Assembly (NCBI GenBank): GCA_943789365.1
Contig: CALSTV010000001.1
Span: forward strand, 3,495,343-3,559,342
Reading direction: 5' to 3'
DNA length: 64,000 nucleotides
Source of the DNA: an uncultured Flavobacteriaceae bacterium
Lineage (GTDB): Bacteria; Bacteroidota; Bacteroidia; Flavobacteriales; Flavobacteriaceae
Part shown: in pieces, positions 1 to 64,000 of the stretch
Numbering within the stretch: position 1 is the first letter of the stretch
Layout: every line of letters begins with the position of its first letter
Position numbers and translations under genes: made by a program
The notes under the pieces: model-generated
What the model was told of the DNA's origin: nothing
The model's input: only the letters and a program-made list of their open reading frames with translations
Database searches by the model: none

Positions 1-423
1 ATACAATCTGGCAAAAAATTTGATACCATTTTTGATTTCTCGCCGAGAGACTTATTATATGTCGATTATTTATCGCGTGAAATGCCTTCAAAAGAACTGT
101 ATGAATTTATTCAAAAATCAAAAAGAAGAGGCGTAAAGAACCTAAACTCATACTATGTAGAATTGTATAAAAGAACTACATTACCATTGTCTTCATATAT
201 ATTAACGCTTATTGCTGTATGCTTGGCTTTTAGAAAGAAAAGAGGAGGTATGGGAATCAATATGGCAGTTGGAATAGCACTCATGTTTATCTATGTGTTT
301 TTTATGAAAGTCGCAGAAGTATTAGGGGCAGTTGCAGGGAGCAATAGCCTGGTGTATGTATGGATGCCAAATGTGATTTTTGGTGCGCTGTCGTTTTACT
401 TATATATAAAATCAAAAAATTAA
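1..423 (+). CDS. LptF/LptG family permease, C-terminal part
   Basis: The reading frame is open from base 1, so the gene begins before the window and only about 140 C-terminal residues are present. The fragment carries a short amphipathic stretch and then three hydrophobic membrane segments (the first around SSYILTLIAVCLAFRK, the last near the C-terminus), as in the last transmembrane bundle of LptF/LptG (YjgP/YjgQ) permeases. These are the inner-membrane subunits of the Lpt ABC machine that extracts LPS for transport to the outer membrane. I infer the family from topology and sequence flavour. LptF cannot be told from LptG with so little sequence. accA follows after 60 bp. Confidence 0.75.
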   Translation: MQSGKKFDTIFDFSPRDLLYVDYLSREMPSKELYEFIQKSKRRGVKNLNSYYVELYKRTTLPLSSYILTLIAVCLAFRKKRGGMGINMAVGIALMFIYVFFMKVAEVLGAVAGSNSLVYVWMPNVIFGALSFYLYIKSKN

Positions 424-454
424 AAGAATTGATACAAAACTTTGTCGAAGTTAG

Positions 455-462
455 TATCTTTG
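455..462 (+). promoter_or_regulatory. Candidate -7 box for accA
   Basis: TATCTTTG matches the Bacteroidota sigma-A -7 consensus TAnnTTTG and lies 22 bp before the accA ATG. A TTG at 429-431 is the only candidate for the -33 element, and its spacing of 23 bp is long. The box lies inside the TTG-initiated upstream extension of the accA frame, which argues that translation starts at the downstream ATG. Confidence 0.4.
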
Positions 463-483
463 TCATTTACTAATTTAAAGAAT

Positions 484-1437
484 ATGGAATATTTAGATTT
501 TGAATTACCAATAAAGGAACTTGAAGAACAATTAGATAAATGTCAAGTTATTGGGGAAGAAAGTGCCGTTGATGTTTCTGAAACGTGCAAAAATCTTACA
601 GAAAAATTAAAAGACACAAAAAAAGAAATTTATAAAAACTTATCTCCTTGGCAACGTGTCCAACTCTCAAGACACCCTTCACGTCCGTATACATTAGATT
701 ATGTAAAGGCACTGGCAGGGGATACTTTTATGGAATTACACGGAGATAGAAGTGTAAAAGACGATAAAGCTATTATTGGAGGACTTGGTAAAATTGGAGA
801 TCAGTCTTTTATGTTTATAGGTCAACAAAAAGGATACAATACCAAAACAAGGCAATATAGAAACTTTGGAATGGCAAATCCTGAAGGCTATAGAAAAGCA
901 TTGCGTTTGATGCGAATGGCAGAGAAATTTGACATCCCAGTACTTACTTTTGTAGATACGCCGGGAGCATATCCAGGTCTTGAAGCAGAAGAAAGAGGTC
1001 AAGGTGAAGCCATTGCGCGTAATATATTTGAAATGTGTGTATTGGAAGTGCCAATTATTACCGTAATTATTGGAGAAGGAGCATCTGGAGGTGCATTGGG
1101 TATAGGTGTTGGAGATCGTGTAATGATGATGGAAAACTCTTGGTATTCAGTAATATCTCCTGAAAACTGTTCTTCTATTTTATGGAGAAGTTGGGATTAT
1201 AAAATTGAAGCGGCATCTGCACTTAAATTGACTTCAAAGGATATGTCTAAACTAAATTTAGTAGATGGTATCATTAGAGAACCTTTAGGAGGAGCACATT
1301 CTGACAGAGAAGGTACTTTTAAAATAGTTAAAAAAACAGTTTTAGAAGAATTAAAAGTACTTGCTGCAATGCCAAAAGAAGAAATGATTGCAGAACGTAT
1401 TGCTAAATATGAAAAAATGGGGGTTTACAAAGAATAG
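484..1437 (+). CDS. accA: Acetyl-CoA carboxylase carboxyltransferase subunit alpha
   Basis: Alpha subunit of the cytoplasmic carboxyltransferase that transfers the carboxyl group from carboxybiotin to acetyl-CoA, the committed step of fatty acid synthesis. It works in an alpha2beta2 complex with AccD, which is not in this window. The 317-residue product begins [16 protein letters not shown], the usual start of flavobacterial AccA, so I place the start at this ATG; the in-frame TTG at 442 adds 14 unconserved residues. Crotonase-fold motifs are clear: the glycine-rich [15 protein letters not shown] around residue 200 and [12 protein letters not shown] shortly after. Length is normal for the family. 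A strong terminator follows 31 bp after the stop. Confidence 0.96.
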
Positions 1438-1468
1438 CCCTTATGATATGAGTAGCATATAGAATAGG

Positions 1469-1496
1469 GGGACAATTATTTTTGATTGTCCCTTTT
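1469..1496 (+). terminator. Rho-independent terminator after accA
   Basis: Perfect 8-bp stem GGGACAAT/ATTGTCCC (1469-1476 with 1485-1492), 8-nt loop, then a T4 run. It closes the accA transcript and separates it from the tRNA gene. The loop sequence TATTTTTG also matches the -7 promoter box. Confidence 0.8.
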
Positions 1497-1513
1497 AACT
1501 CACCATAAATCAA

Positions 1514-1587
1514 GGGGCATTAACTCAGTTGGCTAGAGTACTTGGCTGGCAGCCAAGAAGTCATCGGTTCGAATCCGATATGCTCCA
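1514..1587 (+). tRNA. tRNA-Ala (anticodon GGC)
   Basis: A cloverleaf can be folded by eye. The acceptor arm GGGGCAT pairs with ATGCTCC and contains the G3-U70 wobble that is the identity element of alanine tRNAs. The anticodon stem CTTGG/CCAAG has loop CTGGCAG, giving anticodon GGC at 1548-1550. The T-arm is ATCGG-TTCGAAT-CCGAT. The discriminator is A1587 and CCA is not encoded. It stands alone between accA and a decarboxylase gene. Confidence 0.95.
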
Positions 1588-1757
1588 CTTAATTATACTT
1601 TTTAGAAATTTTTGAATAGGTTTTGTTGCAATTGACAAGACTTTTTCTTTTCGTTATGTTGTTTTTAAGATTTTCAGAATTGAAATTATAGTTCAAACAA
1701 AAAGTGGTATTTTAGACGACCAGATGTTTATATCATTTGCATTTAAAATAGAAACTT

Positions 1758-3002
1758 ATGCACTATCACTATTGGGAAAAACTGCCTCAAGATAAGATTA
1801 AGGAAACTGTTTTTCAGGCCTTAAGAGATAATGTGAATTATAAAGAAGAAAACGTATTGGGTATTCCAGCGACCTATCTCGATGAGAAGGTATTCTCTCA
1901 AGATGAAGTTTTCTTAAAAGAAGCTCCATTTATTTCCGCGCTTGTACAGAATGCAAATCATATAGGTTGCCATACTTTGGGAACTTCTGAAAAACATTTT
2001 AAAGGCACCCAAGAAATAGAAAGAAGGTTGATTGAAATCTGCGCAGTCGATATACTTAAAGCTAAACCAAATGATGTAGATGGTTACGTAGCTTCTGGAG
2101 GTACCGAAGCTAATCTACAGGCAGTATGGGTGTATCGTAATTACTTTCAAAATATAAAAAATGCAACCTTAGACGAAATCTGTATCCTGACTTCTGAAGA
2201 CAGTCATTATTCAGTAGATAAGGCCTCGAATTTATTAGTGCTCGACTTGTATAAAATACCTGTCGATAAAAAAACGAGAAAACTGTCGAAATCGGACTTA
2301 GAGAAAATCGTTCAGGGAGCAAAATCGGAAGGTAAAAAACACTTTATTGTTTTTGCAAATATGATGACTACCATGTTTGGTTCTGTCGATGTAATATCGG
2401 ATTACACCGATGTCCTAGAGGCAAATGACTGTAGTTATAAAGTACATCTCGACGGGGCATATGGAGGGTTTTATTATCCTTTTATTGAAGGTGAAACCGA
2501 TTTAAACTTCGGCAATCCCGCAATTTCTTCAGTAACCTTAGATGCACATAAAATGGCACAAGCTCCATATGGAACTGGTGTCTTTTTGATTCGAAAGGGC
2601 TTAATTGATAATGTGCATACGAAAGAAGCCTCCTATGTGAGCGGGGAAGATTGTACTCTAATAGGCAGTCGATCTGGCGCAAATGCCATTGCCGTATGGA
2701 TGATCTTAGTTAAACATGGGCCTTATGGATGGAATGAGAAAATATATTTATTGCAGAAACGAACTAAATGGCTATGCGAAGCGCTATCAAAATTAAAGGT
2801 CGCATATTTTCGAAACGAACGTTCCAATATTCTAACTATTGATAGTTCTTATATCAATGAAGATATAGCAAATAAGTACGGCTTAGTTCCAGACAATCAC
2901 ACAACACCACTTTGGTATAAAATTGTAATAATGGAACATGTCACCATAGAAAAATTGATACCTTTAGTAGCAAGCATTCGAAAGTATAAACGACATGGAT
3001 AA
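1758..3002 (+). CDS. PLP-dependent group II-type decarboxylase
   Basis: Fold-type I pyridoxal-phosphate enzyme of 414 residues resembling amino-acid decarboxylases of the glutamate/histidine/aromatic family. Visible motifs are VASGGTEANLQAVW (cofactor phosphate binding, about residue 115), HLDGAYGGFYYPF (the Asp that contacts the pyridine ring) and TLDAHKMAQAPYGTG with the Schiff-base lysine at K265. The substrate cannot be assigned from sequence; many flavobacteria carry this protein annotated only as an aminotransferase or decarboxylase. The start is the first ATG after a 170-bp spacer from the tRNA. The 3' end overlaps the next gene by 8 bp, suggesting translational coupling. Confidence 0.85.
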   Translation: MHYHYWEKLPQDKIKETVFQALRDNVNYKEENVLGIPATYLDEKVFSQDEVFLKEAPFISALVQNANHIGCHTLGTSEKHFKGTQEIERRLIEICAVDILKAKPNDVDGYVASGGTEANLQAVWVYRNYFQNIKNATLDEICILTSEDSHYSVDKASNLLVLDLYKIPVDKKTRKLSKSDLEKIVQGAKSEGKKHFIVFANMMTTMFGSVDVISDYTDVLEANDCSYKVHLDGAYGGFYYPFIEGETDLNFGNPAISSVTLDAHKMAQAPYGTGVFLIRKGLIDNVHTKEASYVSGEDCTLIGSRSGANAIAVWMILVKHGPYGWNEKIYLLQKRTKWLCEALSKLKVAYFRNERSNILTIDSSYINEDIANKYGLVPDNHTTPLWYKIVIMEHVTIEKLIPLVASIRKYKRHG

Positions 3003-3564
3003 GCACTTTCTTGTTTTTAAACCATTCGGCTATATATCCCAATTTGTAAATAACAAAAACAGAAAGAAAAAACTGTTAGGTGATTTGTACAACTTCCCGG
3101 AAGGGATTATGGCTATAGGAAGACTCGATGCCAAATCTGAAGGTTTGTTGTTGTTGACCACCGATGGCAAATTAAGCGACACCATCTGTAGGGGTGGTGT
3201 AGAAAAAGAATATTACGTACAAGTCGATGGCCAGATCACAAAAGAGGCGATTCAAGCTATGGAGGCAGGCGTAGAGATCGGTTTCAAAGGGATAAGATAT
3301 TTTACAAAACCCTGTGTTGTAAAAAGCTTGCAAGAAACACCTTTGTTTTATGCTAAAACGCCAAAAATACGAGATGAACGACATGGGCCAACCAGTTGGG
3401 TGTCGGTATGCATTAAAGAAGGAAAATTTAGGCAAGTACGAAAAATGACTGCGGCTGTAGGTTTTCCAACCTTACGTTTAGTTCGCGTACGAATAGGAAA
3501 AATACAATTAGGAGAACTCAAAGAAGGTCAAGTTATAGAAAAACAAGAACTTGAGTACGAATGA
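2995..3564 (+). CDS. rRNA large-subunit pseudouridine synthase, RsuA/RluE type
   Basis: A 189-residue RsuA/RluB/RluE-family pseudouridine synthase, which isomerises a specific uridine in rRNA. The family signature GRLDAKSEGLLLLTTDG holds the catalytic aspartate at D45, and the C-terminal KEGKFRQVRKMTAAVGFPTLRLVRVRIG is the usual end of the catalytic domain. There is no N-terminal S4 RNA-binding domain, which fits RluE (U2457 of 23S rRNA) better than RsuA or RluB, but the target site is an inference. It overlaps the decarboxylase by 8 bp and is probably cotranscribed with it. Confidence 0.85.
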   Translation: MDKHFLVFKPFGYISQFVNNKNRKKKLLGDLYNFPEGIMAIGRLDAKSEGLLLLTTDGKLSDTICRGGVEKEYYVQVDGQITKEAIQAMEAGVEIGFKGIRYFTKPCVVKSLQETPLFYAKTPKIRDERHGPTSWVSVCIKEGKFRQVRKMTAAVGFPTLRLVRVRIGKIQLGELKEGQVIEKQELEYE

Positions 3565-3649
3565 GCAAACCGTCTTTATTGGAATGCTTTTTAAAAGCCA
3601 TGAGTACAAATAGACACAAGCAAAAACACCGAAAAAAAACAAGCCTTCA

Positions 3650-3682
3650 TTTGTTGTTTTTTTAATAAAAATAGTATATTTG
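3650..3682 (+). promoter_or_regulatory. his operon promoter
   Basis: A -33 element TTTG (3650-3653) and a -7 box TATATTTG (3675-3682) are separated by 21 bp, matching the Bacteroidota sigma-A pattern. Transcription would start near 3689, about 14 nt before the leader peptide ATG. Confidence 0.7.
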
Positions 3683-3702
3683 CATCGTTAGTAAAAAAAC
3701 AA

Positions 3703-3759
3703 ATGAATACAACACAAATACATCATCATCATTCTAATACTTGTAGTCAAACGAGCTAG
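3703..3759 (+). CDS. hisL: his operon leader peptide (four consecutive His codons)
   Basis: An 18-codon ORF reading MNTTQIHHHHSNTCSQTS, with His codons 7-10 at 3721-3732. It sits between a good promoter and a rho-independent terminator, 113 bp before hisG. By analogy with enterobacterial HisL its translation should sense charged tRNA-His: a ribosome stalled on the His codons leaves bases 3747-3753 free for antitermination, while one that reaches the stop codon covers them. The ORF is too short for normal gene finders. The leader and its structure are seen in the sequence; the mechanism is inferred. Confidence 0.85.
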   Translation: MNTTQIHHHHSNTCSQTS

Positions 3760-3825
3760 GAATGTTGTGTATAGAATAAACATATTTTCAAAAAACCCGT
3801 TTGAGCAATTCAAATGGGTTTTTTT
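3747..3825 (+). promoter_or_regulatory. his attenuator: alternative antiterminator and terminator
   Basis: Terminator: CCCGTTTGA (3796-3804) pairs with TTCAAATGGG (3810-3818, one G-T wobble) and is followed by T7 (3819-3825). Antiterminator: TCAAACG (3747-3753), inside the last codons of the leader ORF, is perfectly complementary to CGTTTGA (3798-3804), the 5' arm of the terminator, so the two structures exclude each other. The layout gives a coherent attenuation switch for the downstream his genes. It is a prediction from base pairing only. Confidence 0.8.
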
Positions 3826-3872
3826 CATATAAACCTATTCAATGTAGTTGCTGAAACACAATAAAAATTAAA

Positions 3873-4733
3873 ATGACAAAATTAAAAATCGCCATTCAAA
3901 AATCAGGAAGATTAAACCAAGAATCTCTAGGTTTGTTAAAAGCATGTGGAATTTCAATTGATAATGGAAAAGATCAATTAAAAGCCTCTGCACGTAATTT
4001 TCCGGTAGAAGTATTGTATTTAAGAAACGGTGACATCCCGCAATATCTTAGAGACGGAGTTGTAGATGTGGCAATAATTGGAGAAAATACCTTGGTTGAA
4101 AAAGGAGAAGATTTATCAATTATTGAACGTTTGGGATTCTCTAAATGTCGTGTTTCTCTTGCAGTACCTAAAGAATTCAACTACACAGGAATCCAAGATT
4201 TAGATGGGAAACGTATAGCAACATCATACCCAAATACAGTAAATAAATATTTGAAAGAACAAGGGATTTCTGCCGATATTCATATCATCAATGGTTCTGT
4301 AGAAATTGCACCAAATATTGGATTGGCTGACGCTATATGTGATATCGTTTCTAGTGGTTCTACCTTATTTAAAAACGGTTTAAAAGAAGCAGTGCAAATG
4401 TCTGTTAGTGAAGCCGTATTAACAGCAGGGCCAAATTTAACCAGCGAAAAACAAGAAATACTAGACACCATACAATTTAGAATTCAATCTGTATTAAGAG
4501 GTCAAAACTCAAAATACATCTTATTGAATGCACCAAACGATAAAATAGATTCAATTTTAGAGTTGCTTCCTGGAATGAGAAGTCCAACCGTATTGCCATT
4601 AGCAGAAAAAGGGTGGAGTTCGATACACACCGTTGTTCAAGGGAAAAGTAAGTTCTGGGACATCATAGACGAACTAAAAAAGAGAGGTGCAGAAGGCATT
4701 TTAGTAGTGCCAATCGAAAAAATGGTATTGTAA
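3873..4733 (+). CDS. hisG: ATP phosphoribosyltransferase, long form
   Basis: First enzyme of histidine synthesis: condenses ATP with PRPP to phosphoribosyl-ATP, and is the usual point of feedback inhibition by histidine. At 286 residues it is the long (HisG-L) form, with a periplasmic-binding-like catalytic domain (KIAIQKSGRL at the N-terminus, a phosphate-binding loop near CDIVSSGSTLFKNGL around residue 160) and a C-terminal ACT-like regulatory domain from about residue 215. It therefore does not need HisZ. It is the first gene of the eight-gene his operon, behind the attenuator. Confidence 0.97.
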   Translation: MTKLKIAIQKSGRLNQESLGLLKACGISIDNGKDQLKASARNFPVEVLYLRNGDIPQYLRDGVVDVAIIGENTLVEKGEDLSIIERLGFSKCRVSLAVPKEFNYTGIQDLDGKRIATSYPNTVNKYLKEQGISADIHIINGSVEIAPNIGLADAICDIVSSGSTLFKNGLKEAVQMSVSEAVLTAGPNLTSEKQEILDTIQFRIQSVLRGQNSKYILLNAPNDKIDSILELLPGMRSPTVLPLAEKGWSSIHTVVQGKSKFWDIIDELKKRGAEGILVVPIEKMVL

Positions 4734-4751
4734 GCGATAAAAGCAAAAAAA

Positions 4752-6038
4752 ATGCAAATCACTAAGAATCCTCCAAGAGAAAATTGGAACAGTTTGACAG
4801 ATAGACCTGTCAAAGAAGCAAATGATCTGACTACTATTATCAAAGAAGTCTTTGACAATGTTAATGAACAAGGTGATAAGGCTTTAAAAGAATATACGTT
4901 AAAATTTGACAAAGCAAACCTTTCTAACTTTAAAGTAAGTCAAGATGAAATAAATGCAGCGAGTACTTCCTTATCTTTAGAGCTAAAGGAAGCCATTGCA
5001 TTGGCGAAAAATAATATTGAAGTATTTCACAGTGCTCAATTGACTCAGAAAAAAGTAATTGAAACGGCTCCAGGTGTGTCTTGTTGGCAGGAAATGAGAC
5101 CTATAGAAAAGGTAGGTTTATACATTCCTGGAGGAACTGCACCATTGTTTTCAACCATATTGATGCTAGGGATACCCTCAAAATTAGCAGGCTGTAAAGA
5201 AATTGTATTGTGTACACCACCCAATGCCAAAGGAGAAGTAAATCCAGCAATATTATATGCGGCACAGTTGGTAGGGGTTACGAATATATTCAAATTAGGT
5301 GGAGTACAGGCTATAGCAGCATTAACCTATGGTACGGAGAGTGTACCTAATGTGTATAAAATATTTGGACCTGGAAATCAATTCGTGACAGGGGCAAAAC
5401 AATATGCCCTAACACAAGGCGTTGCCATTGATATGCCTGCAGGGCCATCGGAATTGATGGTAGTTGCAGACCAATTAGCAGACCCCGCATTTGTAGCATC
5501 AGATTTACTGTCACAAGCAGAACATGGACATGACAGTCAGGTTATTTGTGTTGCAAACACAATAGAAAGTCTGGTTGCCATTGAAGCTGAAGTAACTGCA
5601 CAATTGGCAGTGCTTCCTAGGAGAGATATGGCTACAAGTGCCATCGCGAATTCGCAATTGGTATTGATTGAAAATACGATGGATCAAATTGATTTTATTA
5701 ATGAATATGCACCTGAACACTTGATATTGAATGTGCAGAATGAGAATTTGTACTTGGATAGAATCGTGAATTCAGGATCTGTTTTTATTGGTCCCTATAC
5801 GCCTGAAAGCGCAGGAGATTATGCTTCAGGAACCAATCATACCTTACCTACAAATGCCTATGCTAGAATGTATAGTGGGGTAAATATGGATGCGTTTACT
5901 AAAAAAATAACTTTTCAAAAACTCTCAAAAGAAGGCATTGAAAGCATAGGAAGTGCTATTGAGTTAATGGCTGAGGCAGAAGGCTTGCAAGCGCATAAAA
6001 ATGCAGTAACATTACGATTAGAAAGTTTGAAAAAATAA
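4752..6038 (+). CDS. hisD: Histidinol dehydrogenase
   Basis: Catalyses the last two steps of histidine synthesis, histidinol to histidinal to histidine, using NAD and zinc. The 428-residue product is of family length. The pattern PAGPSELMVVAD is followed by SQAEHGHDSQV, which carries a zinc ligand pair, and the C-terminal part has YAPEHLIL and SGTNHTLPT. The start is 18 bp after hisG, consistent with operon transcription. Confidence 0.97.
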   Translation: MQITKNPPRENWNSLTDRPVKEANDLTTIIKEVFDNVNEQGDKALKEYTLKFDKANLSNFKVSQDEINAASTSLSLELKEAIALAKNNIEVFHSAQLTQKKVIETAPGVSCWQEMRPIEKVGLYIPGGTAPLFSTILMLGIPSKLAGCKEIVLCTPPNAKGEVNPAILYAAQLVGVTNIFKLGGVQAIAALTYGTESVPNVYKIFGPGNQFVTGAKQYALTQGVAIDMPAGPSELMVVADQLADPAFVASDLLSQAEHGHDSQVICVANTIESLVAIEAEVTAQLAVLPRRDMATSAIANSQLVLIENTMDQIDFINEYAPEHLILNVQNENLYLDRIVNSGSVFIGPYTPESAGDYASGTNHTLPTNAYARMYSGVNMDAFTKKITFQKLSKEGIESIGSAIELMAEAEGLQAHKNAVTLRLESLKK

Positions 6039-6089
6039 ATAGTGTAATGACAATTCGATAGATTCAAATTTTGTCAAACAGTTTAGAAA

Positions 6090-7133
6090 ATGAGTTTTGA
6101 TTTAAATAAAATAGTAAGAAACAATATAGCAAAGCTAAAAGCCTATTCTTCTGCTCGAGATGAATTTGAAGAAGCAACTGCCAATATGGTTTTTTTGGAT
6201 GCAAATGAAAACCCATTTCAAAATGGTGTAAACCGCTATCCAGACCCAAAACAAACGAGTGTAAAAAAAATGCTAGGCGACATAAAAGGGCTGCCAAGTG
6301 ATCAAATCTTATTGGGGAATGGAAGCGATGAAGTGCTCGATTTACTTTTCAGAGCTTTTTGTGAGCCTAAAGAAGATAATGTCCTATTATTACCTCCAAC
6401 CTATGGAATGTACGGTGTGTTGGCCGCATTGAACAATGTAGCTACAAAAGAAATTGTCTTGACAAAAGATTTTGATATTCGAGAGCAAGCGACGATTGCA
6501 GCCGCAGATGATAACACTAAAATTGTATTTCTATGCTCACCTAACAATCCTTCTGGAAATGCTTTTTCAAAAGAGAAAATTCAATACGTATTAGATAATT
6601 TTAACGGATTGGTCGTAATAGATGAAGCCTATATAGATTTTTCAAACAAAAAAAGTTGGTTGGAGAAATTAGAACAATACCCAAATCTAATCATTACACA
6701 AACCCTTTCAAAGGCATTTGGAATGGCAGGGATACGATTAGGAATTTGTTATGCTTCCACAGCAATTATTGAGGTCTTAAATCGTATCAAACCACCTTAT
6801 AACGTAAATGAACTTACACAACAAAAAGCGAAAGAGCGTTTGTCGAAGTACGATCAAGTAAAAGCCGAAATTGCAACTTTACTGGAGCAAAGAACAGTTT
6901 TAGAAGATGCATTACACAGTGTTTCTTATATCTCTAAGATATATCCATCTGACGCAAATTTTATTTTGGTAAAAGTTGATGATGCAAATAAGAGGTATGA
7001 GCAATTAATAGCTAAAGGTATTGTAATAAGAAATCGAACAACGCAACAGCTCTGTGAAAATACGTTGCGATTGACAGTTGGAACTGAGATAGAGAATAGT
7101 AAATTAATAAAGGCGTTGAAAGAAATAGCCTAA
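6090..7133 (+). CDS. hisC: Histidinol-phosphate aminotransferase
   Basis: PLP enzyme (fold type I, class II aminotransferase) that converts imidazole acetol phosphate plus glutamate to histidinol phosphate. The 347-residue protein shows LDANENPF near the N-terminus, NGSDEVLDLLFRAF, the conserved FLCSPNNPSGN, the cofactor contact VVIDEAYIDF, and the Schiff-base motif TLSKAFGMAGIRLG with the lysine at K208. It is the third gene of the his operon, 51 bp after hisD. Confidence 0.96.
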   Translation: MSFDLNKIVRNNIAKLKAYSSARDEFEEATANMVFLDANENPFQNGVNRYPDPKQTSVKKMLGDIKGLPSDQILLGNGSDEVLDLLFRAFCEPKEDNVLLLPPTYGMYGVLAALNNVATKEIVLTKDFDIREQATIAAADDNTKIVFLCSPNNPSGNAFSKEKIQYVLDNFNGLVVIDEAYIDFSNKKSWLEKLEQYPNLIITQTLSKAFGMAGIRLGICYASTAIIEVLNRIKPPYNVNELTQQKAKERLSKYDQVKAEIATLLEQRTVLEDALHSVSYISKIYPSDANFILVKVDDANKRYEQLIAKGIVIRNRTTQQLCENTLRLTVGTEIENSKLIKALKEIA

Positions 7134-7176
7134 CCAAATAATATTCTTTTTTTAGCTAAAGAAAAACATAAAAACA

Positions 7177-8316
7177 ATGAAAAAAGTACTTTTTATCGAT
7201 AGAGATGGAACCTTAGCCATTGAGCCGCCAGTAGATTATCAATTGGACAGCTTGGAAAAATTAGAGTTTTACCCAAAAGTATTTCAATACATGGCGAAGA
7301 TTGCCTCAGAGCTAGACTATGAGCTCGTTATGGTGACAAATCAAGATGGTTTAGGTACCGAATCGTTTCCTGAAGACACTTTTTGGCCTGCTCAGAACAA
7401 AGTGATTCAGGCTTTTGAAAATGAAGGCGTTGTGTTTTCTGACATTGTAATCGATAAAACCTTTCCGCATGAAAACGCACCTACCCGTAAGCCTAGAACA
7501 GGATTGTTAACCAAATACATAGATTCTGAAGCATATGACCTTGAAAACTCTTTTGTGATAGGAGATCGATTGACTGATGTAGAGTTAGCAAAGAATCTAG
7601 GAGCCAAAGGAATCTATATAAATAATGTAGATGGATTGGCAACTGAAGAACTTTCGGTAAAACATACTGAACTTGAAGCTGTTATTGCTTTGGAAACTAC
7701 GTCTTGGAAAGCTATATATGAGTTTTTGAAGTTAGAAGCACGTACGGCCGAAATCACCAGAAACACCAACGAAACCAAAATATATATCAAGTTAAACTTA
7801 GACGGTTCAGGTAAAAATGACATCCATACCGGTTTGCATTTCTTCGATCATATGTTAGATCAAATTGGAAGACATGGCGCAATGGATTTAACTGTAAAGG
7901 TTGATGGAGATTTGGAAGTGGATGAGCACCATACTATTGAAGATACGATGATTGCTTTTGGTGAACTGTTTAACAAAGCACTTGGCAATAAGTTAGGGAT
8001 CGAACGTTATGGATTCTGTTTACCTATGGACGATTGCCTGGCACAGGTAGCTGTAGATTTTGGAGGCCGTAATTGGCTGGAATGGGATGCTGAATTTAAA
8101 AGAGAGAAAATTGGTGATATGCCAACTGAAATGTTCTTTCATTTGTTCAAATCCTTTACAGACGGTGCCAAATGTAACTTAAACATAAAAGCTGAAGGTG
8201 TGAATGAACACCATAAAATTGAAGGTATTTTTAAAGCATTTGCAAAAGCGATGAAAATGGCGGTAAAAAGAGATGCGAACAAAATGTTTTTACCGAGCAC
8301 AAAAGGAATGCTTTAG
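7177..8316 (+). CDS. hisB: Bifunctional histidinol-phosphatase / imidazoleglycerol-phosphate dehydratase
   Basis: A fused two-domain enzyme of 379 residues. Residues 1 to about 165 are a HAD-type histidinol phosphatase (FIDRDGT with nucleophile D8, then VTNQDGLG and the C-terminal [17 protein letters not shown]). From about residue 185 on is imidazoleglycerol-phosphate dehydratase, with the manganese-binding repeats [14 protein letters not shown] and DEHHTIEDT. The fusion is the arrangement known from enterobacteria and common in Bacteroidota. A 167-bp spacer without recognisable signal follows before hisH, the widest gap in the operon. Confidence 0.97.
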
Positions 8317-8483
8317 TATCAGTATTTGGTAAAAAGTAGTAAGTTTTTTGTGAATTGAATAATTAGCAGAAATAGAAAATTTGATGAGTTTATGTAACGA
8401 AATTTAAAAAATGAATTATGGGTTACAAAAGAGTTTAATCTAGTACTTAGTACTTTAGACTCATTACTGAATACTAAAACAAT

Positions 8484-9065
8484 ATGAAAATAGTAATTAT
8501 AAATTACGGAGCAGGAAACATACAATCTATCAAGTTTGCAGTACAACGACTTGGTCATGAAGCGATATTGAGTAATGATCCGGCTGAAATAAAAGCAGCA
8601 GATAAAGTAATCTTCCCCGGTGTTGGAGAAGCGAGTAGTGCTATGAAAATGCTAAAAGAAACAGGTTTAGACGAAGTAATTCCTCAACTTAAGCAACCTG
8701 TTCTAGGCATCTGCTTGGGCATGCAACTTATGTGTAATTCTAGTGAAGAAGGGAACACAAAAGGACTGCGTATTTTTGATGTCGATGTACACCGTTTTGA
8801 AAACAATGTAAAAGTGCCACAGATTGGATGGAATCAAATAGCTGATTTAAAATCGGATTTGTTCACTGGGATTAAAGAAAATGAATTCATCTATTTAGTA
8901 CACAGTTATTATGCGCCACTTTGTAAGAATACGGTTGCAACGACTCAGTATGGGTTAAAATATGCTACAGCTTTGCAAAAAGATAATTTTTACGGTACCC
9001 AGTTTCACCCCGAAAAAAGTAGCAAGGCAGGAACACAGATTTTGAAAAACTTCCTCGAAATATAG
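8484..9065 (+). CDS. hisH: Imidazole glycerol phosphate synthase, glutaminase subunit
   Basis: Class I glutamine amidotransferase subunit (193 residues) that supplies ammonia to HisF. The catalytic triad is visible: C77 in VLGICLGMQ, and H175 and E177 in GTQFHPEKS. The oxyanion strand FPGVGEA lies near residue 45. It is encoded two genes before hisF, the normal arrangement in this phylum. Confidence 0.97.
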
Positions 9066-9090
9066 AAAGTATAAAGTAAATACAAATAAA

Positions 9091-9819
9091 ATGAGAATAA
9101 TACCGGCAATAGACATCATTAACGGACAATGCGTACGACTTTCAAAAGGAGACTATACTACGAAAAAAGTATACAATGAGAATCCTTTGGAAATTGCAAA
9201 ACAATTTGAAGCACACGGTATAGAGCATTTGCATCTTGTCGATTTAGATGGGGCAAAAGCTAGTCATATTGTAAATCATAAAGTACTAGAAACCATAGCA
9301 ACCAAAACAAAGTTAAAAATAGATTTTGGGGGTGGACTTAAAACTGACGATGATTTAAGAATAGCTTTTGAATCAGGAGCAAAACAAATTACAGGTGGGT
9401 CAATCGCAGTAAAGAAGCCCGAAGTTTTTAAAAATTGGCTTTCTAAATTTGGTTCCGATAAAATTATTTTAGGCGCGGATGCTAACAATGAAAAAATAGC
9501 CATTAGTGGATGGTTAGAAGAATCTGATGAAGAACTGATACCATTTGTTCAAAATTATTTAAATGAAGGTGTATCCTATGTTATTTGCACTGATATAGCC
9601 AAAGACGGGATGCTGGAAGGACCTTCCTTTGATTTGTATAAAAAAATGCTGTCTCAACTACCCAATATCAAATTAATTGCAAGTGGTGGTATCTCTACTT
9701 TTGATGAGTTGCCAAAATTAGCTACCTTAGGTTGTGAAGGTACTATCGTAGGAAAAGCAATTTACGAGCATAAAATTAGTTTAAAACAATTAGAAAACTA
9801 TATAGTATCAGGAAACTAA
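9091..9819 (+). CDS. hisA: Phosphoribosylformimino-5-aminoimidazole carboxamide ribotide isomerase
   Basis: A (beta/alpha)8-barrel isomerase of 242 residues that opens the ribose ring of ProFAR by an Amadori rearrangement. The catalytic acids are D8 in the N-terminal [10 protein letters not shown] and the Asp in [13 protein letters not shown] in the second half; the phosphate-binding loops are [11 protein letters not shown] and [11 protein letters not shown]. It is placed between hisH and hisF, 25 bp after hisH. Confidence 0.97.
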
Positions 9820-9861
9820 TTTGTAATAGTAATGATACTGAGTACATAAAACATAAGAAGA

Positions 9862-10617
9862 ATGTTGACAAAAAGAATTGTTCCTTGTTTAGATATCAAA
9901 AACGGTAGAACTGTAAAGGGCGTAAACTTTGTAGATCTTAGAGATGCAGGTGATCCTGTAGAATTAGCTAAGATATACGCAGATACTGGAGCAGACGAAT
10001 TGGTGTTTTTAGACATATCGGCAACAGAGGAAAAAAGAAGAACACTGCTAGATTTGGTAATGAGAGTTGCTGCTGAAGTAGATATTCCTTTTACTGTAGG
10101 AGGTGGAATTTCATCTGTTGATGATATCGATAAGCTATTACATGCCGGTGCCGACAAGGTGTCTATCAATTCATCTGCCGTAAAAAACCCGCAATTAATC
10201 AATGATGCGTCGTCAAAATTTGGCTCACAGTGCATAACAGTGGCAATTGATGCGAAACAGATAGATGGCGACTGGTTTGTGCATCTTGTAGGAGGTAAAG
10301 TACCAACAGATATCAATCTTTTTGAATGGGCACAAGAAGTAGAAGCAAGAGGAGCAGGGGAGATATTGTTCACCTCAATGGATCATGATGGGACCAAAGA
10401 TGGTTTTGCCAATGAAGCTTTAGAAATACTTTCAGAAATGTTGAACATACCAATCATTGCCTCTGGTGGTGCAGGAAATATGCAACACTTTGCGGATACG
10501 TTTATAAAAGGAAAATCGGATGCCGCCTTGGCAGCAAGTGTTTTTCACTTTAAAGAAATTGACATTCAAGACTTAAAAAAAGAGCTTAAAAAACAAGGAA
10601 TTGCAGTGAGAATATAA
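9862..10617 (+). CDS. hisF: Imidazole glycerol phosphate synthase, cyclase subunit
   Basis: Cyclase subunit (251 residues) that joins ammonia from HisH to PRFAR, giving imidazole glycerol phosphate and AICAR. The barrel is half-symmetrical: D11 in [16 protein letters not shown] and the paired Asp in [19 protein letters not shown] are the catalytic acids, and [13 protein letters not shown] and [11 protein letters not shown] bind phosphate. A 185-codon open frame on the opposite strand (9816-10373) is a composition artefact. Confidence 0.97.
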
Positions 10618-10669
10618 TCTGAGTCATATCGATTATAAGCTTATATTTGCACTATTAAAGACAAACAAA

Positions 10670-11263
10670 ATGCATATAGATTTTTCAAAAGACAACGGAT
10701 TGGTTCCTGCTATTATTCAAGATGCAAACACCAAAAATGTATTGATGTTAGGATACATGAACCAAGATGCTTATGATAAAACCATAGAAACAAATAAAGT
10801 AACCTTCTTCAGTAGGTCTAAAAACCGTTTGTGGACCAAAGGTGAAGAAAGCGGTAATTTTCTTGAACTGGTAAGTATTTCTAATGATTGTGATAACGAT
10901 TCATTATTGGTCAAAGTAAAACCAGTTGGACCGACTTGTCATACTGGGACTGACACCTGTTGGAAAGAAGAAAACGAATCTACTTACGGTTTTTTCTCAA
11001 CACTTGAAGATGTGATTTCAGAAAGAGTGGCTAACAAGGATACAAAAAAATCATATGTAGCGAGTTTGTTTTCAAAAGGAATCAATAAAGTAGCTCAGAA
11101 GGTTGGCGAAGAAGCAGTTGAAACGGTTATTGAAGCTATGGATAACAATGATGAGCTGTTTATATATGAAGCATCCGATTTGTTATTTCACTATCTAATG
11201 TTGTTGCAAGCGAAAGGCTTTAAGCTTAAGGATATTGAAGCAGAATTGCTCAAAAGACATTAA
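10670..11263 (+). CDS. hisIE: Bifunctional phosphoribosyl-AMP cyclohydrolase / phosphoribosyl-ATP pyrophosphatase
   Basis: A HisI-HisE fusion of 197 residues catalysing steps two and three of the pathway. The N-terminal cyclohydrolase domain shows LMLGYMNQDAY, FFSRSKNRLWTKGEESGN and the metal ligands in PTCHTGTDTCW. The C-terminal pyrophosphatase domain (from about residue 105) has KVGEEAVETVIEA followed by YEASDLLFHYL. It is the last gene of the operon and a strong terminator follows. Confidence 0.97.
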   Translation: MHIDFSKDNGLVPAIIQDANTKNVLMLGYMNQDAYDKTIETNKVTFFSRSKNRLWTKGEESGNFLELVSISNDCDNDSLLVKVKPVGPTCHTGTDTCWKEENESTYGFFSTLEDVISERVANKDTKKSYVASLFSKGINKVAQKVGEEAVETVIEAMDNNDELFIYEASDLLFHYLMLLQAKGFKLKDIEAELLKRH

Positions 11264-11286
11264 TAAAATGCCTTAAACATGAAATT

Positions 11287-11316
11287 AAACCAATGGTGTT
11301 CCATTGGTTTTTTTTT
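11287..11316 (+). terminator. Terminator of the his operon
   Basis: A perfect 10-bp stem AAACCAATGG/CCATTGGTTT (11287-11296 and 11301-11310) with a TGTT loop is followed by six T. It lies between the convergent hisIE and lnt genes and overlaps the lnt stop region; it is much stronger for the plus strand than for the minus strand. Confidence 0.85.
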
Positions 11317-12892
11317 ATGCCGTTCTTCGCCGTGTTAAAGAAGTTAACAATAAAATTACGAGGGTAAGCATGGAAACTCTATAGATGTAATCACCATGTG
11401 TAGTATAGAACGTTCTTTTGGTACTGGTGACAACTTCGCCTTTCAGACTTCCTTTTTCGCCATAAGCAAGGGACTGTTCTATGTCTCCTTTTTGATTGAT
11501 AAATGCCGAGATACCTGTGTTCGCAGAGCGTGCGATACTTCTTCGATTTTCAATGGCCCGAAGTCGTGCCAAACTCAAATGTTGTTTGTGACCCTGACTC
11601 GTATTCCACCATCCATCATTTGTAATAATAGCTAAAAAATTGGCACCCTTGTTTACATAGTCAGCTACATAGGATCCATACACAGATTCATAGCAAATAA
11701 TTGGCGCCACTGCATGCTTTCCATTTCTAAACACTTTTCTCTCTTTTTGAACGGAGAGGGTAGAAACTGAACCTCCTAGGTCAATCATTGAATTTTTAAG
11801 TATCGGATTGAGCACACTTCTATAAGGAATATGTTCAACACCCACTACTAATTTCGATTTGTGGTAAAAGTCGAATGTAGTGTCCCCTTGAAGAAAAAAT
11901 GAAGAATTAAAACTATTATACCACCCATTCCCACTTCTGTAAAAATTTGCAGTTTTGTTTGGTTTCTGATTAGCAGAATAAGCGTTGACAAAAGTAATTC
12001 CAGACAAAAATGAGCTATTTGGATATGTCTTTGTAAACCCATCCAGGTCACGAAAAGCGTCCGATTTTGAAAAACGATCTAGTAAAACGGGTTTAGGTAA
12101 GGTGGTTTCTGGAGCTATGACAAAAGTAACGGAGCTGTCCATTTGTGGTTCTGCCAATGCTATGAGTGAAGTTGCCATTGTTGCATTCGACAATTTGTAT
12201 TTTTCAGTATAAGGGTCAATGTTTGGTTGCAGAACTACAACAGACGTAGTTTCTTTTGAAACTTCAGTGGTGTGGTAAATATATAAAGAACTAAAAATTC
12301 CAATTACAATGATACCAGTGCCTAATACCCCCCTTTTCAGCAAATGCCCTTTGTTGTTATGCCTTGTGTAATCTACATAAGCATTGTAAAACACAATATT
12401 TACTACCCATACCCAGAGTGTACCTCCAAAAGTTCCGGTGTACTCATACCATTGAACCCATGTATAGTACTCTGAAAATCCATTTCCTAAATTCAACCAG
12501 GGCCATGAAAGTTCCCAATTCAAGTGAAACTTTTCAAATCCAATCCACAGACAAACTAGGAGTACCAAACTCAATTTGCTAGGAATTCGTTTGGCAAGCA
12601 TATGATAGGCTAAAAAGACCAAAGCCATTAAGAATGAATTTGCCAGAACAGCAAAGTACATTCCAAAAGGAGTTGCATAATAAAGCCACCACGTGGTGCT
12701 AATATTAAAAACAAAGAAAGTAAGATAGGACATTCCTAAAACCTTTCTATTACTCGAGTTAGCAGAGCGAATCTTGTTCTCAGCAATTAATAAAGGGACA
12801 AATGCTATAAATAAAAACAGAGGAAAACCATAAGTGGGCCATGAAATGGCTAGGAAAACACCTGATAATAAAGCGAGAAAATAGTTTTTCAT
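11315..12892 (-). CDS. lnt: Apolipoprotein N-acyltransferase
   Basis: Inner-membrane enzyme that adds the third acyl chain to the N-terminal cysteine of lipoproteins, the last step before Lol sorting. The 525-residue product has several N-terminal membrane helices and a periplasmic nitrilase-like domain. The catalytic triad is recognisable: Glu in FVIAPETTLPKP, Lys in YHKSKLVVGVEHIPYR, Cys in PIICYESVYGSYV. I start at the ATG giving MKNYFLALLSGVFLAISWPTYG, because upstream in-frame residues derive from a TTG and are not membrane-like. The PorV/PorQ-like gene lies immediately upstream. Confidence 0.93.
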   Translation of the reverse strand: MKNYFLALLSGVFLAISWPTYGFPLFLFIAFVPLLIAENKIRSANSSNRKVLGMSYLTFFVFNISTTWWLYYATPFGMYFAVLANSFLMALVFLAYHMLAKRIPSKLSLVLLVCLWIGFEKFHLNWELSWPWLNLGNGFSEYYTWVQWYEYTGTFGGTLWVWVVNIVFYNAYVDYTRHNNKGHLLKRGVLGTGIIVIGIFSSLYIYHTTEVSKETTSVVVLQPNIDPYTEKYKLSNATMATSLIALAEPQMDSSVTFVIAPETTLPKPVLLDRFSKSDAFRDLDGFTKTYPNSSFLSGITFVNAYSANQKPNKTANFYRSGNGWYNSFNSSFFLQGDTTFDFYHKSKLVVGVEHIPYRSVLNPILKNSMIDLGGSVSTLSVQKERKVFRNGKHAVAPIICYESVYGSYVADYVNKGANFLAIITNDGWWNTSQGHKQHLSLARLRAIENRRSIARSANTGISAFINQKGDIEQSLAYGEKGSLKGEVVTSTKRTFYTTHGDYIYRVSMLTLVILLLTSLTRRRTA

Positions 12893-12931
12893 AAATATAG
12901 CGTTCACTAGATTTTCTATTCGAACAATCAA

Positions 12932-14023
12932 TTATTTCTTTCGTGACTTCATAAAATCAAAATCTACCTTTATTGAAAATGTATTTGAGTACAAGGCATT
13001 GCCCGAACTTGCAATATTTGACATTGCATAGTCGATTTGTATACCGTGATACTCAAAACCGAGACCAATATTAGGTTGTAAACTCAAAGATTCCGTACCA
13101 TCAAATTGTGGGATTTTTTGGAAATTTCCTGCGCCTAGTCTAAGAAAAACAAATTTCTGATAATCCAATTGAAAACCTATAGAAGGGTCAATACTCGCAA
13201 AAGACGTAGAAATTAAATCATTTGTTTCAGCAAAACGCATATGAAAATTTATTTCAGTCAAAAGATGAAAATCTTTGTTTTTAAAATCGAAATCACGTGC
13301 AATTCCCAAATGTATTTTTGGCAAAGTAATCTCAATATTTTCAGGCAATTCTTGGTTTTGCCCTGGAATTGCTCCTTTGATCAATTCAAAATTTTCTGAA
13401 TCCAATTCCCAAACATTAAACGTGGTAGTAATATCACGTAACATCAAACCAAAATTCCATTTTTTTACAGCATATTGAATTCCTGCATCCAATCCAAATC
13501 CCCAAGAAGAAGCAAAGTCACCGATTTTTCTGCGAACAATTTTTGCATTCATACCTACAGACATACCTTTGATTGTTTTAATCTTTGTAGCAAGTCCAAA
13601 GTTAAGTGCATAATCTGCTGCAGAAAACAGGCTTATTCTATTAAAATCTATATTTCCTTGGCTGTCTATAAGTGAAGTCGTGTTCAAAATATCATCCACA
13701 CCAAATCGAATAAAAGAAAACGCAAAAGTAACGCCATCTTTTTCTTTTGGAGCAATGGCAACCGCTGCATAATCGTAATTAGCAATTCCCGCGAAATGAC
13801 TTGTGTGCATAAATGCGCCTTGGTTTACGGTGATATTCGACAAGCCAGCTGGATTCCAATAAATTGAATTGACATCACTTGTAGTGGCAGTAACCGATTT
13901 ACTCATTCCAAGAGCAGCAGCATCTACACCAATATTTAAAAAATCATTGGAATATTTTCTGTCAGCTTGTGCAAAGCTCAACTGAAAGGTGAGAAGTAAT
14001 ACAAAGACAATTTTGTTTTTCAA
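12932..14023 (-). CDS. PorV/PorQ family outer-membrane protein
   Basis: A 363-residue exported protein with signal peptide MKNKIVFVLLLTFQLSFAQ. The mature start (FLNIGVDAAALGMSKSVTAT, then DVNSIYWNPAGLSNI) is the hallmark of the FadL-like barrel family that contains PorV and PorQ of the type IX secretion system. A role as an accessory shuttle or barrel in T9SS is plausible because T9SS cargo is encoded in this window, but PorV, PorQ and the broader family cannot be separated here. Translation starts at a TTG; no ATG is available before the mature region. Confidence 0.75.
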   Translation of the reverse strand: MKNKIVFVLLLTFQLSFAQADRKYSNDFLNIGVDAAALGMSKSVTATTSDVNSIYWNPAGLSNITVNQGAFMHTSHFAGIANYDYAAVAIAPKEKDGVTFAFSFIRFGVDDILNTTSLIDSQGNIDFNRISLFSAADYALNFGLATKIKTIKGMSVGMNAKIVRRKIGDFASSWGFGLDAGIQYAVKKWNFGLMLRDITTTFNVWELDSENFELIKGAIPGQNQELPENIEITLPKIHLGIARDFDFKNKDFHLLTEINFHMRFAETNDLISTSFASIDPSIGFQLDYQKFVFLRLGAGNFQKIPQFDGTESLSLQPNIGLGFEYHGIQIDYAMSNIASSGNALYSNTFSIKVDFDFMKSRKK

Positions 14024-14040
14024 AAGTATATTTCGTTATA

Positions 14041-14071
14041 TAAAATTTGCAGTATTGTCACTACTGCAAAT
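14041..14071 (-). terminator. Terminator after the YheT-like hydrolase gene
   Basis: A perfect 10-bp stem ATTTGCAGTA/TACTGCAAAT (14045-14054 with 14062-14071) has a 7-nt loop and, read on the minus strand, a short T-rich tail. It lies just downstream of the hydrolase stop and 18 bp before the TTG start of the next minus-strand gene. Confidence 0.65.
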
Positions 14072-14093
14072 ATATTGTTATTTATGCTGATTC

Positions 14094-15071
14094 TTACTGC
14101 TTGTTTAGATTTTCCGTAATAAACTTTTCGATCCTTTCTTCACACCAAGTATTCTTACTAGGAAGCCAAGAATCGATAAAACCGATATGCCCACCAAACT
14201 TAGGAACTTCCAAATGTAAAAAAGCATGCTCTTTGGCAATAGTATAGGGTATACAACTCTTTGACAGGAAAGGATCATTCTCTGCACTTAACACATATGT
14301 AGGTACTTGAACATCCTTTAAAAATTGCTTTGAGCTGGCTTTTTTCCAATAGTCTTCCGCATCCTTAAAACCAAAAGAAGGTGCTGTAAAAACACCATCA
14401 AAATCTTTAAAATTTTTCGACTGTTTTAATTGATGAATATCTAATGATTGCTCTGGGTGCATTTGACTTTTAATAACGGATTTAGATATTAACGTATTTA
14501 AAAAGCGTTTCATATAAATAGAGTTGCTTTTTTTTGCTAGTATTTCTGAAGAGCCTTTTAAGTCGCAAGGTGGACAAATAGCAACAACTGAGCTAACTTT
14601 GTTAAGTAAGTTTTTTTTCTGTTCTCCGGCATATTTTAGCACCACATTTCCTCCCAATGAAAATCCAACAAGAGAAATGTTTTTATAGGTGTATTGTTGC
14701 TCTATGTATTGAAGAATAAATGCTAAATCACCTGTTTCACCAGAATGATAAGCCTTAAATGTTTTATTTATATAACCACTGCAACCTCTTAAATTTAAAA
14801 TAATTACATCAATATTATTTCTATTAAGAAAGTTTACGGTAGAGCGTATGTATTTAGAATTTGAACTACCTTCAAGTCCGTGAATCATAAGTGCCAAATT
14901 CTCAGATTGTATACTTGAAATATCAATATCTAAAAAATCTTGGTCTTTAGTTTCGATTCTTTGTCGGTCGTAATTTACCTTTGGCGAGCTAAAAATAGTT
15001 CTGAAGACAGTACTAAGATGCTTGTTTGTAAATGGAAACTTTGGAGAAAAATTGGATTTGAGTATTGGCAT
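14094..15071 (-). CDS. YheT-family alpha/beta hydrolase
   Basis: A 325-residue cytoplasmic alpha/beta hydrolase of the YheT/ABHD1-3 group. It begins MPILKSNFSPKFPFTNKHLSTVF, the typical start of the group; 26 further upstream codons are open but look non-coding. Visible catalytic elements are the nucleophile elbow VGFSLGGNVVLKYAGE, the acid in SAENDPFLS and the His in FGGHIGFIDSW, with the oxyanion segment LMIHGLEGSSNS near residue 60. The substrate is unknown (esterase or lipase activity is described for relatives). Confidence 0.85.
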   Translation of the reverse strand: MPILKSNFSPKFPFTNKHLSTVFRTIFSSPKVNYDRQRIETKDQDFLDIDISSIQSENLALMIHGLEGSSNSKYIRSTVNFLNRNNIDVIILNLRGCSGYINKTFKAYHSGETGDLAFILQYIEQQYTYKNISLVGFSLGGNVVLKYAGEQKKNLLNKVSSVVAICPPCDLKGSSEILAKKSNSIYMKRFLNTLISKSVIKSQMHPEQSLDIHQLKQSKNFKDFDGVFTAPSFGFKDAEDYWKKASSKQFLKDVQVPTYVLSAENDPFLSKSCIPYTIAKEHAFLHLEVPKFGGHIGFIDSWLPSKNTWCEERIEKFITENLNKQ

Positions 15072-15215
15072 AAAATTAATTTGTACAATAGTAAATAAAA
15101 ATGCGTGAAGATGAAAATATTCAATTCGAATGGAATTGAAAGTGTTCACTTAAATAATTCGTAAAAAAAATAAACCATTGCCATGCTTTTCCTATTTTTA
15201 CAAAAAAGAATCATA

Positions 15216-15950
15216 ATGTCTATTAAAAAGCACATCCCTAATTTTATCACTTTGCTGAATCTGTTCGCCGGTTGTATCGCGGTTTTTTATGCTGTATTAG
15301 GGCATTTGGAAATGAGTGCATTGTTTGTCGTACTGGGAATTGTATTCGATTTTTTTGATGGCTTTGTTGCGAGATTATTAAATGTACAAGGGGAACTAGG
15401 AAAACAATTAGACTCCATGGCAGATATGGTAACGTCTGGACTTGTACCAGGAATGATATTATTTCAACTGTTACTCAGAGCTTCGACAAACACACCCCTA
15501 TTAGAAGTATTTCATCCTAAAACCATTGAATTTCTTCCTTTTATTGGTTTAGTCGTCACTTTAGCTTCGGCTTACAGACTTGCGAACTTCAATATCGATT
15601 CTAGGCAGACGTCATCCTTTATTGGGTTGCCCACACCTGCCAATACCTTACTGATTATTTCTTTACCGCTTATCATAACCTATAGCGATATTAATTTTAT
15701 TGTTTCTCTTTTACACAATCCGTTTATATTGATTGTGATTTGTGGACTAAGTTCTTATTTGTTAAATGCTGAAATTCCATTATTTGCACTAAAATTTAAA
15801 AACTTCACATGGAAAGATAACAGTTACAAATATGTTTTTGTGGCTTTTTCTGTAATCGTTTTATTCGGTTTGAAATTTGCTGCAATACCTGTCATCATTT
15901 TCTCATATATACTTTTTTCTATTTGGCAAGCTTCTAAGAACAACAACTAA
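15216..15950 (+). CDS. pssA: CDP-diacylglycerol--serine O-phosphatidyltransferase
   Basis: Integral-membrane enzyme that makes phosphatidylserine, the precursor of phosphatidylethanolamine. The CDP-alcohol phosphotransferase signature D-G-x2-A-R-x8-G-x3-D-x3-D is complete in DGFVARLLNVQGELGKQLDS followed by MAD. The 244-residue protein has about seven membrane segments. I choose the ATG giving MSIKKHIPNFITLLNLFAG; the longer reading adds 11 residues. The GNAT gene starts 13 bp after the stop. Confidence 0.92.
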   Translation: MSIKKHIPNFITLLNLFAGCIAVFYAVLGHLEMSALFVVLGIVFDFFDGFVARLLNVQGELGKQLDSMADMVTSGLVPGMILFQLLLRASTNTPLLEVFHPKTIEFLPFIGLVVTLASAYRLANFNIDSRQTSSFIGLPTPANTLLIISLPLIITYSDINFIVSLLHNPFILIVICGLSSYLLNAEIPLFALKFKNFTWKDNSYKYVFVAFSVIVLFGLKFAAIPVIIFSYILFSIWQASKNNN

Positions 15951-15963
15951 TAATCCAAAAGAA

Positions 15964-16398
15964 ATGCTATCCGTAAAATCCATTGAGGCTAAAGACACCT
16001 ATTTCATTCGTAAGCGAATACTTCGTGATAATAGGAGTGACTTATCGGTAGATTTTGAAGGAGATGATAATGAAGGCACCTTGCATTTTGGTTTTTTTGA
16101 AGCAAAAAAATTGATAGGAATATCGAGCTATATGCCAGCATCCAATCCCGAATTTAAAGGAGCGCAATACCAGTTGAGAGGCATGGCATTTTTGGAACCA
16201 TATCAAGGTAAAGGACTAGGCGCTAAGTTGTTGACCTTTGGAATTGAGAAATTACAGGAAATGGATGTAGACATATGTTGGTGCAACGCAAGAACACCTG
16301 CAGTTTCCTTTTATAGAAGACGGGGCTTTCAAACATTTGGGAACACCTTTACTATTGAAAATGCTGGGCCCCATATAGTAATGTATAAAAACTTGTAA
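15964..16398 (+). CDS. GNAT-family N-acetyltransferase
   Basis: A small (144-residue) acyl-CoA-dependent acetyltransferase. The acetyl-CoA pyrophosphate loop is QGKGLGAKLL (about residue 80), preceded by the beta-4 strand YQLRGMAFLEPY and followed by NARTPAVSFYRRRGFQTFG, the usual end of motif A/B in this fold. The substrate is unknown. An upstream in-frame extension to 15877 would overlap pssA and is not family-like. The next gene's ATG follows the stop directly. Confidence 0.85.
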   Translation: MLSVKSIEAKDTYFIRKRILRDNRSDLSVDFEGDDNEGTLHFGFFEAKKLIGISSYMPASNPEFKGAQYQLRGMAFLEPYQGKGLGAKLLTFGIEKLQEMDVDICWCNARTPAVSFYRRRGFQTFGNTFTIENAGPHIVMYKNL

Positions 16399-16830
16399 AT
16401 GAATAAATTAATCCTACTATTTAGCTTTTTGTTATTTGTCAACTGTGCATCAACTCAAAAGGTAGCCAAAGACAAACAAGCACTTACAAACGCACTGAAT
16501 CAATCGGCAAAAGATTGGTCGATTGGAAGTCTTGAAGACTATATGAATGCTTATTGGAAATCAGAGGAACTTCAATTTATAGGATCTAATGGAATTACCT
16601 ATGGCTGGGAAACTACCTTAGCAAATTACAAGAAAAGCTATCCTACAAAAGAAGACATGGGCGTACTAAATTTTGAAATATTGGAAATTACCTTCCTTTC
16701 AAAAAACGTGTACAGTGTTGTTGGTAAATATTTCGTAAACCGCAGCAAAGGAAAACTAGAGGGAGTCTTTTCCGTAATTTTCAAAAAAATTGATGGACAA
16801 TGGCGTATTGTTTCCGACCATTCAGAATAA
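16399..16830 (+). CDS. Lipoprotein with DUF4440/SnoaL-like domain
   Basis: A 143-residue protein with a short lipoprotein signal (LLFSFLLFVNC, acylated Cys at about residue 16). The remaining ~120 residues resemble the NTF2-like DUF4440 fold: an N-terminal helix ALNQSAKDWSIGSLEDYMNAYW and the C-terminal strand pair VFSVIFKKIDGQWRIVSDHSE. DUF4440 members bind or transform small molecules, and no specific role can be given. The ATG abuts the stop of the GNAT gene, so the two are probably coupled. Confidence 0.8.
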   Translation: MNKLILLFSFLLFVNCASTQKVAKDKQALTNALNQSAKDWSIGSLEDYMNAYWKSEELQFIGSNGITYGWETTLANYKKSYPTKEDMGVLNFEILEITFLSKNVYSVVGKYFVNRSKGKLEGVFSVIFKKIDGQWRIVSDHSE

Positions 16831-16846
16831 AAACTTGCTTTTATTC
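16825..16846. terminator. Weak bidirectional terminator between convergent genes
   Basis: An AT-only-type stem GAATAAAA/TTTTATTC (16825-16832, 16839-16846) with a 6-nt loop spans the two convergent stop codons. It is thermodynamically weak. Confidence 0.35.
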
Positions 16847-17434
16847 CTTTGGAAAAGATTTCTTTACAAACTTGGTAAGAATTACAATATGAACACCATT
16901 GATGCGACCTTCAATATGTTCAGCATTATCGTGTACCAATGAAATATTTCTTACAGCAGTACCTCGTTTAGCTGTAAAATTTCCACCGCCTTTCACATCT
17001 AAATCTTGAGTAAGAGTAATTGTATCACCAGCAAATAAAAGAGCTCCGTTGGCATCCTTATGGATTATTTTATCCTCATCACTTAAGCCTTCACCTGTAG
17101 CTTGCGCCCATTTCAAAGTCGATTCTTCGAGGTAGAGCATATCTAATAAATCCTGTGGCCAGCCTTCATTTTTTAGTCTATGTAGCATTCGCCAAGCAAT
17201 CACCTTTACAGCATCGTATTCACTCCATATACTTTCGTTTAAACATCGCCAATGATTAGTATCGGTGCTTGTAGGTTCGTCTATTTGAGCAACACAGGTA
17301 GTGCAGGCTAAGAGATGTTCATCAATTCCACCATTGTTAACTGGTTTTACCTGGTATGCTTGTAAATCTAACGCACTATTACAAAGTTCACATTTCGATC
17401 CACTTCTCGATTCTAATTCAGATTGAATGCTCAT
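16841..17434 (-). CDS. PhnA-domain (YjdM-like) protein
   Basis: A 197-residue protein. The N-terminal part has two CxxC pairs (SKCELCNSAL and LLACTTCVAQ), as in the zinc-ribbon of PhnA/YjdM proteins. The C-terminal 70 residues (KDANGALLFAGDTITLTQDLDVKGG, then KRGTAVRNISL and HIEGRINGVHIVILTKFVKK) are the canonical PhnA domain. Despite the name, the E. coli homologue is not part of C-P lyase and its function is uncertain. I start at MSIQSELESRSG; 16 earlier open codons come from a TTG-type extension. Confidence 0.88.
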   Translation of the reverse strand: MSIQSELESRSGSKCELCNSALDLQAYQVKPVNNGGIDEHLLACTTCVAQIDEPTSTDTNHWRCLNESIWSEYDAVKVIAWRMLHRLKNEGWPQDLLDMLYLEESTLKWAQATGEGLSDEDKIIHKDANGALLFAGDTITLTQDLDVKGGGNFTAKRGTAVRNISLVHDNAEHIEGRINGVHIVILTKFVKKSFPKE

Positions 17435-17593
17435 ATATTCAGTTGAAGGTATTAATTTTTTAAGAAAAACAAACTTACACATTTTATATAGAATACGAGG
17501 CAGACAGTTGTATAGAAAAGGAAAAAATCGTCTCGCCGAATCATCTTTTTCGTAAATTTATTTATAATTATTAATCCGCTAGTCAACCCCACC

Positions 17594-17668
17594 AAACTAG
17601 TTCTTCCTCCAGCCAACCTACTAGGTTTATTTAAACCTAGTAGGTTGGCTGGAGGAAGAACTGGTTGG
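17594..17668. repeat. Long hairpin upstream of the RAYT gene
   Basis: A 31-bp perfect inverted repeat (17599-17629 with 17632-17662) with a 2-nt loop. It continues outward with a wobble and further pairs, reaching about 42 bp per arm with a few mismatches. The tip contains the core CCTACTAGGT/ACCTAGTAGG, which is also found in the hairpin on the other side of the transposase. It lies 37 bp before the RAYT start. Such flanking palindromes are the substrates of REP-associated tyrosine transposases. Confidence 0.85.
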
Positions 17669-17704
17669 GAGGAGAGGGGTAATTAGCATAAAAAAACAAA
17701 CGCT

Positions 17705-18259
17705 ATGAAAACAGTTAATTTAGAACCTTCTTTGTATTATCATTTTTACAATCGGGGTAACAACAAGGAAAATTTATTTAAAGAACGAACGAATTATTTA
17801 CACTTTTTATATTTGCTAGAAAAGCATCTGCTTCCTGTTTGTAATGTATATAGTTATTGTCTTTTACCCAATCATTTTCACTTGCTTATTCAAATAAAAG
17901 AAATGGATGAATTACCAGAGAAGTACAAAAATGGAGAAAGACGTGTACATCAACCTTTCTCGAATATGTTAAATGCGTATACCAAAGGCTATAATAAGCG
18001 TTACAATAGAATTGGGAGTCTGTTTCAAAAACACCCAAAGAAAATAGAGGTAAAAGATGAAGATTACTTTAGGAACTTAATTGTGTACATCAATACAAAT
18101 TCATCTCACCATGGCATTGCCGATTATAAAACCTATCCTTATTCTTCCTATAATATACTGTCGAATGAAGATGAAACCTTCTTGAAACGACAAGTAGTTC
18201 TAGAAAAGTTTGATGGGAAGAAGAATTTTATTTATCAATTAAACAATGCTGGTTCCTAA
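17705..18259 (+). CDS. REP-associated tyrosine transposase (IS200-like, RAYT)
   Basis: A 184-residue Y1-type HUH endonuclease. It starts with SLYYHFYNRGNNKENLF, contains the HUH motif as PNHFHLLIQ (about residue 57) and ends in the family pattern KDEDYFRNLIVYINTN around residue 118, which carries the candidate catalytic tyrosine. Single-copy RAYTs are domesticated relatives of IS200/IS605 TnpA that cut and join REP palindromes. This one is flanked on both sides by long hairpins with a common core, and no TnpB is present. Confidence 0.88.
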   Translation: MKTVNLEPSLYYHFYNRGNNKENLFKERTNYLHFLYLLEKHLLPVCNVYSYCLLPNHFHLLIQIKEMDELPEKYKNGERRVHQPFSNMLNAYTKGYNKRYNRIGSLFQKHPKKIEVKDEDYFRNLIVYINTNSSHHGIADYKTYPYSSYNILSNEDETFLKRQVVLEKFDGKKNFIYQLNNAGS

Positions 18260-18271
18260 ATTTATATCCTA

Positions 18272-18318
18272 TCTACCCACACCTACTAGGTCTTCTAGAC
18301 CTAGTAGGTGTGGGTAGA
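18272..18318. repeat. Hairpin downstream of the RAYT gene
   Basis: A perfect 22-bp stem (18272-18293 with 18297-18318) with a 3-nt loop, carrying the same inner core CCTACTAGGT/ACCTAGTAGG as the upstream hairpin but different outer arms. It lies between the RAYT stop and the stop of the convergent outer-membrane protein gene and may also act as a terminator. Confidence 0.85.
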
Positions 18319-18323
18319 AAAAT

Positions 18324-19478
18324 CTAGAAACTCCATTTAAATCGCCAATAGATACCGTTTCCGATATTCTGAAAGGGAGCAGTCGTCATTTCTTGCCAGA
18401 AAAACTGACCTATGATATCTAGATCTAAATTTGTCATTACGCTAAAGGTAAGAGAAGGTATCGTTGAAAGACTGTTTATTCCAAAGCTATAGACGGTAGC
18501 TAACGAGGTGTTAAATATTGGGCTTACGGCATAAGAGGCCTGTACCATCGTATTGTGTTCCGCTGGCATGAGGTTTTCAGCATTCGGAATTTCGAATATT
18601 GCGTTGCTTGGATCTATGATGTCATTAGTACCCGAAGAGTTGTATAGGTAAGTGGCTAGTAGATAAGTTCCGTTTTTGAGTGAATAGTCGAAACTCGTGG
18701 TTGCACTTATATTACTATTGTCGGTTTCGTTTATTGCGTGAAAATAACTCAGTTCACCTTTAAACCCCATGGTTTTTAGGTTACCTGCCCAACCAGTACC
18801 TAGCACTGCTTTTTCTTGAAATTTTCCGGCCAATAGTTGGATGTCGTAATTCCATGTATTAAATTTGTACATTGCTGCTACAATGTCCGTTTTCCAATCA
18901 CCTGTGAATTTATAAGCAATATCGAAAGACGACATATAGTTCGGAAAAAGTGTCAATCGCACTGCATCAGCTCCTTCTCGTTCCTCATAATCAAAGTCAT
19001 AGATGTTGTAACTGTTAAATACGTCATTCGGATTCCAAGTAGTATTGATACCCCAGTTAATACGTTGTCGTCCAATTCTCAATTGCAATTTTTCATTTGC
19101 ATATTGGTAATAACATCGATCAATAATACTGCTGATGACAACATTTTCTGTATCGGCGATTAAGAACTCAAAAGGCAGAATACCGTCGTATTCATTGATA
19201 GACTCACCGTAATTTGGGATGGATTTAACGGAAGCTCCATATAAGATTCTATTTCTAATTTGGGCAACAAATTTAGAACCTCCCGTTGAATAAAATGAGA
19301 AATTCAACCGGTTATGGAGTAGGTTGTTTACTTCTAAATCAGATTCAGCAGCGAAAGCAAGTGTTTGCATATATTTAAGATAGCCGTTGAATTGCGTTTC
19401 TATACTTTTTTCTTGGGCAAAGTTACTTACTGTAGCTCCGGTAGTTATCATGAAAAATAAGAGTCTAGCGTATTTCAT
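18324..19478 (-). CDS. Outer-membrane beta-barrel protein of an ABC/LolA-like cluster
   Basis: A 384-residue protein with signal peptide (MKYARLLFFMITTGATVSNFAQ). The mature part is rich in alternating aromatic strands, ends in an aromatic residue (FKWSF) and contains RIGRQRINWGINTTWNPNDVF, a motif seen in DUF1302-like porins. It is the last gene of a minus-strand cluster with a LolA-like protein, two FtsX permeases and an ABC ATPase; its start overlaps the ATPase gene by 14 bp. I infer an outer-membrane partner of that transporter; the cargo is unknown. Confidence 0.75.
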   Translation of the reverse strand: MKYARLLFFMITTGATVSNFAQEKSIETQFNGYLKYMQTLAFAAESDLEVNNLLHNRLNFSFYSTGGSKFVAQIRNRILYGASVKSIPNYGESINEYDGILPFEFLIADTENVVISSIIDRCYYQYANEKLQLRIGRQRINWGINTTWNPNDVFNSYNIYDFDYEEREGADAVRLTLFPNYMSSFDIAYKFTGDWKTDIVAAMYKFNTWNYDIQLLAGKFQEKAVLGTGWAGNLKTMGFKGELSYFHAINETDNSNISATTSFDYSLKNGTYLLATYLYNSSGTNDIIDPSNAIFEIPNAENLMPAEHNTMVQASYAVSPIFNTSLATVYSFGINSLSTIPSLTFSVMTNLDLDIIGQFFWQEMTTAPFQNIGNGIYWRFKWSF

Positions 19479-20151
19479 CTTTGATAATTTTTCCGTCTTC
19501 TAGATAGATAACCCTTTTGGCTCTATCGATTACGCGTTGGTCGTGTGTAGCAAAAACAAAAGTCATATGCTCTTCTTGATTCAATTGGTACATCAAATCC
19601 AATAGATCGTTGGTAGACTTACTATCTAGATTTGCAGTGGGTTCGTCCGCTAAAATATAGGCAGGTTTTGCAGCCAAAGCGCGTACTACGGCTACACGTT
19701 GTTGTTGCCCTCCAGACAACTCTCCAGGTTTATTATTTTCCTTGCCTTCAAGCCCAACAGCTTTAAGTAATTTATAGATTCTCTTCTTTCTTATTTTTTC
19801 TGAAATCCCTTGTAATAACATGATAAACTCCGCATTTTCATAGGCAGATAAAACGGGGATAAGGTTGTAAGCTTGAAAAACAAAACCGATATTCTTTTGT
19901 CGAAACTCGGTCATTTCCTTTTTTTTAAGGGTATTGATATCACAACTGTTTAAGGTAATGGTACCTTCATTCGCTTGATCTAAACCGCCAATTAGATTTA
20001 GCAAGGTTGTCTTTCCTGAACCTGAAGGTCCAACTAAAGCCGTGAATTCTCCTTCTTTAATTTGGATAGACACATCGTTGAGTGCGTGAACGGCAAGCTC
20101 ACCTTTTCCAAAAATTTTATGTAGTTTGTTCGTTTCAATTACTGTTTTCAT
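19465..20151 (-). CDS. ABC transporter ATP-binding protein (LolD/MacB class)
   Basis: A 228-residue ATPase with all signature motifs: Walker A GPSGSGKTT (about residues 40-48), Q-loop in FVFQAYNLIPVLSAYENAEF, signature LSGGQQQRVAV, Walker B YILADEPTANLD and the switch His in FATHD. It belongs to the LolD/MacB/FtsE class that works with FtsX-type permeases, two of which are encoded directly upstream. Such systems move substrates out of the inner membrane by a mechanotransmission cycle. Confidence 0.93.
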   Translation of the reverse strand: MKTVIETNKLHKIFGKGELAVHALNDVSIQIKEGEFTALVGPSGSGKTTLLNLIGGLDQANEGTITLNSCDINTLKKKEMTEFRQKNIGFVFQAYNLIPVLSAYENAEFIMLLQGISEKIRKKRIYKLLKAVGLEGKENNKPGELSGGQQQRVAVVRALAAKPAYILADEPTANLDSKSTNDLLDLMYQLNQEEHMTFVFATHDQRVIDRAKRVIYLEDGKIIKDEIR

Positions 20152-20160
20152 AGGTGTAGT

Positions 20161-21378
20161 TTAAATGGAGCGAATGGCAGTTATAGGATTCAATTTGGTA
20201 GCAATTCTACTCGGATAAAGACCACCGAAAAAGGTAGCTATTAAAATATAAGACGTATAAATAAGGTAATATTTTGGTTCTAGATATAGATAAATAATAG
20301 GATCATACCCAAATGCATCCATACCTTCTCCAAAAGAAGAAAGGTCGAAACCATTATAAGAATAATACTGAATTGTAATATATCCAAGGAAAACGCCAAT
20401 AGGCCCACCAATAAGTCCATATACCAGCGATTCAAAGAGAATCATCAAGCGAATTTTAGAACGCGACATTCCAACGGCCATCAAAATTCCCAATTCTCGT
20501 TTTCTTTCTAAGATGGACATTACTAAGGTATTGACAAGTCCGAATAATAATGCCGCAATGATAATTGACATAAGAATAAACATGGTATTGCTCATCATTT
20601 CAATACCATAAGCTATTTCTGGATATCTCGTTTTCCACGATTCTACCAAATTCCCTTTGGACTTTGCTTTTAAGTCGTTTTCTAATATGTCTATAGTGCT
20701 AGGTTCAACGGACTTCACAATAATTTCATGAATAGAAGCTTCGCCGGTAAGTCGTTCAATTCTATCAATGGGAACAAAAACAGTAAATCCATCAAAAGCA
20801 TCGTTTCCTGCACTAAAGATACCACAGACTTTAAAATTCTTTGAAATCTGATTTACATTTGCATCTGTAAAACTGATGTTAATTTTAGAATTTAATTTAA
20901 GATGAAGTTCGGTCGCTAGTTTTTTTCCTATGAGAATAGGGTATGAGAGGCTAGACTCTAAAAAAGTACCTGCTTGTAATCGAGTTTCAAGTTCTAGTAC
21001 TTCATGTTCTTTCTCAGGGTAAACCCCAAGAAGTTTAATTCCTTGTTGACCGCGAGCACTCCTTGCAAAGGCCTCTGTTTTAAACCTGGGTGCATAACTT
21101 TGAACTCCTTTGCTCGCGTCTAGTATTGCAAGTGTTTCTTTGGGGTGTTTAATGGTATTGGTGATGTCGCTATCCGTGTCGTAACTCTCACTGTGAATTT
21201 GCAAGTCACCAATTTCTAAATGCACCATTTTATCCACGCGCTGTTGTACGAAACCATTGGCGAAGCCCATTAAGAATACGGAACTCCATATACCCATAAT
21301 AATTGCCGTGATAACAATGCTTGTTCGCAAAGCATTTCTCCAACAATTTCTCCAGGCTATTATAAAAGTTGTTTTCAT
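20161..21378 (-). CDS. FtsX-family ABC transporter permease (second)
   Basis: A 405-residue MacB/LolC-type permease. It begins MKTTFIIAWRNCWRNALRTS with one membrane helix, then has a periplasmic MacB-PCD domain of about 220 residues and three C-terminal helices; the cytoplasmic coupling motif is SILERKRELGILMAVGMSRSK. It is 5 bp downstream of its paralogue and 9 bp upstream of the ATPase, so the two permeases probably form a heterodimer. Confidence 0.9.
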   Translation of the reverse strand: MKTTFIIAWRNCWRNALRTSIVITAIIMGIWSSVFLMGFANGFVQQRVDKMVHLEIGDLQIHSESYDTDSDITNTIKHPKETLAILDASKGVQSYAPRFKTEAFARSARGQQGIKLLGVYPEKEHEVLELETRLQAGTFLESSLSYPILIGKKLATELHLKLNSKINISFTDANVNQISKNFKVCGIFSAGNDAFDGFTVFVPIDRIERLTGEASIHEIIVKSVEPSTIDILENDLKAKSKGNLVESWKTRYPEIAYGIEMMSNTMFILMSIIIAALLFGLVNTLVMSILERKRELGILMAVGMSRSKIRLMILFESLVYGLIGGPIGVFLGYITIQYYSYNGFDLSSFGEGMDAFGYDPIIYLYLEPKYYLIYTSYILIATFFGGLYPSRIATKLNPITAIRSI

Positions 21379-21383
21379 AATTT

Positions 21384-22607
21384 TTATTGTTTCATTGCTT
21401 CAAGTGCATTAAGATGTACAATCTTTACAATCATATAGCCAGACGTCAAAGCCGCAATAAGTAGGACTGATAGGGAGTTCATAGCAAAAACATCGACAAA
21501 CAACCCTGTACCCATATAAGGTTCAAATCCTTGTTCAAGCATTGCATTTGCGGCCTCTCCACCAAGTTTAATTGGATTTCTATTGAGGTAATACAATAGC
21601 GGGAAAGAGAGTAAATTCCCTATAAATACACCGATCAACGTTAAAATACTTAATTCTGAAAGCGTAATAAATAGTAAATCTTTGTTTTGTAACCCAATTG
21701 CCGAGAGTACACCAAATTCAAACCTACGTTCATTGTAAAGCATTACGATGGTGCCAAATATCCCAAAACCAACAATCATGTATAAAATCCCTGAAATCAG
21801 CAATCCTGAGTTAGCATCTATTTCAAAACCTTGTTTGAGACCTGGTAAAACTTCCTCCCAAGTGCGCGCTATGAACGAAGTGCCTGTAAGTTGTTCTTCG
21901 ATTTGTGTATGGATGGCATTTAGGTCTTTGCTATTTTTAATATTTATCAAATAATTTGTGATACGTTCTGGAGCGACAAAAAACCGTTGTGCTTCTCGAA
22001 GTGACATCAGCACACTGTTCGACATATCGCCTGCTGGGAAATAGAGGATACCTTTAACTGAGTAGATTCCGGCAGCTGTGTAACCTTGATAGCCTTGTCC
22101 CATAAAAATAAGGGAATCACCCACAGACACTTTGTAATAATCTGCCATTTTCTCTGAGATAAGTACGCCAGTGTCGTTCTCTTCGAGTAATGTTCCTTTA
22201 CGTACTTTATGACTTAGTTTTAAGAGTTCTATATCGCTGGATGGTTGAATCCCTAATACTGCTGCAAATTTAGATTTGACACCGGTAGAAACGAGTGCGC
22301 CGGATTGAATTCTAGGATGTACACCTGTAACCCCTTTAATAGATTCAATAGTTCCGACAGGAACTTCAGCTGTCACAATGCTATTGTCTAATATCTTTTC
22401 ATCGACATAGCTTGTGTCCGTAATTTGCAAATAACCTATACTCCCCGAAACGGTGTTTTTGATATTGAAATCATAAGTCCAATACTGCATTTGACGCATA
22501 AAAAGCACGAAAAACAAGGAAACGACAATAGAGGAAATAGTCAACAAAGCTCTCCGTTTGTTACGCCAAATATTTCGCCATGCCAATATAAGAAACTGCT
22601 TTTTCAT
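21384..22607 (-). CDS. FtsX-family ABC transporter permease (first)
   Basis: A 407-residue permease paralogous to the next gene, with the same layout: one N-terminal helix after LAWRNIWRNKRRALLTISS, a periplasmic MacB-like domain, then three helices and the motif LYNERRFEFGVLSAIGLQNKD. Its ATG lies 4 bp after the restored stop of the LolA-like gene. Such tight packing suggests that the LolA-like gene originally read through to that stop. Confidence 0.9.
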   Translation of the reverse strand: MKKQFLILAWRNIWRNKRRALLTISSIVVSLFFVLFMRQMQYWTYDFNIKNTVSGSIGYLQITDTSYVDEKILDNSIVTAEVPVGTIESIKGVTGVHPRIQSGALVSTGVKSKFAAVLGIQPSSDIELLKLSHKVRKGTLLEENDTGVLISEKMADYYKVSVGDSLIFMGQGYQGYTAAGIYSVKGILYFPAGDMSNSVLMSLREAQRFFVAPERITNYLINIKNSKDLNAIHTQIEEQLTGTSFIARTWEEVLPGLKQGFEIDANSGLLISGILYMIVGFGIFGTIVMLYNERRFEFGVLSAIGLQNKDLLFITLSELSILTLIGVFIGNLLSFPLLYYLNRNPIKLGGEAANAMLEQGFEPYMGTGLFVDVFAMNSLSVLLIAALTSGYMIVKIVHLNALEAMKQ

Positions 22608-22611
22608 AGAA

Positions 22612-23389
22612 TTACCCCTTTACTTTAGTCATATACTGGGTTGTGAAATAATGACTTGGAATGGCAACATCAAATGCTATGCTGTTGTATTCAAGTATTG
22701 TTTTTTGATTTGTTTTATCGGCCGGAAAAAAACTCGAGTTTTAAAGGAATTGTTTCCTTTCCAACCTTTTGAACATTCGATGATAGCATGGTATTTACTA
22801 ATTCCATGTCTTCGTCGAAAGAGGCTTGTTTCATAACATTGTAATGTTCAAGTTCGATCCATAGCTCTATTTTACCCCAGATCACATCAGCATCTTCATG
22901 AGGAATCAGTTCAATATGATAACATACCAGACCATCAATAGTTTCTTGTCCTAGTAACGTGTGATTAAAATCTTTAGCGGTCGAAGTTTTCTTTACCAAA
23001 TCGTCATTACTTAAATCGGTACCCATCCAGCTTTGATTCATCATAGAGGGCGGCATTTTGATATTTCTCTCAATAGAAGGTAGGTAGTACCATATTTCTT
23101 TATTTCTTTTTAAATAGGTAGTTCCTTTGTCACGCACTGGTTCTTGAATATACATAAGGCTATAATCTTCGCCCTGCGTCCAAGATTTCATTTTCATTTC
23201 ACGTGTATATTTCGCACGAACTGTCGTAATGGTCATTTCTGAAATAGAGCTTTTACCACGCAGTTTATTTTCTGCTTTGGAAATAATGGCTTTTAGTTCA
23301 GTAGCATTCTGACCAAAACTATTCAGACTGAATAGCAACATTAAAACAAGAATGGAACGCATGCTATGAACCGGATGTTTCTCTTTCAT
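22612..23389 (-). pseudogene. LolA-like outer-membrane lipoprotein-sorting protein, frameshifted near the 3' end
   Basis: A signal peptide (MRSILVLMLLFSLNSFGQ region) is followed by the fold of LolA-like proteins (PF17131 type): REMKMKSWTQGEDYSLMYI, RNKEIWYYLPSIERNIKMPP, LWIELEHYNVMKQ. The open frame stops at 22715 with LKLEFFSGR. Skipping one base in the A7 run at 22726-22732 (T7 in the gene) restores 37 more residues, FFPADKTNQKTILEY onward to QYMTKVKG. This fits the normal C-terminus of the family and ends 4 bp before the FtsX start. It may be a real frameshift, a slippage site or a sequencing error. The product should carry a lipid or lipoprotein for the adjacent ABC/FtsX system. Confidence 0.8.
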
Positions 23390-23448
23390 AAGATCTATTT
23401 TAATCAAATAAAGATACTTAAAAAGAAGTAAAAAACAGGAAGAACATC

Positions 23449-23982
23449 TTACTTTTTCAATCTTCTAAACAAACTATTTCTAATACCTGGACTCAAAGAA
23501 TCAGTGTACATAGGTTGCGCCCAATGTTCAATTTCATTCCGTAATTCGGGATGACTTTCAGCAATTCGGAGCAATACATCAAAAGCAGAAATTCGCACAG
23601 ATGGAATTTTCCCTATGGCTTCCCAGATGGTCAATGCACAGTCGAAGGCAAGTCCCTGTTGGTCTTCATTGAGTCGCATTTTGTTTAAAATGATTAACAG
23701 TTGCCGTTGATGTCCATCACTACATTGGTTCATGATTTCTAAAAAGCGATCCAAATAAGGGAATAGACGAATGTCATCTGGTTTTTGTATATGTCCTAGC
23801 AACTAGGCAGCGCGCCAAGCATCTTCGCTTTTTGGTAAAAGGCTTTCTTGTATCAAAAGCAGAAACAGTTGCGGTGTTTTTTTTGCGTAACGTATCAGAT
23901 CCTTTTTGGTGCGATAGGTTTTGAAAAGAGCAGCTACTTCCATAGAATTCATTCTCAGACGTTTTTGTTTATAAGTTCGCAT
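23449..23982 (-). pseudogene. Short HEAT-like repeat protein interrupted by an amber codon
   Basis: Reading from ATG 23982 (MRTYKQKRLRMNSMEV; alternatively ATG 23952) the frame is open except for one TAG at 23803-23805, in the context KSEDAWRAA-stop-LLGHIQKPDDI. A one-base change from TGG would give AAWLLGH, a natural HEAT-type helix turn. The intact protein would have about 177 residues and looks like the short alpha-helical proteins that flavobacteria often label after purB; no function is known to me. After the stop a 117-codon remnant could start at TTG 23802. It overlaps the 3' end of the RluA-type gene by 28 bp. Confidence 0.7.
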
Positions 23983-24857
23983 TGTTCTGGAAACAATTTA
24001 GAAAACTTTTTGGGAAGTGTTGCTCGTACTGCAATTGATTTTTGAGTAATGGGATGTACAAAATTCAGTTGATAGGCATGTAAGTACAAACCATTTCCAA
24101 ATAAGATGTTCCCCGGAATGCCATAAGTCTTATCACCCAAAATAGGCGTTTTCATTTCAGAAAGATGTTTTCGAAGCTGATGTTTGCGTCCAGTGGCAGG
24201 GTGCAGTTCCGTTAAATTCAATACTGTATATTTAGGCGATGGGATAGATGCTCTTTTGTAAAACACAGTACTTGCTTGTTTCAGATCGATGGGAGTTTGA
24301 ATTGTTCCTTCCATAGCACAGATACCCTGTGTAACTGCCATATAGGTCTTTTCAATTTGTTTTTCCTCAAAAAGCTTGTTGAGGGTAATGACCATTTCAG
24401 CTGTTTTTCCAATAAGCAAAGCCCCACTTGTAGGGTGGTCTAAACGGTGTATAGGTTCTGGCCTCACCAAAGCATCTGTTGCTGTACTAGGCGTTAAATT
24501 ATGACGAAGCGCATTCTCTAAAGTCCATTTTTTATTACCACTCACGGTAATCCCCGCTGGTTTATGTACAACGGCAAAATAGGTGTCTTCATACAGGACA
24601 TCCAGTGGAATATCGAGAACTGGTTTGGATTGCTCAAGTGGATTCTCAAAAAGATCAATAGTTTCACCTCCGTACAGATAAGTTCCGGTTTGTAATACTG
24701 TACCTTGTATCTTTACACGCTTATTTTTGATGGCTTTTTTTAGTCCGCTTTTAGTCGCTATTTTTTTAAAGAGCATAGGGGCTGCATCCTGGAGTCGTAT
24801 CTTTTCCGATAACGCTGGGACAGTAATGCTTTCAATTATTTGTGGACGGGTCGTCAT
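23955..24857 (-). CDS. RluA-family RNA pseudouridine synthase
   Basis: A 300-residue synthase with an N-terminal S4-like region (SGLKKAIKNKRVKIQGTVLQTGTYL) and the RluA catalytic domain. Its signature is PEPIHRLDHPTSGALLIGKT, with the catalytic Asp about residue 138, followed by LHPATGRKHQLRKHLS and LGDKTYG. It modifies uridines in tRNA or 23S rRNA; which ones cannot be read from sequence. It is the most upstream gene of the minus-strand group that ends with the LolA/FtsX/ABC cluster. Confidence 0.88.
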   Translation of the reverse strand: MTTRPQIIESITVPALSEKIRLQDAAPMLFKKIATKSGLKKAIKNKRVKIQGTVLQTGTYLYGGETIDLFENPLEQSKPVLDIPLDVLYEDTYFAVVHKPAGITVSGNKKWTLENALRHNLTPSTATDALVRPEPIHRLDHPTSGALLIGKTAEMVITLNKLFEEKQIEKTYMAVTQGICAMEGTIQTPIDLKQASTVFYKRASIPSPKYTVLNLTELHPATGRKHQLRKHLSEMKTPILGDKTYGIPGNILFGNGLYLHAYQLNFVHPITQKSIAVRATLPKKFSKLFPEQCELINKNV

Positions 24858-24939
24858 GCATCAGTTTTAGCAAGTCTTCAAAATTAGTTTTTTAATTTGT
24901 TTAAAACAACGCTTCCCTAAATTGCTTTGACGGAATGTT

Positions 24940-24947
24940 TATATTTG
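24940..24947 (+). promoter_or_regulatory. -7 box close to the kinase-like gene start
   Basis: TATATTTG is a perfect Bacteroidota -7 box ending 7 bp before the ATG at 24955, so the mRNA would have almost no 5' leader. No well-spaced -33 TTTG is evident (TTG at 24922-24924 leaves only 15 bp). Confidence 0.5.
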
Positions 24948-24954
24948 CGCAACG

Positions 24955-25926
24955 ATGCTATCAGATTTTAAAAACAACATTCTAGAAGTTACTGGAGCAA
25001 ACGCTATATTTGAGCTAGAGACCATTCAAACCTTATGGAGTGGCTATGGCCGTATTGTGCGTATGGGTTTGGAGGGAGCTGCTTTGAATACGATCGTCGT
25101 TAAACATGTAAGTTTACCCATTGAGAGTACACATCCTAGGGGGTGGAATACAAACTTGTCGCACCAACGAAAATTAACGTCTTACAAGGTTGAAACGAAT
25201 TGGTATGAGCAATGGAGTGGTAAGGGGACGAATGCCTGCCGTATGCCTCAATGTTATGGGGTATGGACGGTAGGTGAAGAGGTGTGTATGGTGTTAGAAG
25301 ATTTGGATGCTTCAGGATTCCCAATTCGAAAAACTGAAGTAAACCCTACGGATATTGAAAATTGCTTATTGTGGTTGGCTAATTTTCACGCTTGTTATAT
25401 GATGGAACACCCAAAAGGACTTTGGGAAACAGGAACTTATTGGCATTTAGAAACCCGTCCAGAAGAATTGGAGGCTATGGAGGACGATTCTCTAAAGAAA
25501 GCTGCAAAAAAAATAGATACACTATTAAAAGAAAGTCCTTTTCAAACATTTGTACACGGCGATGCCAAGTTGGCGAATTTTTGTTTTTCTGAAGGCGGAA
25601 CAGCTGTAGCTGCTGTCGATTTTCAATATGTAGGAGGTGGTTGTGGTATGAAAGATGTAGCGTATTTCATAGGAAGCTGCCTGTATGAGCATGACTGTGA
25701 AGCCCAAGAAGAAACACTATTAGCTTTTTATTTTAAAGCATTGAAGTCTGCGCTGGAAACACAAAACAAAACACTTGATTTTACCGCCTTGGAAGACAAT
25801 TGGCGCGCTTTATTCCCAGTAGCCTGGACCGATTTCCATCGTTTTCTAAAAGGTTGGAGCCCTCAACATTGGAAAATAAATAGCTATAGCGAACGCTTGG
25901 CAAAGAAAGTGTTAACCTCTTTGTAA
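24955..25926 (+). CDS. Phosphotransferase (ecdysteroid kinase-like / APH fold)
   Basis: A 323-residue protein kinase-like small-molecule phosphotransferase. The catalytic loop is [13 protein letters not shown] (HGDxxxxN, about residue 202) and the metal-binding DFQ is in [20 protein letters not shown]; the N-lobe lysine is in [11 protein letters not shown], followed by [15 protein letters not shown]. It is closer to the ecdysteroid/choline kinase-like group (DUF1679/EcKinase) than to antibiotic-resistance APH enzymes. The substrate is unknown. It is transcribed alone, divergent from the RluA-type gene. Confidence 0.82.
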
Positions 25927-26011
25927 ACTTTATGAAGGGGCTAGACGACTAAGGTTTCGATCAGGCAGTAATTTTGACCTTTTTTGGAAAATTTCCAAAT
26001 GGAATAATGGT

Positions 26012-26019
26012 TATATTTG
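26012..26019 (+). promoter_or_regulatory. -7 box at the start of the AraC regulator gene
   Basis: TATATTTG ends 3 bp before the ATG at 26023. If this promoter is used, the transcript starts at or after that codon, which favours either a leaderless mRNA or initiation at the next ATG (26044). Confidence 0.45.
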
Positions 26020-26022
26020 ACA

Positions 26023-26868
26023 ATGCAACAACACGGAACAATCATGCTGTACGGACATCCGTTTGTACAAATAGCCACATTCAACAAAGACTTTAGACTT
26101 AAGGCAACTATGAATAACGACGCTTGTTTGGCTTATGTAAAAGCAGGTACTTATGAGGTCATTTCTTCTAACACGACGCTTATTGCCAGACACAACGAAA
26201 GTATATTAATGAAATGTGGGAATTATATAGCAGATCTAAAACAGGACACGGAAACAAATTTCTTTAAAAATGTACTTTTTCATCTCGATCCAGAATCTAT
26301 TAAAAAGGTCTTTGCTCATAAGGATGTAAGTTTTTTTAGGCCGTCAAATGCAGATAAAAAAAAGCAAGCTACTGTGAAAATTGATCAGAACATTCTGATG
26401 GATTCCTTTATAAACTCTATGATGCCTTATGTGGATAACCCTGAACTTGCAACCGAAAACCTTATAGAAGTAAAACTGCAAGAACTTATATATATACTGT
26501 ATGAATCAGGCGACGTAGGTGCAATTAATTACATACTCAACACCCTGTTTATTCCGGAGCAGATAGCTTTTAAAAAAGTTATTGAAGCCAATTTATTCAA
26601 TAACTTGTCGATTGCAGAACTAGCCCATTTAGCAATTCGTAGTGAAAGTTCATTTAAAAGAGATTTCAAAAAAGCGTATAGAACGAGTCCTGCTAAATAT
26701 ATAAAGCAAAAAAGATTGGAAAAAGCGGCCAAACTATTGCGGAGTAATACAAATCCCGTAAGCGATATTGCATGGCACTGTGGTTTTGAAAATGTTGCAC
26801 ATTTCAGCAACGCATTTCGTCTTGCCTATGGAAAATCGCCACGAGCGTATCGAAATTGGCCTAAATAG
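26023..26868 (+). CDS. AraC-family transcriptional regulator
   Basis: A protein of about 281 residues. The C-terminal 95 residues form the double helix-turn-helix DNA-binding domain (NLSIAELAHLAIRSESSFKRDFKK, then PVSDIAWHCGFENVAHFSNAFRLAYGKSPRAYR). The N-terminal part resembles a cupin-like AraC sensor domain (MLYGHPFVQIATFNKDFRLKATMNNDACLAYVKAG). The start may instead be ATG 26044, giving MLYGHPFVQ. The neighbouring SRPBCC gene 79 bp downstream on the same strand is a likely target. Confidence 0.9.
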   Translation: MQQHGTIMLYGHPFVQIATFNKDFRLKATMNNDACLAYVKAGTYEVISSNTTLIARHNESILMKCGNYIADLKQDTETNFFKNVLFHLDPESIKKVFAHKDVSFFRPSNADKKKQATVKIDQNILMDSFINSMMPYVDNPELATENLIEVKLQELIYILYESGDVGAINYILNTLFIPEQIAFKKVIEANLFNNLSIAELAHLAIRSESSFKRDFKKAYRTSPAKYIKQKRLEKAAKLLRSNTNPVSDIAWHCGFENVAHFSNAFRLAYGKSPRAYRNWPK

Positions 26869-26947
26869 AAAACTTTTTGACCCCTCTAAGAAAATGGGTT
26901 GCTCAAATTAACGGCATCTTTGTACAACTAATACTAAAAAAAATATT

Positions 26948-27418
26948 ATGTCACAAAATGAAGTAATTACAAGTGCAAAAAAAGTAATCAATGACTCTGC
27001 CGATTCGGTATGGGCACGACTCAGAAAATTAGACGGCGTTGAAGCGTTTCTCCCCGAAGTAGTTGGTAAATCCTGGATTGTAGATAATCAGGCACCAGGT
27101 GTAGGTACAAAACGATCTTGTACATTACATAATATGTCCGAAGAAGGACATGCTACAGCAGAAGAGGTCATTGCTTTTGACGACACGAATCGTTCTTATT
27201 CTTATAAAATTGAAGAGGGCAGCATGCCGGTAAAAAACATGGTAAACACCTTTTCGGTAAAAGATCTTGGTTATAAAAAATGTGAACTCTCATGGGAAGC
27301 GACTATGGCGTCTTTTATAGAAAACCCACAAATGTCTGAGATCGATTTTAGACAGTTTGTAAAAAGTAACGGTGAGATGCTAATGGCTAACTTTTCAAAA
27401 TTGCACAACAATGCTTAA
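26948..27418 (+). CDS. SRPBCC-family protein
   Basis: A 156-residue START/Bet v1-fold protein of the polyketide cyclase/dehydrase-like type: an N-terminal strand and helix (KKVINDSADSVWARLRKLDGVEAFLP), the mid motif GVGTKRSCTL and a long C-terminal helix (DFRQFVKSNGEMLMANFSKL). Such proteins bind hydrophobic ligands; no reaction can be assigned. It is paired with the AraC-type regulator upstream and closed by a strong terminator. Confidence 0.82.
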   Translation: MSQNEVITSAKKVINDSADSVWARLRKLDGVEAFLPEVVGKSWIVDNQAPGVGTKRSCTLHNMSEEGHATAEEVIAFDDTNRSYSYKIEEGSMPVKNMVNTFSVKDLGYKKCELSWEATMASFIENPQMSEIDFRQFVKSNGEMLMANFSKLHNNA

Positions 27419-27428
27419 TAGCTGTATT

Positions 27429-27463
27429 AAAGAGTGGAGTATTAGGCTCCACTCTTTATATTT
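27429..27463 (+). terminator. Terminator after the SRPBCC gene
   Basis: An 11-bp perfect stem AAAGAGTGGAG/CTCCACTCTTT (27429-27439, 27447-27457) with a 7-nt loop and an AT-rich tail. Confidence 0.75.
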
Positions 27464-27606
27464 CCAACAATACACCTTCTGAAATTTACAAACGAAACGA
27501 ACCTAATTGATTTTACAATAGATTCTAAAACATTTTTCTTGGTTCACTACTTCGACTCAAACATATTTCTTATTTTTAATTTCTCATTTAAATCGAGAAA
27601 ACAACT

Positions 27607-28857
27607 ATGAATACAAGATTGATGGAAAGGCTTACCAATTGGCTTATAGGACACGGCATTACTGAAACCTATGCACTGTATTTAAAACTATTGATTCTCC
27701 TTGCAATACTCTGTATTGTAGCGGTGATTACGAACTTTGTCGTAAAGAAATTTTTAGTGCGTTTTATCGAATCGATCATTAAAAAGACTAAAACTGAATG
27801 GGACGATGCACTGGTAGCCAACAAAGTATTTAGCAACCTGTCTCAAATAGCACCTGCATTGGTAGCCTACCTAGCGGCTCCCTTAGTGTTTGCAGATTTT
27901 TCGGAGGTGGTTCCGTATATCTATCGCTTGGTGTTGGCCTATATAAGTGCCGTGCTACTCTTGGTAATTATCAATTTTTTAGACACCATAAAACAATATC
28001 TTGAAAACACGAAATGGTTTCAAGACAATCCAATCGACAGTTATTTTCAATTGGCTAAAATTGCAGTATACATTACCGGAGCCATAATTGTATTGTCGTT
28101 TATACTCAACAAATCGCCTTTGTACTTCTTTAGTGCTTTAGGCGCTATGACCGTAGTTTTGCTCTTGGTCTTTAAAGACACCATTTTGGGTTTTGTAGCC
28201 AGTATCCAACTTTCGGCTAACGATATGGTCCGTGTTGGTGATTGGGTTTCCATGCCAAAACACAATGCCGATGGTGATGTGATTGAAATGAATCTGACCA
28301 CAGTTAAGGTGCAAAACTGGGACAAAACCATCAGTACCATTCCTACCTATGTCTTTATATCGGAATCGTTTAAAAATTGGCGAGGTATGTCGGAATCGGA
28401 GGGAAGGAGGATCAAACGTTCTTTGCATATAAAAATAAGCAGCATACAGTTCTGTTCACCGGAAATATTGGAACGCTTTAAAAAGATTCAACTGTTAAAA
28501 GATTATATCGAATCGAAAAGTACTGAAATAGAAGATTATAATAGTGAACATACGATAGACACTTCGAATTTGATCAATGGCCGACAGCTTACAAATATTG
28601 GGGTATTCAGAGCGTATGCTGAAAATTACGTAAAAAGCAATGCCGACATCAACCAAAACATGACCTGTATGGTTCGACAATTATTACCTACGGAAAAGGG
28701 ACTTCCTATTGAGATATATACCTTTAGCAGTCGCAAAGACTGGGTGGTCTATGAAGGCATTATTTCAGACATGTTCGATCATCTCCTAGCGGCTGTTCCG
28801 GAATTTGATTTGGAAGTTTTTCAAAACCCTACAGGAAGCGATTTTAGAAAATTGTAG
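27607..28857 (+). CDS. MscS-family mechanosensitive ion channel (YbdG-like)
   Basis: A 416-residue inner-membrane protein with four or five N-terminal helices and the MscS beta domain after the pore helix (ALGAMTVVLLLVFKDTILGFVASIQLSANDMVRVGDWVSMP). The C-terminal region with NWRGMSESEGRRIKRSLHIK and the long cytoplasmic tail is typical of the MscM/YbdG group that responds to mild osmotic downshift. It is followed after 7 bp by a secreted protein gene. Confidence 0.9.
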   Translation: MNTRLMERLTNWLIGHGITETYALYLKLLILLAILCIVAVITNFVVKKFLVRFIESIIKKTKTEWDDALVANKVFSNLSQIAPALVAYLAAPLVFADFSEVVPYIYRLVLAYISAVLLLVIINFLDTIKQYLENTKWFQDNPIDSYFQLAKIAVYITGAIIVLSFILNKSPLYFFSALGAMTVVLLLVFKDTILGFVASIQLSANDMVRVGDWVSMPKHNADGDVIEMNLTTVKVQNWDKTISTIPTYVFISESFKNWRGMSESEGRRIKRSLHIKISSIQFCSPEILERFKKIQLLKDYIESKSTEIEDYNSEHTIDTSNLINGRQLTNIGVFRAYAENYVKSNADINQNMTCMVRQLLPTEKGLPIEIYTFSSRKDWVVYEGIISDMFDHLLAAVPEFDLEVFQNPTGSDFRKL

Positions 28858-28864
28858 TGTGAAG

Positions 28865-29749
28865 ATGAAAAAATTGATTCTAGGTTTTGTTTTTTTTAGT
28901 AGTGCTTTTATAAATGGCCAGCAAATTGAGTTTTTAGAACTCCCTTCTTTATTTGAACGAGAATTTGAAATTTCTGGCATGGCAGGAGATGCAACTCACT
29001 TGTATTTGGCTGCAGAACGATGTGCGAAAGTATTTGTGTTAGATAAAGAGAACGTAGCACTTGTAGAAACGATTGAACTGGACACATCAGAAATAGAAAG
29101 TTTGGAAGTCGAGGGACTAAGTAGGTATAAAGATTATTTGTTGTTGACAGACGAGAAAAAGGGCCGTATATTTTCTTATCATTTAAAAACAAAGCAATTA
29201 ACACAAGTGAATCATGATCAACCAAAGTTTTCTAAGTTTAGAGGAAATTATGGAATGGAAGGAATCGCAATAGATACTGTAGCAAAAGTTGCTTATGTAC
29301 TACGGGAACGAAATAAAGACAATGAAAGTGAGATTCACTCATTTGACATTTCGGAAAAGCAAGCACAATTAAAATTTAAATACAGAAATCAAACCCGATT
29401 AAAAAATAAAAATAAGGATTGGAGGTACTCCGGTATTGCAATTGACCAACAAAATAAACGTTTGTTGTGTATTCGATCTTATTATGTTGGGCATGCCTCT
29501 GTGAAAAATAAAAGAGAAGTCCATGTTGTTCCCATTAAAGTACTGAAGAAAAAGAAAACAAATTCAAAAATACTGGTATCGGTTAGTGAAGCCGTGTTTT
29601 TACATAGAAATAGCTTCGCCACAAATGTAGAAGGTATTTACGCTGACATGGAAACTATTTATATAACAGCTGACAATGGAAAAGGAATAAAAGATTGCAG
29701 TCAGATATCGAAAAAAACACCTTTGATTCGAATAGAATTCCCCAATTAG
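28865..29749 (+). CDS. Secreted beta-propeller-like protein (SdiA-regulated / phytase-esterase-like)
   Basis: A 294-residue product with signal peptide MKKLILGFVFFSSAFINGQ. The repeated blades (LYLAAERCAKVFVLDKENV, ESLEVEGLSRYKDYLLLTDEK, YGMEGIAIDTVAKVAYVLRER, VEGIYADMETIYITADNGKG) carry the E-G-[IL]-[AS] pattern seen in SdiA-regulated and esterase-like phytase propellers. A catalytic role is not certain. I use the ATG at 28865; the longer open frame overlaps the channel gene. Confidence 0.65.
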   Translation: MKKLILGFVFFSSAFINGQQIEFLELPSLFEREFEISGMAGDATHLYLAAERCAKVFVLDKENVALVETIELDTSEIESLEVEGLSRYKDYLLLTDEKKGRIFSYHLKTKQLTQVNHDQPKFSKFRGNYGMEGIAIDTVAKVAYVLRERNKDNESEIHSFDISEKQAQLKFKYRNQTRLKNKNKDWRYSGIAIDQQNKRLLCIRSYYVGHASVKNKREVHVVPIKVLKKKKTNSKILVSVSEAVFLHRNSFATNVEGIYADMETIYITADNGKGIKDCSQISKKTPLIRIEFPN

Positions 29750-29755
29750 ACTTAA

Positions 29756-30541
29756 TTAAACGAACCTTTCCACTGCTCCCCAATTTTCAAAAACGCCCAA
29801 ACCAAAGAGTGCGAAGTCATACTTTACAGGATCTTTAGGGTCTAAACGTCGCAAGCCAGTATCCAATTCTTTGAGTGCCTTTCCATCGTTTTGTTTTCGC
29901 GTGAGCAATCCTAAATTACGTGCTACATTGCCTGTATGTACATCGAGCGGACAGGATAGTAGGGAAGGAGCTATGTTTTTCCAAATACCAAAATCAACAC
30001 CATTATTGTCTTTTCTAACCATCCAACGTAAATACATATTGATGCGCTTGGCAGCAGAGCCTTTTACAGGATCCGAAATATGTTTGGTGCTGCGTGGCAA
30101 ATGAGGAATTTCAAAAAACAACTTTTTAAACTCGTGAATGGCAGGTTGTAAAGAATCTGAACTTTGGTGTTTGCTAAACACAGCCTCCATACCACCGTGA
30201 TTGGAATAGATATGTTTAAGCGCAGTGATAAAAAACTTAAAATCGTCTAAATTAAACGTACGGTGCACAAAATGCTCGAAAGCATCCAGATGACTTTGAT
30301 TGTGACTCATCACAAAATCAAAAGGAGAATTACCCAAAAAGCCCATCATCTTAAGACTGTTCTTAATAATCATGGGACGTTTTCCCCAGGCAATGGTCGC
30401 CGCTAAAAAGCCAGAAATCTCAATATCCTCCTTCAAATCATACCGATGTGGTATCTGCACAGGGTCGGATTCAATAAAATCTAAAGTATTGTATTGGATT
30501 ACTTTAGCATCGAGAAAATCTTTTAGCTCGGCTTGGGTCAT
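29756..30541 (-). CDS. TIGR02757 / DUF2400 family protein
   Basis: A 261-residue protein matching the uncharacterised DUF2400 family. Motifs seen are SDPVQIPHRYDLKEDIEISGFLAATIAWGKR (start), KRINMYLRWMVRKDNNGVDFGIW and LDVHTGNVARNLGLL (about residue 200), which resemble the helix-hairpin-helix/GPD glycosylase fold. DNA-repair activity has been speculated for the family but is unproven. It converges with the propeller gene, with only 6 bp between the stops. Confidence 0.88.
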   Translation of the reverse strand: MTQAELKDFLDAKVIQYNTLDFIESDPVQIPHRYDLKEDIEISGFLAATIAWGKRPMIIKNSLKMMGFLGNSPFDFVMSHNQSHLDAFEHFVHRTFNLDDFKFFITALKHIYSNHGGMEAVFSKHQSSDSLQPAIHEFKKLFFEIPHLPRSTKHISDPVKGSAAKRINMYLRWMVRKDNNGVDFGIWKNIAPSLLSCPLDVHTGNVARNLGLLTRKQNDGKALKELDTGLRRLDPKDPVKYDFALFGLGVFENWGAVERFV

Positions 30542-30640
30542 GTTGAATGTTAGTATATCGTTTTTAGTTATTGGAATGTTTTCCTATGCTTGTTATAGGC
30601 TATATGTTCTTTTGAACTTTGGTAGCTGAGCCTGTCTAAG

Positions 30641-31222
30641 TTATCCGTGTACGGACTCATGCGTTCCTAGGTCTTTTATAATAGTGGCTTCAAACTCTAA
30701 AAGAGCTTCCCATTTTACATCCACTTCTTCACGATTTCCATACTGTCTGGCAAAACCTAAAAACAAGGTGTAATGATTTGCTTCTGAGATCATCAAATCT
30801 TTATAAAACTTAGCCAGTTCTTTGTCTTCGAGATGTAGCGAAAGCAAACGAAATCGTTCACAACTTCTCGCCTCAATCAAGGCTGCATAGAGCAGTCTGT
30901 GTACCAATTGATAGGTCCGACTTCCTCCTTTTGGAAAGAACTTTAGCAATTGTAATACATACAAATCTTTGCGATCTCTACCCAACTCAACACCTTTGGC
31001 AATCAATTTATCATGCACCAATTTAAAATGGCTCATTTCCTCTTTTACCAAAGCAATCATTTCTGTTACCAATTCGGTATACTCAGGAAAACTTACAATA
31101 AGTGAAATAGCAGTAGAGGCAGCCTTTTGTTCGCAATGTGCATGATCGATAAGAATTTCATCGATATTTTTCTCTGCAATATTCGCCCATCTTGGGTCGG
31201 TTGGTAGTTTAAGTCCTAACAT
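30641..31222 (-). CDS. miaE: tRNA-(ms2io6A)-hydroxylase
   Basis: A 193-residue ferritin-like diiron monooxygenase that hydroxylates the isopentenyl group of ms2i6A37 in tRNAs reading UNN codons. The metal-binding motifs are visible as DHAHCEQKA, KEEMSHFKLVH (ExxH) and ISEANHYTLF (ExxH). Length is normal. The start overlaps the SulP transporter gene by 7 bp, implying coupled translation of two unrelated products. Confidence 0.9.
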   Translation of the reverse strand: MLGLKLPTDPRWANIAEKNIDEILIDHAHCEQKAASTAISLIVSFPEYTELVTEMIALVKEEMSHFKLVHDKLIAKGVELGRDRKDLYVLQLLKFFPKGGSRTYQLVHRLLYAALIEARSCERFRLLSLHLEDKELAKFYKDLMISEANHYTLFLGFARQYGNREEVDVKWEALLEFEATIIKDLGTHESVHG

Positions 31223-33432
31223 ATCTCAACAATTGAATTTTCAATAATAGTTCTCAAACGCATACCAAAATCAGCCATGGCTTTGATTTCTTTTACAGAA
31301 GCCATACGCTCTTTATGCACAACAAGTAAACCACCGTCAGTGGCTTCAATATGATAATACGTATTGCTTTCGAAGAAAAGCACGAGTTCATCTGTGAAAA
31401 AAGCTTCGATAGCCTCTTTGTTTTCTCCACTTAAGAAAAAGCGTTTTGAGAAATCGGGATGGTTTTGAATGGCAATATCTTCATACCCGGTTAAATGATA
31501 AATATACTCAAAAAGACCATCTCTGTCCAATATAAATTTTGGAGCCTCTATATCTAATTTTACATACATCATGGTACTTCGTATTACTTGTTTCGCAATA
31601 AACTCACCTTCGGTATAGATGGCATCGAAAATGGTACACTCTCCATTGGTAAGCACATTCTTAACTCTTTCTACATGTTTTGTCTTGTAATATCCAAAAT
31701 CACTTAGGAAATGATGTCCTCCATCCTGAACAGCCTTGTAGGTCCACTTAAAATCACTGGCAACACTTTGTAATGTTTTTTGTCTTTTGGTAAAATTTCT
31801 CGACGCCAAACGTTCTGTCACAGAAATTCTTCTCAATGCAAAAGGATGTGCAGAATGTGCACCGTGTAAATCGAGTCCAATAACCTCAAAATGCCCACCT
31901 TTGGAAGTAAAAGTGTTCATATAATTGTTCAGGTTTTCCATTACGGTATGGTCTACAAAACTACATCTTGAAAAATCGACAATCACATCGCGGTTTTCAG
32001 GAATCTGATCGAGTTTCGTTTTGAGTTTTGAATAATTTAAAAAACTACAAAAATTAACCACACTGACATAGTAAGTCTCTTTCTCGTCTTTTTCCATATA
32101 CATCAGTACATTTGGTTTTAGTACATTTCTAGTAAAAACCATCACACTTTTGTTGAGTAAGATATGAATTGCTAGGGTCACTAAAATACCACATAAAATA
32201 CCAGCTATCAAACTTGAAAATAGCGTAACAATAAGCGTTGTAAAGAAAATAATCAACTGTTCTTTACCAATACTCAATGTGTTTTTAATGTTTACTGGAT
32301 TGGCAAGTTTATAGCCCGTAAATACTAAAATTGCAGAAAGTGCTGTAAGTGGTATCATGGTTAGCTGTGCTCTAAAGACCAATAAAAAAACAAGTATAAA
32401 TAAGGCATGAAAGAAATTTGACGAACGGTTGGTAGCTCCATTATTTGTGTTTACAGAACTTCGTGCAATTACCGTGACCACATTCAAACCACCAAAAAAT
32501 CCACTCACCATACTGGCAATTCCGAGTGCTTTTAAATCTTTGTTTATATCCGATCTTCTTCTTAGAGGATCTATCTTATCTACTGCCTTTATACTCAACA
32601 AAGATTCAATGCTCGAAATCAATGTAATGGCCAATACAGCGTTGATAAAACGCATATCGGTTACCATGCTAAAATCAGGAAAAGGTAAATTTGCTAGGAG
32701 TTTATCTGGAATGTCAATCAGCAAACTTTTATCGATAGGATATTTAATGACAAAGATCTTGTAATAATAACTCATACCAATAGTAATCACAACAATCCAC
32801 ATGGGTGCAGGAATTAATTGTAACAAGCGATTTCTCATTTTAGAATAGAATATCATAATGAGTATACTGCCTACACCAACTATTCCAGCGATGGTATCAT
32901 CGTTTCCATCTGTAACAAAGTTATAGAGCGTATTTGGTATTTCTAATAAAAGAGCAATGGTATCTCCTTTAAACTCAGTATTTCCAAACATTACATGAAA
33001 CTGTTTGGCAAAAATTCCAACTCCAATAGCAGCCAACATGCCTTGAATGGCAGACGAGGGAAAGAAATCGCTAAGAATCCCCATTCTTAAAACACCTAAA
33101 AGTGTCATCAGTAATCCTGAAATAATAATAGCTGCCAAGGTTACAAGATACCCTTGATACAGATCACCTCCACCAAGCGTAGTGATTGCTCCTAACAACA
33201 CAACAACCAATCCGTTACCAGGACCTGTAATGGTGTTGTTTGATCCTCCTAAAATTGCTACGGTCATACCGCCAATAATACAAGAAATAATCCCCGCAAT
33301 TGGAGGAGCTTCAGAAGCCAATGCCAAGCCTAAACCTAAAGGCAATGCGATTAAGGAAACTACAAATCCAGAAAAAATATTTTTAGGAATGTCTTGTACG
33401 AACGATTTATTTATGTTTTTTCTTTGCAACAT
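31216..33432 (-). CDS. SulP-family anion transporter with STAS domain and C-terminal extension
   Basis: A 738-residue protein. The N-terminal ~430 residues are the 14-helix SulP membrane core (FSGFVVSLIALPLGLGLALASEAPP and GGSNNTITGPGNGLVVV). A STAS domain follows at about 460-560 (DVIVDFSRCSFVDHTVMENL). The last ~180 residues have no membrane segment and are not part of standard SulP proteins. The substrate may be bicarbonate or sulfate. The gene lies between a universal stress protein gene (3 bp apart) and miaE. Confidence 0.9.
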   Translation of the reverse strand: MLQRKNINKSFVQDIPKNIFSGFVVSLIALPLGLGLALASEAPPIAGIISCIIGGMTVAILGGSNNTITGPGNGLVVVLLGAITTLGGGDLYQGYLVTLAAIIISGLLMTLLGVLRMGILSDFFPSSAIQGMLAAIGVGIFAKQFHVMFGNTEFKGDTIALLLEIPNTLYNFVTDGNDDTIAGIVGVGSILIMIFYSKMRNRLLQLIPAPMWIVVITIGMSYYYKIFVIKYPIDKSLLIDIPDKLLANLPFPDFSMVTDMRFINAVLAITLISSIESLLSIKAVDKIDPLRRRSDINKDLKALGIASMVSGFFGGLNVVTVIARSSVNTNNGATNRSSNFFHALFILVFLLVFRAQLTMIPLTALSAILVFTGYKLANPVNIKNTLSIGKEQLIIFFTTLIVTLFSSLIAGILCGILVTLAIHILLNKSVMVFTRNVLKPNVLMYMEKDEKETYYVSVVNFCSFLNYSKLKTKLDQIPENRDVIVDFSRCSFVDHTVMENLNNYMNTFTSKGGHFEVIGLDLHGAHSAHPFALRRISVTERLASRNFTKRQKTLQSVASDFKWTYKAVQDGGHHFLSDFGYYKTKHVERVKNVLTNGECTIFDAIYTEGEFIAKQVIRSTMMYVKLDIEAPKFILDRDGLFEYIYHLTGYEDIAIQNHPDFSKRFFLSGENKEAIEAFFTDELVLFFESNTYYHIEATDGGLLVVHKERMASVKEIKAMADFGMRLRTIIENSIVEIC

Positions 33433-33435
33433 AGT

Positions 33436-34278
33436 TTATTTTACGATTAACACATCTGTCGGTAATTCCGATAAAATATACTCGATGTCATGTGGGAAAA
33501 TTCTATCTAAAAGTCTTGTTTTTCTAGGTGCATTCATCACAAGTAAATCGGCACGAATCACACGGGCATAATGACCAATAGAATACCCTCTACGTCCAAA
33601 TATACTCTGGGTTCTAAGCTCGATATTCTTTTTCAATTCTGGTGTAATATGATCGAGGATTTCACGAACACGCAAATCTTCTCTTGTCGTAATTCGCTGT
33701 TTTTCAATACTTGCACGACGCAAAGAAATGTCATCGCTCACTTTGGTATGAACCGCTTCTTGTTTTACTTCTTCAACTATGGTGATTTTTGGACAACGCA
33801 ATGCTTGTGAAATATAAAACGAAGTTCGTATCGTTTCCTCTGTTTTAGGGTCTTTTAATCCGTTTACAACGATGTTTTTACAAGGGATTCGAACTTTGGA
33901 ATGTTTTATGAGCAACAAAACAGAGCACGGGGCTTTTCGCGTCAAAGTTCGTGCGATAGAACCTACATAATATTTGTAAATATTTTCTTTTTGAAGGGCA
34001 CCTAAGATTAACAAATCAATCTGTTCTTTAGTACAAGTGTTTAAGATTACGTTTACGGGGTTTCCATCTTGAAAAACGAGTTTGATATCTTTTGTGGTCT
34101 TGGGTCCTTTTTCAAATATCTGCTGAAGTTTTGCTTCTTTTTCTGTCGTTTTGTTTCCTACATGTACACATACCAATTGGGCGTTGAACATATTCGACAA
34201 TCGGGAGGCCTCAAAAATATTTTCTTCTAAGTTTGGTGAAAAAGCAACACCTATAAGTATTTTATTGAATTGATGCAC
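33436..34278 (-). CDS. Universal stress protein, tandem UspA domains
   Basis: A 280-residue protein. The first UspA domain (residues 1 to about 140) shows KILIGVAFSPNLEENIFEASRL and the nucleotide-loop motif LGALQKENIYKYYVGSIARTL; a second, degenerate domain ends with HDIEYILSELPTDVLIVK. It is directly upstream of the SulP transporter gene, with which it is likely cotranscribed. Such pairs are common for SulP proteins and suggest ATP- or stress-linked control, which is an inference. Confidence 0.88.
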   Translation of the reverse strand: MHQFNKILIGVAFSPNLEENIFEASRLSNMFNAQLVCVHVGNKTTEKEAKLQQIFEKGPKTTKDIKLVFQDGNPVNVILNTCTKEQIDLLILGALQKENIYKYYVGSIARTLTRKAPCSVLLLIKHSKVRIPCKNIVVNGLKDPKTEETIRTSFYISQALRCPKITIVEEVKQEAVHTKVSDDISLRRASIEKQRITTREDLRVREILDHITPELKKNIELRTQSIFGRRGYSIGHYARVIRADLLVMNAPRKTRLLDRIFPHDIEYILSELPTDVLIVK

Positions 34279-34346
34279 GGTTAGTTATGGTTGTTTTTTT
34301 TGAAAAGATTTTAAAATTCCACTATTGGTAAGTCTAAAAATCAAAC

Positions 34347-34957
34347 TTATAGATCTAATTTAAATAGGTTTTTTAAGAATGCAATATCTGGGTTTAGTTC
34401 TACAAGTTTGTCGTATTTCTCTTGAGGAGTGTAAACGATTTTTTTTACTTCAGAGACTTCAATGGTTACGGTAAGATCAATACTAAAATTATTAAGTGTT
34501 TCTCTAAGGTATTTCAATAATTTGGGACGTAGACGTTCTAATTGATCCCCCATCAAACTATTTGGTAAAGCGTAATGAATGTGAAAAGTGTCTAACGTAG
34601 GTTTGGAAGCTGTTAATATGGAAGCCAAACTTTTATTTCCCGTCTTTGTCAGAAATGCAGCATATGCTTTCCATGTTTCTAAGAATTTCGCCTCTGTAAA
34701 TACTGTTTTTGGCAAAGTGTTTCTATCTACTTCTGTGTCCGAAGCGACTTCTACGGCCTCCACTTTTTGCGTTAAGCTTTTTAGCGAAAGGGCAGAAGCT
34801 CTTTTTCTTTCTGTTCGCACCCTAGGCTTTGGTAGTGGCTTTTGAACCGCTTCTTCCTTAGGCTGTATAGCTTCTTTAGGGATTGGCTTCTCGGTTTGAA
34901 TTTTTTCTTCTACTAGTTGAGATTTGAAAAAAGACGCCGGAATTATGTAGTTACTAC
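34347..34957 (-). CDS. dnaX: DnaX tau-specific C-terminal region, reached by -1 frameshift
   Basis: Directly after the A11 run the -1 frame stays open to the stop at 34347, giving a Pro/Lys-rich linker (starting SSNYIIPASFFKSQLVEEK) and then a ~150-residue C-terminal domain that I recognise as the tail of Bacteroidota DnaX (FLETWKAYAAFLTKTGNKSLA). The ATG-like start at 34820 is an internal GTG-type codon, so this is not an independent gene. In E. coli the corresponding tau region binds the polymerase alpha subunit and DnaB. Expression depends on slippage at 34958-34968. Confidence 0.8.
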
Positions 34958-36028
34958 TTTTTTTTTTTCTGCCTCGAAGGTGATAGACGCTATTTGCATA
35001 AGTGCCAATTCAACGAGTAATCGCTGGTTTTTACTGGTCTTATACTTTAAATCACATTCGTTTGCTTTGTCAATTGCCTGTAATAAAAAAGGTAATGGGG
35101 CAGCGCTGGCTTGTTCCAAATATTGCTTTTTGGCAGCATCGCCAACTTCTAAAAGCGGAATAGTTTCTTTGTCTTTTGCTACGAGCAAATCTCTAAAATG
35201 AGAAGCCAATCCATTTATATAGTGATGTCCTTCAAAACCTTTACTCAAAACGGTATTGAATTCTAAAAGCACCTGAGGAATGTTGTTTTTCAGCAACAAA
35301 TCGGTGGTCTTAAAGTACACATCATAGTCGAGTACGTTCAAGTTTTCTGTAACAGCTTCTCTGGTAAGATTTTTACCTGAAAAACTAATGACTCTATCAA
35401 AAATAGAAAGCGCATCACGCATGGCTCCATCCGCCTTTTGAGCAATGATATGCAATGCGTCGTCATCTGCGTTAATACCTTCTTGCGCTGAAATCTTTTT
35501 AAGATGTTCCTTTGCATCCAGTACTCCAATACGCTTAAAGTCAAAAATCTGACAACGTGATAATATGGTTGGTATTATTTTGTGTTTCTCTGTGGTTGCC
35601 AAAATAAAGATGGCATGTGCAGGTGGTTCTTCTAAGGTCTTTAAAAAAGCATTAAAGGCTGCCTGAGAGAGCATATGCACCTCATCGATGATATATACTT
35701 TGTATTTTCCGGTCTGAGGAGGAATACGTACCTGATCTGTCAAGGAACGAATGTCATCAACAGAATTGTTCGAAGCGGCATCCAATTCAAAAATATTGAA
35801 TGCAAAATCTTCATCGGCTTGACTACCGGCTTCTTCGTTAATTTTCTTAGCGAGAATACGTGCACAACTTGTTTTTCCAACACCTCTAGGTCCTGTAAAC
35901 AATAAGGCCTGCGCCAAATGATTGTTTTTTATAGCATTCTCCAAAGTATTGGTGATGGCTTGTTGACCAACAACATCTTCAAATAATTGAGGACGGTACT
36001 TTCGAGCTGAGACTATAAATTGTTCCAT
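34943..36028 (-). CDS. dnaX: DNA polymerase III clamp-loader subunit, gamma-type zero-frame product
   Basis: The 361-residue zero-frame product holds the AAA+ ATPase of the clamp loader: Walker A GPRGVGKTSCARILAK (about residue 46), Walker B YIIDEVHMLS, sensor 1 ILATTEKHKIIPTILSRCQ and the lid and collar domains. It ends EAEKKKVVTT just after the A11 run. The zinc-finger cysteines of E. coli DnaX are missing between Walker A and B (sequence EEAGSQADEDFAFNIFELDAASNN), a common feature in flavobacteria. It loads the beta clamp together with HolA/HolB-type subunits. Confidence 0.92.
   Translation of the reverse strand: MEQFIVSARKYRPQLFEDVVGQQAITNTLENAIKNNHLAQALLFTGPRGVGKTSCARILAKKINEEAGSQADEDFAFNIFELDAASNNSVDDIRSLTDQVRIPPQTGKYKVYIIDEVHMLSQAAFNAFLKTLEEPPAHAIFILATTEKHKIIPTILSRCQIFDFKRIGVLDAKEHLKKISAQEGINADDDALHIIAQKADGAMRDALSIFDRVISFSGKNLTREAVTENLNVLDYDVYFKTTDLLLKNNIPQVLLEFNTVLSKGFEGHHYINGLASHFRDLLVAKDKETIPLLEVGDAAKKQYLEQASAAPLPFLLQAIDKANECDLKYKTSKNQRLLVELALMQIASITFEAEKKKVVTT
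34958..34968 (-). other. Slippery A11 run, dnaX frameshift site
   Basis: The coding strand reads GAA AAA AAA AAA GTA at the end of the zero frame, an uninterrupted run of eleven A. A -1 shift (or one extra A in the mRNA) fuses the ATPase part to the tau C-terminal region without any intervening stop. Poly-A runs drive translational frameshifting in E. coli dnaX and transcriptional slippage in Thermus dnaX. Confidence 0.75.
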
Positions 36029-36163
36029 TTAATACGTGAAAATTGAAAAACAAATGTAGGCATTCAAAGATGGAAAACCAACAAAAATATGAGTGGATTT
36101 AAATTGATTATCGACTATTGATATTCTTGGTTGAAATTGTCACTTTTAAAAAATATATGGCAC

Positions 36164-36189
36164 AAAAAAACCGTCGCAAGACGGTTTTT
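36164..36189 (-). terminator. Terminator after the outer-membrane protein gene
   Basis: A GC-rich stem CCGTC-GCAA-GACGG (36171-36184) is flanked by an A-run on the left and a T-run on the right, so it can function in both directions. On the minus strand it follows the OMP stop codon. Confidence 0.8.
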
Positions 36190-36209
36190 GTATGTTATGG
36201 AAAAACGGG

Positions 36210-36755
36210 TTAAAATGTATAGCCCAATCCTAGTTGAAAATTACTAACCTTCATATCCATATCTATTATTTCGGTAATGTCAGAATCAACGCGATTGCTT
36301 AGTCCAAAAGAATAACGTGAAGAGAAGAATAAGCTATCCGTAAAATTAATTTCAGCCCCCAATGCAAGTCCTAAGCCAAATAAATTCAAAATATCTTCTT
36401 CCAATTCATCCGCTCCAACTATATATTCTAATTGTGGTCCAACCAAAAGTTGAAACTTAGGAGCCACCTCATATCTCAATAAAATTGGTAATAACAATTG
36501 GTTAGAAGTATCTCCTTCTGAAGAAGCACTCGTAAATTGAAGTTCAAATTTAACATCAACAGTTTCATTAATATCAGTTGAAGTAAACAAGCCTAAGTAG
36601 AATCCACCAACAGATTCTGTATCGGAATCTCCTTCAATCGAAAGTTTTGCAATCATAGAGTTATAACCGGCAGAAATACCAAATTTTCCTTTTTGTGCAT
36701 TTACTGAAGTTATACACATTCCAATAGCCACAAAGGCAATCATTAACTTTTTCAT
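36210..36755 (-). CDS. Outer-membrane beta-barrel (porin-like) protein
   Basis: A 181-residue protein with signal peptide MKKLMIAFVAIGMCITSVNAQ and a small eight-strand-type barrel (KFGISAGYNSMIAKL at the start, ending in FQLGLGYTF with a terminal Phe). It matches the pattern of the OMP_b-brl_2 family, common in Bacteroidota. No specific function can be given. It is transcribed alone and closed by a terminator. Confidence 0.85.
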   Translation of the reverse strand: MKKLMIAFVAIGMCITSVNAQKGKFGISAGYNSMIAKLSIEGDSDTESVGGFYLGLFTSTDINETVDVKFELQFTSASSEGDTSNQLLLPILLRYEVAPKFQLLVGPQLEYIVGADELEEDILNLFGLGLALGAEINFTDSLFFSSRYSFGLSNRVDSDITEIIDMDMKVSNFQLGLGYTF

Positions 36756-36961
36756 AATTTATTTTTAAGATTAAGTGTCAGATATTACATTTATTACAAG
36801 ACGTAGTACTTAAACAATTGTTTAGACTTCGTTTTAAAAATTAAAGCCAAAACCAATCATGAAGTAACGCGTTTTCAAACAAATTCGAATATTAAAAAAA
36901 AGTATTCTCAGTGTAAGGTATGATCATTAGTGTCGTCATACCTAAAAACAATTTTCGAAGA

Positions 36962-37579
36962 ATGAAACAATTTGCAATTTCCATGATTAGTGTAATGCTA
37001 TTTGTAAGTTTAAGTGTAAAGTCACAACCCTATATAGACAAAGCAAAAGAAGGGAAAATTGAAGTCGCCTATTTTGCCAGTGGTTGCTTTTGGTGTGTTG
37101 AAGCAATTTACGAAAGTGTGAATGGCGTAGAGGAGGCAGTATCGGGCTATGCAGGAGGGCATACTAAAAATCCAACCTATAAAAGCACGGGGTCGGGTAC
37201 CACGGGACACGCCGAAACGGTTGCCGTGTATTACGATCCATCAATCGTTTCCTTTAGTACTTTAGTGGAAGTGTATTATGGTTCACAAAACCCTACTACT
37301 AAAGGGCAACACCCAGATTATGGAAGTCCATATAGGTCAATTATATTTTATCAAAACAAAGAAGAAGAAGCCATCGTAAAACATTGGTTCGACACTTTAA
37401 ATGAAAATGTCTACGAGGGGAAAATGGTCACCGAAATTAAGAATTTTGAAGTGTTTTATAAAGCTGAAGACTACCATCAGGACTTTGAAAAACGGAACCC
37501 TAACCAATCTTATGTAAAAGCAGTTTCCATTCCTCGACTGAATCGCTTTAAGAAAAAGTTTCCAGAACTCTTAAAATAA
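36962..37579 (+). CDS. msrA: Peptide-methionine (S)-S-oxide reductase, exported
   Basis: Reduces methionine-S-sulfoxide in damaged proteins. The 205-residue product has the active site GCFWCVEAIYESVNGV and the C-terminal motif AEDYHQDFEKRNP. The N-terminus MKQFAISMISVMLFVSLSVKSQ is a signal peptide, so the enzyme is predicted to work in the periplasm or envelope. I use the ATG at 36962; the open frame reaches 14 codons further upstream but those are non-hydrophobic and would spoil the signal. Confidence 0.92.
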   Translation: MKQFAISMISVMLFVSLSVKSQPYIDKAKEGKIEVAYFASGCFWCVEAIYESVNGVEEAVSGYAGGHTKNPTYKSTGSGTTGHAETVAVYYDPSIVSFSTLVEVYYGSQNPTTKGQHPDYGSPYRSIIFYQNKEEEAIVKHWFDTLNENVYEGKMVTEIKNFEVFYKAEDYHQDFEKRNPNQSYVKAVSIPRLNRFKKKFPELLK

Positions 37580-37610
37580 TTGCTTTCCAAAGTTGTGAAG
37601 CTTACATTTG
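37580..37610 (+). promoter_or_regulatory. Promoter of the ABC exporter gene
   Basis: A -33 TTG (37580-37582) and -7 TACATTTG (37603-37610) with 20-bp spacing; the ATG is 37 bp downstream. Confidence 0.6.
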
Positions 37611-37646
37611 TTGTAAATCGTATAAATTTTTATAGTATCATCAATT

Positions 37647-39383
37647 ATGAGTAAAACAAAAGTATCCTTTGCTTGGGCCTTTAAAGAGTTTATTTGGCCT
37701 CGAAAGAAAATTGTATTGTTAGGAATTGTACTTATAATTTTAAGGAGTTTGGCGGGTTTGGTATTGCCATATGCCAGTAAAAACTTGATTGATGAAGTGA
37801 TACCCTCACAGGACATGAATGCCTTAAAGCTACTTTTAATGGCGGTTTGTTTTGCCATACTTGTGCAAGCTATTAGTTCTTTTTCTTTGACACGCTTGTT
37901 AAGTGTGGAAGCGCAATATTTAATTTCACAGTTGCGTGTACAAGTACAACAGAAGTTATTGCGATTGCCTATTCATTTTTTTGACAATAACAAATCGGGC
38001 GCACTGGTATCGCGTGTAATGACAGATGTTGAAGGCGTACGGAATTTAGTAGGTACTGGATTGGTACAACTTATAGGTGGTAGTTTTACAGCCATAGTTT
38101 CTCTTGTGATTCTAATAAAAATAAATGCCTTAATGACTTTGTTTGTGTTAGTCCCCGTTTCGGTATTTGCTATGGTTGCTTTAAAAGCTTTTGGGTATAT
38201 AAGACCGATATTTAAAGAACGTGGTAAGATAAATGCTGAAGTGACAGGAAGACTTACAGAGACATTGAATGGAGTAAGAGTTATAAAAGGATTCAATGCT
38301 GAAAAACAGGAAAGCAAGACTTTTGAAAAAGGCGTAGAGCGTTTGTATTTGAATGTCAAGAAGAGTTTGACTTCTACGGCGCTTATTACAAGTTCATCTA
38401 CGTTTCTTCTAGGTTTGGCCTCTGCCGGAATTATGGGTATTGGAGGTTATTTTATCATGGACAATAGCATGACCTATGGAGAGTTTATTTCTTTTACGCT
38501 TTTCCTTGGTTTTATGATAGCCCCTATAGTGCAAATGAGCAATATTGGAAGTCAACTTACCGAAGCGATGGCAGGATTGGATAGAACTCAAGAGTTGATG
38601 GATATGCCAGAAGAGGATAGTTCTGAAACACGTACAGTGGTTCTAAAAACGATTGATGGTGAGATGAAGTTTAAGGATGTTTCCTTTAGTTATGAAGAAG
38701 GGAAGGAAGTTTTACACACTATTTCTTTCGAGGCACCCAAGGGTAGTGTGACTGCTTTGGTAGGGTCTTCAGGTTCTGGAAAATCTACCATAGCAGGTTT
38801 GGCGGCTACTTTTTTAAATCCAACCAAAGGGTCAGTAACCTTAGATGGTATTGACTTGGCGACCGTAAACTTGAGTAGTTTTAGAAAAAACCTAGCCGTG
38901 GTATTACAAGATGACTTCTTGTATGAAGGTACCATTCGTGAAAATATTCTATTTCCAAGACCTAATGCTTCTGAAAAAGAATTACAAATAGCGGTAAAAG
39001 GGGCTTATGTAGATGAGTTTACAGATCGATTTGAGTTAGGTTTAGATACTGTCATTGGTGAAAGAGGGGTGAAGTTGTCTGGTGGTCAACGTCAACGAAT
39101 TTCAATTGCCCGTGCAATTCTTGCCAATCCAAAAATAATTATACTTGATGAGGCCACTTCAAACTTAGATACGGAAAGTGAAAGTTTTATTCAGAAGAGT
39201 TTGCAGGAATTGGTAAAAGACAGAACTACTTTTGTCATTGCACATCGATTGAGTACTATTCAAAAAGCAGATCAGATTTTAGTTATTGAAGAAGGTGTTA
39301 TTGTAGAACGAGGAAAACACGACGAACTCATTGCGAAGAAAGGCAGGTATTTTGATTTGTTCACGTATCAAAGTAGGATTTAA
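37647..39383 (+). CDS. ABC transporter, fused permease/ATPase (MsbA-like)
   Basis: A 578-residue half-transporter. Six membrane helices (residues ~20-320) are followed by an ATPase with Walker A LVGSSGSGKSTIAG, Q-loop VVLQDDFLYEGTIRENI, signature KLSGGQRQRISIARAIL, Walker B KIIILDEATSNLD and the H-loop FVIAHRLSTI. It falls in the lipid/drug exporter group of MsbA and LmrA; the real substrate is unknown. Confidence 0.9.
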   Translation: MSKTKVSFAWAFKEFIWPRKKIVLLGIVLIILRSLAGLVLPYASKNLIDEVIPSQDMNALKLLLMAVCFAILVQAISSFSLTRLLSVEAQYLISQLRVQVQQKLLRLPIHFFDNNKSGALVSRVMTDVEGVRNLVGTGLVQLIGGSFTAIVSLVILIKINALMTLFVLVPVSVFAMVALKAFGYIRPIFKERGKINAEVTGRLTETLNGVRVIKGFNAEKQESKTFEKGVERLYLNVKKSLTSTALITSSSTFLLGLASAGIMGIGGYFIMDNSMTYGEFISFTLFLGFMIAPIVQMSNIGSQLTEAMAGLDRTQELMDMPEEDSSETRTVVLKTIDGEMKFKDVSFSYEEGKEVLHTISFEAPKGSVTALVGSSGSGKSTIAGLAATFLNPTKGSVTLDGIDLATVNLSSFRKNLAVVLQDDFLYEGTIRENILFPRPNASEKELQIAVKGAYVDEFTDRFELGLDTVIGERGVKLSGGQRQRISIARAILANPKIIILDEATSNLDTESESFIQKSLQELVKDRTTFVIAHRLSTIQKADQILVIEEGVIVERGKHDELIAKKGRYFDLFTYQSRI

Positions 39384-39466
39384 TCTTTTACTGTTTAATT
39401 GTTTAACTGTTTTATCGATAATAGTCAATTTTCCTTTCCTGATTAGAGTTGACCAATGACTAACTA

Positions 39467-41119
39467 CTACTTCTTCTTTTTAGACTTTTTATCCAATGCC
39501 TTTGGAAGTGACGTCACGGCTTTTGCAGAAATGGCAATGGCTTTTTGATAGTCTTCAGGAGAATAGTCCCAGTATTCTTCGATAATTTTGTTGTAATACA
39601 ATGCGTCGTTGTTGTCTTTATAGTTTGCTCGCAATTGTTTCAATTCCGATTTCAGCTTCATTACTACCTTTTTATACTTCGGATTGTTATATACATTATT
39701 ATCTTCAGTCGGATCTTTCTTTAAGTCATATAGCTCCCAAGCCGCTGGTGTATGTGGCATCTTTCCTTCTTTTTCAGGAGCACCATAAAAAAGTAGCAAT
39801 TTGTAATCATCTGTACGTATTCCGATATGAGCGGGGTTGTGATGGTGCGCTAAATGCAAATAGTAGTGATAATAGGCACTTGTTTTCCAGTCATTCGGAG
39901 TCTCTCCTGATTCTAAAATGGGTCTAAAACTCTTTCCTTGCATCTGTGATGGCGTTGCTACACCGGCAAAATCTAAAAGAGTAGGCGCAAAATCTACGTT
40001 TTCTACAATCGCTTTTGAACGACTTCCTTTTTTTATGGTTTTTGGATAGCGTATAATAAATGGCATACGCATGCCTTCTTCATAGGCCCACCTTTTATCC
40101 ATAAAATCGTGTTCCCCTAAATAATAGCCTTGATCTGCTGTATAAATAATTATAGTATTGTCATAGGCTCCTGTTTCTTTCAAGTAGTCGATTACACGTG
40201 CAATATTGTCGTCTACACCTTTTACACATCTGAGGTATTTCTTTAGAAAACGTTGGTAAATCTGGGAGGTGGTTGCTTCTTCCTTCGAGATATTAGTCCC
40301 TCTCAGTATACTAATATTGTTTCGCAATACATTTCTATTACTTACAGAAGAACCAATGTATTTTGTTAATTCATCCTTGTAACCTCTGGTAGCAATAGAT
40401 CCATTGTTCTTACGATCTCTTAAGTTTTCAGGTTCAGGAATGTCCACATCTGCTAAATAATTTTCGTATCGTGGTGCATAGTCCTGAGGTCCATGAGGAG
40501 CTTTAAAATGCAATTTCAGGAAAAAGGGCTGGTTGCTTTTACGTTCTTTCAGCCAGTTAAGTCCAGAATCTCCAATACAATCCGATGAATGCCCTTCCAT
40601 TTGAATGGTTCCTTTTTCCGTTTTCTTACCAGCTTTGAAATCCTTTACAAGCATTCCTTTTTCAGTAAAAATGGGATTGAAATAAGCTCCTTGCGAATGC
40701 AATACTTTGTAATAGTCGAAGGCTAGGGGGAGTATCCCCAAATGCCATTTTCCAATAACGGCTGTTTCATAGCCCGCCTTCTTCATTTCTATGGCTAAGT
40801 ACTGTTGCTCTTTTGGCACTTTCCCTCCAAGACTAGTAACCCCATTAACAATGCTGTATTGTCCGGTTAGTATAGTTGCCCGGCTTGGAGAACAAATTGC
40901 ATTGTTGCAAAAAGTGTTTTCCAAAAGCATTCCTTCCTTAGCAATTTGATCTATAGTAGGTGTTGGGTTTAAAGAAGCAAGACGACCTCCATAAGCACCA
41001 ATAGCGGTACTCGTATGGTCGTCCGACATAATGAACAATATATTTGGTTTGTCTAAGTTTTGACCAATTATGGAAATTGTACTAAAAAGAATCGTCACTA
41101 TTAAAATTCGAAACATCAT
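39467..41119 (-). CDS. Secreted formylglycine-dependent sulfatase
   Basis: A 550-residue S1-family sulfatase with an N-terminal signal peptide. The modification motif CSPSR (C76-R80, in NAICSPSRATILTGQYS) is intact, so Cys76 can be converted to formylglycine. Metal ligands are in IMSDDHTSTAIGAYG and YTADQGYYLGEHDFMDKR, and the second half has the DUF4976-type C-terminus (RTDDYKLLLFYG). It removes sulfate from a sulfated glycan, probably of algal origin. It is the last gene of the minus-strand polysaccharide cluster; the next one, an esterase, lies about 100 bp upstream. Confidence 0.9.
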   Translation of the reverse strand: MMFRILIVTILFSTISIIGQNLDKPNILFIMSDDHTSTAIGAYGGRLASLNPTPTIDQIAKEGMLLENTFCNNAICSPSRATILTGQYSIVNGVTSLGGKVPKEQQYLAIEMKKAGYETAVIGKWHLGILPLAFDYYKVLHSQGAYFNPIFTEKGMLVKDFKAGKKTEKGTIQMEGHSSDCIGDSGLNWLKERKSNQPFFLKLHFKAPHGPQDYAPRYENYLADVDIPEPENLRDRKNNGSIATRGYKDELTKYIGSSVSNRNVLRNNISILRGTNISKEEATTSQIYQRFLKKYLRCVKGVDDNIARVIDYLKETGAYDNTIIIYTADQGYYLGEHDFMDKRWAYEEGMRMPFIIRYPKTIKKGSRSKAIVENVDFAPTLLDFAGVATPSQMQGKSFRPILESGETPNDWKTSAYYHYYLHLAHHHNPAHIGIRTDDYKLLLFYGAPEKEGKMPHTPAAWELYDLKKDPTEDNNVYNNPKYKKVVMKLKSELKQLRANYKDNNDALYYNKIIEEYWDYSPEDYQKAIAISAKAVTSLPKALDKKSKKKK

Positions 41120-41221
41120 ATGTCCGTAGTATTAAATAATTTTATGAAACAAATATAATATCCCCTAGCGCGGGTACTCGGTCTATTTCTTACAAAACCT
41201 TATCAGATTTCTTTCAAATAT

Positions 41222-41947
41222 TTATTCTTTGCGAATCATTTTAATGGCTAGATCTGCATAACGTTTTCCTAAAATCACATAGCCTTCTTTAGAATAATGC
41301 AAGGCATTTGGCTTTTTGTTAGCGGTTGCGTCGTTTAAGTCATCCGTGTTTACCCATTCTGTATTGTTATTTTCTTCAGCAATTTCCATTTGAATTTTTC
41401 GAATCATAGACCAATGTGGGCATTTCTTGTTTTCCAAATCATAGTCACTCAACCTACCTATAATCGTGTTCATATTATTGATATTCAAATCTTTTTTAAA
41501 TTGTTCCATCAGGCCTAATAGACTTTCTTTATAGACCTCACCATGAGAAAGTTTTGCATCGTTTTCTCCTTGCATCCATATAAAGGTTACCGAGGCTAGT
41601 TTTTTGCCCTGTACGGTGTTTTTAATAGAATCTATTAACACTTTATAGATATCGCCTCTATCTGGCTCAAATTCACCAGAAGCGGGTCTCCAGTCTTTAT
41701 ACCATCTGCGAATGGGCTGGCCTCCTTGTGCAATTTTCACAACCGCTGTGTTTTCCTTTCCAAAAGCCTCCTCAACCAAAGGAGTAAAAAATTTCTTTGT
41801 TTTTAAACGTGACATATTGGATTGTCCCGATAAAATAAACAGGTGAACGCCTTCTTTTTTTGAAAGTTTTAGATTATGATCGCAGTTAATAAATACGCTT
41901 TGGAAACTAAAAACGATTCCACATATGGAAATGAACAATTGATTCAT
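41222..41947 (-). CDS. SGNH/SASA-type carbohydrate esterase
   Basis: A 241-residue protein with a hydrophobic N-terminus ending in NC (possible lipoprotein). The nucleophile block is FILSGQSNMSRL (Ser43), followed by KIAQGGQPIRRWY, WMQGENDAKL and the catalytic His in NALHYSKEGYVILGKRYADLAI. This is the sialate O-acetylesterase-like family (PF03629) that deacetylates plant or algal polysaccharides. It is next to the sulfatase and may act on the same glycan. Confidence 0.85.
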   Translation of the reverse strand: MNQLFISICGIVFSFQSVFINCDHNLKLSKKEGVHLFILSGQSNMSRLKTKKFFTPLVEEAFGKENTAVVKIAQGGQPIRRWYKDWRPASGEFEPDRGDIYKVLIDSIKNTVQGKKLASVTFIWMQGENDAKLSHGEVYKESLLGLMEQFKKDLNINNMNTIIGRLSDYDLENKKCPHWSMIRKIQMEIAEENNNTEWVNTDDLNDATANKKPNALHYSKEGYVILGKRYADLAIKMIRKE

Positions 41948-42320
41948 AGAATAAATTTAGATGTGTTTTAATAATAAAATCAAAAGTAAAAGTAAATTAC
42001 GAGTGCTAGTATTCTAAAAACAACAAAAATTAACATTTATTTTTAGCGCTGTTTATTGTTTAATCATGGTTTGTTCAAATAATTAACAATATCGTTGGTC
42101 ATTTAATGATTATTTGTCTAGTACTAAGTAGTATTTTTGGCACATAAACACCAGGAATTGAATGCATTGTTTCAAGTTTTTTTAGTTTCCTGTCTAAAGA
42201 CTTGCCCCCTGCATAGTACACAAAACCAATTTTGAAACTTCGAGATCAGAATTCAAGCTAGCTAATAGTCTATTTTGAATGGCGTTAGGATAATTTGTAA
42301 TAGTTTTTATTCAAAATCCT
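41948..42320. other. Intergenic region, 373 bp, no gene
   Basis: I see no coding frame, tRNA or convincing terminator. A minus-strand -7 match, TACTTTTG (complement of 41981-41988), lies about 35 bp before the esterase start, but without a well-spaced -33 element. The stretch is very AT-rich. Confidence 0.5.
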
Positions 42321-43073
42321 CTAAGGTTTTAGCAGCCAATCTACTGCAAACAGAATTAGCTTTTGAAAATTACTATCTGAAGTAACAGCCGGGCTATGAC
42401 CTAGTGCAGTATAGAATACTTTGCCTTTACCGTAGGTCTTTACCCAGGCCATAGGTGATGTCTCTTCTTCGTAACTTGCAGTTAACAAGACCTTATTGCC
42501 TTCTTGATACTGTGAATAATAGTAGAGCTCATCCAAAACAGCATAATTCGCAAAATTTTCATTGAGAATTTTATTCCCTTCTTTTAGATGGATTGTAAAT
42601 TCATGCATTTTTGGGTGATGATCAAATTTTGCCCCAATCATTTTATAGAACTCAGGTCTGTCTTTAGACCCTGAATTTCGAAATGAAGCCGTAACAGCAT
42701 GAATACCGAGTACTGGTTTTCCATTGCGCACTGCTGCCAAAAGTCCCTCATATTGAGTGTCTGTCAGTTTATTTATTTTGGTATTAATAAGCAAGAGATC
42801 ATATGAATCGACACCTCTTTCAAAAACATCATAATCTTCCGTATAGGTTACAAAGTACCCATTTTCAATTTCAAGAAGTTTTCTAAGAATTGAAGCTTTC
42901 CTTAAATCATCGTGAAAATCGCCTCCTCCGATATACAATATTTTCTTCAAGCCTTCTGGATTTCGTTTTTTATAAATAGATACGTAAGGATCAAATGCTA
43001 CTTCTTTTATTTGTTGCGCAAAAGAAAGTTGGCAAATCAGAACGATCAGAAATTGGATTCTAAATACTTTCAT
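42321..43073 (-). CDS. Secreted ThuA-domain protein
   Basis: A 250-residue protein with signal peptide (MKVFRIQFLIVLICQLSFAQ). Motifs LYIGGGDFHDDLRKAS, SYDLLLINTKINKLTDTQYEGL, GKPVLGIHAVTASFRN, HPKMHEFTIHLK and GKGKVFYTALGHSPAVT define the ThuA (trehalose utilisation-like) family, a class I glutamine amidotransferase-like fold without the catalytic Cys. Members are frequent in sugar-degradation loci; the reaction is unknown. It begins 4 bp after the DUF1080 gene. Confidence 0.88.
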   Translation of the reverse strand: MKVFRIQFLIVLICQLSFAQQIKEVAFDPYVSIYKKRNPEGLKKILYIGGGDFHDDLRKASILRKLLEIENGYFVTYTEDYDVFERGVDSYDLLLINTKINKLTDTQYEGLLAAVRNGKPVLGIHAVTASFRNSGSKDRPEFYKMIGAKFDHHPKMHEFTIHLKEGNKILNENFANYAVLDELYYYSQYQEGNKVLLTASYEEETSPMAWVKTYGKGKVFYTALGHSPAVTSDSNFQKLILFAVDWLLKP

Positions 43074-43077
43074 ATAA

Positions 43078-43798
43078 CTATTTTTTTAAGTAAATATCTT
43101 TAAATTGAATGTCTATATCGTGTTTTTTATGCAGTTGAATAGCCAATGTTCCATTCATACCAACATTCAACTTCGTATGGACACTGTCATTCAAAACACC
43201 AGCACCATCATAATCTGAAATAACGACATTATTTATCTTTGTTATGATTCTTGTCCCACGACAATACAAATACATTCCATTTACTACTGTCTTTATAATA
43301 TACCCAATCTTTTGGCATAGGAAACGAAGCCAACTTCCACGATTCGGTAACAGGATATAACCAATGCTTTACTCCATCTGTTTCATCATATATCAATCCG
43401 GTTCTGAAGGGGGCAGGAGGGTGAATGTCTATCTGCGGAACTTGCATTTTGTTTTGCTCTAAGTCGAATTGACTACGGAACTGAATACCGCTGTTCCCTT
43501 TTAAATTTGGATTACTTCTAAATTTAAATTTCAACTCAAAATCTGACAGTTTTTCATGAAAAACAAGCCAACTACCTTGATGCGCTTTGTCTCCACTTGT
43601 TTTGCAATAAAGTATTTGATTGTCTACCTTCCAAAAATAAGGTAGTTTAAGACTGTCTCTTCCTACTAACTCCCATTTATCAAGCGTTTTTCCATCAAAA
43701 ATGGAAATCCATTTGGTCTCTGAAGAATGGCTATTCGTGAATTTCGAGCAAGAAATCGTTAAAAAAAGAAAAACAATTAAAGGATAAATTCGTGACAT
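43078..43798 (-). pseudogene. DUF1080 (3-keto-disaccharide hydrolase-like) lipoprotein, frameshifted
   Basis: Lipoprotein signal (IVFLFLTISC) followed by the start of a DUF1080 beta-sandwich (WISIFDGKTLDKWELVG, GDKAHQGSWLVF, NSGIQFRSQFDLEQNK, PAPFRTGLIYDETDGVKHW). Around 43275-43280 the frame breaks: DSSKWN is followed by a non-family VFVLSWDKNHNKDK and a stop at 43229, whereas the +1 frame from MYLYCRGTRIITKINN on runs to FKDIYLKK, the expected end of the domain (stop at 43078). The net change is one extra or two missing bases. Relatives hydrolyse or bind glycosides. The intact protein would have about 240 residues. Confidence 0.78.
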
Positions 43799-43860
43799 CT
43801 GAAAAAAATTAGTACTCAAAAGTACCATTTTTAAAAGGTATCCTATTTTCCAAAACCAAC

Positions 43861-43893
43861 AAAAACTAAAATGAATGTTACATTTTAGTTTTT
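43861..43893 (-). terminator. Terminator after the beta-helix gene
   Basis: A 13-bp perfect stem AAAAACTAAAATG/CATTTTAGTTTTT with a 7-nt loop. On the minus strand it follows the beta-helix gene stop and ends in a T-rich tail. It separates that gene from the DUF1080 gene. Confidence 0.8.
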
Positions 43894-43917
43894 GTTTATT
43901 GTTATAAGTATAAATAC

Positions 43918-46794
43918 TTAATGAATAATGATTTTTTTCGTGATGCTATGATTTCCTTTCAACTGAATTTGCAATATATACATTCCAGGTTCACATCGGT
44001 TTAAGTTCAATTCATTTATGTTTCCTGTATTTTGAGATATCAATTGTCCGTACAGGGAATAAACACGTGTTGCTTCGATCTCCAATGTTGTGTTTATATG
44101 AAGGGTACCATCCTTTGAAATAGGCTGTGGATATATGCTCACATCTACGGTTTCTAACGTATCTGTACTTAAATCATCTCCATCAGAAATAACAGACTCG
44201 AAGTCGTCTACATATACGTTACCACTAAGATTTCCTAGCCATAGCTCAATATGTGTGGTGTAAGTTGATAAATAAGTAGCATTTTGAAAAGTTGTCGTAA
44301 TCTGTTTCCAACCACTTGTAGCACTTAAATAGTTTTCTCCTTGGGGATCTCCAACAACTACTTGTGTAGAGCCTAAAGCACCTTCGCTAGCATCCTTCAC
44401 AACTATTTTAATTCGGTCGAGTGCACCATTGTCTTGATCTTGATCAACTTTGATCCAAAAAGAAACATTGATATTTACTTGAGAACTTGTAAAATCCGGA
44501 CTGAAATTGAATGCCAAATCACTTAAAACAACTGCTTTGTTTTGCTTTGTTTTGTTATCCACACCATCCCAGTTATCATTTGGTGCTAAAATGGTGTATG
44601 CATTTGCACCACCATGAACTTGGTCCGATGTAATACTCCCGTTTATACCGGAACCTGTAGTGCTCCAATAATTCCCAGCATCTTCGTGTTCAAACGTATG
44701 GTGATTTATAAAACCACTTGAGTTTTCATCATCTACAGGAGGTTGTGGATCTCCTTCATCTGGCCATGTCCAAGGATAAACAGTTGGTGTAAAGTCTATT
44801 CCTGATATCCATTTGTCACCATTGTATTCATAGGCGCCTCTGTCTGGAGCCGTACCAGCGAATCCTTCCGTTATATCTACAATCACACTGCTGTATACAG
44901 GAGATGTAATCTCTAAGCCCTGATCAATTAGATTCGTACTAGATGCTTTTGGTCTAAAATCGTACAAAGCTCTATTTTCAATTACTTTGTCTGCATCATA
45001 AACAACAGCCGTGTTTTCGAGCAATCCGTTGATTAAATCATTTGTACTATCATTTACGCCTGCATAGGTATTGTTACTTTGCACTCCAGGGAACGTATTT
45101 ACTTGGGTTCTGTGATTTGAAATTCTATCAGCAGCATTATTACGCGTAATGGTATGCATGTTTGTTGTAAGACCGTCGCCAATATTTTCTTCTAAGATAT
45201 TAATATCAATCTTTAAGTTGTCAAAACATGTATTATTGTAAATCTCCTGATACTCACCTTTAATCATCATACCAATACCTCCAGAATTGTGGGCATGATC
45301 TCCTAAGTTCCAGATTACATTGTGGTGTGCTAGGCCTTTAATACCAGCATCTCCAGAATTTCCAACTTCAGCATCGAAACGAAAACCGTATTTCCCTGTA
45401 TCGTGTAACCAATTGTAAGCTGTTTCAGAACCTTCAACAATGTTTTTTGTGATTTGAACGATAGACCCATCACTTTGTGCCAGTCCTGTATTCGAAATAT
45501 CATTGTATCGAATCTTGGCTGCATCTCCTAAATTTAGCGTAGCAGAAGCGCCAGTGGTATGGATTATATTGTTATCAAAAGTTAAATTAGAACCTGTACA
45601 GTACACGGAAAGTCCAATTCCTTGTAATTCAGCACAAGAATAATCAATATGATGAAAATAATTATTCAGGACCCTATGATTGTTACCGTCTAAAATCAAC
45701 CCTTCTCCGTCGGTATATTCAAATACATTCCCTTCAAAAGTACAGTTGGTACTTCCGTAATTTGTAAGCGATCCAGAAGACAAATTCTGGTCAATACTTG
45801 TTACCAGCGGTGAAGATTTTACACCAAGCATCCTTTTAGAACAATTTGGGTAACTAAACACATTGTCATTGATAGTTACATCGTGTCCACTCTGAATTCT
45901 TACAGTTGTTGCAAAGAATTTTAGATCAGAAACAGTTACATTTTCTAGGTTTCTAATGTCGAATGCATAGCTTTGTGTTTTTCCTTTTATGGTACTATTG
46001 TTCAAATCGGTTCCATCACCCGTGGCACTCCATGCATACAAATAACGTTGATTTCCTTCATAGCCCATAAACCATTCATTGGCTGTGTCTAAAAGAGATA
46101 ATTTACCTTCTAAAAAGTAAAAATGCTCTTTGGTTTTAAAACTACTTACTGTTTCGTATGTAAATGTTTTGTTTGTAACATTGGAAGTAACCTTTTTAAC
46201 ATAGGTTCTAAAAGATCCAACGTTGGCAATTACTAAGGCATCTTGTATGTCACCAATTGTGGTGATATCTCCTATAGAAGGATCTGTTTTGTCTACCATA
46301 ACGCCATTACTTCCTGCATTAGCGTCACCTTCTGCCCAGTTCAGGTTTTCAAATATAGCATCATTTGTAAAACTTGTGTTTGGCCAACGGGCCATCACTT
46401 TTTCTTTGTCATTTATAAAAAGTTGCCAAATATCTTTTGAAACAGGGGTTTTAAAAATGTTTCCATTATGTTGTAGCCATGTACTGGTGATTTTTGTGGT
46501 TCCGTCGAAAACAACGTTGGCATTGTTAAACGCTTTTATATGAATGCCATCTTGGTTATCGATAAGTACTTCCTCAGTAAATATACCTTCTAATAGATAG
46601 ATAAAACCTCCTTCGGTGGTATTAAACTGTTGTAATGCTTTGTTGATAGTTCGATAGGGAGCTGCTGCACTCAGCCCATTGTTGTTACTATCATCGCCTA
46701 AAGTCGTTGGTGAGACATAATATGTCTTCTGTGCGAAACCACTCAATGAGCAGGTTACAATTAGGAGGATAGCAAGATTTTTCAATTTGTTCAT
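43918..46794 (-). CDS. Secreted right-handed beta-helix protein with CBM-like and T9SS domains
   Basis: A 958-residue protein starting MNKLKNLAILLIVTCSLSGFAQ (signal). Residues ~25-120 have the DUF1565-like entry (TYYVSPTTLGDDSNNNGLSA, RTINKALQQF), then a long parallel beta-helix with repeated H/N ladders (HDVTINDNVF, NHRVLNNYFHHIDY, LTFDNNIIHTTGA). A Pro-rich linker near residue 715 precedes a ~160-residue beta-sandwich like a carbohydrate-binding module. The last ~75 residues are a type A T9SS sorting domain (VSIYPQPISKDGTLHINT, MYILQIQLKGNHSITKK). Probably a glycan lyase or hydrolase whose substrate is not identifiable. Confidence 0.82.
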   Translation of the reverse strand: MNKLKNLAILLIVTCSLSGFAQKTYYVSPTTLGDDSNNNGLSAAAPYRTINKALQQFNTTEGGFIYLLEGIFTEEVLIDNQDGIHIKAFNNANVVFDGTTKITSTWLQHNGNIFKTPVSKDIWQLFINDKEKVMARWPNTSFTNDAIFENLNWAEGDANAGSNGVMVDKTDPSIGDITTIGDIQDALVIANVGSFRTYVKKVTSNVTNKTFTYETVSSFKTKEHFYFLEGKLSLLDTANEWFMGYEGNQRYLYAWSATGDGTDLNNSTIKGKTQSYAFDIRNLENVTVSDLKFFATTVRIQSGHDVTINDNVFSYPNCSKRMLGVKSSPLVTSIDQNLSSGSLTNYGSTNCTFEGNVFEYTDGEGLILDGNNHRVLNNYFHHIDYSCAELQGIGLSVYCTGSNLTFDNNIIHTTGASATLNLGDAAKIRYNDISNTGLAQSDGSIVQITKNIVEGSETAYNWLHDTGKYGFRFDAEVGNSGDAGIKGLAHHNVIWNLGDHAHNSGGIGMMIKGEYQEIYNNTCFDNLKIDINILEENIGDGLTTNMHTITRNNAADRISNHRTQVNTFPGVQSNNTYAGVNDSTNDLINGLLENTAVVYDADKVIENRALYDFRPKASSTNLIDQGLEITSPVYSSVIVDITEGFAGTAPDRGAYEYNGDKWISGIDFTPTVYPWTWPDEGDPQPPVDDENSSGFINHHTFEHEDAGNYWSTTGSGINGSITSDQVHGGANAYTILAPNDNWDGVDNKTKQNKAVVLSDLAFNFSPDFTSSQVNINVSFWIKVDQDQDNGALDRIKIVVKDASEGALGSTQVVVGDPQGENYLSATSGWKQITTTFQNATYLSTYTTHIELWLGNLSGNVYVDDFESVISDGDDLSTDTLETVDVSIYPQPISKDGTLHINTTLEIEATRVYSLYGQLISQNTGNINELNLNRCEPGMYILQIQLKGNHSITKKIIIH

Positions 46795-46907
46795 GGTTCT
46801 GTTTTGGTTTACAGCAAAATTACATTTGCAATGAACCATAAACAGGTCAGAATAGCACAATTTTTGATAAATATAGCACAATCCCTTTGTCGGCAATGCG
46901 TCCCTGG

Positions 46908-47249
46908 TTAATTGTTATCAACGGCTTTTACGCGTTCTAATTTATCTAGCTTCGAAAGAGTAAGTCGAATGATACAATCTGAAGCTGCGCGTAAATCGTG
47001 GGGTACATTTCCATCCAAACTTATAAGATCTCCTTTGCACAAATGCAGTGTTTTTCCTTGAACTCCGAACGCTACGTTGCCTTCAAATAATTCCACTACA
47101 ATAGGAAATGGTGTTTTATGTTCACTCATAACTTGTCCTGCCTTCATAGCAATTCTTATCTCTTTACTCACGTTGGTTTCAAAGAGCAGTTGTATGGAAG
47201 GCTTGTTTTCTTTGAATTCTATATTTCTATTAAGGGAAGCTGTTTTCAT
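46908..47249 (-). CDS. Small cupin-domain protein
   Basis: A 113-residue single-domain cupin: VSKEIRIAMKAGQVMSEHKTPFP resembles cupin motif 1 (one His and a Glu instead of the usual HxH), FGVQGKTLHLCKGDLISLDGNVPHDLRA is motif 2 with its His. It has no signal peptide. It follows the barrel protein gene after 4 bp, so they share a transcript. The role is unknown. Confidence 0.75.
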   Translation of the reverse strand: MKTASLNRNIEFKENKPSIQLLFETNVSKEIRIAMKAGQVMSEHKTPFPIVVELFEGNVAFGVQGKTLHLCKGDLISLDGNVPHDLRAASDCIIRLTLSKLDKLERVKAVDNN

Positions 47250-47253
47250 GATT

Positions 47254-48333
47254 TTAAAAGGCTTGGTTTAGCTTAAGATACACAGAAAATTCGTTGTCAT
47301 TGGTATGTACAAAGTCTAAACGGACATCAACGCCAGTGACTGCTTGTAGTTTATAGCGTGTACCAATACCTGTTGCTGAATACCAGCCATCGTCATCTCT
47401 GGAGTTTGTACCATCGCCGTAAGAACCACCAGAAAGGTTGGCAACTCCTACAAAACCTGTTACTCGAAACTTACTGTTAGGAATAGTGTATCTGTATTCT
47501 GTTTGTCCACCCGTCATGTGCCTTGCCTTATATTTTCCGTTTGGAAAACCTCTAAGAATAGATTTTCCTGAGAGGGATGGTAATCCTGCATCCGGTGTTT
47601 TTTCTGAAGAAAATTGCCCGTATAGTTGACTGGCTAAAACAGAATTCTCATTAAAGATTTTTGTGTAATACCTAGCATCTAAGATAAACGATTGGTAATT
47701 CATGTCAGAGCCTAAAAATTCAGGGAAGGCATTCAATCGAGTACCTACAAAGAAACCATTAGTTGGGTAGTACTTGTTTTTTCTGCTGTCGTAGGTTGCA
47801 CCAAAAGACAAACCGCCAGTTGTTTCGTTTTCAATGGCGTTTTTATCAATAAAATCTTCACCTCCTTCATTGATAGGTTTGTAATTTAGGGTTTTAAACA
47901 ACATTCCACCACCAACATAAATGTTTTTTGACGTTCTTTTTAAAAACAATGCGTCTATAATTACGGTATGGATATTGTAAGCCACATCAACACCGTCTAG
48001 TTCAAACTCGTTGTTTATACTCGAATAAACTCCTAATGTGGTTAGTCGGATTGCATTTTCCTGTAGCCACAAATTGTTGGTGGCATAAACGTTGTAACTA
48101 TCGGTAGTGGTATATTGACCTCCAATATTCAATTGTGACTTGGAAGCTGCCGACTTATCTCCAGTGTATAAATAGGAGGCTCCAACACCAACCCCAGTTC
48201 CCATAAGCGGTGTGCTAGTGATTAGCGGTACTATCTTTAGGGCTTTTTCAGTTTCTTTTGATTCTTCTTCTTGGGCTGTTGCGTATGTTAAAACGACGAG
48301 GCAAAATAAAGTGAATAAGTATTGTTTTTTCAT
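47254..48333 (-). CDS. BamA/TamA-type surface antigen barrel without POTRA domains
   Basis: A 359-residue product with signal peptide MKKQYLFTLFCLVVLTYATAQ. The body matches the C-terminal 16-strand barrel of Omp85 proteins: LITSTPLMGTGVGVGASYLY, LSFGATYDSRKNKYYPTNGFFVG, SGKSILRGFPNGKYKARHMTGGQTEYR (the lid-loop RGF motif) and the terminal strand. Mature length is too short for any POTRA repeat, so it is not BamA. It may be an outer-membrane channel. The start is set at the ATG giving the signal; 12 extra codons are open upstream. Confidence 0.8.
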   Translation of the reverse strand: MKKQYLFTLFCLVVLTYATAQEEESKETEKALKIVPLITSTPLMGTGVGVGASYLYTGDKSAASKSQLNIGGQYTTTDSYNVYATNNLWLQENAIRLTTLGVYSSINNEFELDGVDVAYNIHTVIIDALFLKRTSKNIYVGGGMLFKTLNYKPINEGGEDFIDKNAIENETTGGLSFGATYDSRKNKYYPTNGFFVGTRLNAFPEFLGSDMNYQSFILDARYYTKIFNENSVLASQLYGQFSSEKTPDAGLPSLSGKSILRGFPNGKYKARHMTGGQTEYRYTIPNSKFRVTGFVGVANLSGGSYGDGTNSRDDDGWYSATGIGTRYKLQAVTGVDVRLDFVHTNDNEFSVYLKLNQAF

Positions 48334-48396
48334 AATGGAAATCAATAAAATAGTTAAAGAAATAGACAATTTATAATGTATACAGATGGTTTTTTA

Positions 48397-48633
48397 TTAG
48401 TCCGAATCAAGTGCTTCAAACTCTTTTTGTTTCGCAACCATCCATTTTTGCATTTCTTCTGGGTTTTGTGTTTTTTGTTGCATTTGTTCCATAGCTTGAA
48501 GGTGTGGAACATCTCCTTTTTTAAACATTTCTAGTCCATGGTTTTTACTCATTTGAGCAATTTCTTTAAAAGTATCCGCATGGAATTCAAGATTGCAAGC
48601 ACCGCCTAGCTGTTTACAGGTCATAGTTTTCAT
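48397..48633 (-). CDS. DUF1059 small protein
   Basis: A 78-residue protein that starts MKTMTCKQLGGACNLEFHADTF, the full DUF1059 signature with the C-x6-C pair and the downstream His. A helical, Met/Gln-rich tail follows (LQAMEQMQQKTQNPEEMQKWM). The function of DUF1059 is unknown. It lies 64 bp upstream of the barrel protein gene. Confidence 0.8.
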   Translation of the reverse strand: MKTMTCKQLGGACNLEFHADTFKEIAQMSKNHGLEMFKKGDVPHLQAMEQMQQKTQNPEEMQKWMVAKQKEFEALDSD

Positions 48634-48800
48634 AGGTTTTGAATTTTGGATATATAAATATACCCAAAAAATTAATAAGAAATCACAGAATTAGATGGAG
48701 TTAGAAAAAATCCTAAAAACAGCATAAAATATAAAAGTTTAGCTTTCAGCTACTTTACTAAGAAAAAACAAAAAACATATAATATATCATAGAAATTGCA

Positions 48801-48830
48801 TTGTCAATTTAAATAAGGGTCATATATTTG
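48801..48830 (+). promoter_or_regulatory. tRNA-Val promoter
   Basis: A -33 TTG (48801-48803) and a perfect -7 TATATTTG (48823-48830) with 19-bp spacing; the mature tRNA begins 12 bp later. Confidence 0.75.
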
Positions 48831-48841
48831 CCATCCGCTAA

Positions 48842-48916
48842 GGGCAATTAGCTCAGTTGGTTCAGAGCACCTCGTTTACACCGAGGGGGTCGGGGGTTCG
48901 AATCCCTCATTGCCCA
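48842..48916 (+). tRNA. tRNA-Val (anticodon TAC)
   Basis: The acceptor arm GGGCAAT pairs with ATTGCCC; anticodon stem CCTCG/CGAGG with loop TTTACAC gives anticodon TAC (48877-48879); T-arm GGGGG-TTCGAAT-CCCTC; discriminator A; CCA not encoded. It is followed at once by a strong hairpin and the 123-bp repeat array, and marks the left edge of a variable region. Confidence 0.95.
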
Positions 48917-48925
48917 CGAATGGAT

Positions 48926-48954
48926 AAAGTCTGCACGAAAGTGCAGACTTTTTT
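48926..48954 (+). terminator. Terminator after tRNA-Val
   Basis: An 11-bp perfect stem AAAGTCTGCAC/GTGCAGACTTT with GAAA loop and a T-tract. Its T-tract is also the left arm of the next, larger inverted repeat. The arm GTGCAGACTTTAT-like sequence recurs in each 123-bp repeat (as GTGTAGACTTTAT). Confidence 0.85.
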
Positions 48955-49008
48955 AGTTCCCAAAAATATCCAAAACGCTAGTTTTGAGAATTTTTGGAAA
49001 CTAAAAAA
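48949..49008. repeat. Long imperfect inverted repeat at the head of the array
   Basis: 28-base arms (48949-48976 and 48981-49008) around a GCTA loop, with three mismatches and one wobble. Only the right half and the innermost left bases are carried in the following tandem copies. Confidence 0.75.
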
Positions 49009-49430
49009 GGCACTCAGCTGCCAAGCTGTGTAGACTTTATTATCAAAGCGGGACGAACTAGGGATATGTAATCCCTCGAACTTAGAAGTTATCCAAAACG
49101 CTAGTTTTGAGAATTTTTGGAAACTAAAAAAGGCACTCAGCTGCCAAGCTGTGTAGACTTTATTATCAAAGCGGGGCGAACTAGGGATATGTAATCCCTC
49201 GAACTTAGAAGTTATCCAAAACGCTAGTTTTGAGAATTTTTGGAAACTAAAAAAGGCACTCAGCTGCCAAGCTGTGTAGACTTTATTATCAAAGCGGGGC
49301 GAACTAGGGACATGTAATCCCTCGAACTTAGAAGTTATCCAAAACGCTAGTTTTGAGAATTTTTGGAAACTAAAAAAGGCACTCAGCTGCCAAGCTGTGT
49401 AGACTATATTCTCAAAGCGGGGCGAACTAA
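48968..49430. repeat. Tandem array of a 123-bp unit, four copies
   Basis: Copies begin at 48968, 49091, 49214 and 49337, exactly 123 bp apart; the fourth is cut short near 49430. Copies differ by only a few bases (for example gggacg against ggggcg, gatatg against gacatg, ttattatc against tatattctc in the last). Every unit has the small hairpins CAAAAC-GCTA-GTTTTG, CAGCT-GCCA-AGCTG and AGGGAT-atgta-ATCCCT. No ORF is encoded in phase. Confidence 0.9.
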
Positions 49431-49451
49431 AAGTATATATAATAACCCGTT

Positions 49452-49617
49452 GTGCATTATAATTTTATTTACGTGCTCGGTTACGGTAAAATAGCCAAAA
49501 AATTTGCGACCGACCTAGCCCTTCTACCCAACGCCATTCTCCATGCTGCTGCGTCCAGAAACTTAGAAAAAGCAAATCAATTCGCCAGGGAGTTTGATTT
49601 TGAAAAAGCATATAATA
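49452..49617 (+). pseudogene. Fragment of a Gfo/Idh/MocA oxidoreductase (N-terminus)
   Basis: About 45 residues match the NAD-binding start of Gfo/Idh/MocA dehydrogenases (YVLGYGKIAKKFATDLALL, then HAAASRNLEKANQFAREF, EKAYN), including the Rossmann start with one altered glycine. The similarity stops abruptly near 49617, where unrelated sequence of opposite orientation begins. It is a remnant left by a rearrangement. Confidence 0.75.
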
Positions 49618-49727
49618 CCTGCTTTATACAAGCGTACTGCTACCAAGTTTGAGACGGTGGTTTTTCCCGTTCCCGAGAGTCCTGTAAATAACACGGTAAA
49701 ACACCTCAATGTTGTTGTTTTATGCAT
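49614..49727 (-). pseudogene. Fragment of adenylylsulfate (APS) kinase, N-terminus
   Basis: From ATG 49727 the minus strand encodes about 38 residues ending FTGLSGTGKTTVSNLVAVRL then YKAGI. That is the P-loop block of CysC (GLSGxGKxT). The reading frame continues into unrelated sequence at the junction with the Gfo/Idh/MocA fragment. An intact APS kinase has about 190-200 residues, so about four fifths is missing. Confidence 0.72.
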
Positions 49728-49771
49728 CGTTAACAATGTTGTTTCTCATCTTTATTTAAAGCATTCGTTTT

Positions 49772-52627
49772 TTACTGTTTTATCAGTTGAAGCACTTTTT
49801 TCTGTCCACCCATACGTATCTCTACAAAATAAACACCCGAATTCAGCCCTGAAATAGCGACTTCTCCACCTTGATAATTTAACAATTCTTGTTGCAATTG
49901 CCCGAGCATCGAATATATTTTTACCGTGCTTGCTCCAGTGAATCCTATGATTTCGAAATGCGTGTTTACTGGATTGCGCAATAGACTCACATTATATAGT
50001 GGCGCCTGACTGGTATTGAGCGCAAAAGATTGGTTTCGAAAAGCATATTCGCTCTCATTACTGTGGTAATCTTCAAAACTTTTGCCTGCCCTAGGATCTG
50101 CATAATCGGTATAACCAAGCGCAGTATCCAAACCGTTATCTTCTATGATCTCATTTAATACAAAACCTGTTTCATTCACATCTGGCTGTCCATCATTATC
50201 GGAGTCGGTATCTAAAAAGTCGGGAATCTGGTCTGAATCTGTATCAACAGGAGTTAAACCGTTTGTATAGGCAGTATCTACACCGTCATCTGCTCCGTAA
50301 ACCAAGTTCGGAGCTAGAAAGTCTGTGGTACTTTGGGCCTCTATCACATCTGGAATACCATCGTTGTCGGAATCTAAATCTACATAATTGGGTTTTCCGT
50401 CCAAATCGGTATCAAAAATATCGGGTATGGTATCGCCATTGGTGTTGGTGTAATTGGTGCTACTGCCATCGCCATCATCTCCATTGTCTACCACATCTCT
50501 GTAATTCGGAATGCCATCGCCGTCTTCATCTCCCCAAATGTCATAAGTCACATACTCATCATTTTCCCAAAAGGTAACTTCTTGTATGTCTAATATACCA
50601 TCATTGTCCAGGTCTTGGTCTACGTATTGGAAATAAAATAACACTCCAAACTGAGTTCCCACGACGAGGTCTACATCTCCATCTCCGTCCAAATCTCCTA
50701 CAACAGGGGTACTTTCCTGCCCAACATCAAAGAACGCAGAAGGGTTTATAACAGCCCCCCCAAAGCTGCCACTTCCTAAATTTTTAAAATAATTAAGACG
50801 ACCCCATTTTTCTCCAGCCATAATATCCAAATCACCATCACTGTCCATATCTATAAAAGCAGGGATACTTCTAAACCCAACATCAAACGAGTCCATAGGG
50901 TTATCATTACTTAAAATAAATGTAGGATTCTCAAAATCGCCTGAATTTTCGAAATATCTAAATCTACCGTCATAATGCCCAGACAACATATCCAAATCAC
51001 CATCGCCGTCCAAATCACCCAAAGTAGGCGCACTAAATACCCCTATATCGGACAACCCAAACGGGTTCAACTGCGAGTCATCAAACACGGGTTCATCAAT
51101 AGTCCCTGAATTTTCATGCACCGAAAATTCTCCTGCACTATTTCCCAGAACAAGGTCTAAATCACCATCCCCATCCAAATCTCCTAAACTAGGTCTGATA
51201 TCATCTCCAACCGATGATAGCCCGAAAGGATTCTCATTGAAAAAATCAAAACTAGGAGTCGTCGCTGTACCTAAATTCTCAGTGTAGTAAAAAGAATCCC
51301 TAGAATGGCTAACTGACAAAATATCTAAATCGCCATCAGCATCTAAATCACCTAAAGCATGAGCATTACCTATCTTAGCATTTAATACCATATCTAGGGC
51401 AAAAGGACTCTTAAACAAGGGTACATCTACAACGTTGGCAAGGCCGCCAAAAACACTACCGGTGGCAATATCTACGTTCTCAAAATAATAAAAAGCACGA
51501 TTACTAATATCTGAAAATGTTAGCAAATCTAAATCTCCATCGGCATCCAAATCGGCCATGGCATGTGTATCGACATAATTGCTTTTATTAAATGAACAGT
51601 TCAAACCAACTGCATCTTTAAGCCCTTCTATAAAATAAGGCTGGTCTACTAATCCATTATTCGAATTCTCCGGAAGCACATCATTTCCATCAATATCTTT
51701 ATTTTCAAAATAATAAAAACCAGCTCCGTAATCTCCAGCGATGCAATCCAAATCGCCATCCCCATCCAAATCAACCAAATTCAAGGCCAGTAAATTTTGT
51801 CCATCCGGTATCCAAGAGACCTGAACCGGGGCTTCAAAAGAAGCTCCATCTAATAAAACATCGTTTTGCCCATCAATATCCATATTTTTAAAATAGTAAA
51901 TATTGGCATTATTGGATGTAATTAGCATGTCCATATCGCCGTCGCCATCCATATCTCCAAAATCGAACGGTGCGGCATAATCGAAAGACAAACTAGTAGT
52001 TAAATTAAAGTGATTTTCAATCGGTTCCTTAAAATTTGCTTGGTCTTTTTGGGTATCCGACTCACTAATATCTAAATTTTCATAATAATAAAACCGTGAA
52101 TCTGCATACAAAAAAACATCTAAATCACCGTCGTCATCTATATCTATAAGGGCAATAGAAACATAAGTACCATCAAACACCAACCCTGTAGGAGTGTCGT
52201 CCAATATATACGCTGGAGATTGAGCAGTTCCTTCATTCTTATAATAATAAAAATTACCGTTCCTATCAATTGACAACAAATCCAAATCGCCATCGGAATC
52301 TAAATTTCCAAAATCGAATATTAAATTATGACGACCTCTTGAAAGACCTATTTTATTTGCCGGGTCCAATACTTTTTTATAGGTAGGTTGTTGCGCCAGA
52401 GCGCCGGTCATACCCAACAAAAACGCACCTACGGCAAGCCGGGTGGTTTTTCTTTTTTGCAGGCCAGTCCACAAAGCATACAACCTTCTCTTAAGGCGCT
52501 GCAAATGCCTTTTTAGCACCTGTTGGCGGTGTTCATTCTTTTTGGAACTGACTAAACGGTTTAATTTTTTTTGATATGCTTGGTATTGTAACAACAAGCG
52601 ATTGTAGGTAGTTGCCTCCGATCTCAT
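49772..52627 (-). CDS. FG-GAP/VCBS-repeat surface protein with T9SS sorting domain
   Basis: A 951-residue secreted protein. Residues ~95-640 contain a dozen or so repeats of the type [16 protein letters not shown] (FG-GAP/VCBS, Ca-binding DxDxDGD loops), probably an integrin-like beta-propeller. Residues ~640-800 carry thrombospondin type 3-like Asp repeats ([14 protein letters not shown] and similar). The last ~75 residues are a type A T9SS domain ([33 protein letters not shown]). Unusually, the hydrophobic export signal ([17 protein letters not shown]) begins only at about residue 63, after a highly basic helical leader. Likely an adhesin or cell-surface matrix protein. Confidence 0.85.
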
Positions 52628-52725
52628 ATAAATCTTTTAAGTATTGATAAAATCGGGGGGGAGTCGCAAAGATACGTATTTTTGTGTTAACTTTTGTTGA
52701 TTTATGTAATTTTGTATGTTTTTAT

Positions 52726-53238
52726 TTACGTGCTAATATTTATATTGTTAATGTTTCTATTGAAGATAAACTTAATGATGTATTGAATAGTTGTTAGTGC
52801 TGTTAATTTAGATAATATTCTGGTTTTAAATCCTTGAAAAGTTTTAGCATAATTGCGTCTCATCATAAATTGGTCGCATAATTGTGAAAATAATGTTTCT
52901 ATACGTTTTCTCGATTTTCTAAAAATATAAGGTTGTTTTTTATAATCCTTTTGATTATTTCTCATTGGTGTATTTAGTTTTATGTTGCAGGTTTCAAAAA
53001 GGTTGAGTTGGATTTCAGCCGATAAATAACCTCTATCACCAATCAAAGTACAATCACTATTTTGTGCTCTAATATCTTTAAGGTAGTTAACATCATGTAA
53101 AGATGCAGGGCTTAAATCTATACTTTTAAAAACACCATTTACTGAACAAACAGCATGTAATTTATAGCCATAGTAATTAGAATTTTGTGCAGCACAAAAA
53201 CCTTTGTCTGGAAAAAAGTGAATACCGTATTTTTTAGC
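52726..53238 (-). pseudogene. IS982-family transposase remnant, N-terminally truncated
   Basis: The minus-strand frame is open from 53238, where a TAA precedes it, to the stop at 52726. It encodes about 170 residues that match the C-terminal catalytic half of IS982 transposases: YYGYKLHAVCSVNGVFKSID, SPASLHDVNYLKDI, IGDRGYLSAEIQ, NTPMRNNQKD, RKRIETLFSQLCDQF. The first ~120 residues are absent. I could not find terminal inverted repeats. It marks the right side of the variable region. Confidence 0.82.
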
Positions 53239-53457
53239 TTATGAATTGATCATGAAAAATCGACAGGAGTAAAATATAGTAAGAGCAGTAGGTATACCTT
53301 AAAAAATAGACTTATTTTTACAATCTTTAAGATTTTTCAGAAAGAAGTGATCTATTTCAATCACAGAAGTAGTTTGGCTTGTTTTTTGTTCATCTGAAAA
53401 ATAATTTAATAAATAAACCCTCAAATGATTTCTTAAATTGAAATCAACATTATTCCT
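53239..53457. other. Intergenic region, 219 bp, no gene
   Basis: Between the IS remnant and the efflux operon. The minus strand is open over about 35 codons, but these match no family I know. No clear -7/-33 pair for the operon is visible; disruption by the IS could have removed a regulator gene. Confidence 0.4.
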
Positions 53458-54573
53458 ATGAGAAAAGGTATCATTGTTTTTAGTGCATTATTATTATTAG
53501 GCATTTCATATTTTATTAGACAACAACTTGCTGAGAGCAAGGCTCCTCCCAAACAAAAGAGTGGAAAAGTAATTAAAACCGTATTTATTGAAACGGTTAA
53601 AAATGAGACTTTGCCTGTAATCATTAAGGAAAGTGGTAATTTAATGGCTAAACATAAAATACAACTCTTTTCTGAAGCGCAAGGCTTGTTAGAAATAGCA
53701 GCAGATGATTTTAGGGTTGGTGTAAAATCTTCAAAAGGAAAAGTGCTATTGCATATAAATAACGACGATGATTTTGCCGCATTACAAGCTCAAAAAAGTA
53801 GTTTCCAAAACTTAATCGCAGGCATATTGCCAGATTTTAAATTGGATTACCCAAATTCGTTTCCAGCATGGGTTGCATATTTAAAAGCACTTGATGTAAG
53901 CAAACCTATTGCCGAGTTGCCGGTTTCTACTTCTGAACAAGAAAAATACTTTATCATTGGAAAAGGGATCTACAAAAGCTTTTACGCGATTAAAAACTTA
54001 GAAGAATCCCTAAAAAGATACACGATTTCAGCACCTTTTGACGGGGTACTTACAGAGGCTTTGGTAACTAATGGTTCATTAGTTCGCCCTGGTCAAAAAC
54101 TAGGCGAATATATTAGCGAAGGCGTATATGAATTGTTTCTTTCAGTAAACGCCAATTTGGTGAACAGTTTAGGCGTAGGTAGAAAGGTAAAGCTGCAAAC
54201 TTTAGATGCATCCAAAACATGGACAGGTAAGGTAGTTCGTATCAATGGGAAAATTGATAGAACATCGCAAACAGTTCAAGTGTTTGTGGAAGTAAAAGGA
54301 AAGGATTTACGAGAAGGAATGTATCTTGAGTCATTCGTGGAAGCTAAAGAAATTGAAAATGCTTACGAGGTTTCTCAAAAACTGTTAATTAACAATAAAG
54401 CAGTGTATGTTTATAAGGACAGTACGCTACAATTACAAGAAGTTACACCTCAATTTTTTAAAGAGAAAACAGTGCTTGTAACTGGGATTCCTGACAATAG
54501 CTTGATCATTTCAAAATCGGTTCCAGGTGCCTTTGTAGGAATGCCTGTGAAACCTTATAATGCTGCTAATTAA
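53458..54573 (+). CDS. RND efflux periplasmic adaptor (membrane fusion protein)
   Basis: A 371-residue HlyD/AcrA-type adaptor. A membrane-anchor signal (IIVFSALLLLGISYFIRQQL) is followed by a lipoyl-like half (IIKESGNLMAKHKIQLFSEAQG), a short hairpin region, the second half-motif TISAPFDGVLTEALVTNGSLVRPGQKLGEYI and a beta-barrel/MP domain (VRINGKIDRTSQTVQVFVEVKG). It connects the pump encoded 57 bp downstream with the TolC-like channel. Confidence 0.92.
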   Translation: MRKGIIVFSALLLLGISYFIRQQLAESKAPPKQKSGKVIKTVFIETVKNETLPVIIKESGNLMAKHKIQLFSEAQGLLEIAADDFRVGVKSSKGKVLLHINNDDDFAALQAQKSSFQNLIAGILPDFKLDYPNSFPAWVAYLKALDVSKPIAELPVSTSEQEKYFIIGKGIYKSFYAIKNLEESLKRYTISAPFDGVLTEALVTNGSLVRPGQKLGEYISEGVYELFLSVNANLVNSLGVGRKVKLQTLDASKTWTGKVVRINGKIDRTSQTVQVFVEVKGKDLREGMYLESFVEAKEIENAYEVSQKLLINNKAVYVYKDSTLQLQEVTPQFFKEKTVLVTGIPDNSLIISKSVPGAFVGMPVKPYNAAN

Positions 54574-54630
54574 TAAAATTGAATACGTGAACCTGATGTA
54601 TAAAACGCATCAATTCAACACAAACGAGCA

Positions 54631-57600
54631 ATGAGAAAAGTAATATCGTATTTTATCAAATACCCTGTAGCTGTAAACATTATAATCATTGCATTTGTTG
54701 TTTTGGGATCTATGGGGGCGTTGCATTTGAAATCTTCCTTTTTCCCATTAACGAAGACCAAATTTATCAATGTCAACGTAAGTTATCCTGGGGCTTCTCC
54801 TCAAGAAATGGAGGAAGGGGTCGTTTTAAAAATTGAAGACAATTTAAAAGGGCTGTTAGGAATTGAAAGAGTGACTTCAGTATCGAATGAAAATTCGGCT
54901 AGAATTAGTGTAGAGACTATTAAAGGCTATGATATTGATGTCTTGTTGGCCGATGTTAAGAATGCGGTAAATAAGGTACCTAATTTCCCTTCAGGAATGG
55001 AACCACCAGTTATTGCTAAGAATGATCGAATTCGAGAAACAGTTAGTTTTGTTGTCACAGGAGAAGGCATTTCTTTAAAATCGTTAAAACAAGCTGCCAG
55101 AGGAATTGAAGAAGACTTGCGTAGAATAAAAGGTATTTCACAAGTAGCACTTTCTGGATTTCCGGCCGAAGAAATTGAAATAGCGGTTCGTGAAAATGAT
55201 TTAAGAACCTATAATATAAGCTTTCAACAAGTTGCCACTGCGGTTTCGAAAGATAAGTTGCTAACCTCTGGAGGTACTGTAAAAACAAAAGCGGAAGAAT
55301 ATTTAATACGTGCTAGGAACAGAGCCTATTATGCAGATGACATGTCGGATTTGGTTTTAAGAGCAGAACCTTCTGGAAGGTTGATTCGCTTAAAAGATGT
55401 GGCTACGGTAAGTGACAAATGGAATGAATCTCCTAATAGAAGGTATTACAACGGGAATTTGGCAGTTCGTGTGGAAGTGAGCAATACGAATAGTGAAGAT
55501 TTATTGTCTACAGCAGAAGTGGTGAAAGCGTATATTGACAAGTTTAATGAAGAACATGAGCATCTTCTTATTGAAATTACAAGAGATGCTTCTATAACTT
55601 TGGTACAACGTACCGAATTGTTATTTAAGAATGCCTGGCAAGGTATGCTGTTGGTTTTGTTGTTTTTGTCCTTGTTTTTGCGTCCAAGATTGGCATTTTG
55701 GGTAGCAGCTGGTTTACCCGTAGCATTTTTTGGAATGTTTATGTTAGCAGGTGAGTTTAATGTGACCATTAACGTATTGTCCCTTTTTGGAATGATTATC
55801 GTTATTGGAATTTTAGTAGATGATGGAATTGTTATCTCAGAAAACATATACCATCATTACGAGAAAGGGAAAACACCTATTCGGGCTGCCATTGATGGTA
55901 CTACCGAAGTAGTAGGTCCAATATTGTCGGCAATTTTAACTACGGTGCTGGCTTTTTCTGTGTTTTTCTTTTTGGATGGAAATCTAGGGGAGTATTTTAG
56001 TGAAGTTGCAACAATTGTATCTCTTACTTTGTTGATTTCTTTGGTCGAGGCTTTGATCATCTTGCCTGCCCATGTGGCGCATTCTAGAGCTTTGGATAGA
56101 GAACAAAAGTTATATGCAATTAATAAGTATGCAGATCAGTTTATGAGTTTTATGCGCGATCGTTTGTATGCACCTGCATTGCGATTTCTATTAAGACATA
56201 AGTTTTTTGGCTTGGCAATTCCTGTAGCGCTATTTCTAATTACACTTGGTGGTTTTGAAGGAGGGATTATTAAGGGTACTTTTTTTCCTCAGATCGCCAG
56301 TGATCGTGTGGTGATTAATTTGAAAATGCCAAAAGGAACCAATGAACATATTACAGATTCAATCATACGAACTATTGAAGAAAAAGCATGGTTGGTAGGT
56401 CATGAATTCACAAAAAAACAATCGGGAGATAAGCCCGTTATTCAAAATATTATTCGTGTACTAGGGGGTGGCTCTTCTAATGCCGGCTTGCGGATTAATT
56501 TATTACCTGGCGAGGAGCGCGATTTTCCTTCCAGAGAAGTAGCCAATGCCATTAGAGATGCGGTAGGTACCGTATACAGTGCAGAATCTTTGACTTTCGG
56601 GTCAGGAGGTAATTTTGGAGGAAGTCCCGTTTCGGTATCCTTGTTGAGTACAAATATTGGTGAGTTAAAACTCGCTAAGGAGGAATTGAAAGCTGAATTA
56701 TCGAAAAACACTGCTTTAAAAGATATTTCAGACAATGACCCGCAAGGAATTAAAGAGATAAAAATAAAGCTAAAAGACAAGGCTTATTTTTTAGGCCTTA
56801 GTCTAAGAGATGTAATGGCTCAAGTTCGTTCTGGTTTTTTTGGACTGCAAATTCAACGTTTTCAGCGTGGTCAAGATGAAATAAAGGTATGGGTACGCTA
56901 TACGAGAGAAGAACGTTCGTCGATTCGAAATTTGGACAATATGCGTATCAATACACCAACTGGAAAACGTGTTGCTTTTTCTGAGATTGCCAGTTATGAA
57001 ATTGAAAGAGGGGAGATTTCCATAAACCACCTAAATGGACAAAGAGAGATAAAGGTAGATGCCGACCTAGCTGATAGCAAAGGTTCTGCTACGGATATTT
57101 TAGCAGACATACAAACTAGGATTATGCCAGAAATTCGCTCAAAGTATCCTTCGGTGTCGGCGTTGTATGAAGGACAGAATAGAGAGGCCTCTAAAGTTAT
57201 GGGGTCTTTACCGCGAGTAGGAAGCATCATTTTATTATTGATTTACATTGTAATTGTGTTCACTTTCCGCTCTTACGGACAGCCATTTTTGTTGCTATTG
57301 ATGGTGCCTTTTAGTTTTATTGGTGTAGGATGGGGGCATTGGATGCATGGTTTTTCTGTAAACATATTATCCATGTTAGGAATTATTGCGTTGATTGGAA
57401 TCATGGTAAATGATGGTTTGGTATTGATTAGCAAATTCAACACCTACTTAAAAGAAGGTCTAAAATACGAAGAGGCTTTGTATGAGGCTGGAAGATCACG
57501 TTTTAGAGCTATTTTTTTAACCACAATTACTACGGTTGCAGGTTTGACTCCTTTAATTTTTGAAACCAGTAGACAGGCTCAGTTTTTAATTCCTATGGCC

Positions 57601-57789
57601 ATTTCTATTGCCTATGGTATTGTGATTGCTACCTTTTTAACTTTGTTGACCTTACCTATTTTACTGGCAATCTCCAACGATGTTAAAGTCTATTTAAAAT
57701 GGCTTTGGGAAGGCAAAAAACCTAGCCGAGAATCGGTAGAACGTGCAATTAAGGAATTAGCTGCCGAAAATGAAGATTTAGAATTCTAA
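54631..57789 (+). CDS. RND-family efflux pump
   Basis: A 1052-residue resistance-nodulation-division transporter with twelve predicted helices and two large periplasmic loops. The proton-relay region is GMIIVIGILVDDGIVISENI (about residue 390-410), with the Asp pair, and the second half repeats as MLGIIALIGIMVNDGLVLISKF. The first loop starts with FINVNVSYPGASPQEMEEGV. The substrate is unknown; the AcrB-like length and operon with adaptor and outer-membrane channel indicate a tripartite export system. Confidence 0.94.
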   Translation: MRKVISYFIKYPVAVNIIIIAFVVLGSMGALHLKSSFFPLTKTKFINVNVSYPGASPQEMEEGVVLKIEDNLKGLLGIERVTSVSNENSARISVETIKGYDIDVLLADVKNAVNKVPNFPSGMEPPVIAKNDRIRETVSFVVTGEGISLKSLKQAARGIEEDLRRIKGISQVALSGFPAEEIEIAVRENDLRTYNISFQQVATAVSKDKLLTSGGTVKTKAEEYLIRARNRAYYADDMSDLVLRAEPSGRLIRLKDVATVSDKWNESPNRRYYNGNLAVRVEVSNTNSEDLLSTAEVVKAYIDKFNEEHEHLLIEITRDASITLVQRTELLFKNAWQGMLLVLLFLSLFLRPRLAFWVAAGLPVAFFGMFMLAGEFNVTINVLSLFGMIIVIGILVDDGIVISENIYHHYEKGKTPIRAAIDGTTEVVGPILSAILTTVLAFSVFFFLDGNLGEYFSEVATIVSLTLLISLVEALIILPAHVAHSRALDREQKLYAINKYADQFMSFMRDRLYAPALRFLLRHKFFGLAIPVALFLITLGGFEGGIIKGTFFPQIASDRVVINLKMPKGTNEHITDSIIRTIEEKAWLVGHEFTKKQSGDKPVIQNIIRVLGGGSSNAGLRINLLPGEERDFPSREVANAIRDAVGTVYSAESLTFGSGGNFGGSPVSVSLLSTNIGELKLAKEELKAELSKNTALKDISDNDPQGIKEIKIKLKDKAYFLGLSLRDVMAQVRSGFFGLQIQRFQRGQDEIKVWVRYTREERSSIRNLDNMRINTPTGKRVAFSEIASYEIERGEISINHLNGQREIKVDADLADSKGSATDILADIQTRIMPEIRSKYPSVSALYEGQNREASKVMGSLPRVGSIILLLIYIVIVFTFRSYGQPFLLLLMVPFSFIGVGWGHWMHGFSVNILSMLGIIALIGIMVNDGLVLISKFNTYLKEGLKYEEALYEAGRSRFRAIFLTTITTVAGLTPLIFETSRQAQFLIPMAISIAYGIVIATFLTLLTLPILLAISNDVKVYLKWLWEGKKPSRESVERAIKELAAENEDLEF

Positions 57790-57797
57790 TATATTAT

Positions 57798-59141
57798 ATG
57801 ATGAGACATACTAATGTTTTCACAAAATTTTTAAGCTTGATATGTGTACTCGCATTCGGTTTTGCTGATGCTCAGGCTTTATTATCCAAGGAGGAAGCTA
57901 TTCTATTGACCTTGGAGAACAATTACAATATTAAGTTGACCGAGAACAGTTTACAAACTGCCGAAAATAATGCCAGTCTTTACAATAGTGGCTATTTGCC
58001 AACGGTTTTTACCAGAGGAGGTGCTTCTTACGATGTGAAGGATACGGAAACAAGTTTTCAAAATCCGAATCAAGATAGAAGTGTGGAAGACGCTGAAAGC
58101 AGAAACTACAATGCTTCCATAGGTGTTAATTATGTTTTGTTCAATGGGCTAGGTAGGTACTATACCTACGCCAAACTAAAGGAAACCTACAATTTAACCG
58201 AATTACAAACTAGAAATGTAATGGAGAATACCTTGTTGACCTTATTTTTTGCTTACTACGAGGTTGCAAGATTGAGTGAAAACGAAGTCAATCAAAGAGA
58301 AACCTTGGAGATTTCTAAGTTAAGACTCAAAAAAGCAAAGTATGGATTTCAGTACGGACAAAGCACTAAATTGGATGTTTTGAACGCCAATGTAGATATG
58401 AACAATGATAGCATTACTTTCTTAGGCGTTCAAAGAGAACTGGCAAATGCAAAACGCGATTTGAATATTGTTTTGGGGAGGGATGTAAATATGGAGGTTA
58501 CTGTTAATACAACGGTTGTTTATACGGAAAGTTTACAATTAGACACCATTCTCAATAGTTCATTGGAGAGCAACGTAGCATATTTGCAAACTCAAAAAGC
58601 ACTTAGCCTTAGTGAGTATGATGTAAAGATCAACAATTCGACATGGATGCCATCAGTGAGCTTAACAAGTTCATATGCCTGGAACAAACGAAGTAATGAC
58701 CCTACAAACCAATTTAGTCCTATTGGGTTGACACAAACAGGTCTCAATGCGGGTGTAAGCTTGTCTTGGAATTTGTTTGATGGCGGGAACACCACTACGA
58801 GGGTGAGAAATGCGAAAATAGCTGTTGATACTAAAGAACTTGAGAAAGAACAACAGCTAGAGTTTTTAAAGCGCGATGTGAACAATGCTTGGGAAAGTTA
58901 TCAAAATGCTCTATTTACTCTAAAGGTTCAAAAAACCAATGTAGAAACGAATAGGTTAAATTTTGAGCGTTCTGAGGAGTATTACAAATTAGGACAAATT
59001 TCTTCGATAGATTTTAGATTGGCACAAGTAAACCTTATCAATGCTGAACTCACCTTAAGTTTGGCGAAATACAGTGCAAAAAACGCTGAGTTGTTATTAT
59101 TACAACTTTCAGGTAATCTTTTGGGTAATAAACAGTTTTAA
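57798..59141 (+). CDS. TolC-family outer-membrane efflux protein
   Basis: A 447-residue protein with a signal peptide (FLSLICVLAFGFADAQ). Two homologous halves of long coiled-coil helices are visible: TLENNYNIKLTENSLQTAENN with LSENEVNQRETLEISKLRL, then LQTQKALSLSEYDVKINNS and YKLGQISSIDFRLAQVNLIN. It starts 8 bp after the pump and completes the tripartite efflux operon. Confidence 0.93.
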   Translation: MMRHTNVFTKFLSLICVLAFGFADAQALLSKEEAILLTLENNYNIKLTENSLQTAENNASLYNSGYLPTVFTRGGASYDVKDTETSFQNPNQDRSVEDAESRNYNASIGVNYVLFNGLGRYYTYAKLKETYNLTELQTRNVMENTLLTLFFAYYEVARLSENEVNQRETLEISKLRLKKAKYGFQYGQSTKLDVLNANVDMNNDSITFLGVQRELANAKRDLNIVLGRDVNMEVTVNTTVVYTESLQLDTILNSSLESNVAYLQTQKALSLSEYDVKINNSTWMPSVSLTSSYAWNKRSNDPTNQFSPIGLTQTGLNAGVSLSWNLFDGGNTTTRVRNAKIAVDTKELEKEQQLEFLKRDVNNAWESYQNALFTLKVQKTNVETNRLNFERSEEYYKLGQISSIDFRLAQVNLINAELTLSLAKYSAKNAELLLLQLSGNLLGNKQF

Positions 59142-59142
59142 G

Positions 59143-59313
59143 ATGCCTAAGAAAGGGAAAGAAAAAAACACTAAAAATAAAGCAAAGCATACAAAGCTTA
59201 TGCAACGAAAACTAAACAAGGTACGCGAGGAAAAAAGACTGCGTGCTTTGCGCTTGAAGGCACTTGTTAGTAAACAAAACGAACAGCAAAACGACAATCA
59301 AGATGATCAATGA
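59143..59313 (+). CDS. Small highly basic protein, unknown
   Basis: 56 residues beginning MPKKGKEKNTKNKAKHTKLM; about 40 percent Lys/Arg, with a Gln/Asn/Asp-rich tail. The ATG is 1 bp after the tolC stop and the 3' end overlaps the ychJ start by 11 bp (the ATG at 59303). That position favours real translation through coupling. I do not recognise a family; a nucleic-acid-binding role is possible but unproven. Confidence 0.55.
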   Translation: MPKKGKEKNTKNKAKHTKLMQRKLNKVREEKRLRALRLKALVSKQNEQQNDNQDDQ

Positions 59314-59704
59314 TAAGGTTTGTGATTGTGGTAGTTTACAGACCTACAGCAGTTGTTGTGGTAGGGTTTACAGGGCTCATGAGAACGCCGTAACTGCCGA
59401 ACAGTTGATGCGTTCAAGATATACGGCTTTTACGAGAGCGAACGGAAACTTTTTAATTGCAACGCATCATAAGACTACGAGAAAACCAAGGGAGAAACAT
59501 GAAATTAGTGCTTGGGCAAAATCAGTACAGTGGCTTCGGTTGGAAGTTTTACATTGTAAAAACGGTCGACAGGAAGATGTCGAAGGCAGTGTAATGTTCA
59601 AAGCATATTTTTATGAGAATGGGGGAGTCCAAGTAATCCAAGAAAATTCATTTTTCAGAAAAGAAAACAACTGTTGGTTCTATGTAGGTCCCATTCAAAA
59701 ATAG
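59303..59704 (+). CDS. YchJ/UPF0225-family protein
   Basis: A 133-residue protein with an N-terminal zinc-binding SEC-C-like motif (DKVCDCGSLQTYSSCCGRVY, with a CxC...CC pattern) and the family block AEQLMRSRYTAFTRANGNFL, then AWAKSVQWLRLEVL and NSFFRKENNCWFYV. The function is unknown. I start at ATG 59303, which yields the usual N-terminus. It ends 10 bp into the 3' end of the convergent gene. Confidence 0.88.
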   Translation: MINDKVCDCGSLQTYSSCCGRVYRAHENAVTAEQLMRSRYTAFTRANGNFLIATHHKTTRKPREKHEISAWAKSVQWLRLEVLHCKNGRQEDVEGSVMFKAYFYENGGVQVIQENSFFRKENNCWFYVGPIQK

Positions 59705-60537
59705 ATTCCTATCCCTGTTCCAAACATGTGGAAATCTGATGAAGATATTTTGTGTTTATCATATCCGGCTGAGATATAAAATCGATTTAAATGCCATTTT
59801 ACATGACTGTTAAAATGATGTACAGCGCTTCCGTTTACATCAGAACCTATAAATGATGTTTCTAGGCTCAGCGGTTTTGTCACGTAAATACGTGTTCCAA
59901 AATTATAGGCAAACCCAAATTTATCAATACCTTCTCCTATATAACGGGCTCCGATTCCGTACCAAATACTCCATCTTCTACCACGAAGTCGGTAATAGTT
60001 TGCCATCATTGTGTATTGGGTGTATTCTGTGTTGGGCACATTTGGATTTTGCTCTACAAGTTTTGTAATGTCTCCCATCAAACTGAAACGTTTGGCAAAC
60101 TGTAATTCTGTTCTAAAATAGTTTCCTTGCAGGTCGCTATTCATTAAGTATCGGTCCGTGATGTGCCAACGTGCTTTTTTTGATTCATAATATGGATTGA
60201 AGCCTCCAATAGAGTCAATAACGTAAGGGAATTCACTAATGTTTGTTGAAGCATGCAAAGATTCACGCTCCGGAGGGGTGTCAATGAATGTAACTTGTAC
60301 CAAACCTATTGTCAACGCGTATGCAACTTCAAAAAAGACATTCTCAAAAAAACTAGCCGAATCTTCCTTGTAATCCTCATTTTGATTCCGGTGTTTGTTA
60401 TAGGTGTCATTGTAGCTACTGCTACTAGTGTTCGTTTTCGATTTCGCTACGTTTTGTTTGGCTTTTTCTAAATCATTTTGTCCAGTTGCTTGATAAGATA
60501 GTACAATGAAGAAAAAGAAGAGTATTTTTTTTACCAT
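59695..60537 (-). CDS. Exported protein of unknown function, outer-membrane-like
   Basis: A 280-residue product with signal peptide MVKKILFFFFIVLSYQATGQ. A low-complexity Ser/Asn/Lys segment (residues ~25-55) precedes a hydrophobic stretch and then a region of alternating aromatic strands typical of a small beta-barrel, ending in Phe (FGTGIGIYF). I recognise no named family. I start at the ATG at 60537 rather than the TTG two codons upstream. It converges with ychJ and overlaps it by 10 bp. Confidence 0.7.
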   Translation of the reverse strand: MVKKILFFFFIVLSYQATGQNDLEKAKQNVAKSKTNTSSSSYNDTYNKHRNQNEDYKEDSASFFENVFFEVAYALTIGLVQVTFIDTPPERESLHASTNISEFPYVIDSIGGFNPYYESKKARWHITDRYLMNSDLQGNYFRTELQFAKRFSLMGDITKLVEQNPNVPNTEYTQYTMMANYYRLRGRRWSIWYGIGARYIGEGIDKFGFAYNFGTRIYVTKPLSLETSFIGSDVNGSAVHHFNSHVKWHLNRFYISAGYDKHKISSSDFHMFGTGIGIYF

Positions 60538-60786
60538 AGTCAAATTTTAGATTGCAAGTTGCAGATATCATGCCAAAATGCGAATTCCAAAGATAGCTAA
60601 ACATAATTATCTCCATATATTGGTGCTATTTGGAAGGGGTAACTATTGTTCATTTTGAGGGATGTTAACCAATACATTGGTTCAGCAAAACAGGTCGATG
60701 CGCATGGAAAGCGTGCAGAATAAACAATTCGAAAAGTATAGAGATTAATAATTTATGATTAGGCTTTAAAATTTAAAGTAAAGTTG

Positions 60787-60794
60787 TAATTTTG
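60787..60794 (+). promoter_or_regulatory. -7 box of glyA
   Basis: TAATTTTG matches TAnnTTTG, 34 bp before the ATG. The -33 region has only TTTA (60765-60768). Confidence 0.5.
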
Positions 60795-60828
60795 CACTTT
60801 TAATAATAACCGCTAAAAAAACAATAGC

Positions 60829-62103
60829 ATGCAACGTGATCAAATCATATTCGATTTAATTCAAGACGAAAAAGAAAGACAGTTCGAAGGATTGGAACTC
60901 ATCGCTTCTGAAAACTTTGTAAGTGAGCAAGTTATGGAAGCACAGGGATCTGTGTTGACCAACAAATACGCTGAAGGTTATCCTGGTAAACGTTATTACG
61001 GAGGATGTGAAGTTGTTGATGTTGTAGAACAAATTGCTATTGATAGAGCAAAAGAGCTTTTTGGTGCAGAATATGTGAATGTGCAACCCCATTCTGGTTC
61101 TCAAGCCAATGCAGCGGTTTATTTGGCTGTGTTAAAACCTGGTGATAAGATTTTAGGATTTGACCTTTCTCATGGTGGACATTTAACACATGGTTCTCCA
61201 GTAAACTTTTCTGGTAAAACATACCAAGCATCTTTCTATGGTGTTGAAGAGGAAACGGGCGTTTTGAATTACGATAAGATTCAAGAAGTGGCGACCAAAG
61301 AGCAACCTCAAATTATCATTGCAGGTGCTTCTTCTTATTCAAGAGATATTGATTTTAAACGTTTCCGTGAGATTGCAGATAGCGTTGGTGCTTATTTGTT
61401 GGCTGATATTTCTCATCCAGCAGGTATGATTGCTAAAGGTCTACTGAATGACCCAATGCCGCATTGTCATTTTGTGACCACTACTACACATAAAACCCTA
61501 AGAGGTCCTAGAGGTGGTATGATTATGATGGGACAAGATTTTGAAAATAAAATGGGTATTCGATTAAAGAACGGAAACTTACGTAAAATGTCTGGTCTTT
61601 TAAATGGAGCAGTATTTCCAGGAATGCAGGGAGGTCCTTTAGAGCATGTTATTGCTGCTAAAGCAATTGCTTTTGGAGAGGCTTTGACAGATAATTTCTT
61701 ACATTACCAAATTCAGGTTAAAAAGAATGCTGCGGCCTTGGCTGCTGCTTTTGTAGCGAAAGGATATAAATTGATTTCTGGTGGTACAGACAACCACTGT
61801 ATGTTGATCGACCTAAGAAATAAAAACTTATCAGGTAAAGATGCAGAACAAGCATTGGTGAAAGCAGATATTACTGTAAATAAGAACATGGTTCCTTTTG
61901 ATGATAAATCACCATTTGTAACTTCAGGAATCCGTATTGGTGCTGCTGCTGTTACCACGCGTGGATTAAAAGAAGATGAAATGCCTGCTGTTGTTGACCT
62001 AATTGACGAGGTAATCATGAATTTTGAGGATGAGACCACATTAGCAGCTGTTGCCGGAAAAGTAAATGAATTGATGAGCGGAAGACCTTTATTTAACGCT
62101 TAG
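60829..62103 (+). CDS. glyA: Serine hydroxymethyltransferase
   Basis: PLP enzyme that interconverts serine and glycine with tetrahydrofolate, supplying one-carbon units. The 424-residue protein shows [37 protein letters not shown] and the cofactor motif [17 protein letters not shown] with the Schiff-base lysine at K222. Length is normal for the family. It is transcribed alone and ends with a terminator. Confidence 0.97.
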
Positions 62104-62123
62104 TCTCTAAATACAATCTTTTT

Positions 62124-62161
62124 AAAAAACTCCTTTGACTTTGGTTGAGGGAGTTTTTTTT
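62124..62161 (+). terminator. Terminator after glyA
   Basis: Stem AAAAAACTCC/GGAGTTTTTT with a long 16-nt loop and an extended T8 tract, 20 bp after the stop. Confidence 0.7.
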
Positions 62162-62258
62162 GCTGTTGTGTGAAGCAACCTCAAATCGTTTTATTTATTA
62201 AAAACTCTATTTGTTCAATCTAATGTACAATTTAAATGACTAAGCTATAATTATCATT

Positions 62259-62319
62259 TGAACCTTAGTTCTGTGAGATTGCTTCGTACCTCGCAATGAC
62301 TCTTGAAAATAAGGTTCAT
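62259..62319. repeat. Palindromic interspersed element (REP/MITE-like)
   Basis: Nested inverted repeats: outer TGAACCTTA/TAAGGTTCA (62259-62267, 62311-62319), inner GAG..CTC and ATTGC/GCAAT. The centre GATTGCTTCGTACCTCGCAATG resembles the GTCATTGCGAGG-type palindromic repeat that recurs in many unrelated bacterial genomes. It sits in the gap between glyA and xerD. Only one complete copy is visible here. Confidence 0.65.
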
Positions 62320-62373
62320 AATAAAATAATGACGTATAGTATTCATAATGATAAAAAACTTTACACTCCTCTC

Positions 62374-63270
62374 TTAACGACGTGGATGAAACTGCTCTAC
62401 AACCTTTTTTAGATGCGATTTATCCAAATGCATGTAGATTTCCGTAGTTGTGATACTTTCATGGCCTAACATCTGCTGTATGGCACGTAAATCGGCACCG
62501 CGTTCTAGCAAATGTGTTGCAAAAGAATGCCGAAAGGTATGCGGACTTATTTTCTTTTTAATACCCGCTTCGATTGCCAAGTTTTTGATTATGGTAAAAA
62601 TCATATTTCGGGTGAGCTGTTTTCCTCTACGATTGAGAAAAAGTGTGTCTTCAAAACCTTTTTGAACAGGGTCGTGACTACGTATATATTCTATATAGGT
62701 TTCAATATATTGTTGCGTTTCGTAATTGACAGGGACAAAACGTTGTTTGTCACCTTTACCAATGACCCGAATAAATCCTTCCTCGAAAAACAAATCTGAC
62801 ATTTGTAAGGTGATGAGTTCACTTACACGTAATCCGCAACTGTATAAGGTTTCTAGGATGGTTTTATTGCGCTCTCCTTGTGGGTGGCTTAAATCAATAG
62901 CCGATATCAACTGATCTATTTCTTCAAGAGAAAGTGTGTCGGGAAGTTTTCGACCGGTTTTCGGAGTTTCAATAAGCTCGGTAGGGTTGTTGTCGCGGTA
63001 TTTTTCAAAAACGAGGTAATCAAAAAAATTGCGCAGTCCCGATATCAGTCGCGCCTGTGATTTAGGATTGCTTTTTTTTGCAACTTCATAGATGAATTGT
63101 AATAAAGTGTCTTTGTCAATGTTTTCGGGGCTTATGTTTATGTTGTTTTCTTGCAGGTATTTGATTAGCTTGGTAACGTCTCTTCGATAACTATCTATGG
63201 TGTTTGCGGACAATCCTCTTTCAATTTGAAGGTATTGGGTGTAGTCATTGAGTAGTGCCGTCCATTTCAT
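62374..63270 (-). CDS. xerD: Tyrosine recombinase XerD
   Basis: A 298-residue site-specific recombinase acting with XerC at dif to resolve chromosome dimers. The N-terminal SAM-like core-binding domain (LNDYTQYLQIERGLSANTIDSYRRDV) is followed by the catalytic domain with Arg in ETLYSCGLRVSELI, the HxxR in SPHTFRHSFATHLLERG, and the second His plus Tyr in MLGHESITTTEIYMHL. Length is normal. Xer subfamily assignment (D rather than C) is from overall similarity. Confidence 0.92.
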   Translation of the reverse strand: MKWTALLNDYTQYLQIERGLSANTIDSYRRDVTKLIKYLQENNINISPENIDKDTLLQFIYEVAKKSNPKSQARLISGLRNFFDYLVFEKYRDNNPTELIETPKTGRKLPDTLSLEEIDQLISAIDLSHPQGERNKTILETLYSCGLRVSELITLQMSDLFFEEGFIRVIGKGDKQRFVPVNYETQQYIETYIEYIRSHDPVQKGFEDTLFLNRRGKQLTRNMIFTIIKNLAIEAGIKKKISPHTFRHSFATHLLERGADLRAIQQMLGHESITTTEIYMHLDKSHLKKVVEQFHPRR

Positions 63271-63327
63271 TTTGTAAATATATTGAAAGGTTTTGGAGTA
63301 GTTGCTTCAATTATATTGAAAAAACGG

Positions 63328-63356
63328 TTGATTATTGGAGAACATTCTTATTTTTG
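63328..63356 (+). promoter_or_regulatory. Promoter of aroQ
   Basis: -33 TTG (63328-63330) and -7 TATTTTTG (63349-63356) with 18-bp spacing; the first ATG in frame is 10 bp downstream (63366) and the conserved start 25 bp downstream. Confidence 0.65.
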
Positions 63357-63380
63357 TCTTTGTACATGAAAAACAATCTT

Positions 63381-63800
63381 ATGAAAATCATCATTATCAA
63401 CGGTCCGAATTTGAATTTGTTAGGAAAGAGAGAGCCTGCAATTTATGGCTCTGCTACTTTTGAAGACTATTTCGAAACTTTGAAGGCTAAATTTCCAACG
63501 GTGGAATTGGAATATTTTCAATCGAACCACGAAGGTGAGTTGGTTGATAAGTTGCACGAAGTTGGTTTTTCTTATGACGGTATTGTAATGAATGCTGGTG
63601 CATACACCCATACCTCAGTTGCCATAGGTGATGCTATTAAAGGTATTGAAACTCCCGTGATTGAGGTGCATATTTCGAATACACATGCCCGTGAGGAGTT
63701 TAGACATAAGTCCTATTTATCTGCCAATGCGAAAGGAGTAATTCTCGGGTTTGGATTGGGTAGTTATGAGCTAGGTGTTCAGAGTTTTTTACTTGCCTAA
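63381..63800 (+). CDS. aroQ: 3-Dehydroquinate dehydratase, type II
   Basis: Third step of the shikimate pathway: dehydrates 3-dehydroquinate. The 139-residue protein has all class II motifs: IIINGPNLNLLGKREPAIYG, the loop Tyr region, FQSNHEGELVDKLHE, MNAGAYTHTSVAIGDAI and EVHISNTHAREEFRHKS. I start at MKIIIINGPN; ATG 63366 would add five residues. It is divergent from xerD. Confidence 0.96.
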   Translation: MKIIIINGPNLNLLGKREPAIYGSATFEDYFETLKAKFPTVELEYFQSNHEGELVDKLHEVGFSYDGIVMNAGAYTHTSVAIGDAIKGIETPVIEVHISNTHAREEFRHKSYLSANAKGVILGFGLGSYELGVQSFLLA

Positions 63801-63850
63801 ATGAAGTGGATTCTATTTGCCTTTGATGCAAGATAGTTCGTATATTTTTA

Positions 63851-63900
63851 TATATTTGTCATGACAAGATTTTTAAAGAAATACCCCGTTTTAAAAATCT
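63851..63900 (+). promoter_or_regulatory. Promoter and 5'-UTR hairpin before the last gene
   Basis: A perfect -7 TATATTTG (63851-63858) is followed, in the expected untranslated leader, by an 11-bp perfect inverted repeat AGATTTTTAAA/TTTAAAAATCT (63867-63877, 63890-63900) with a 12-nt C-rich loop. The ATG is at 63942. Confidence 0.5.
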
Positions 63901-63941
63901 AGTTGAGTTTAACCATTTTGTAATGTGAGGGGGCTAGTAGT

Positions 63942-64000
63942 ATGAAACAAGAAAAATGGCTTACTGAAATTTCTCCAAAAACAAAATTGATTGATTTCAA
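63942..64000 (+). CDS. Probable polysaccharide ABC-export permease, N-terminus only
   Basis: Only 19 complete codons are in the window (MKQEKWLTEISPKTKLIDF). The pattern EKWLTEIxPKxKLIDF is what I know from the N-termini of ABC-2 type permeases exporting O-antigen or capsule in Bacteroidota. If right, it opens a surface-polysaccharide cluster beyond base 64000. The sequence is too short for certainty. Confidence 0.5.
   Translation, partial: MKQEKWLTEISPKTKLIDF

Follow-up and report, generated by a model that had tools for sequence, protein, structure and literature searches.

How is the his operon of a Flavobacteriaceae bacterium controlled? We focused on the DNA preceding hisG in the window, a 64,000-nucleotide stretch from the genome of an uncultured member of this family. 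The presumed target is hisG-hisD-hisC-hisB-hisH-hisA-hisF-hisIE, at positions 3873-11263 of the forward strand. All eight encoded proteins scored above the curated cut-off of their own NCBIfam model and the hisGDCBHAFIE set is complete. The nearest upstream gene on the same strand ends at 3564. A preliminary description, made from the sequence alone, read the intervening DNA as a classical attenuator that depends on ribosome stalling. Our analysis strongly supports this reading, which we consider very likely to be correct.

All elements of the leader region are on the forward strand. A putative promoter consists of TTTG (3650-3653), a second TTG (3654-3656) and TATATTTG (3675-3682). TTTG and TATATTTG fit the Bacteroidetes-type promoter consensus. 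In relatives, TANNTTTG was found 3-75 nt 5' of the leader ATG at 56 of 111 loci, compared with 7.3% of mononucleotide shuffles. A scan for sigma-70 promoters identified nothing at 3650-3682. This is expected because the motif is not of the sigma-70 type.

Downstream of the promoter, an ORF encoding the leader peptide, MNTTQIHHHHSNTCSQTS, runs for 18 codons from an ATG at 3703-3705 to a TAG stop at 3757-3759. Direct reading and a script both recovered this ORF, and the four consecutive CAT (His) codons within it (CATCATCATCAT, 3721-3732), exactly as first described, to the base. Both features recur in relatives. The candidate antiterminator strand, TCAAACG (3747-3753), is inside the last leader codons. 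A script check confirmed that it is the exact reverse complement, over 7 bp, of CGTTTGA (3798-3804). The latter also contributes to the 5' arm of a predicted intrinsic terminator. Here, CCCGTTTGA (3796-3804) pairs with TCAAATGGG (3810-3818) around a loop (3805-3809), and seven T residues follow (3819-3825). Sequence, fold and pair counts agree with the original placement of this terminator between the leader ORF and the first structural gene, hisG, which starts 3' of the T tract at 3873. The stretch 3761-3830 had a folding z score of -4.4 and only 1 of 200 shuffles was equally stable. Shorter window folds, without the complete terminator, showed no gain in stability over shuffles (z -0.1 to -0.7). 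A terminator scan of 3400-4100 listed no terminator and hence missed the hairpin at 3796-3818, presumably because pairing of the A-run with the T-run consumed the T tract during stem extension.

Regions upstream of hisG were collected at 80 named loci and at 31 loci identified by genome searches. The named loci are the best 80 of 572 and so are biased toward near relatives. A His-rich leader, defined as a short ORF with an HxHxH-type run, was present in 107 of 112 regions, a total that includes both the window and L001, its own copy. The remaining five encode HHY (L011, L103), HTH (L020, L026) or, in L003, HH only, with a different terminator. Using a second definition, a short ORF with at least three His in six codons was found in 108 of 111 upstream regions versus 1.6% of 2,220 dinucleotide shuffles. 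The longest His run was 3-5 codons, mostly three or four, in 101 of the 111 family leaders.

A covariance model built from the leader element, R1, matched 340 of 397 family genomes at E <=0.001. Since hisG was found in 333 of these 397 genomes, either some R1 matches lie outside hisG leaders or the detection of hisG was incomplete. In three genomes where rows were compared by eye (G044, G382 and G001) the R1 site adjoins hisG. The window's own genome has one strong R1 site, that of the window (E 2e-15), and the next match has an E value of 0.0097. Five loci with weak R1 matches elsewhere in this genome were inspected and discarded; no His-rich ORF was present in the central 700 nt.

The antiterminator was assessed using an alignment (A1) of 109 sequences. 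L001, from the window's own genome, and the exact duplicates L091 and L098 were left out; L003 was kept here and excluded from the S1 test described below. The terminator was paired in 96.4% of cells. The antiterminator was paired in 92.5% of cells versus 21-47% when slid, and its covariation score was matched by none of 500 shuffles. Three antiterminator pairs had changed on both sides, a count reached in 72 of 500 shuffles. Hence, covariation of the antiterminator within Flavobacteriaceae is limited. All seven core pairs form in 96 of the 109 sequences, six in nine and five in four (L007, L021, L051 and L061). Six form in L032 and L033, the closest to the window among the relatives listed. 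The usual form in the family is xCTCARGCG with CGTTTGAGx; in the window itself the two outer pairs are unformed. L002 and L035 have an altered terminator arm, GTCTGA, with matching changes in the antiterminator, and L032 has the same arm and retains six core pairs. In L021, L051 and L061 the leader has diverged (MYNLIHHTHRFFSD..), and the terminator (GTCCTTCCTGA..TCAGGAGGGAC) differs too. The last antiterminator pair (loop pair 59-129) is beyond the terminator stem and so is not explained by the terminator. It occurs as G-C, A-U, U-A and G-U, and is unpaired in 40 of 106 sequences. For the representatives it was marginal, at 24 of 39 and 4% of permutations.

We also compared each antiterminator strand with its own and permuted partners, using 39 Flavobacteriaceae representatives of <75% identity. 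Native duplexes had a mean energy of -13.1 kcal/mol, versus -12.0 kcal/mol for permuted duplexes, and none of 20,000 permutations was as good. In four of the 109 leaders an in-frame stop falls within the antiterminator codons, yet the strand can still pair, with at most three G-U pairs. The constraint therefore looks to act on the RNA and not the peptide. RNAalifold alone recovered only the terminator; S1 is variable and the antiterminator overlaps the terminator. The preliminary description had proposed aligning related hisG upstream regions. Across Flavobacteriaceae, that alignment reveals conserved His codons and conservation of both pairings, with some compensatory changes.

Two further pairings, S1 and S2, are additions to the earlier account. 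In S1, a predicted protector stem, leader codons that precede the His run pair with bases directly 3' of the leader stop. The register in the window appears uncertain. In the MFE fold, ACACAA (3712-3717) pairs with TTGTGT (3765-3770), duplex energy selects 3707-3714 with 3763-3770, and the centroid fold has another register. Statistical support for S1, judged by own-versus-cross tests, seems modest. Within Flavobacteriaceae, the native mean was -7.65 versus -6.61 for permuted partners, with 0.00045 of permutations as good. Outside the family, the values were -7.88 and -6.84, with 0.002 of permutations as good (40 representatives). Foreign partners paired better than the native partner in a mean of 39% of cases outside Flavobacteriaceae, and with medians of 25-30% inside. 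In relatives, unlike sequences pair at the S1 places; for example, TTTATTCAGT with ATTGAATAAA in L006. S2 is a local hairpin (3740-3755), in which 3740-3744 pairs with 3751-3755, predicted to sequester the antiterminator strand. It was formed in 76.9% of A1 cells and four of its five pairs show double changes. Because S1 and the antiterminator cross, they probably compete; a pseudoknot is an alternative. Together, S1 and S2 may explain default termination when the antiterminator strand has no ribosome cover.

We are highly confident that the leader controls the his operon by ribosome-mediated transcription attenuation. Computed here are the component parts and how far they are conserved, the evidence from comparison for the antiterminator, terminator, S1 and S2 pairings, and a masked fold. 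From these we infer where transcription starts, that ribosomes stall, that transcripts terminate in the cell and that the system responds to histidine. Briefly, RNA polymerase would start shortly after 3682, judging by the promoter motif, and a ribosome would enter the 18-codon leader. If charged tRNA-His were scarce, the ribosome would stall on the CAT run at 3721-3732. Here it would cover the 5' strand of S1 and, at later His codons, reach the 5' strand of S2. The bases at 3747-3753 would thus be free to pair with 3798-3804 once these were transcribed. The terminator would thereby lose its 5' arm, and polymerase would continue into hisG. With charged tRNA-His, the ribosome would move to the stop codon and cover 3747-3753. 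With no ribosome, S1 and S2 would conceal the same bases. In either case, the terminator at 3796-3825 would form and transcription would end near 3825.

The stalling geometry first proposed holds when RNA is folded with ribosome-covered bases masked. We modelled nascent RNA extending to 3806, with assumed bounds for the ribosome footprint. On these assumptions, the probability of the antiterminator was 0.82 with a ribosome at the first His codon and 0.96 at the fourth. It was 0.0 with the ribosome at the stop codon, or with no ribosome, for the same length of nascent RNA. With the 3' arm present, the equilibrium fold preferred the terminator under every mask (P 0.99-1.0). The core energies were -11.6 kcal/mol for the terminator versus -4.6 kcal/mol for the antiterminator. 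Since the terminator wins at equilibrium in all states, antitermination must be kinetic and decided during transcription. That the choice is made during transcription is the usual assumption for attenuators, and is assumed here too.

We then considered the class of the window's family, which we take to be Bacteroidia. The class sample had 129 hisG places in 127 of 295 genomes, with 168 genomes lacking hisG. Nine places are in the window's family and six are partial or weak. Of the 114 examined, L233 had no tblastn match, giving n = 113. A His leader (ORF of <=60 codons with >=3 His in six) was present in 96 of these 113 regions outside Flavobacteriaceae. Two more places, short or N-containing, were dropped from the shuffle comparison; His leaders were found in 95 of the resulting 111 regions versus 3.5% of dinucleotide shuffles. 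By fixed thresholds, 50 of 113 regions have a leader, a strong terminator and an antiterminator of at least 7 bp. A leader and terminator, with the antiterminator shorter or undetected, occur in 24; a leader without a strong terminator in 22; and no leader in 17. Among these 17, L169 is N-masked, several have coding sequence directly upstream (by eye), and L120 combines two neighbouring His with a terminator.

The antiterminator/terminator helix types differ between these regions. Examples are GGTAGGC/GCTTACC (L119), GCGGGCC/GGCTCGC (L126), ATAGGTG/CGCCTAT (L197) and GCAGGTAG/CTACCTGT (L158). Nevertheless, each antiterminator prefers its own partner: the mean for 40 representatives of the 74 regions with leader and terminator was -13.96, versus -10.79 when permuted, and none of 20,000 permutations was as good. 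Hence, the pattern of His codons and pairings extends, with the helix replaced, to much of the class sample. The 22 regions below the terminator threshold were scanned again with laxer settings. A clear hairpin and T run were evident in L125 and L135, and weaker hairpins in eleven regions. The laxer scan found no terminator of note in L131, L159, L160, L191, L192, L206, L216, L222 and L225. It is possible, though somewhat less likely than not, that the ancestor of Bacteroidia, perhaps even that of the phylum, already controlled hisG through a His leader, that the helix was exchanged in full several times with the His codons persisting, and that some lineages retained the leader and lost the intrinsic terminator. 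If so, stalling in the nine terminator-less leaders would need another output, for example translation or Rho.

Several smaller patterns were seen among these leaders. The terminator-less His leaders of L191, L192, L206 and L225 share a motif, TGTATGTTTCTACGCGAAATAACA, overlapping or just past the stop codon. The His leaders of L131, L136, L157, L159, L160 and L190 end in HHSS, with no strong terminator before hisG; the stop codon of two of them, L131 (TTCCTC..GAGGAA) and L136, lies within a palindrome. In L185, L188 and L203, the His leader precedes a weak A/T-rich hairpin and T run that fall below the threshold (GTTTTG..CAAAAC in L185). Outside the class, 13 of 20 phylum-sample loci had a hisG match and five of these 13 a His-rich ORF; we do not count this set as evidence. 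L246, L248 and L253, also outside the class, have His-rich short ORFs 5' of hisG, with a terminator-like hairpin visible by eye in L246 and L253.

Might the hairpin instead be a mere terminator of the upstream gene, with the His ORF arising by chance and the hisG promoter further 3'? The hairpin does lie between hisG and a gene on the same strand. However, the abundance of His ORFs among relatives, set against their rarity in shuffles (108 of 111 versus 1.6%), argues against chance. With up to ~1,500 bases upstream covered in 112 sequences, the upstream gene, encoding a pseudouridine synthase, was detected in just three: the window, L001 and L033. Thus, L033 is the one other locus besides the window's own genome, and the attenuator is not linked to this gene. 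The antiterminator pairing tests, both inside and outside Flavobacteriaceae, also oppose this explanation, and no TANNTTTG motif was apparent by eye in 3826-3872. We regard it as extremely unlikely.

Another possibility is a TnaC-like mechanism, in which the nascent leader peptide detects free histidine from within the exit tunnel and halts its ribosome. In Flavobacteriaceae the C-terminus of the peptide appears conserved (AQAR and similar), but this conservation tracks the RNA pairing and four leaders have a stop inside these very codons. Furthermore, in regions outside the family, C-terminus and terminator arm change in concert (for example, KTVG in L119 and SNGRS in L114). A nascent-peptide sensor is hence very unlikely. 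Control by a T-box or a metabolite-binding riboswitch 5' of hisG has a precedent, in that T-boxes are reported to regulate his genes in Firmicutes and Actinobacteria (PMC9413887). However, no Rfam riboswitch or T-box matched at gathering in the window or at 18 further his loci, and what is conserved is an ORF with its pairing. Such an RNA sensor seems exceedingly improbable. We therefore favour ribosome-mediated attenuation.

The his leader resembles other leaders in the same genome. Upstream of pheA (L234:2110-2196, - strand), a Phe-rich leader, MKNTFTFTSFFFFFYFFKRSETFCVLSK, is followed by a terminator. Here, the leader strand CGAGACTTTCT, read directly from the sequence, has 11 nt of complementarity to the terminator's 5' arm. 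As at hisG, the leader ORF is rich in its own amino acid and has a strand complementary to the terminator arm; the codons are for Phe and the gene is pheA. Similarly, upstream of trpE (L235:2117-2167, - strand), a Trp leader, MEYNTNNTWWWYSLNS, precedes a terminator. This region matches Rfam family RF01692, Bacteroid-trp, with 63.4 bits. No obvious leader was seen at ilvD of the same genome. Given the pheA and trpE leaders with terminators, the same logic probably applies to his, phe and trp in this genome.

At gathering, Rfam identified only two tRNA genes in the whole window (1514-1587 and 48842-48916). The enterobacterial hisL attenuator (RF00514 His_leader) was not matched and was absent even at E up to 5 in 3600-3900. 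Likewise, the his leader matched neither the T-box covariance model (RF00230) nor RF01692, which was found only at the trpE leader. Among the 18 further his loci and the pheA and trpE loci, Rfam matches were limited to tRNAs and the trpE leader. Relaxed matches in 3600-3900 were all below gathering (the best, PyrR, at 32.1 versus 54 bits) and were taken as chance products of terminator-like features. Like enterobacterial hisL, the leader has a run of His codons in a short ORF, and alternative antiterminator and terminator structures, before hisG. Unlike hisL, which has seven His and a cascade of stems, it has four His, a single antiterminator strand within the ORF and a single predicted protector stem. 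It is also, like Bacteroid-trp, a leader-peptide RNA of Bacteroidetes, but with His instead of Trp codons and another sequence.

Attenuation in the family has been suggested before. A Flavobacterium transcriptome published in 2021 described strong clues to leader-peptide attenuation 5' of amino-acid operons in F. psychrophilum (PMC9723704). The section concerned describes a structured element 5' of hisG that has no Rfam match and is shared with other genera of Flavobacteriaceae (PMC9723704). By that description, it is probably the same element as the window leader. The same section gives no leader sequence, antiterminator, covariation or distribution beyond the family. Elsewhere, PMC2864571 includes Bacteroid-trp, and neither histidine nor hisG occurs as a word in its main text. 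The main text of PMC2965389 contains neither bacteroid nor flavobacteri; as of 2010, it held leader-peptide systems outside Proteobacteria and Actinobacteria to be unknown, one atypical translational leader aside. In PMC8305728, his genes in Bacteroidota are treated and the sole mention of attenuation concerns enterobacteria. Leader-peptide-like sORFs are mentioned for B. thetaiotaomicron, his not among them, in PMC7366714, and leader genes in general are the subject of PMC4833913. We found no description of the parts of a his attenuator in Bacteroidota in the open-access literature searched. The suggestion that the system may be undescribed in Flavobacteriia hence holds, within that literature, for those parts, and gives way for the attenuation clues and the hisG 5' element already reported. 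What is added here is the breadth in the class sample and the absence from Rfam; the mechanism itself is already known.

Classical attenuation requires a ribosome close behind the polymerase. Bacteroidia generally make little use of Shine-Dalgarno initiation. The presence of candidate his attenuators before most sampled hisG genes in the class suggests that ribosome-polymerase coupling works there, and offers a natural reporter for such coupling. The leaders also provide regulatory annotation, missing from Rfam, for his operons. Moreover, they form a series of cases that share a constant His sensor and differ by exchange of one output helix.
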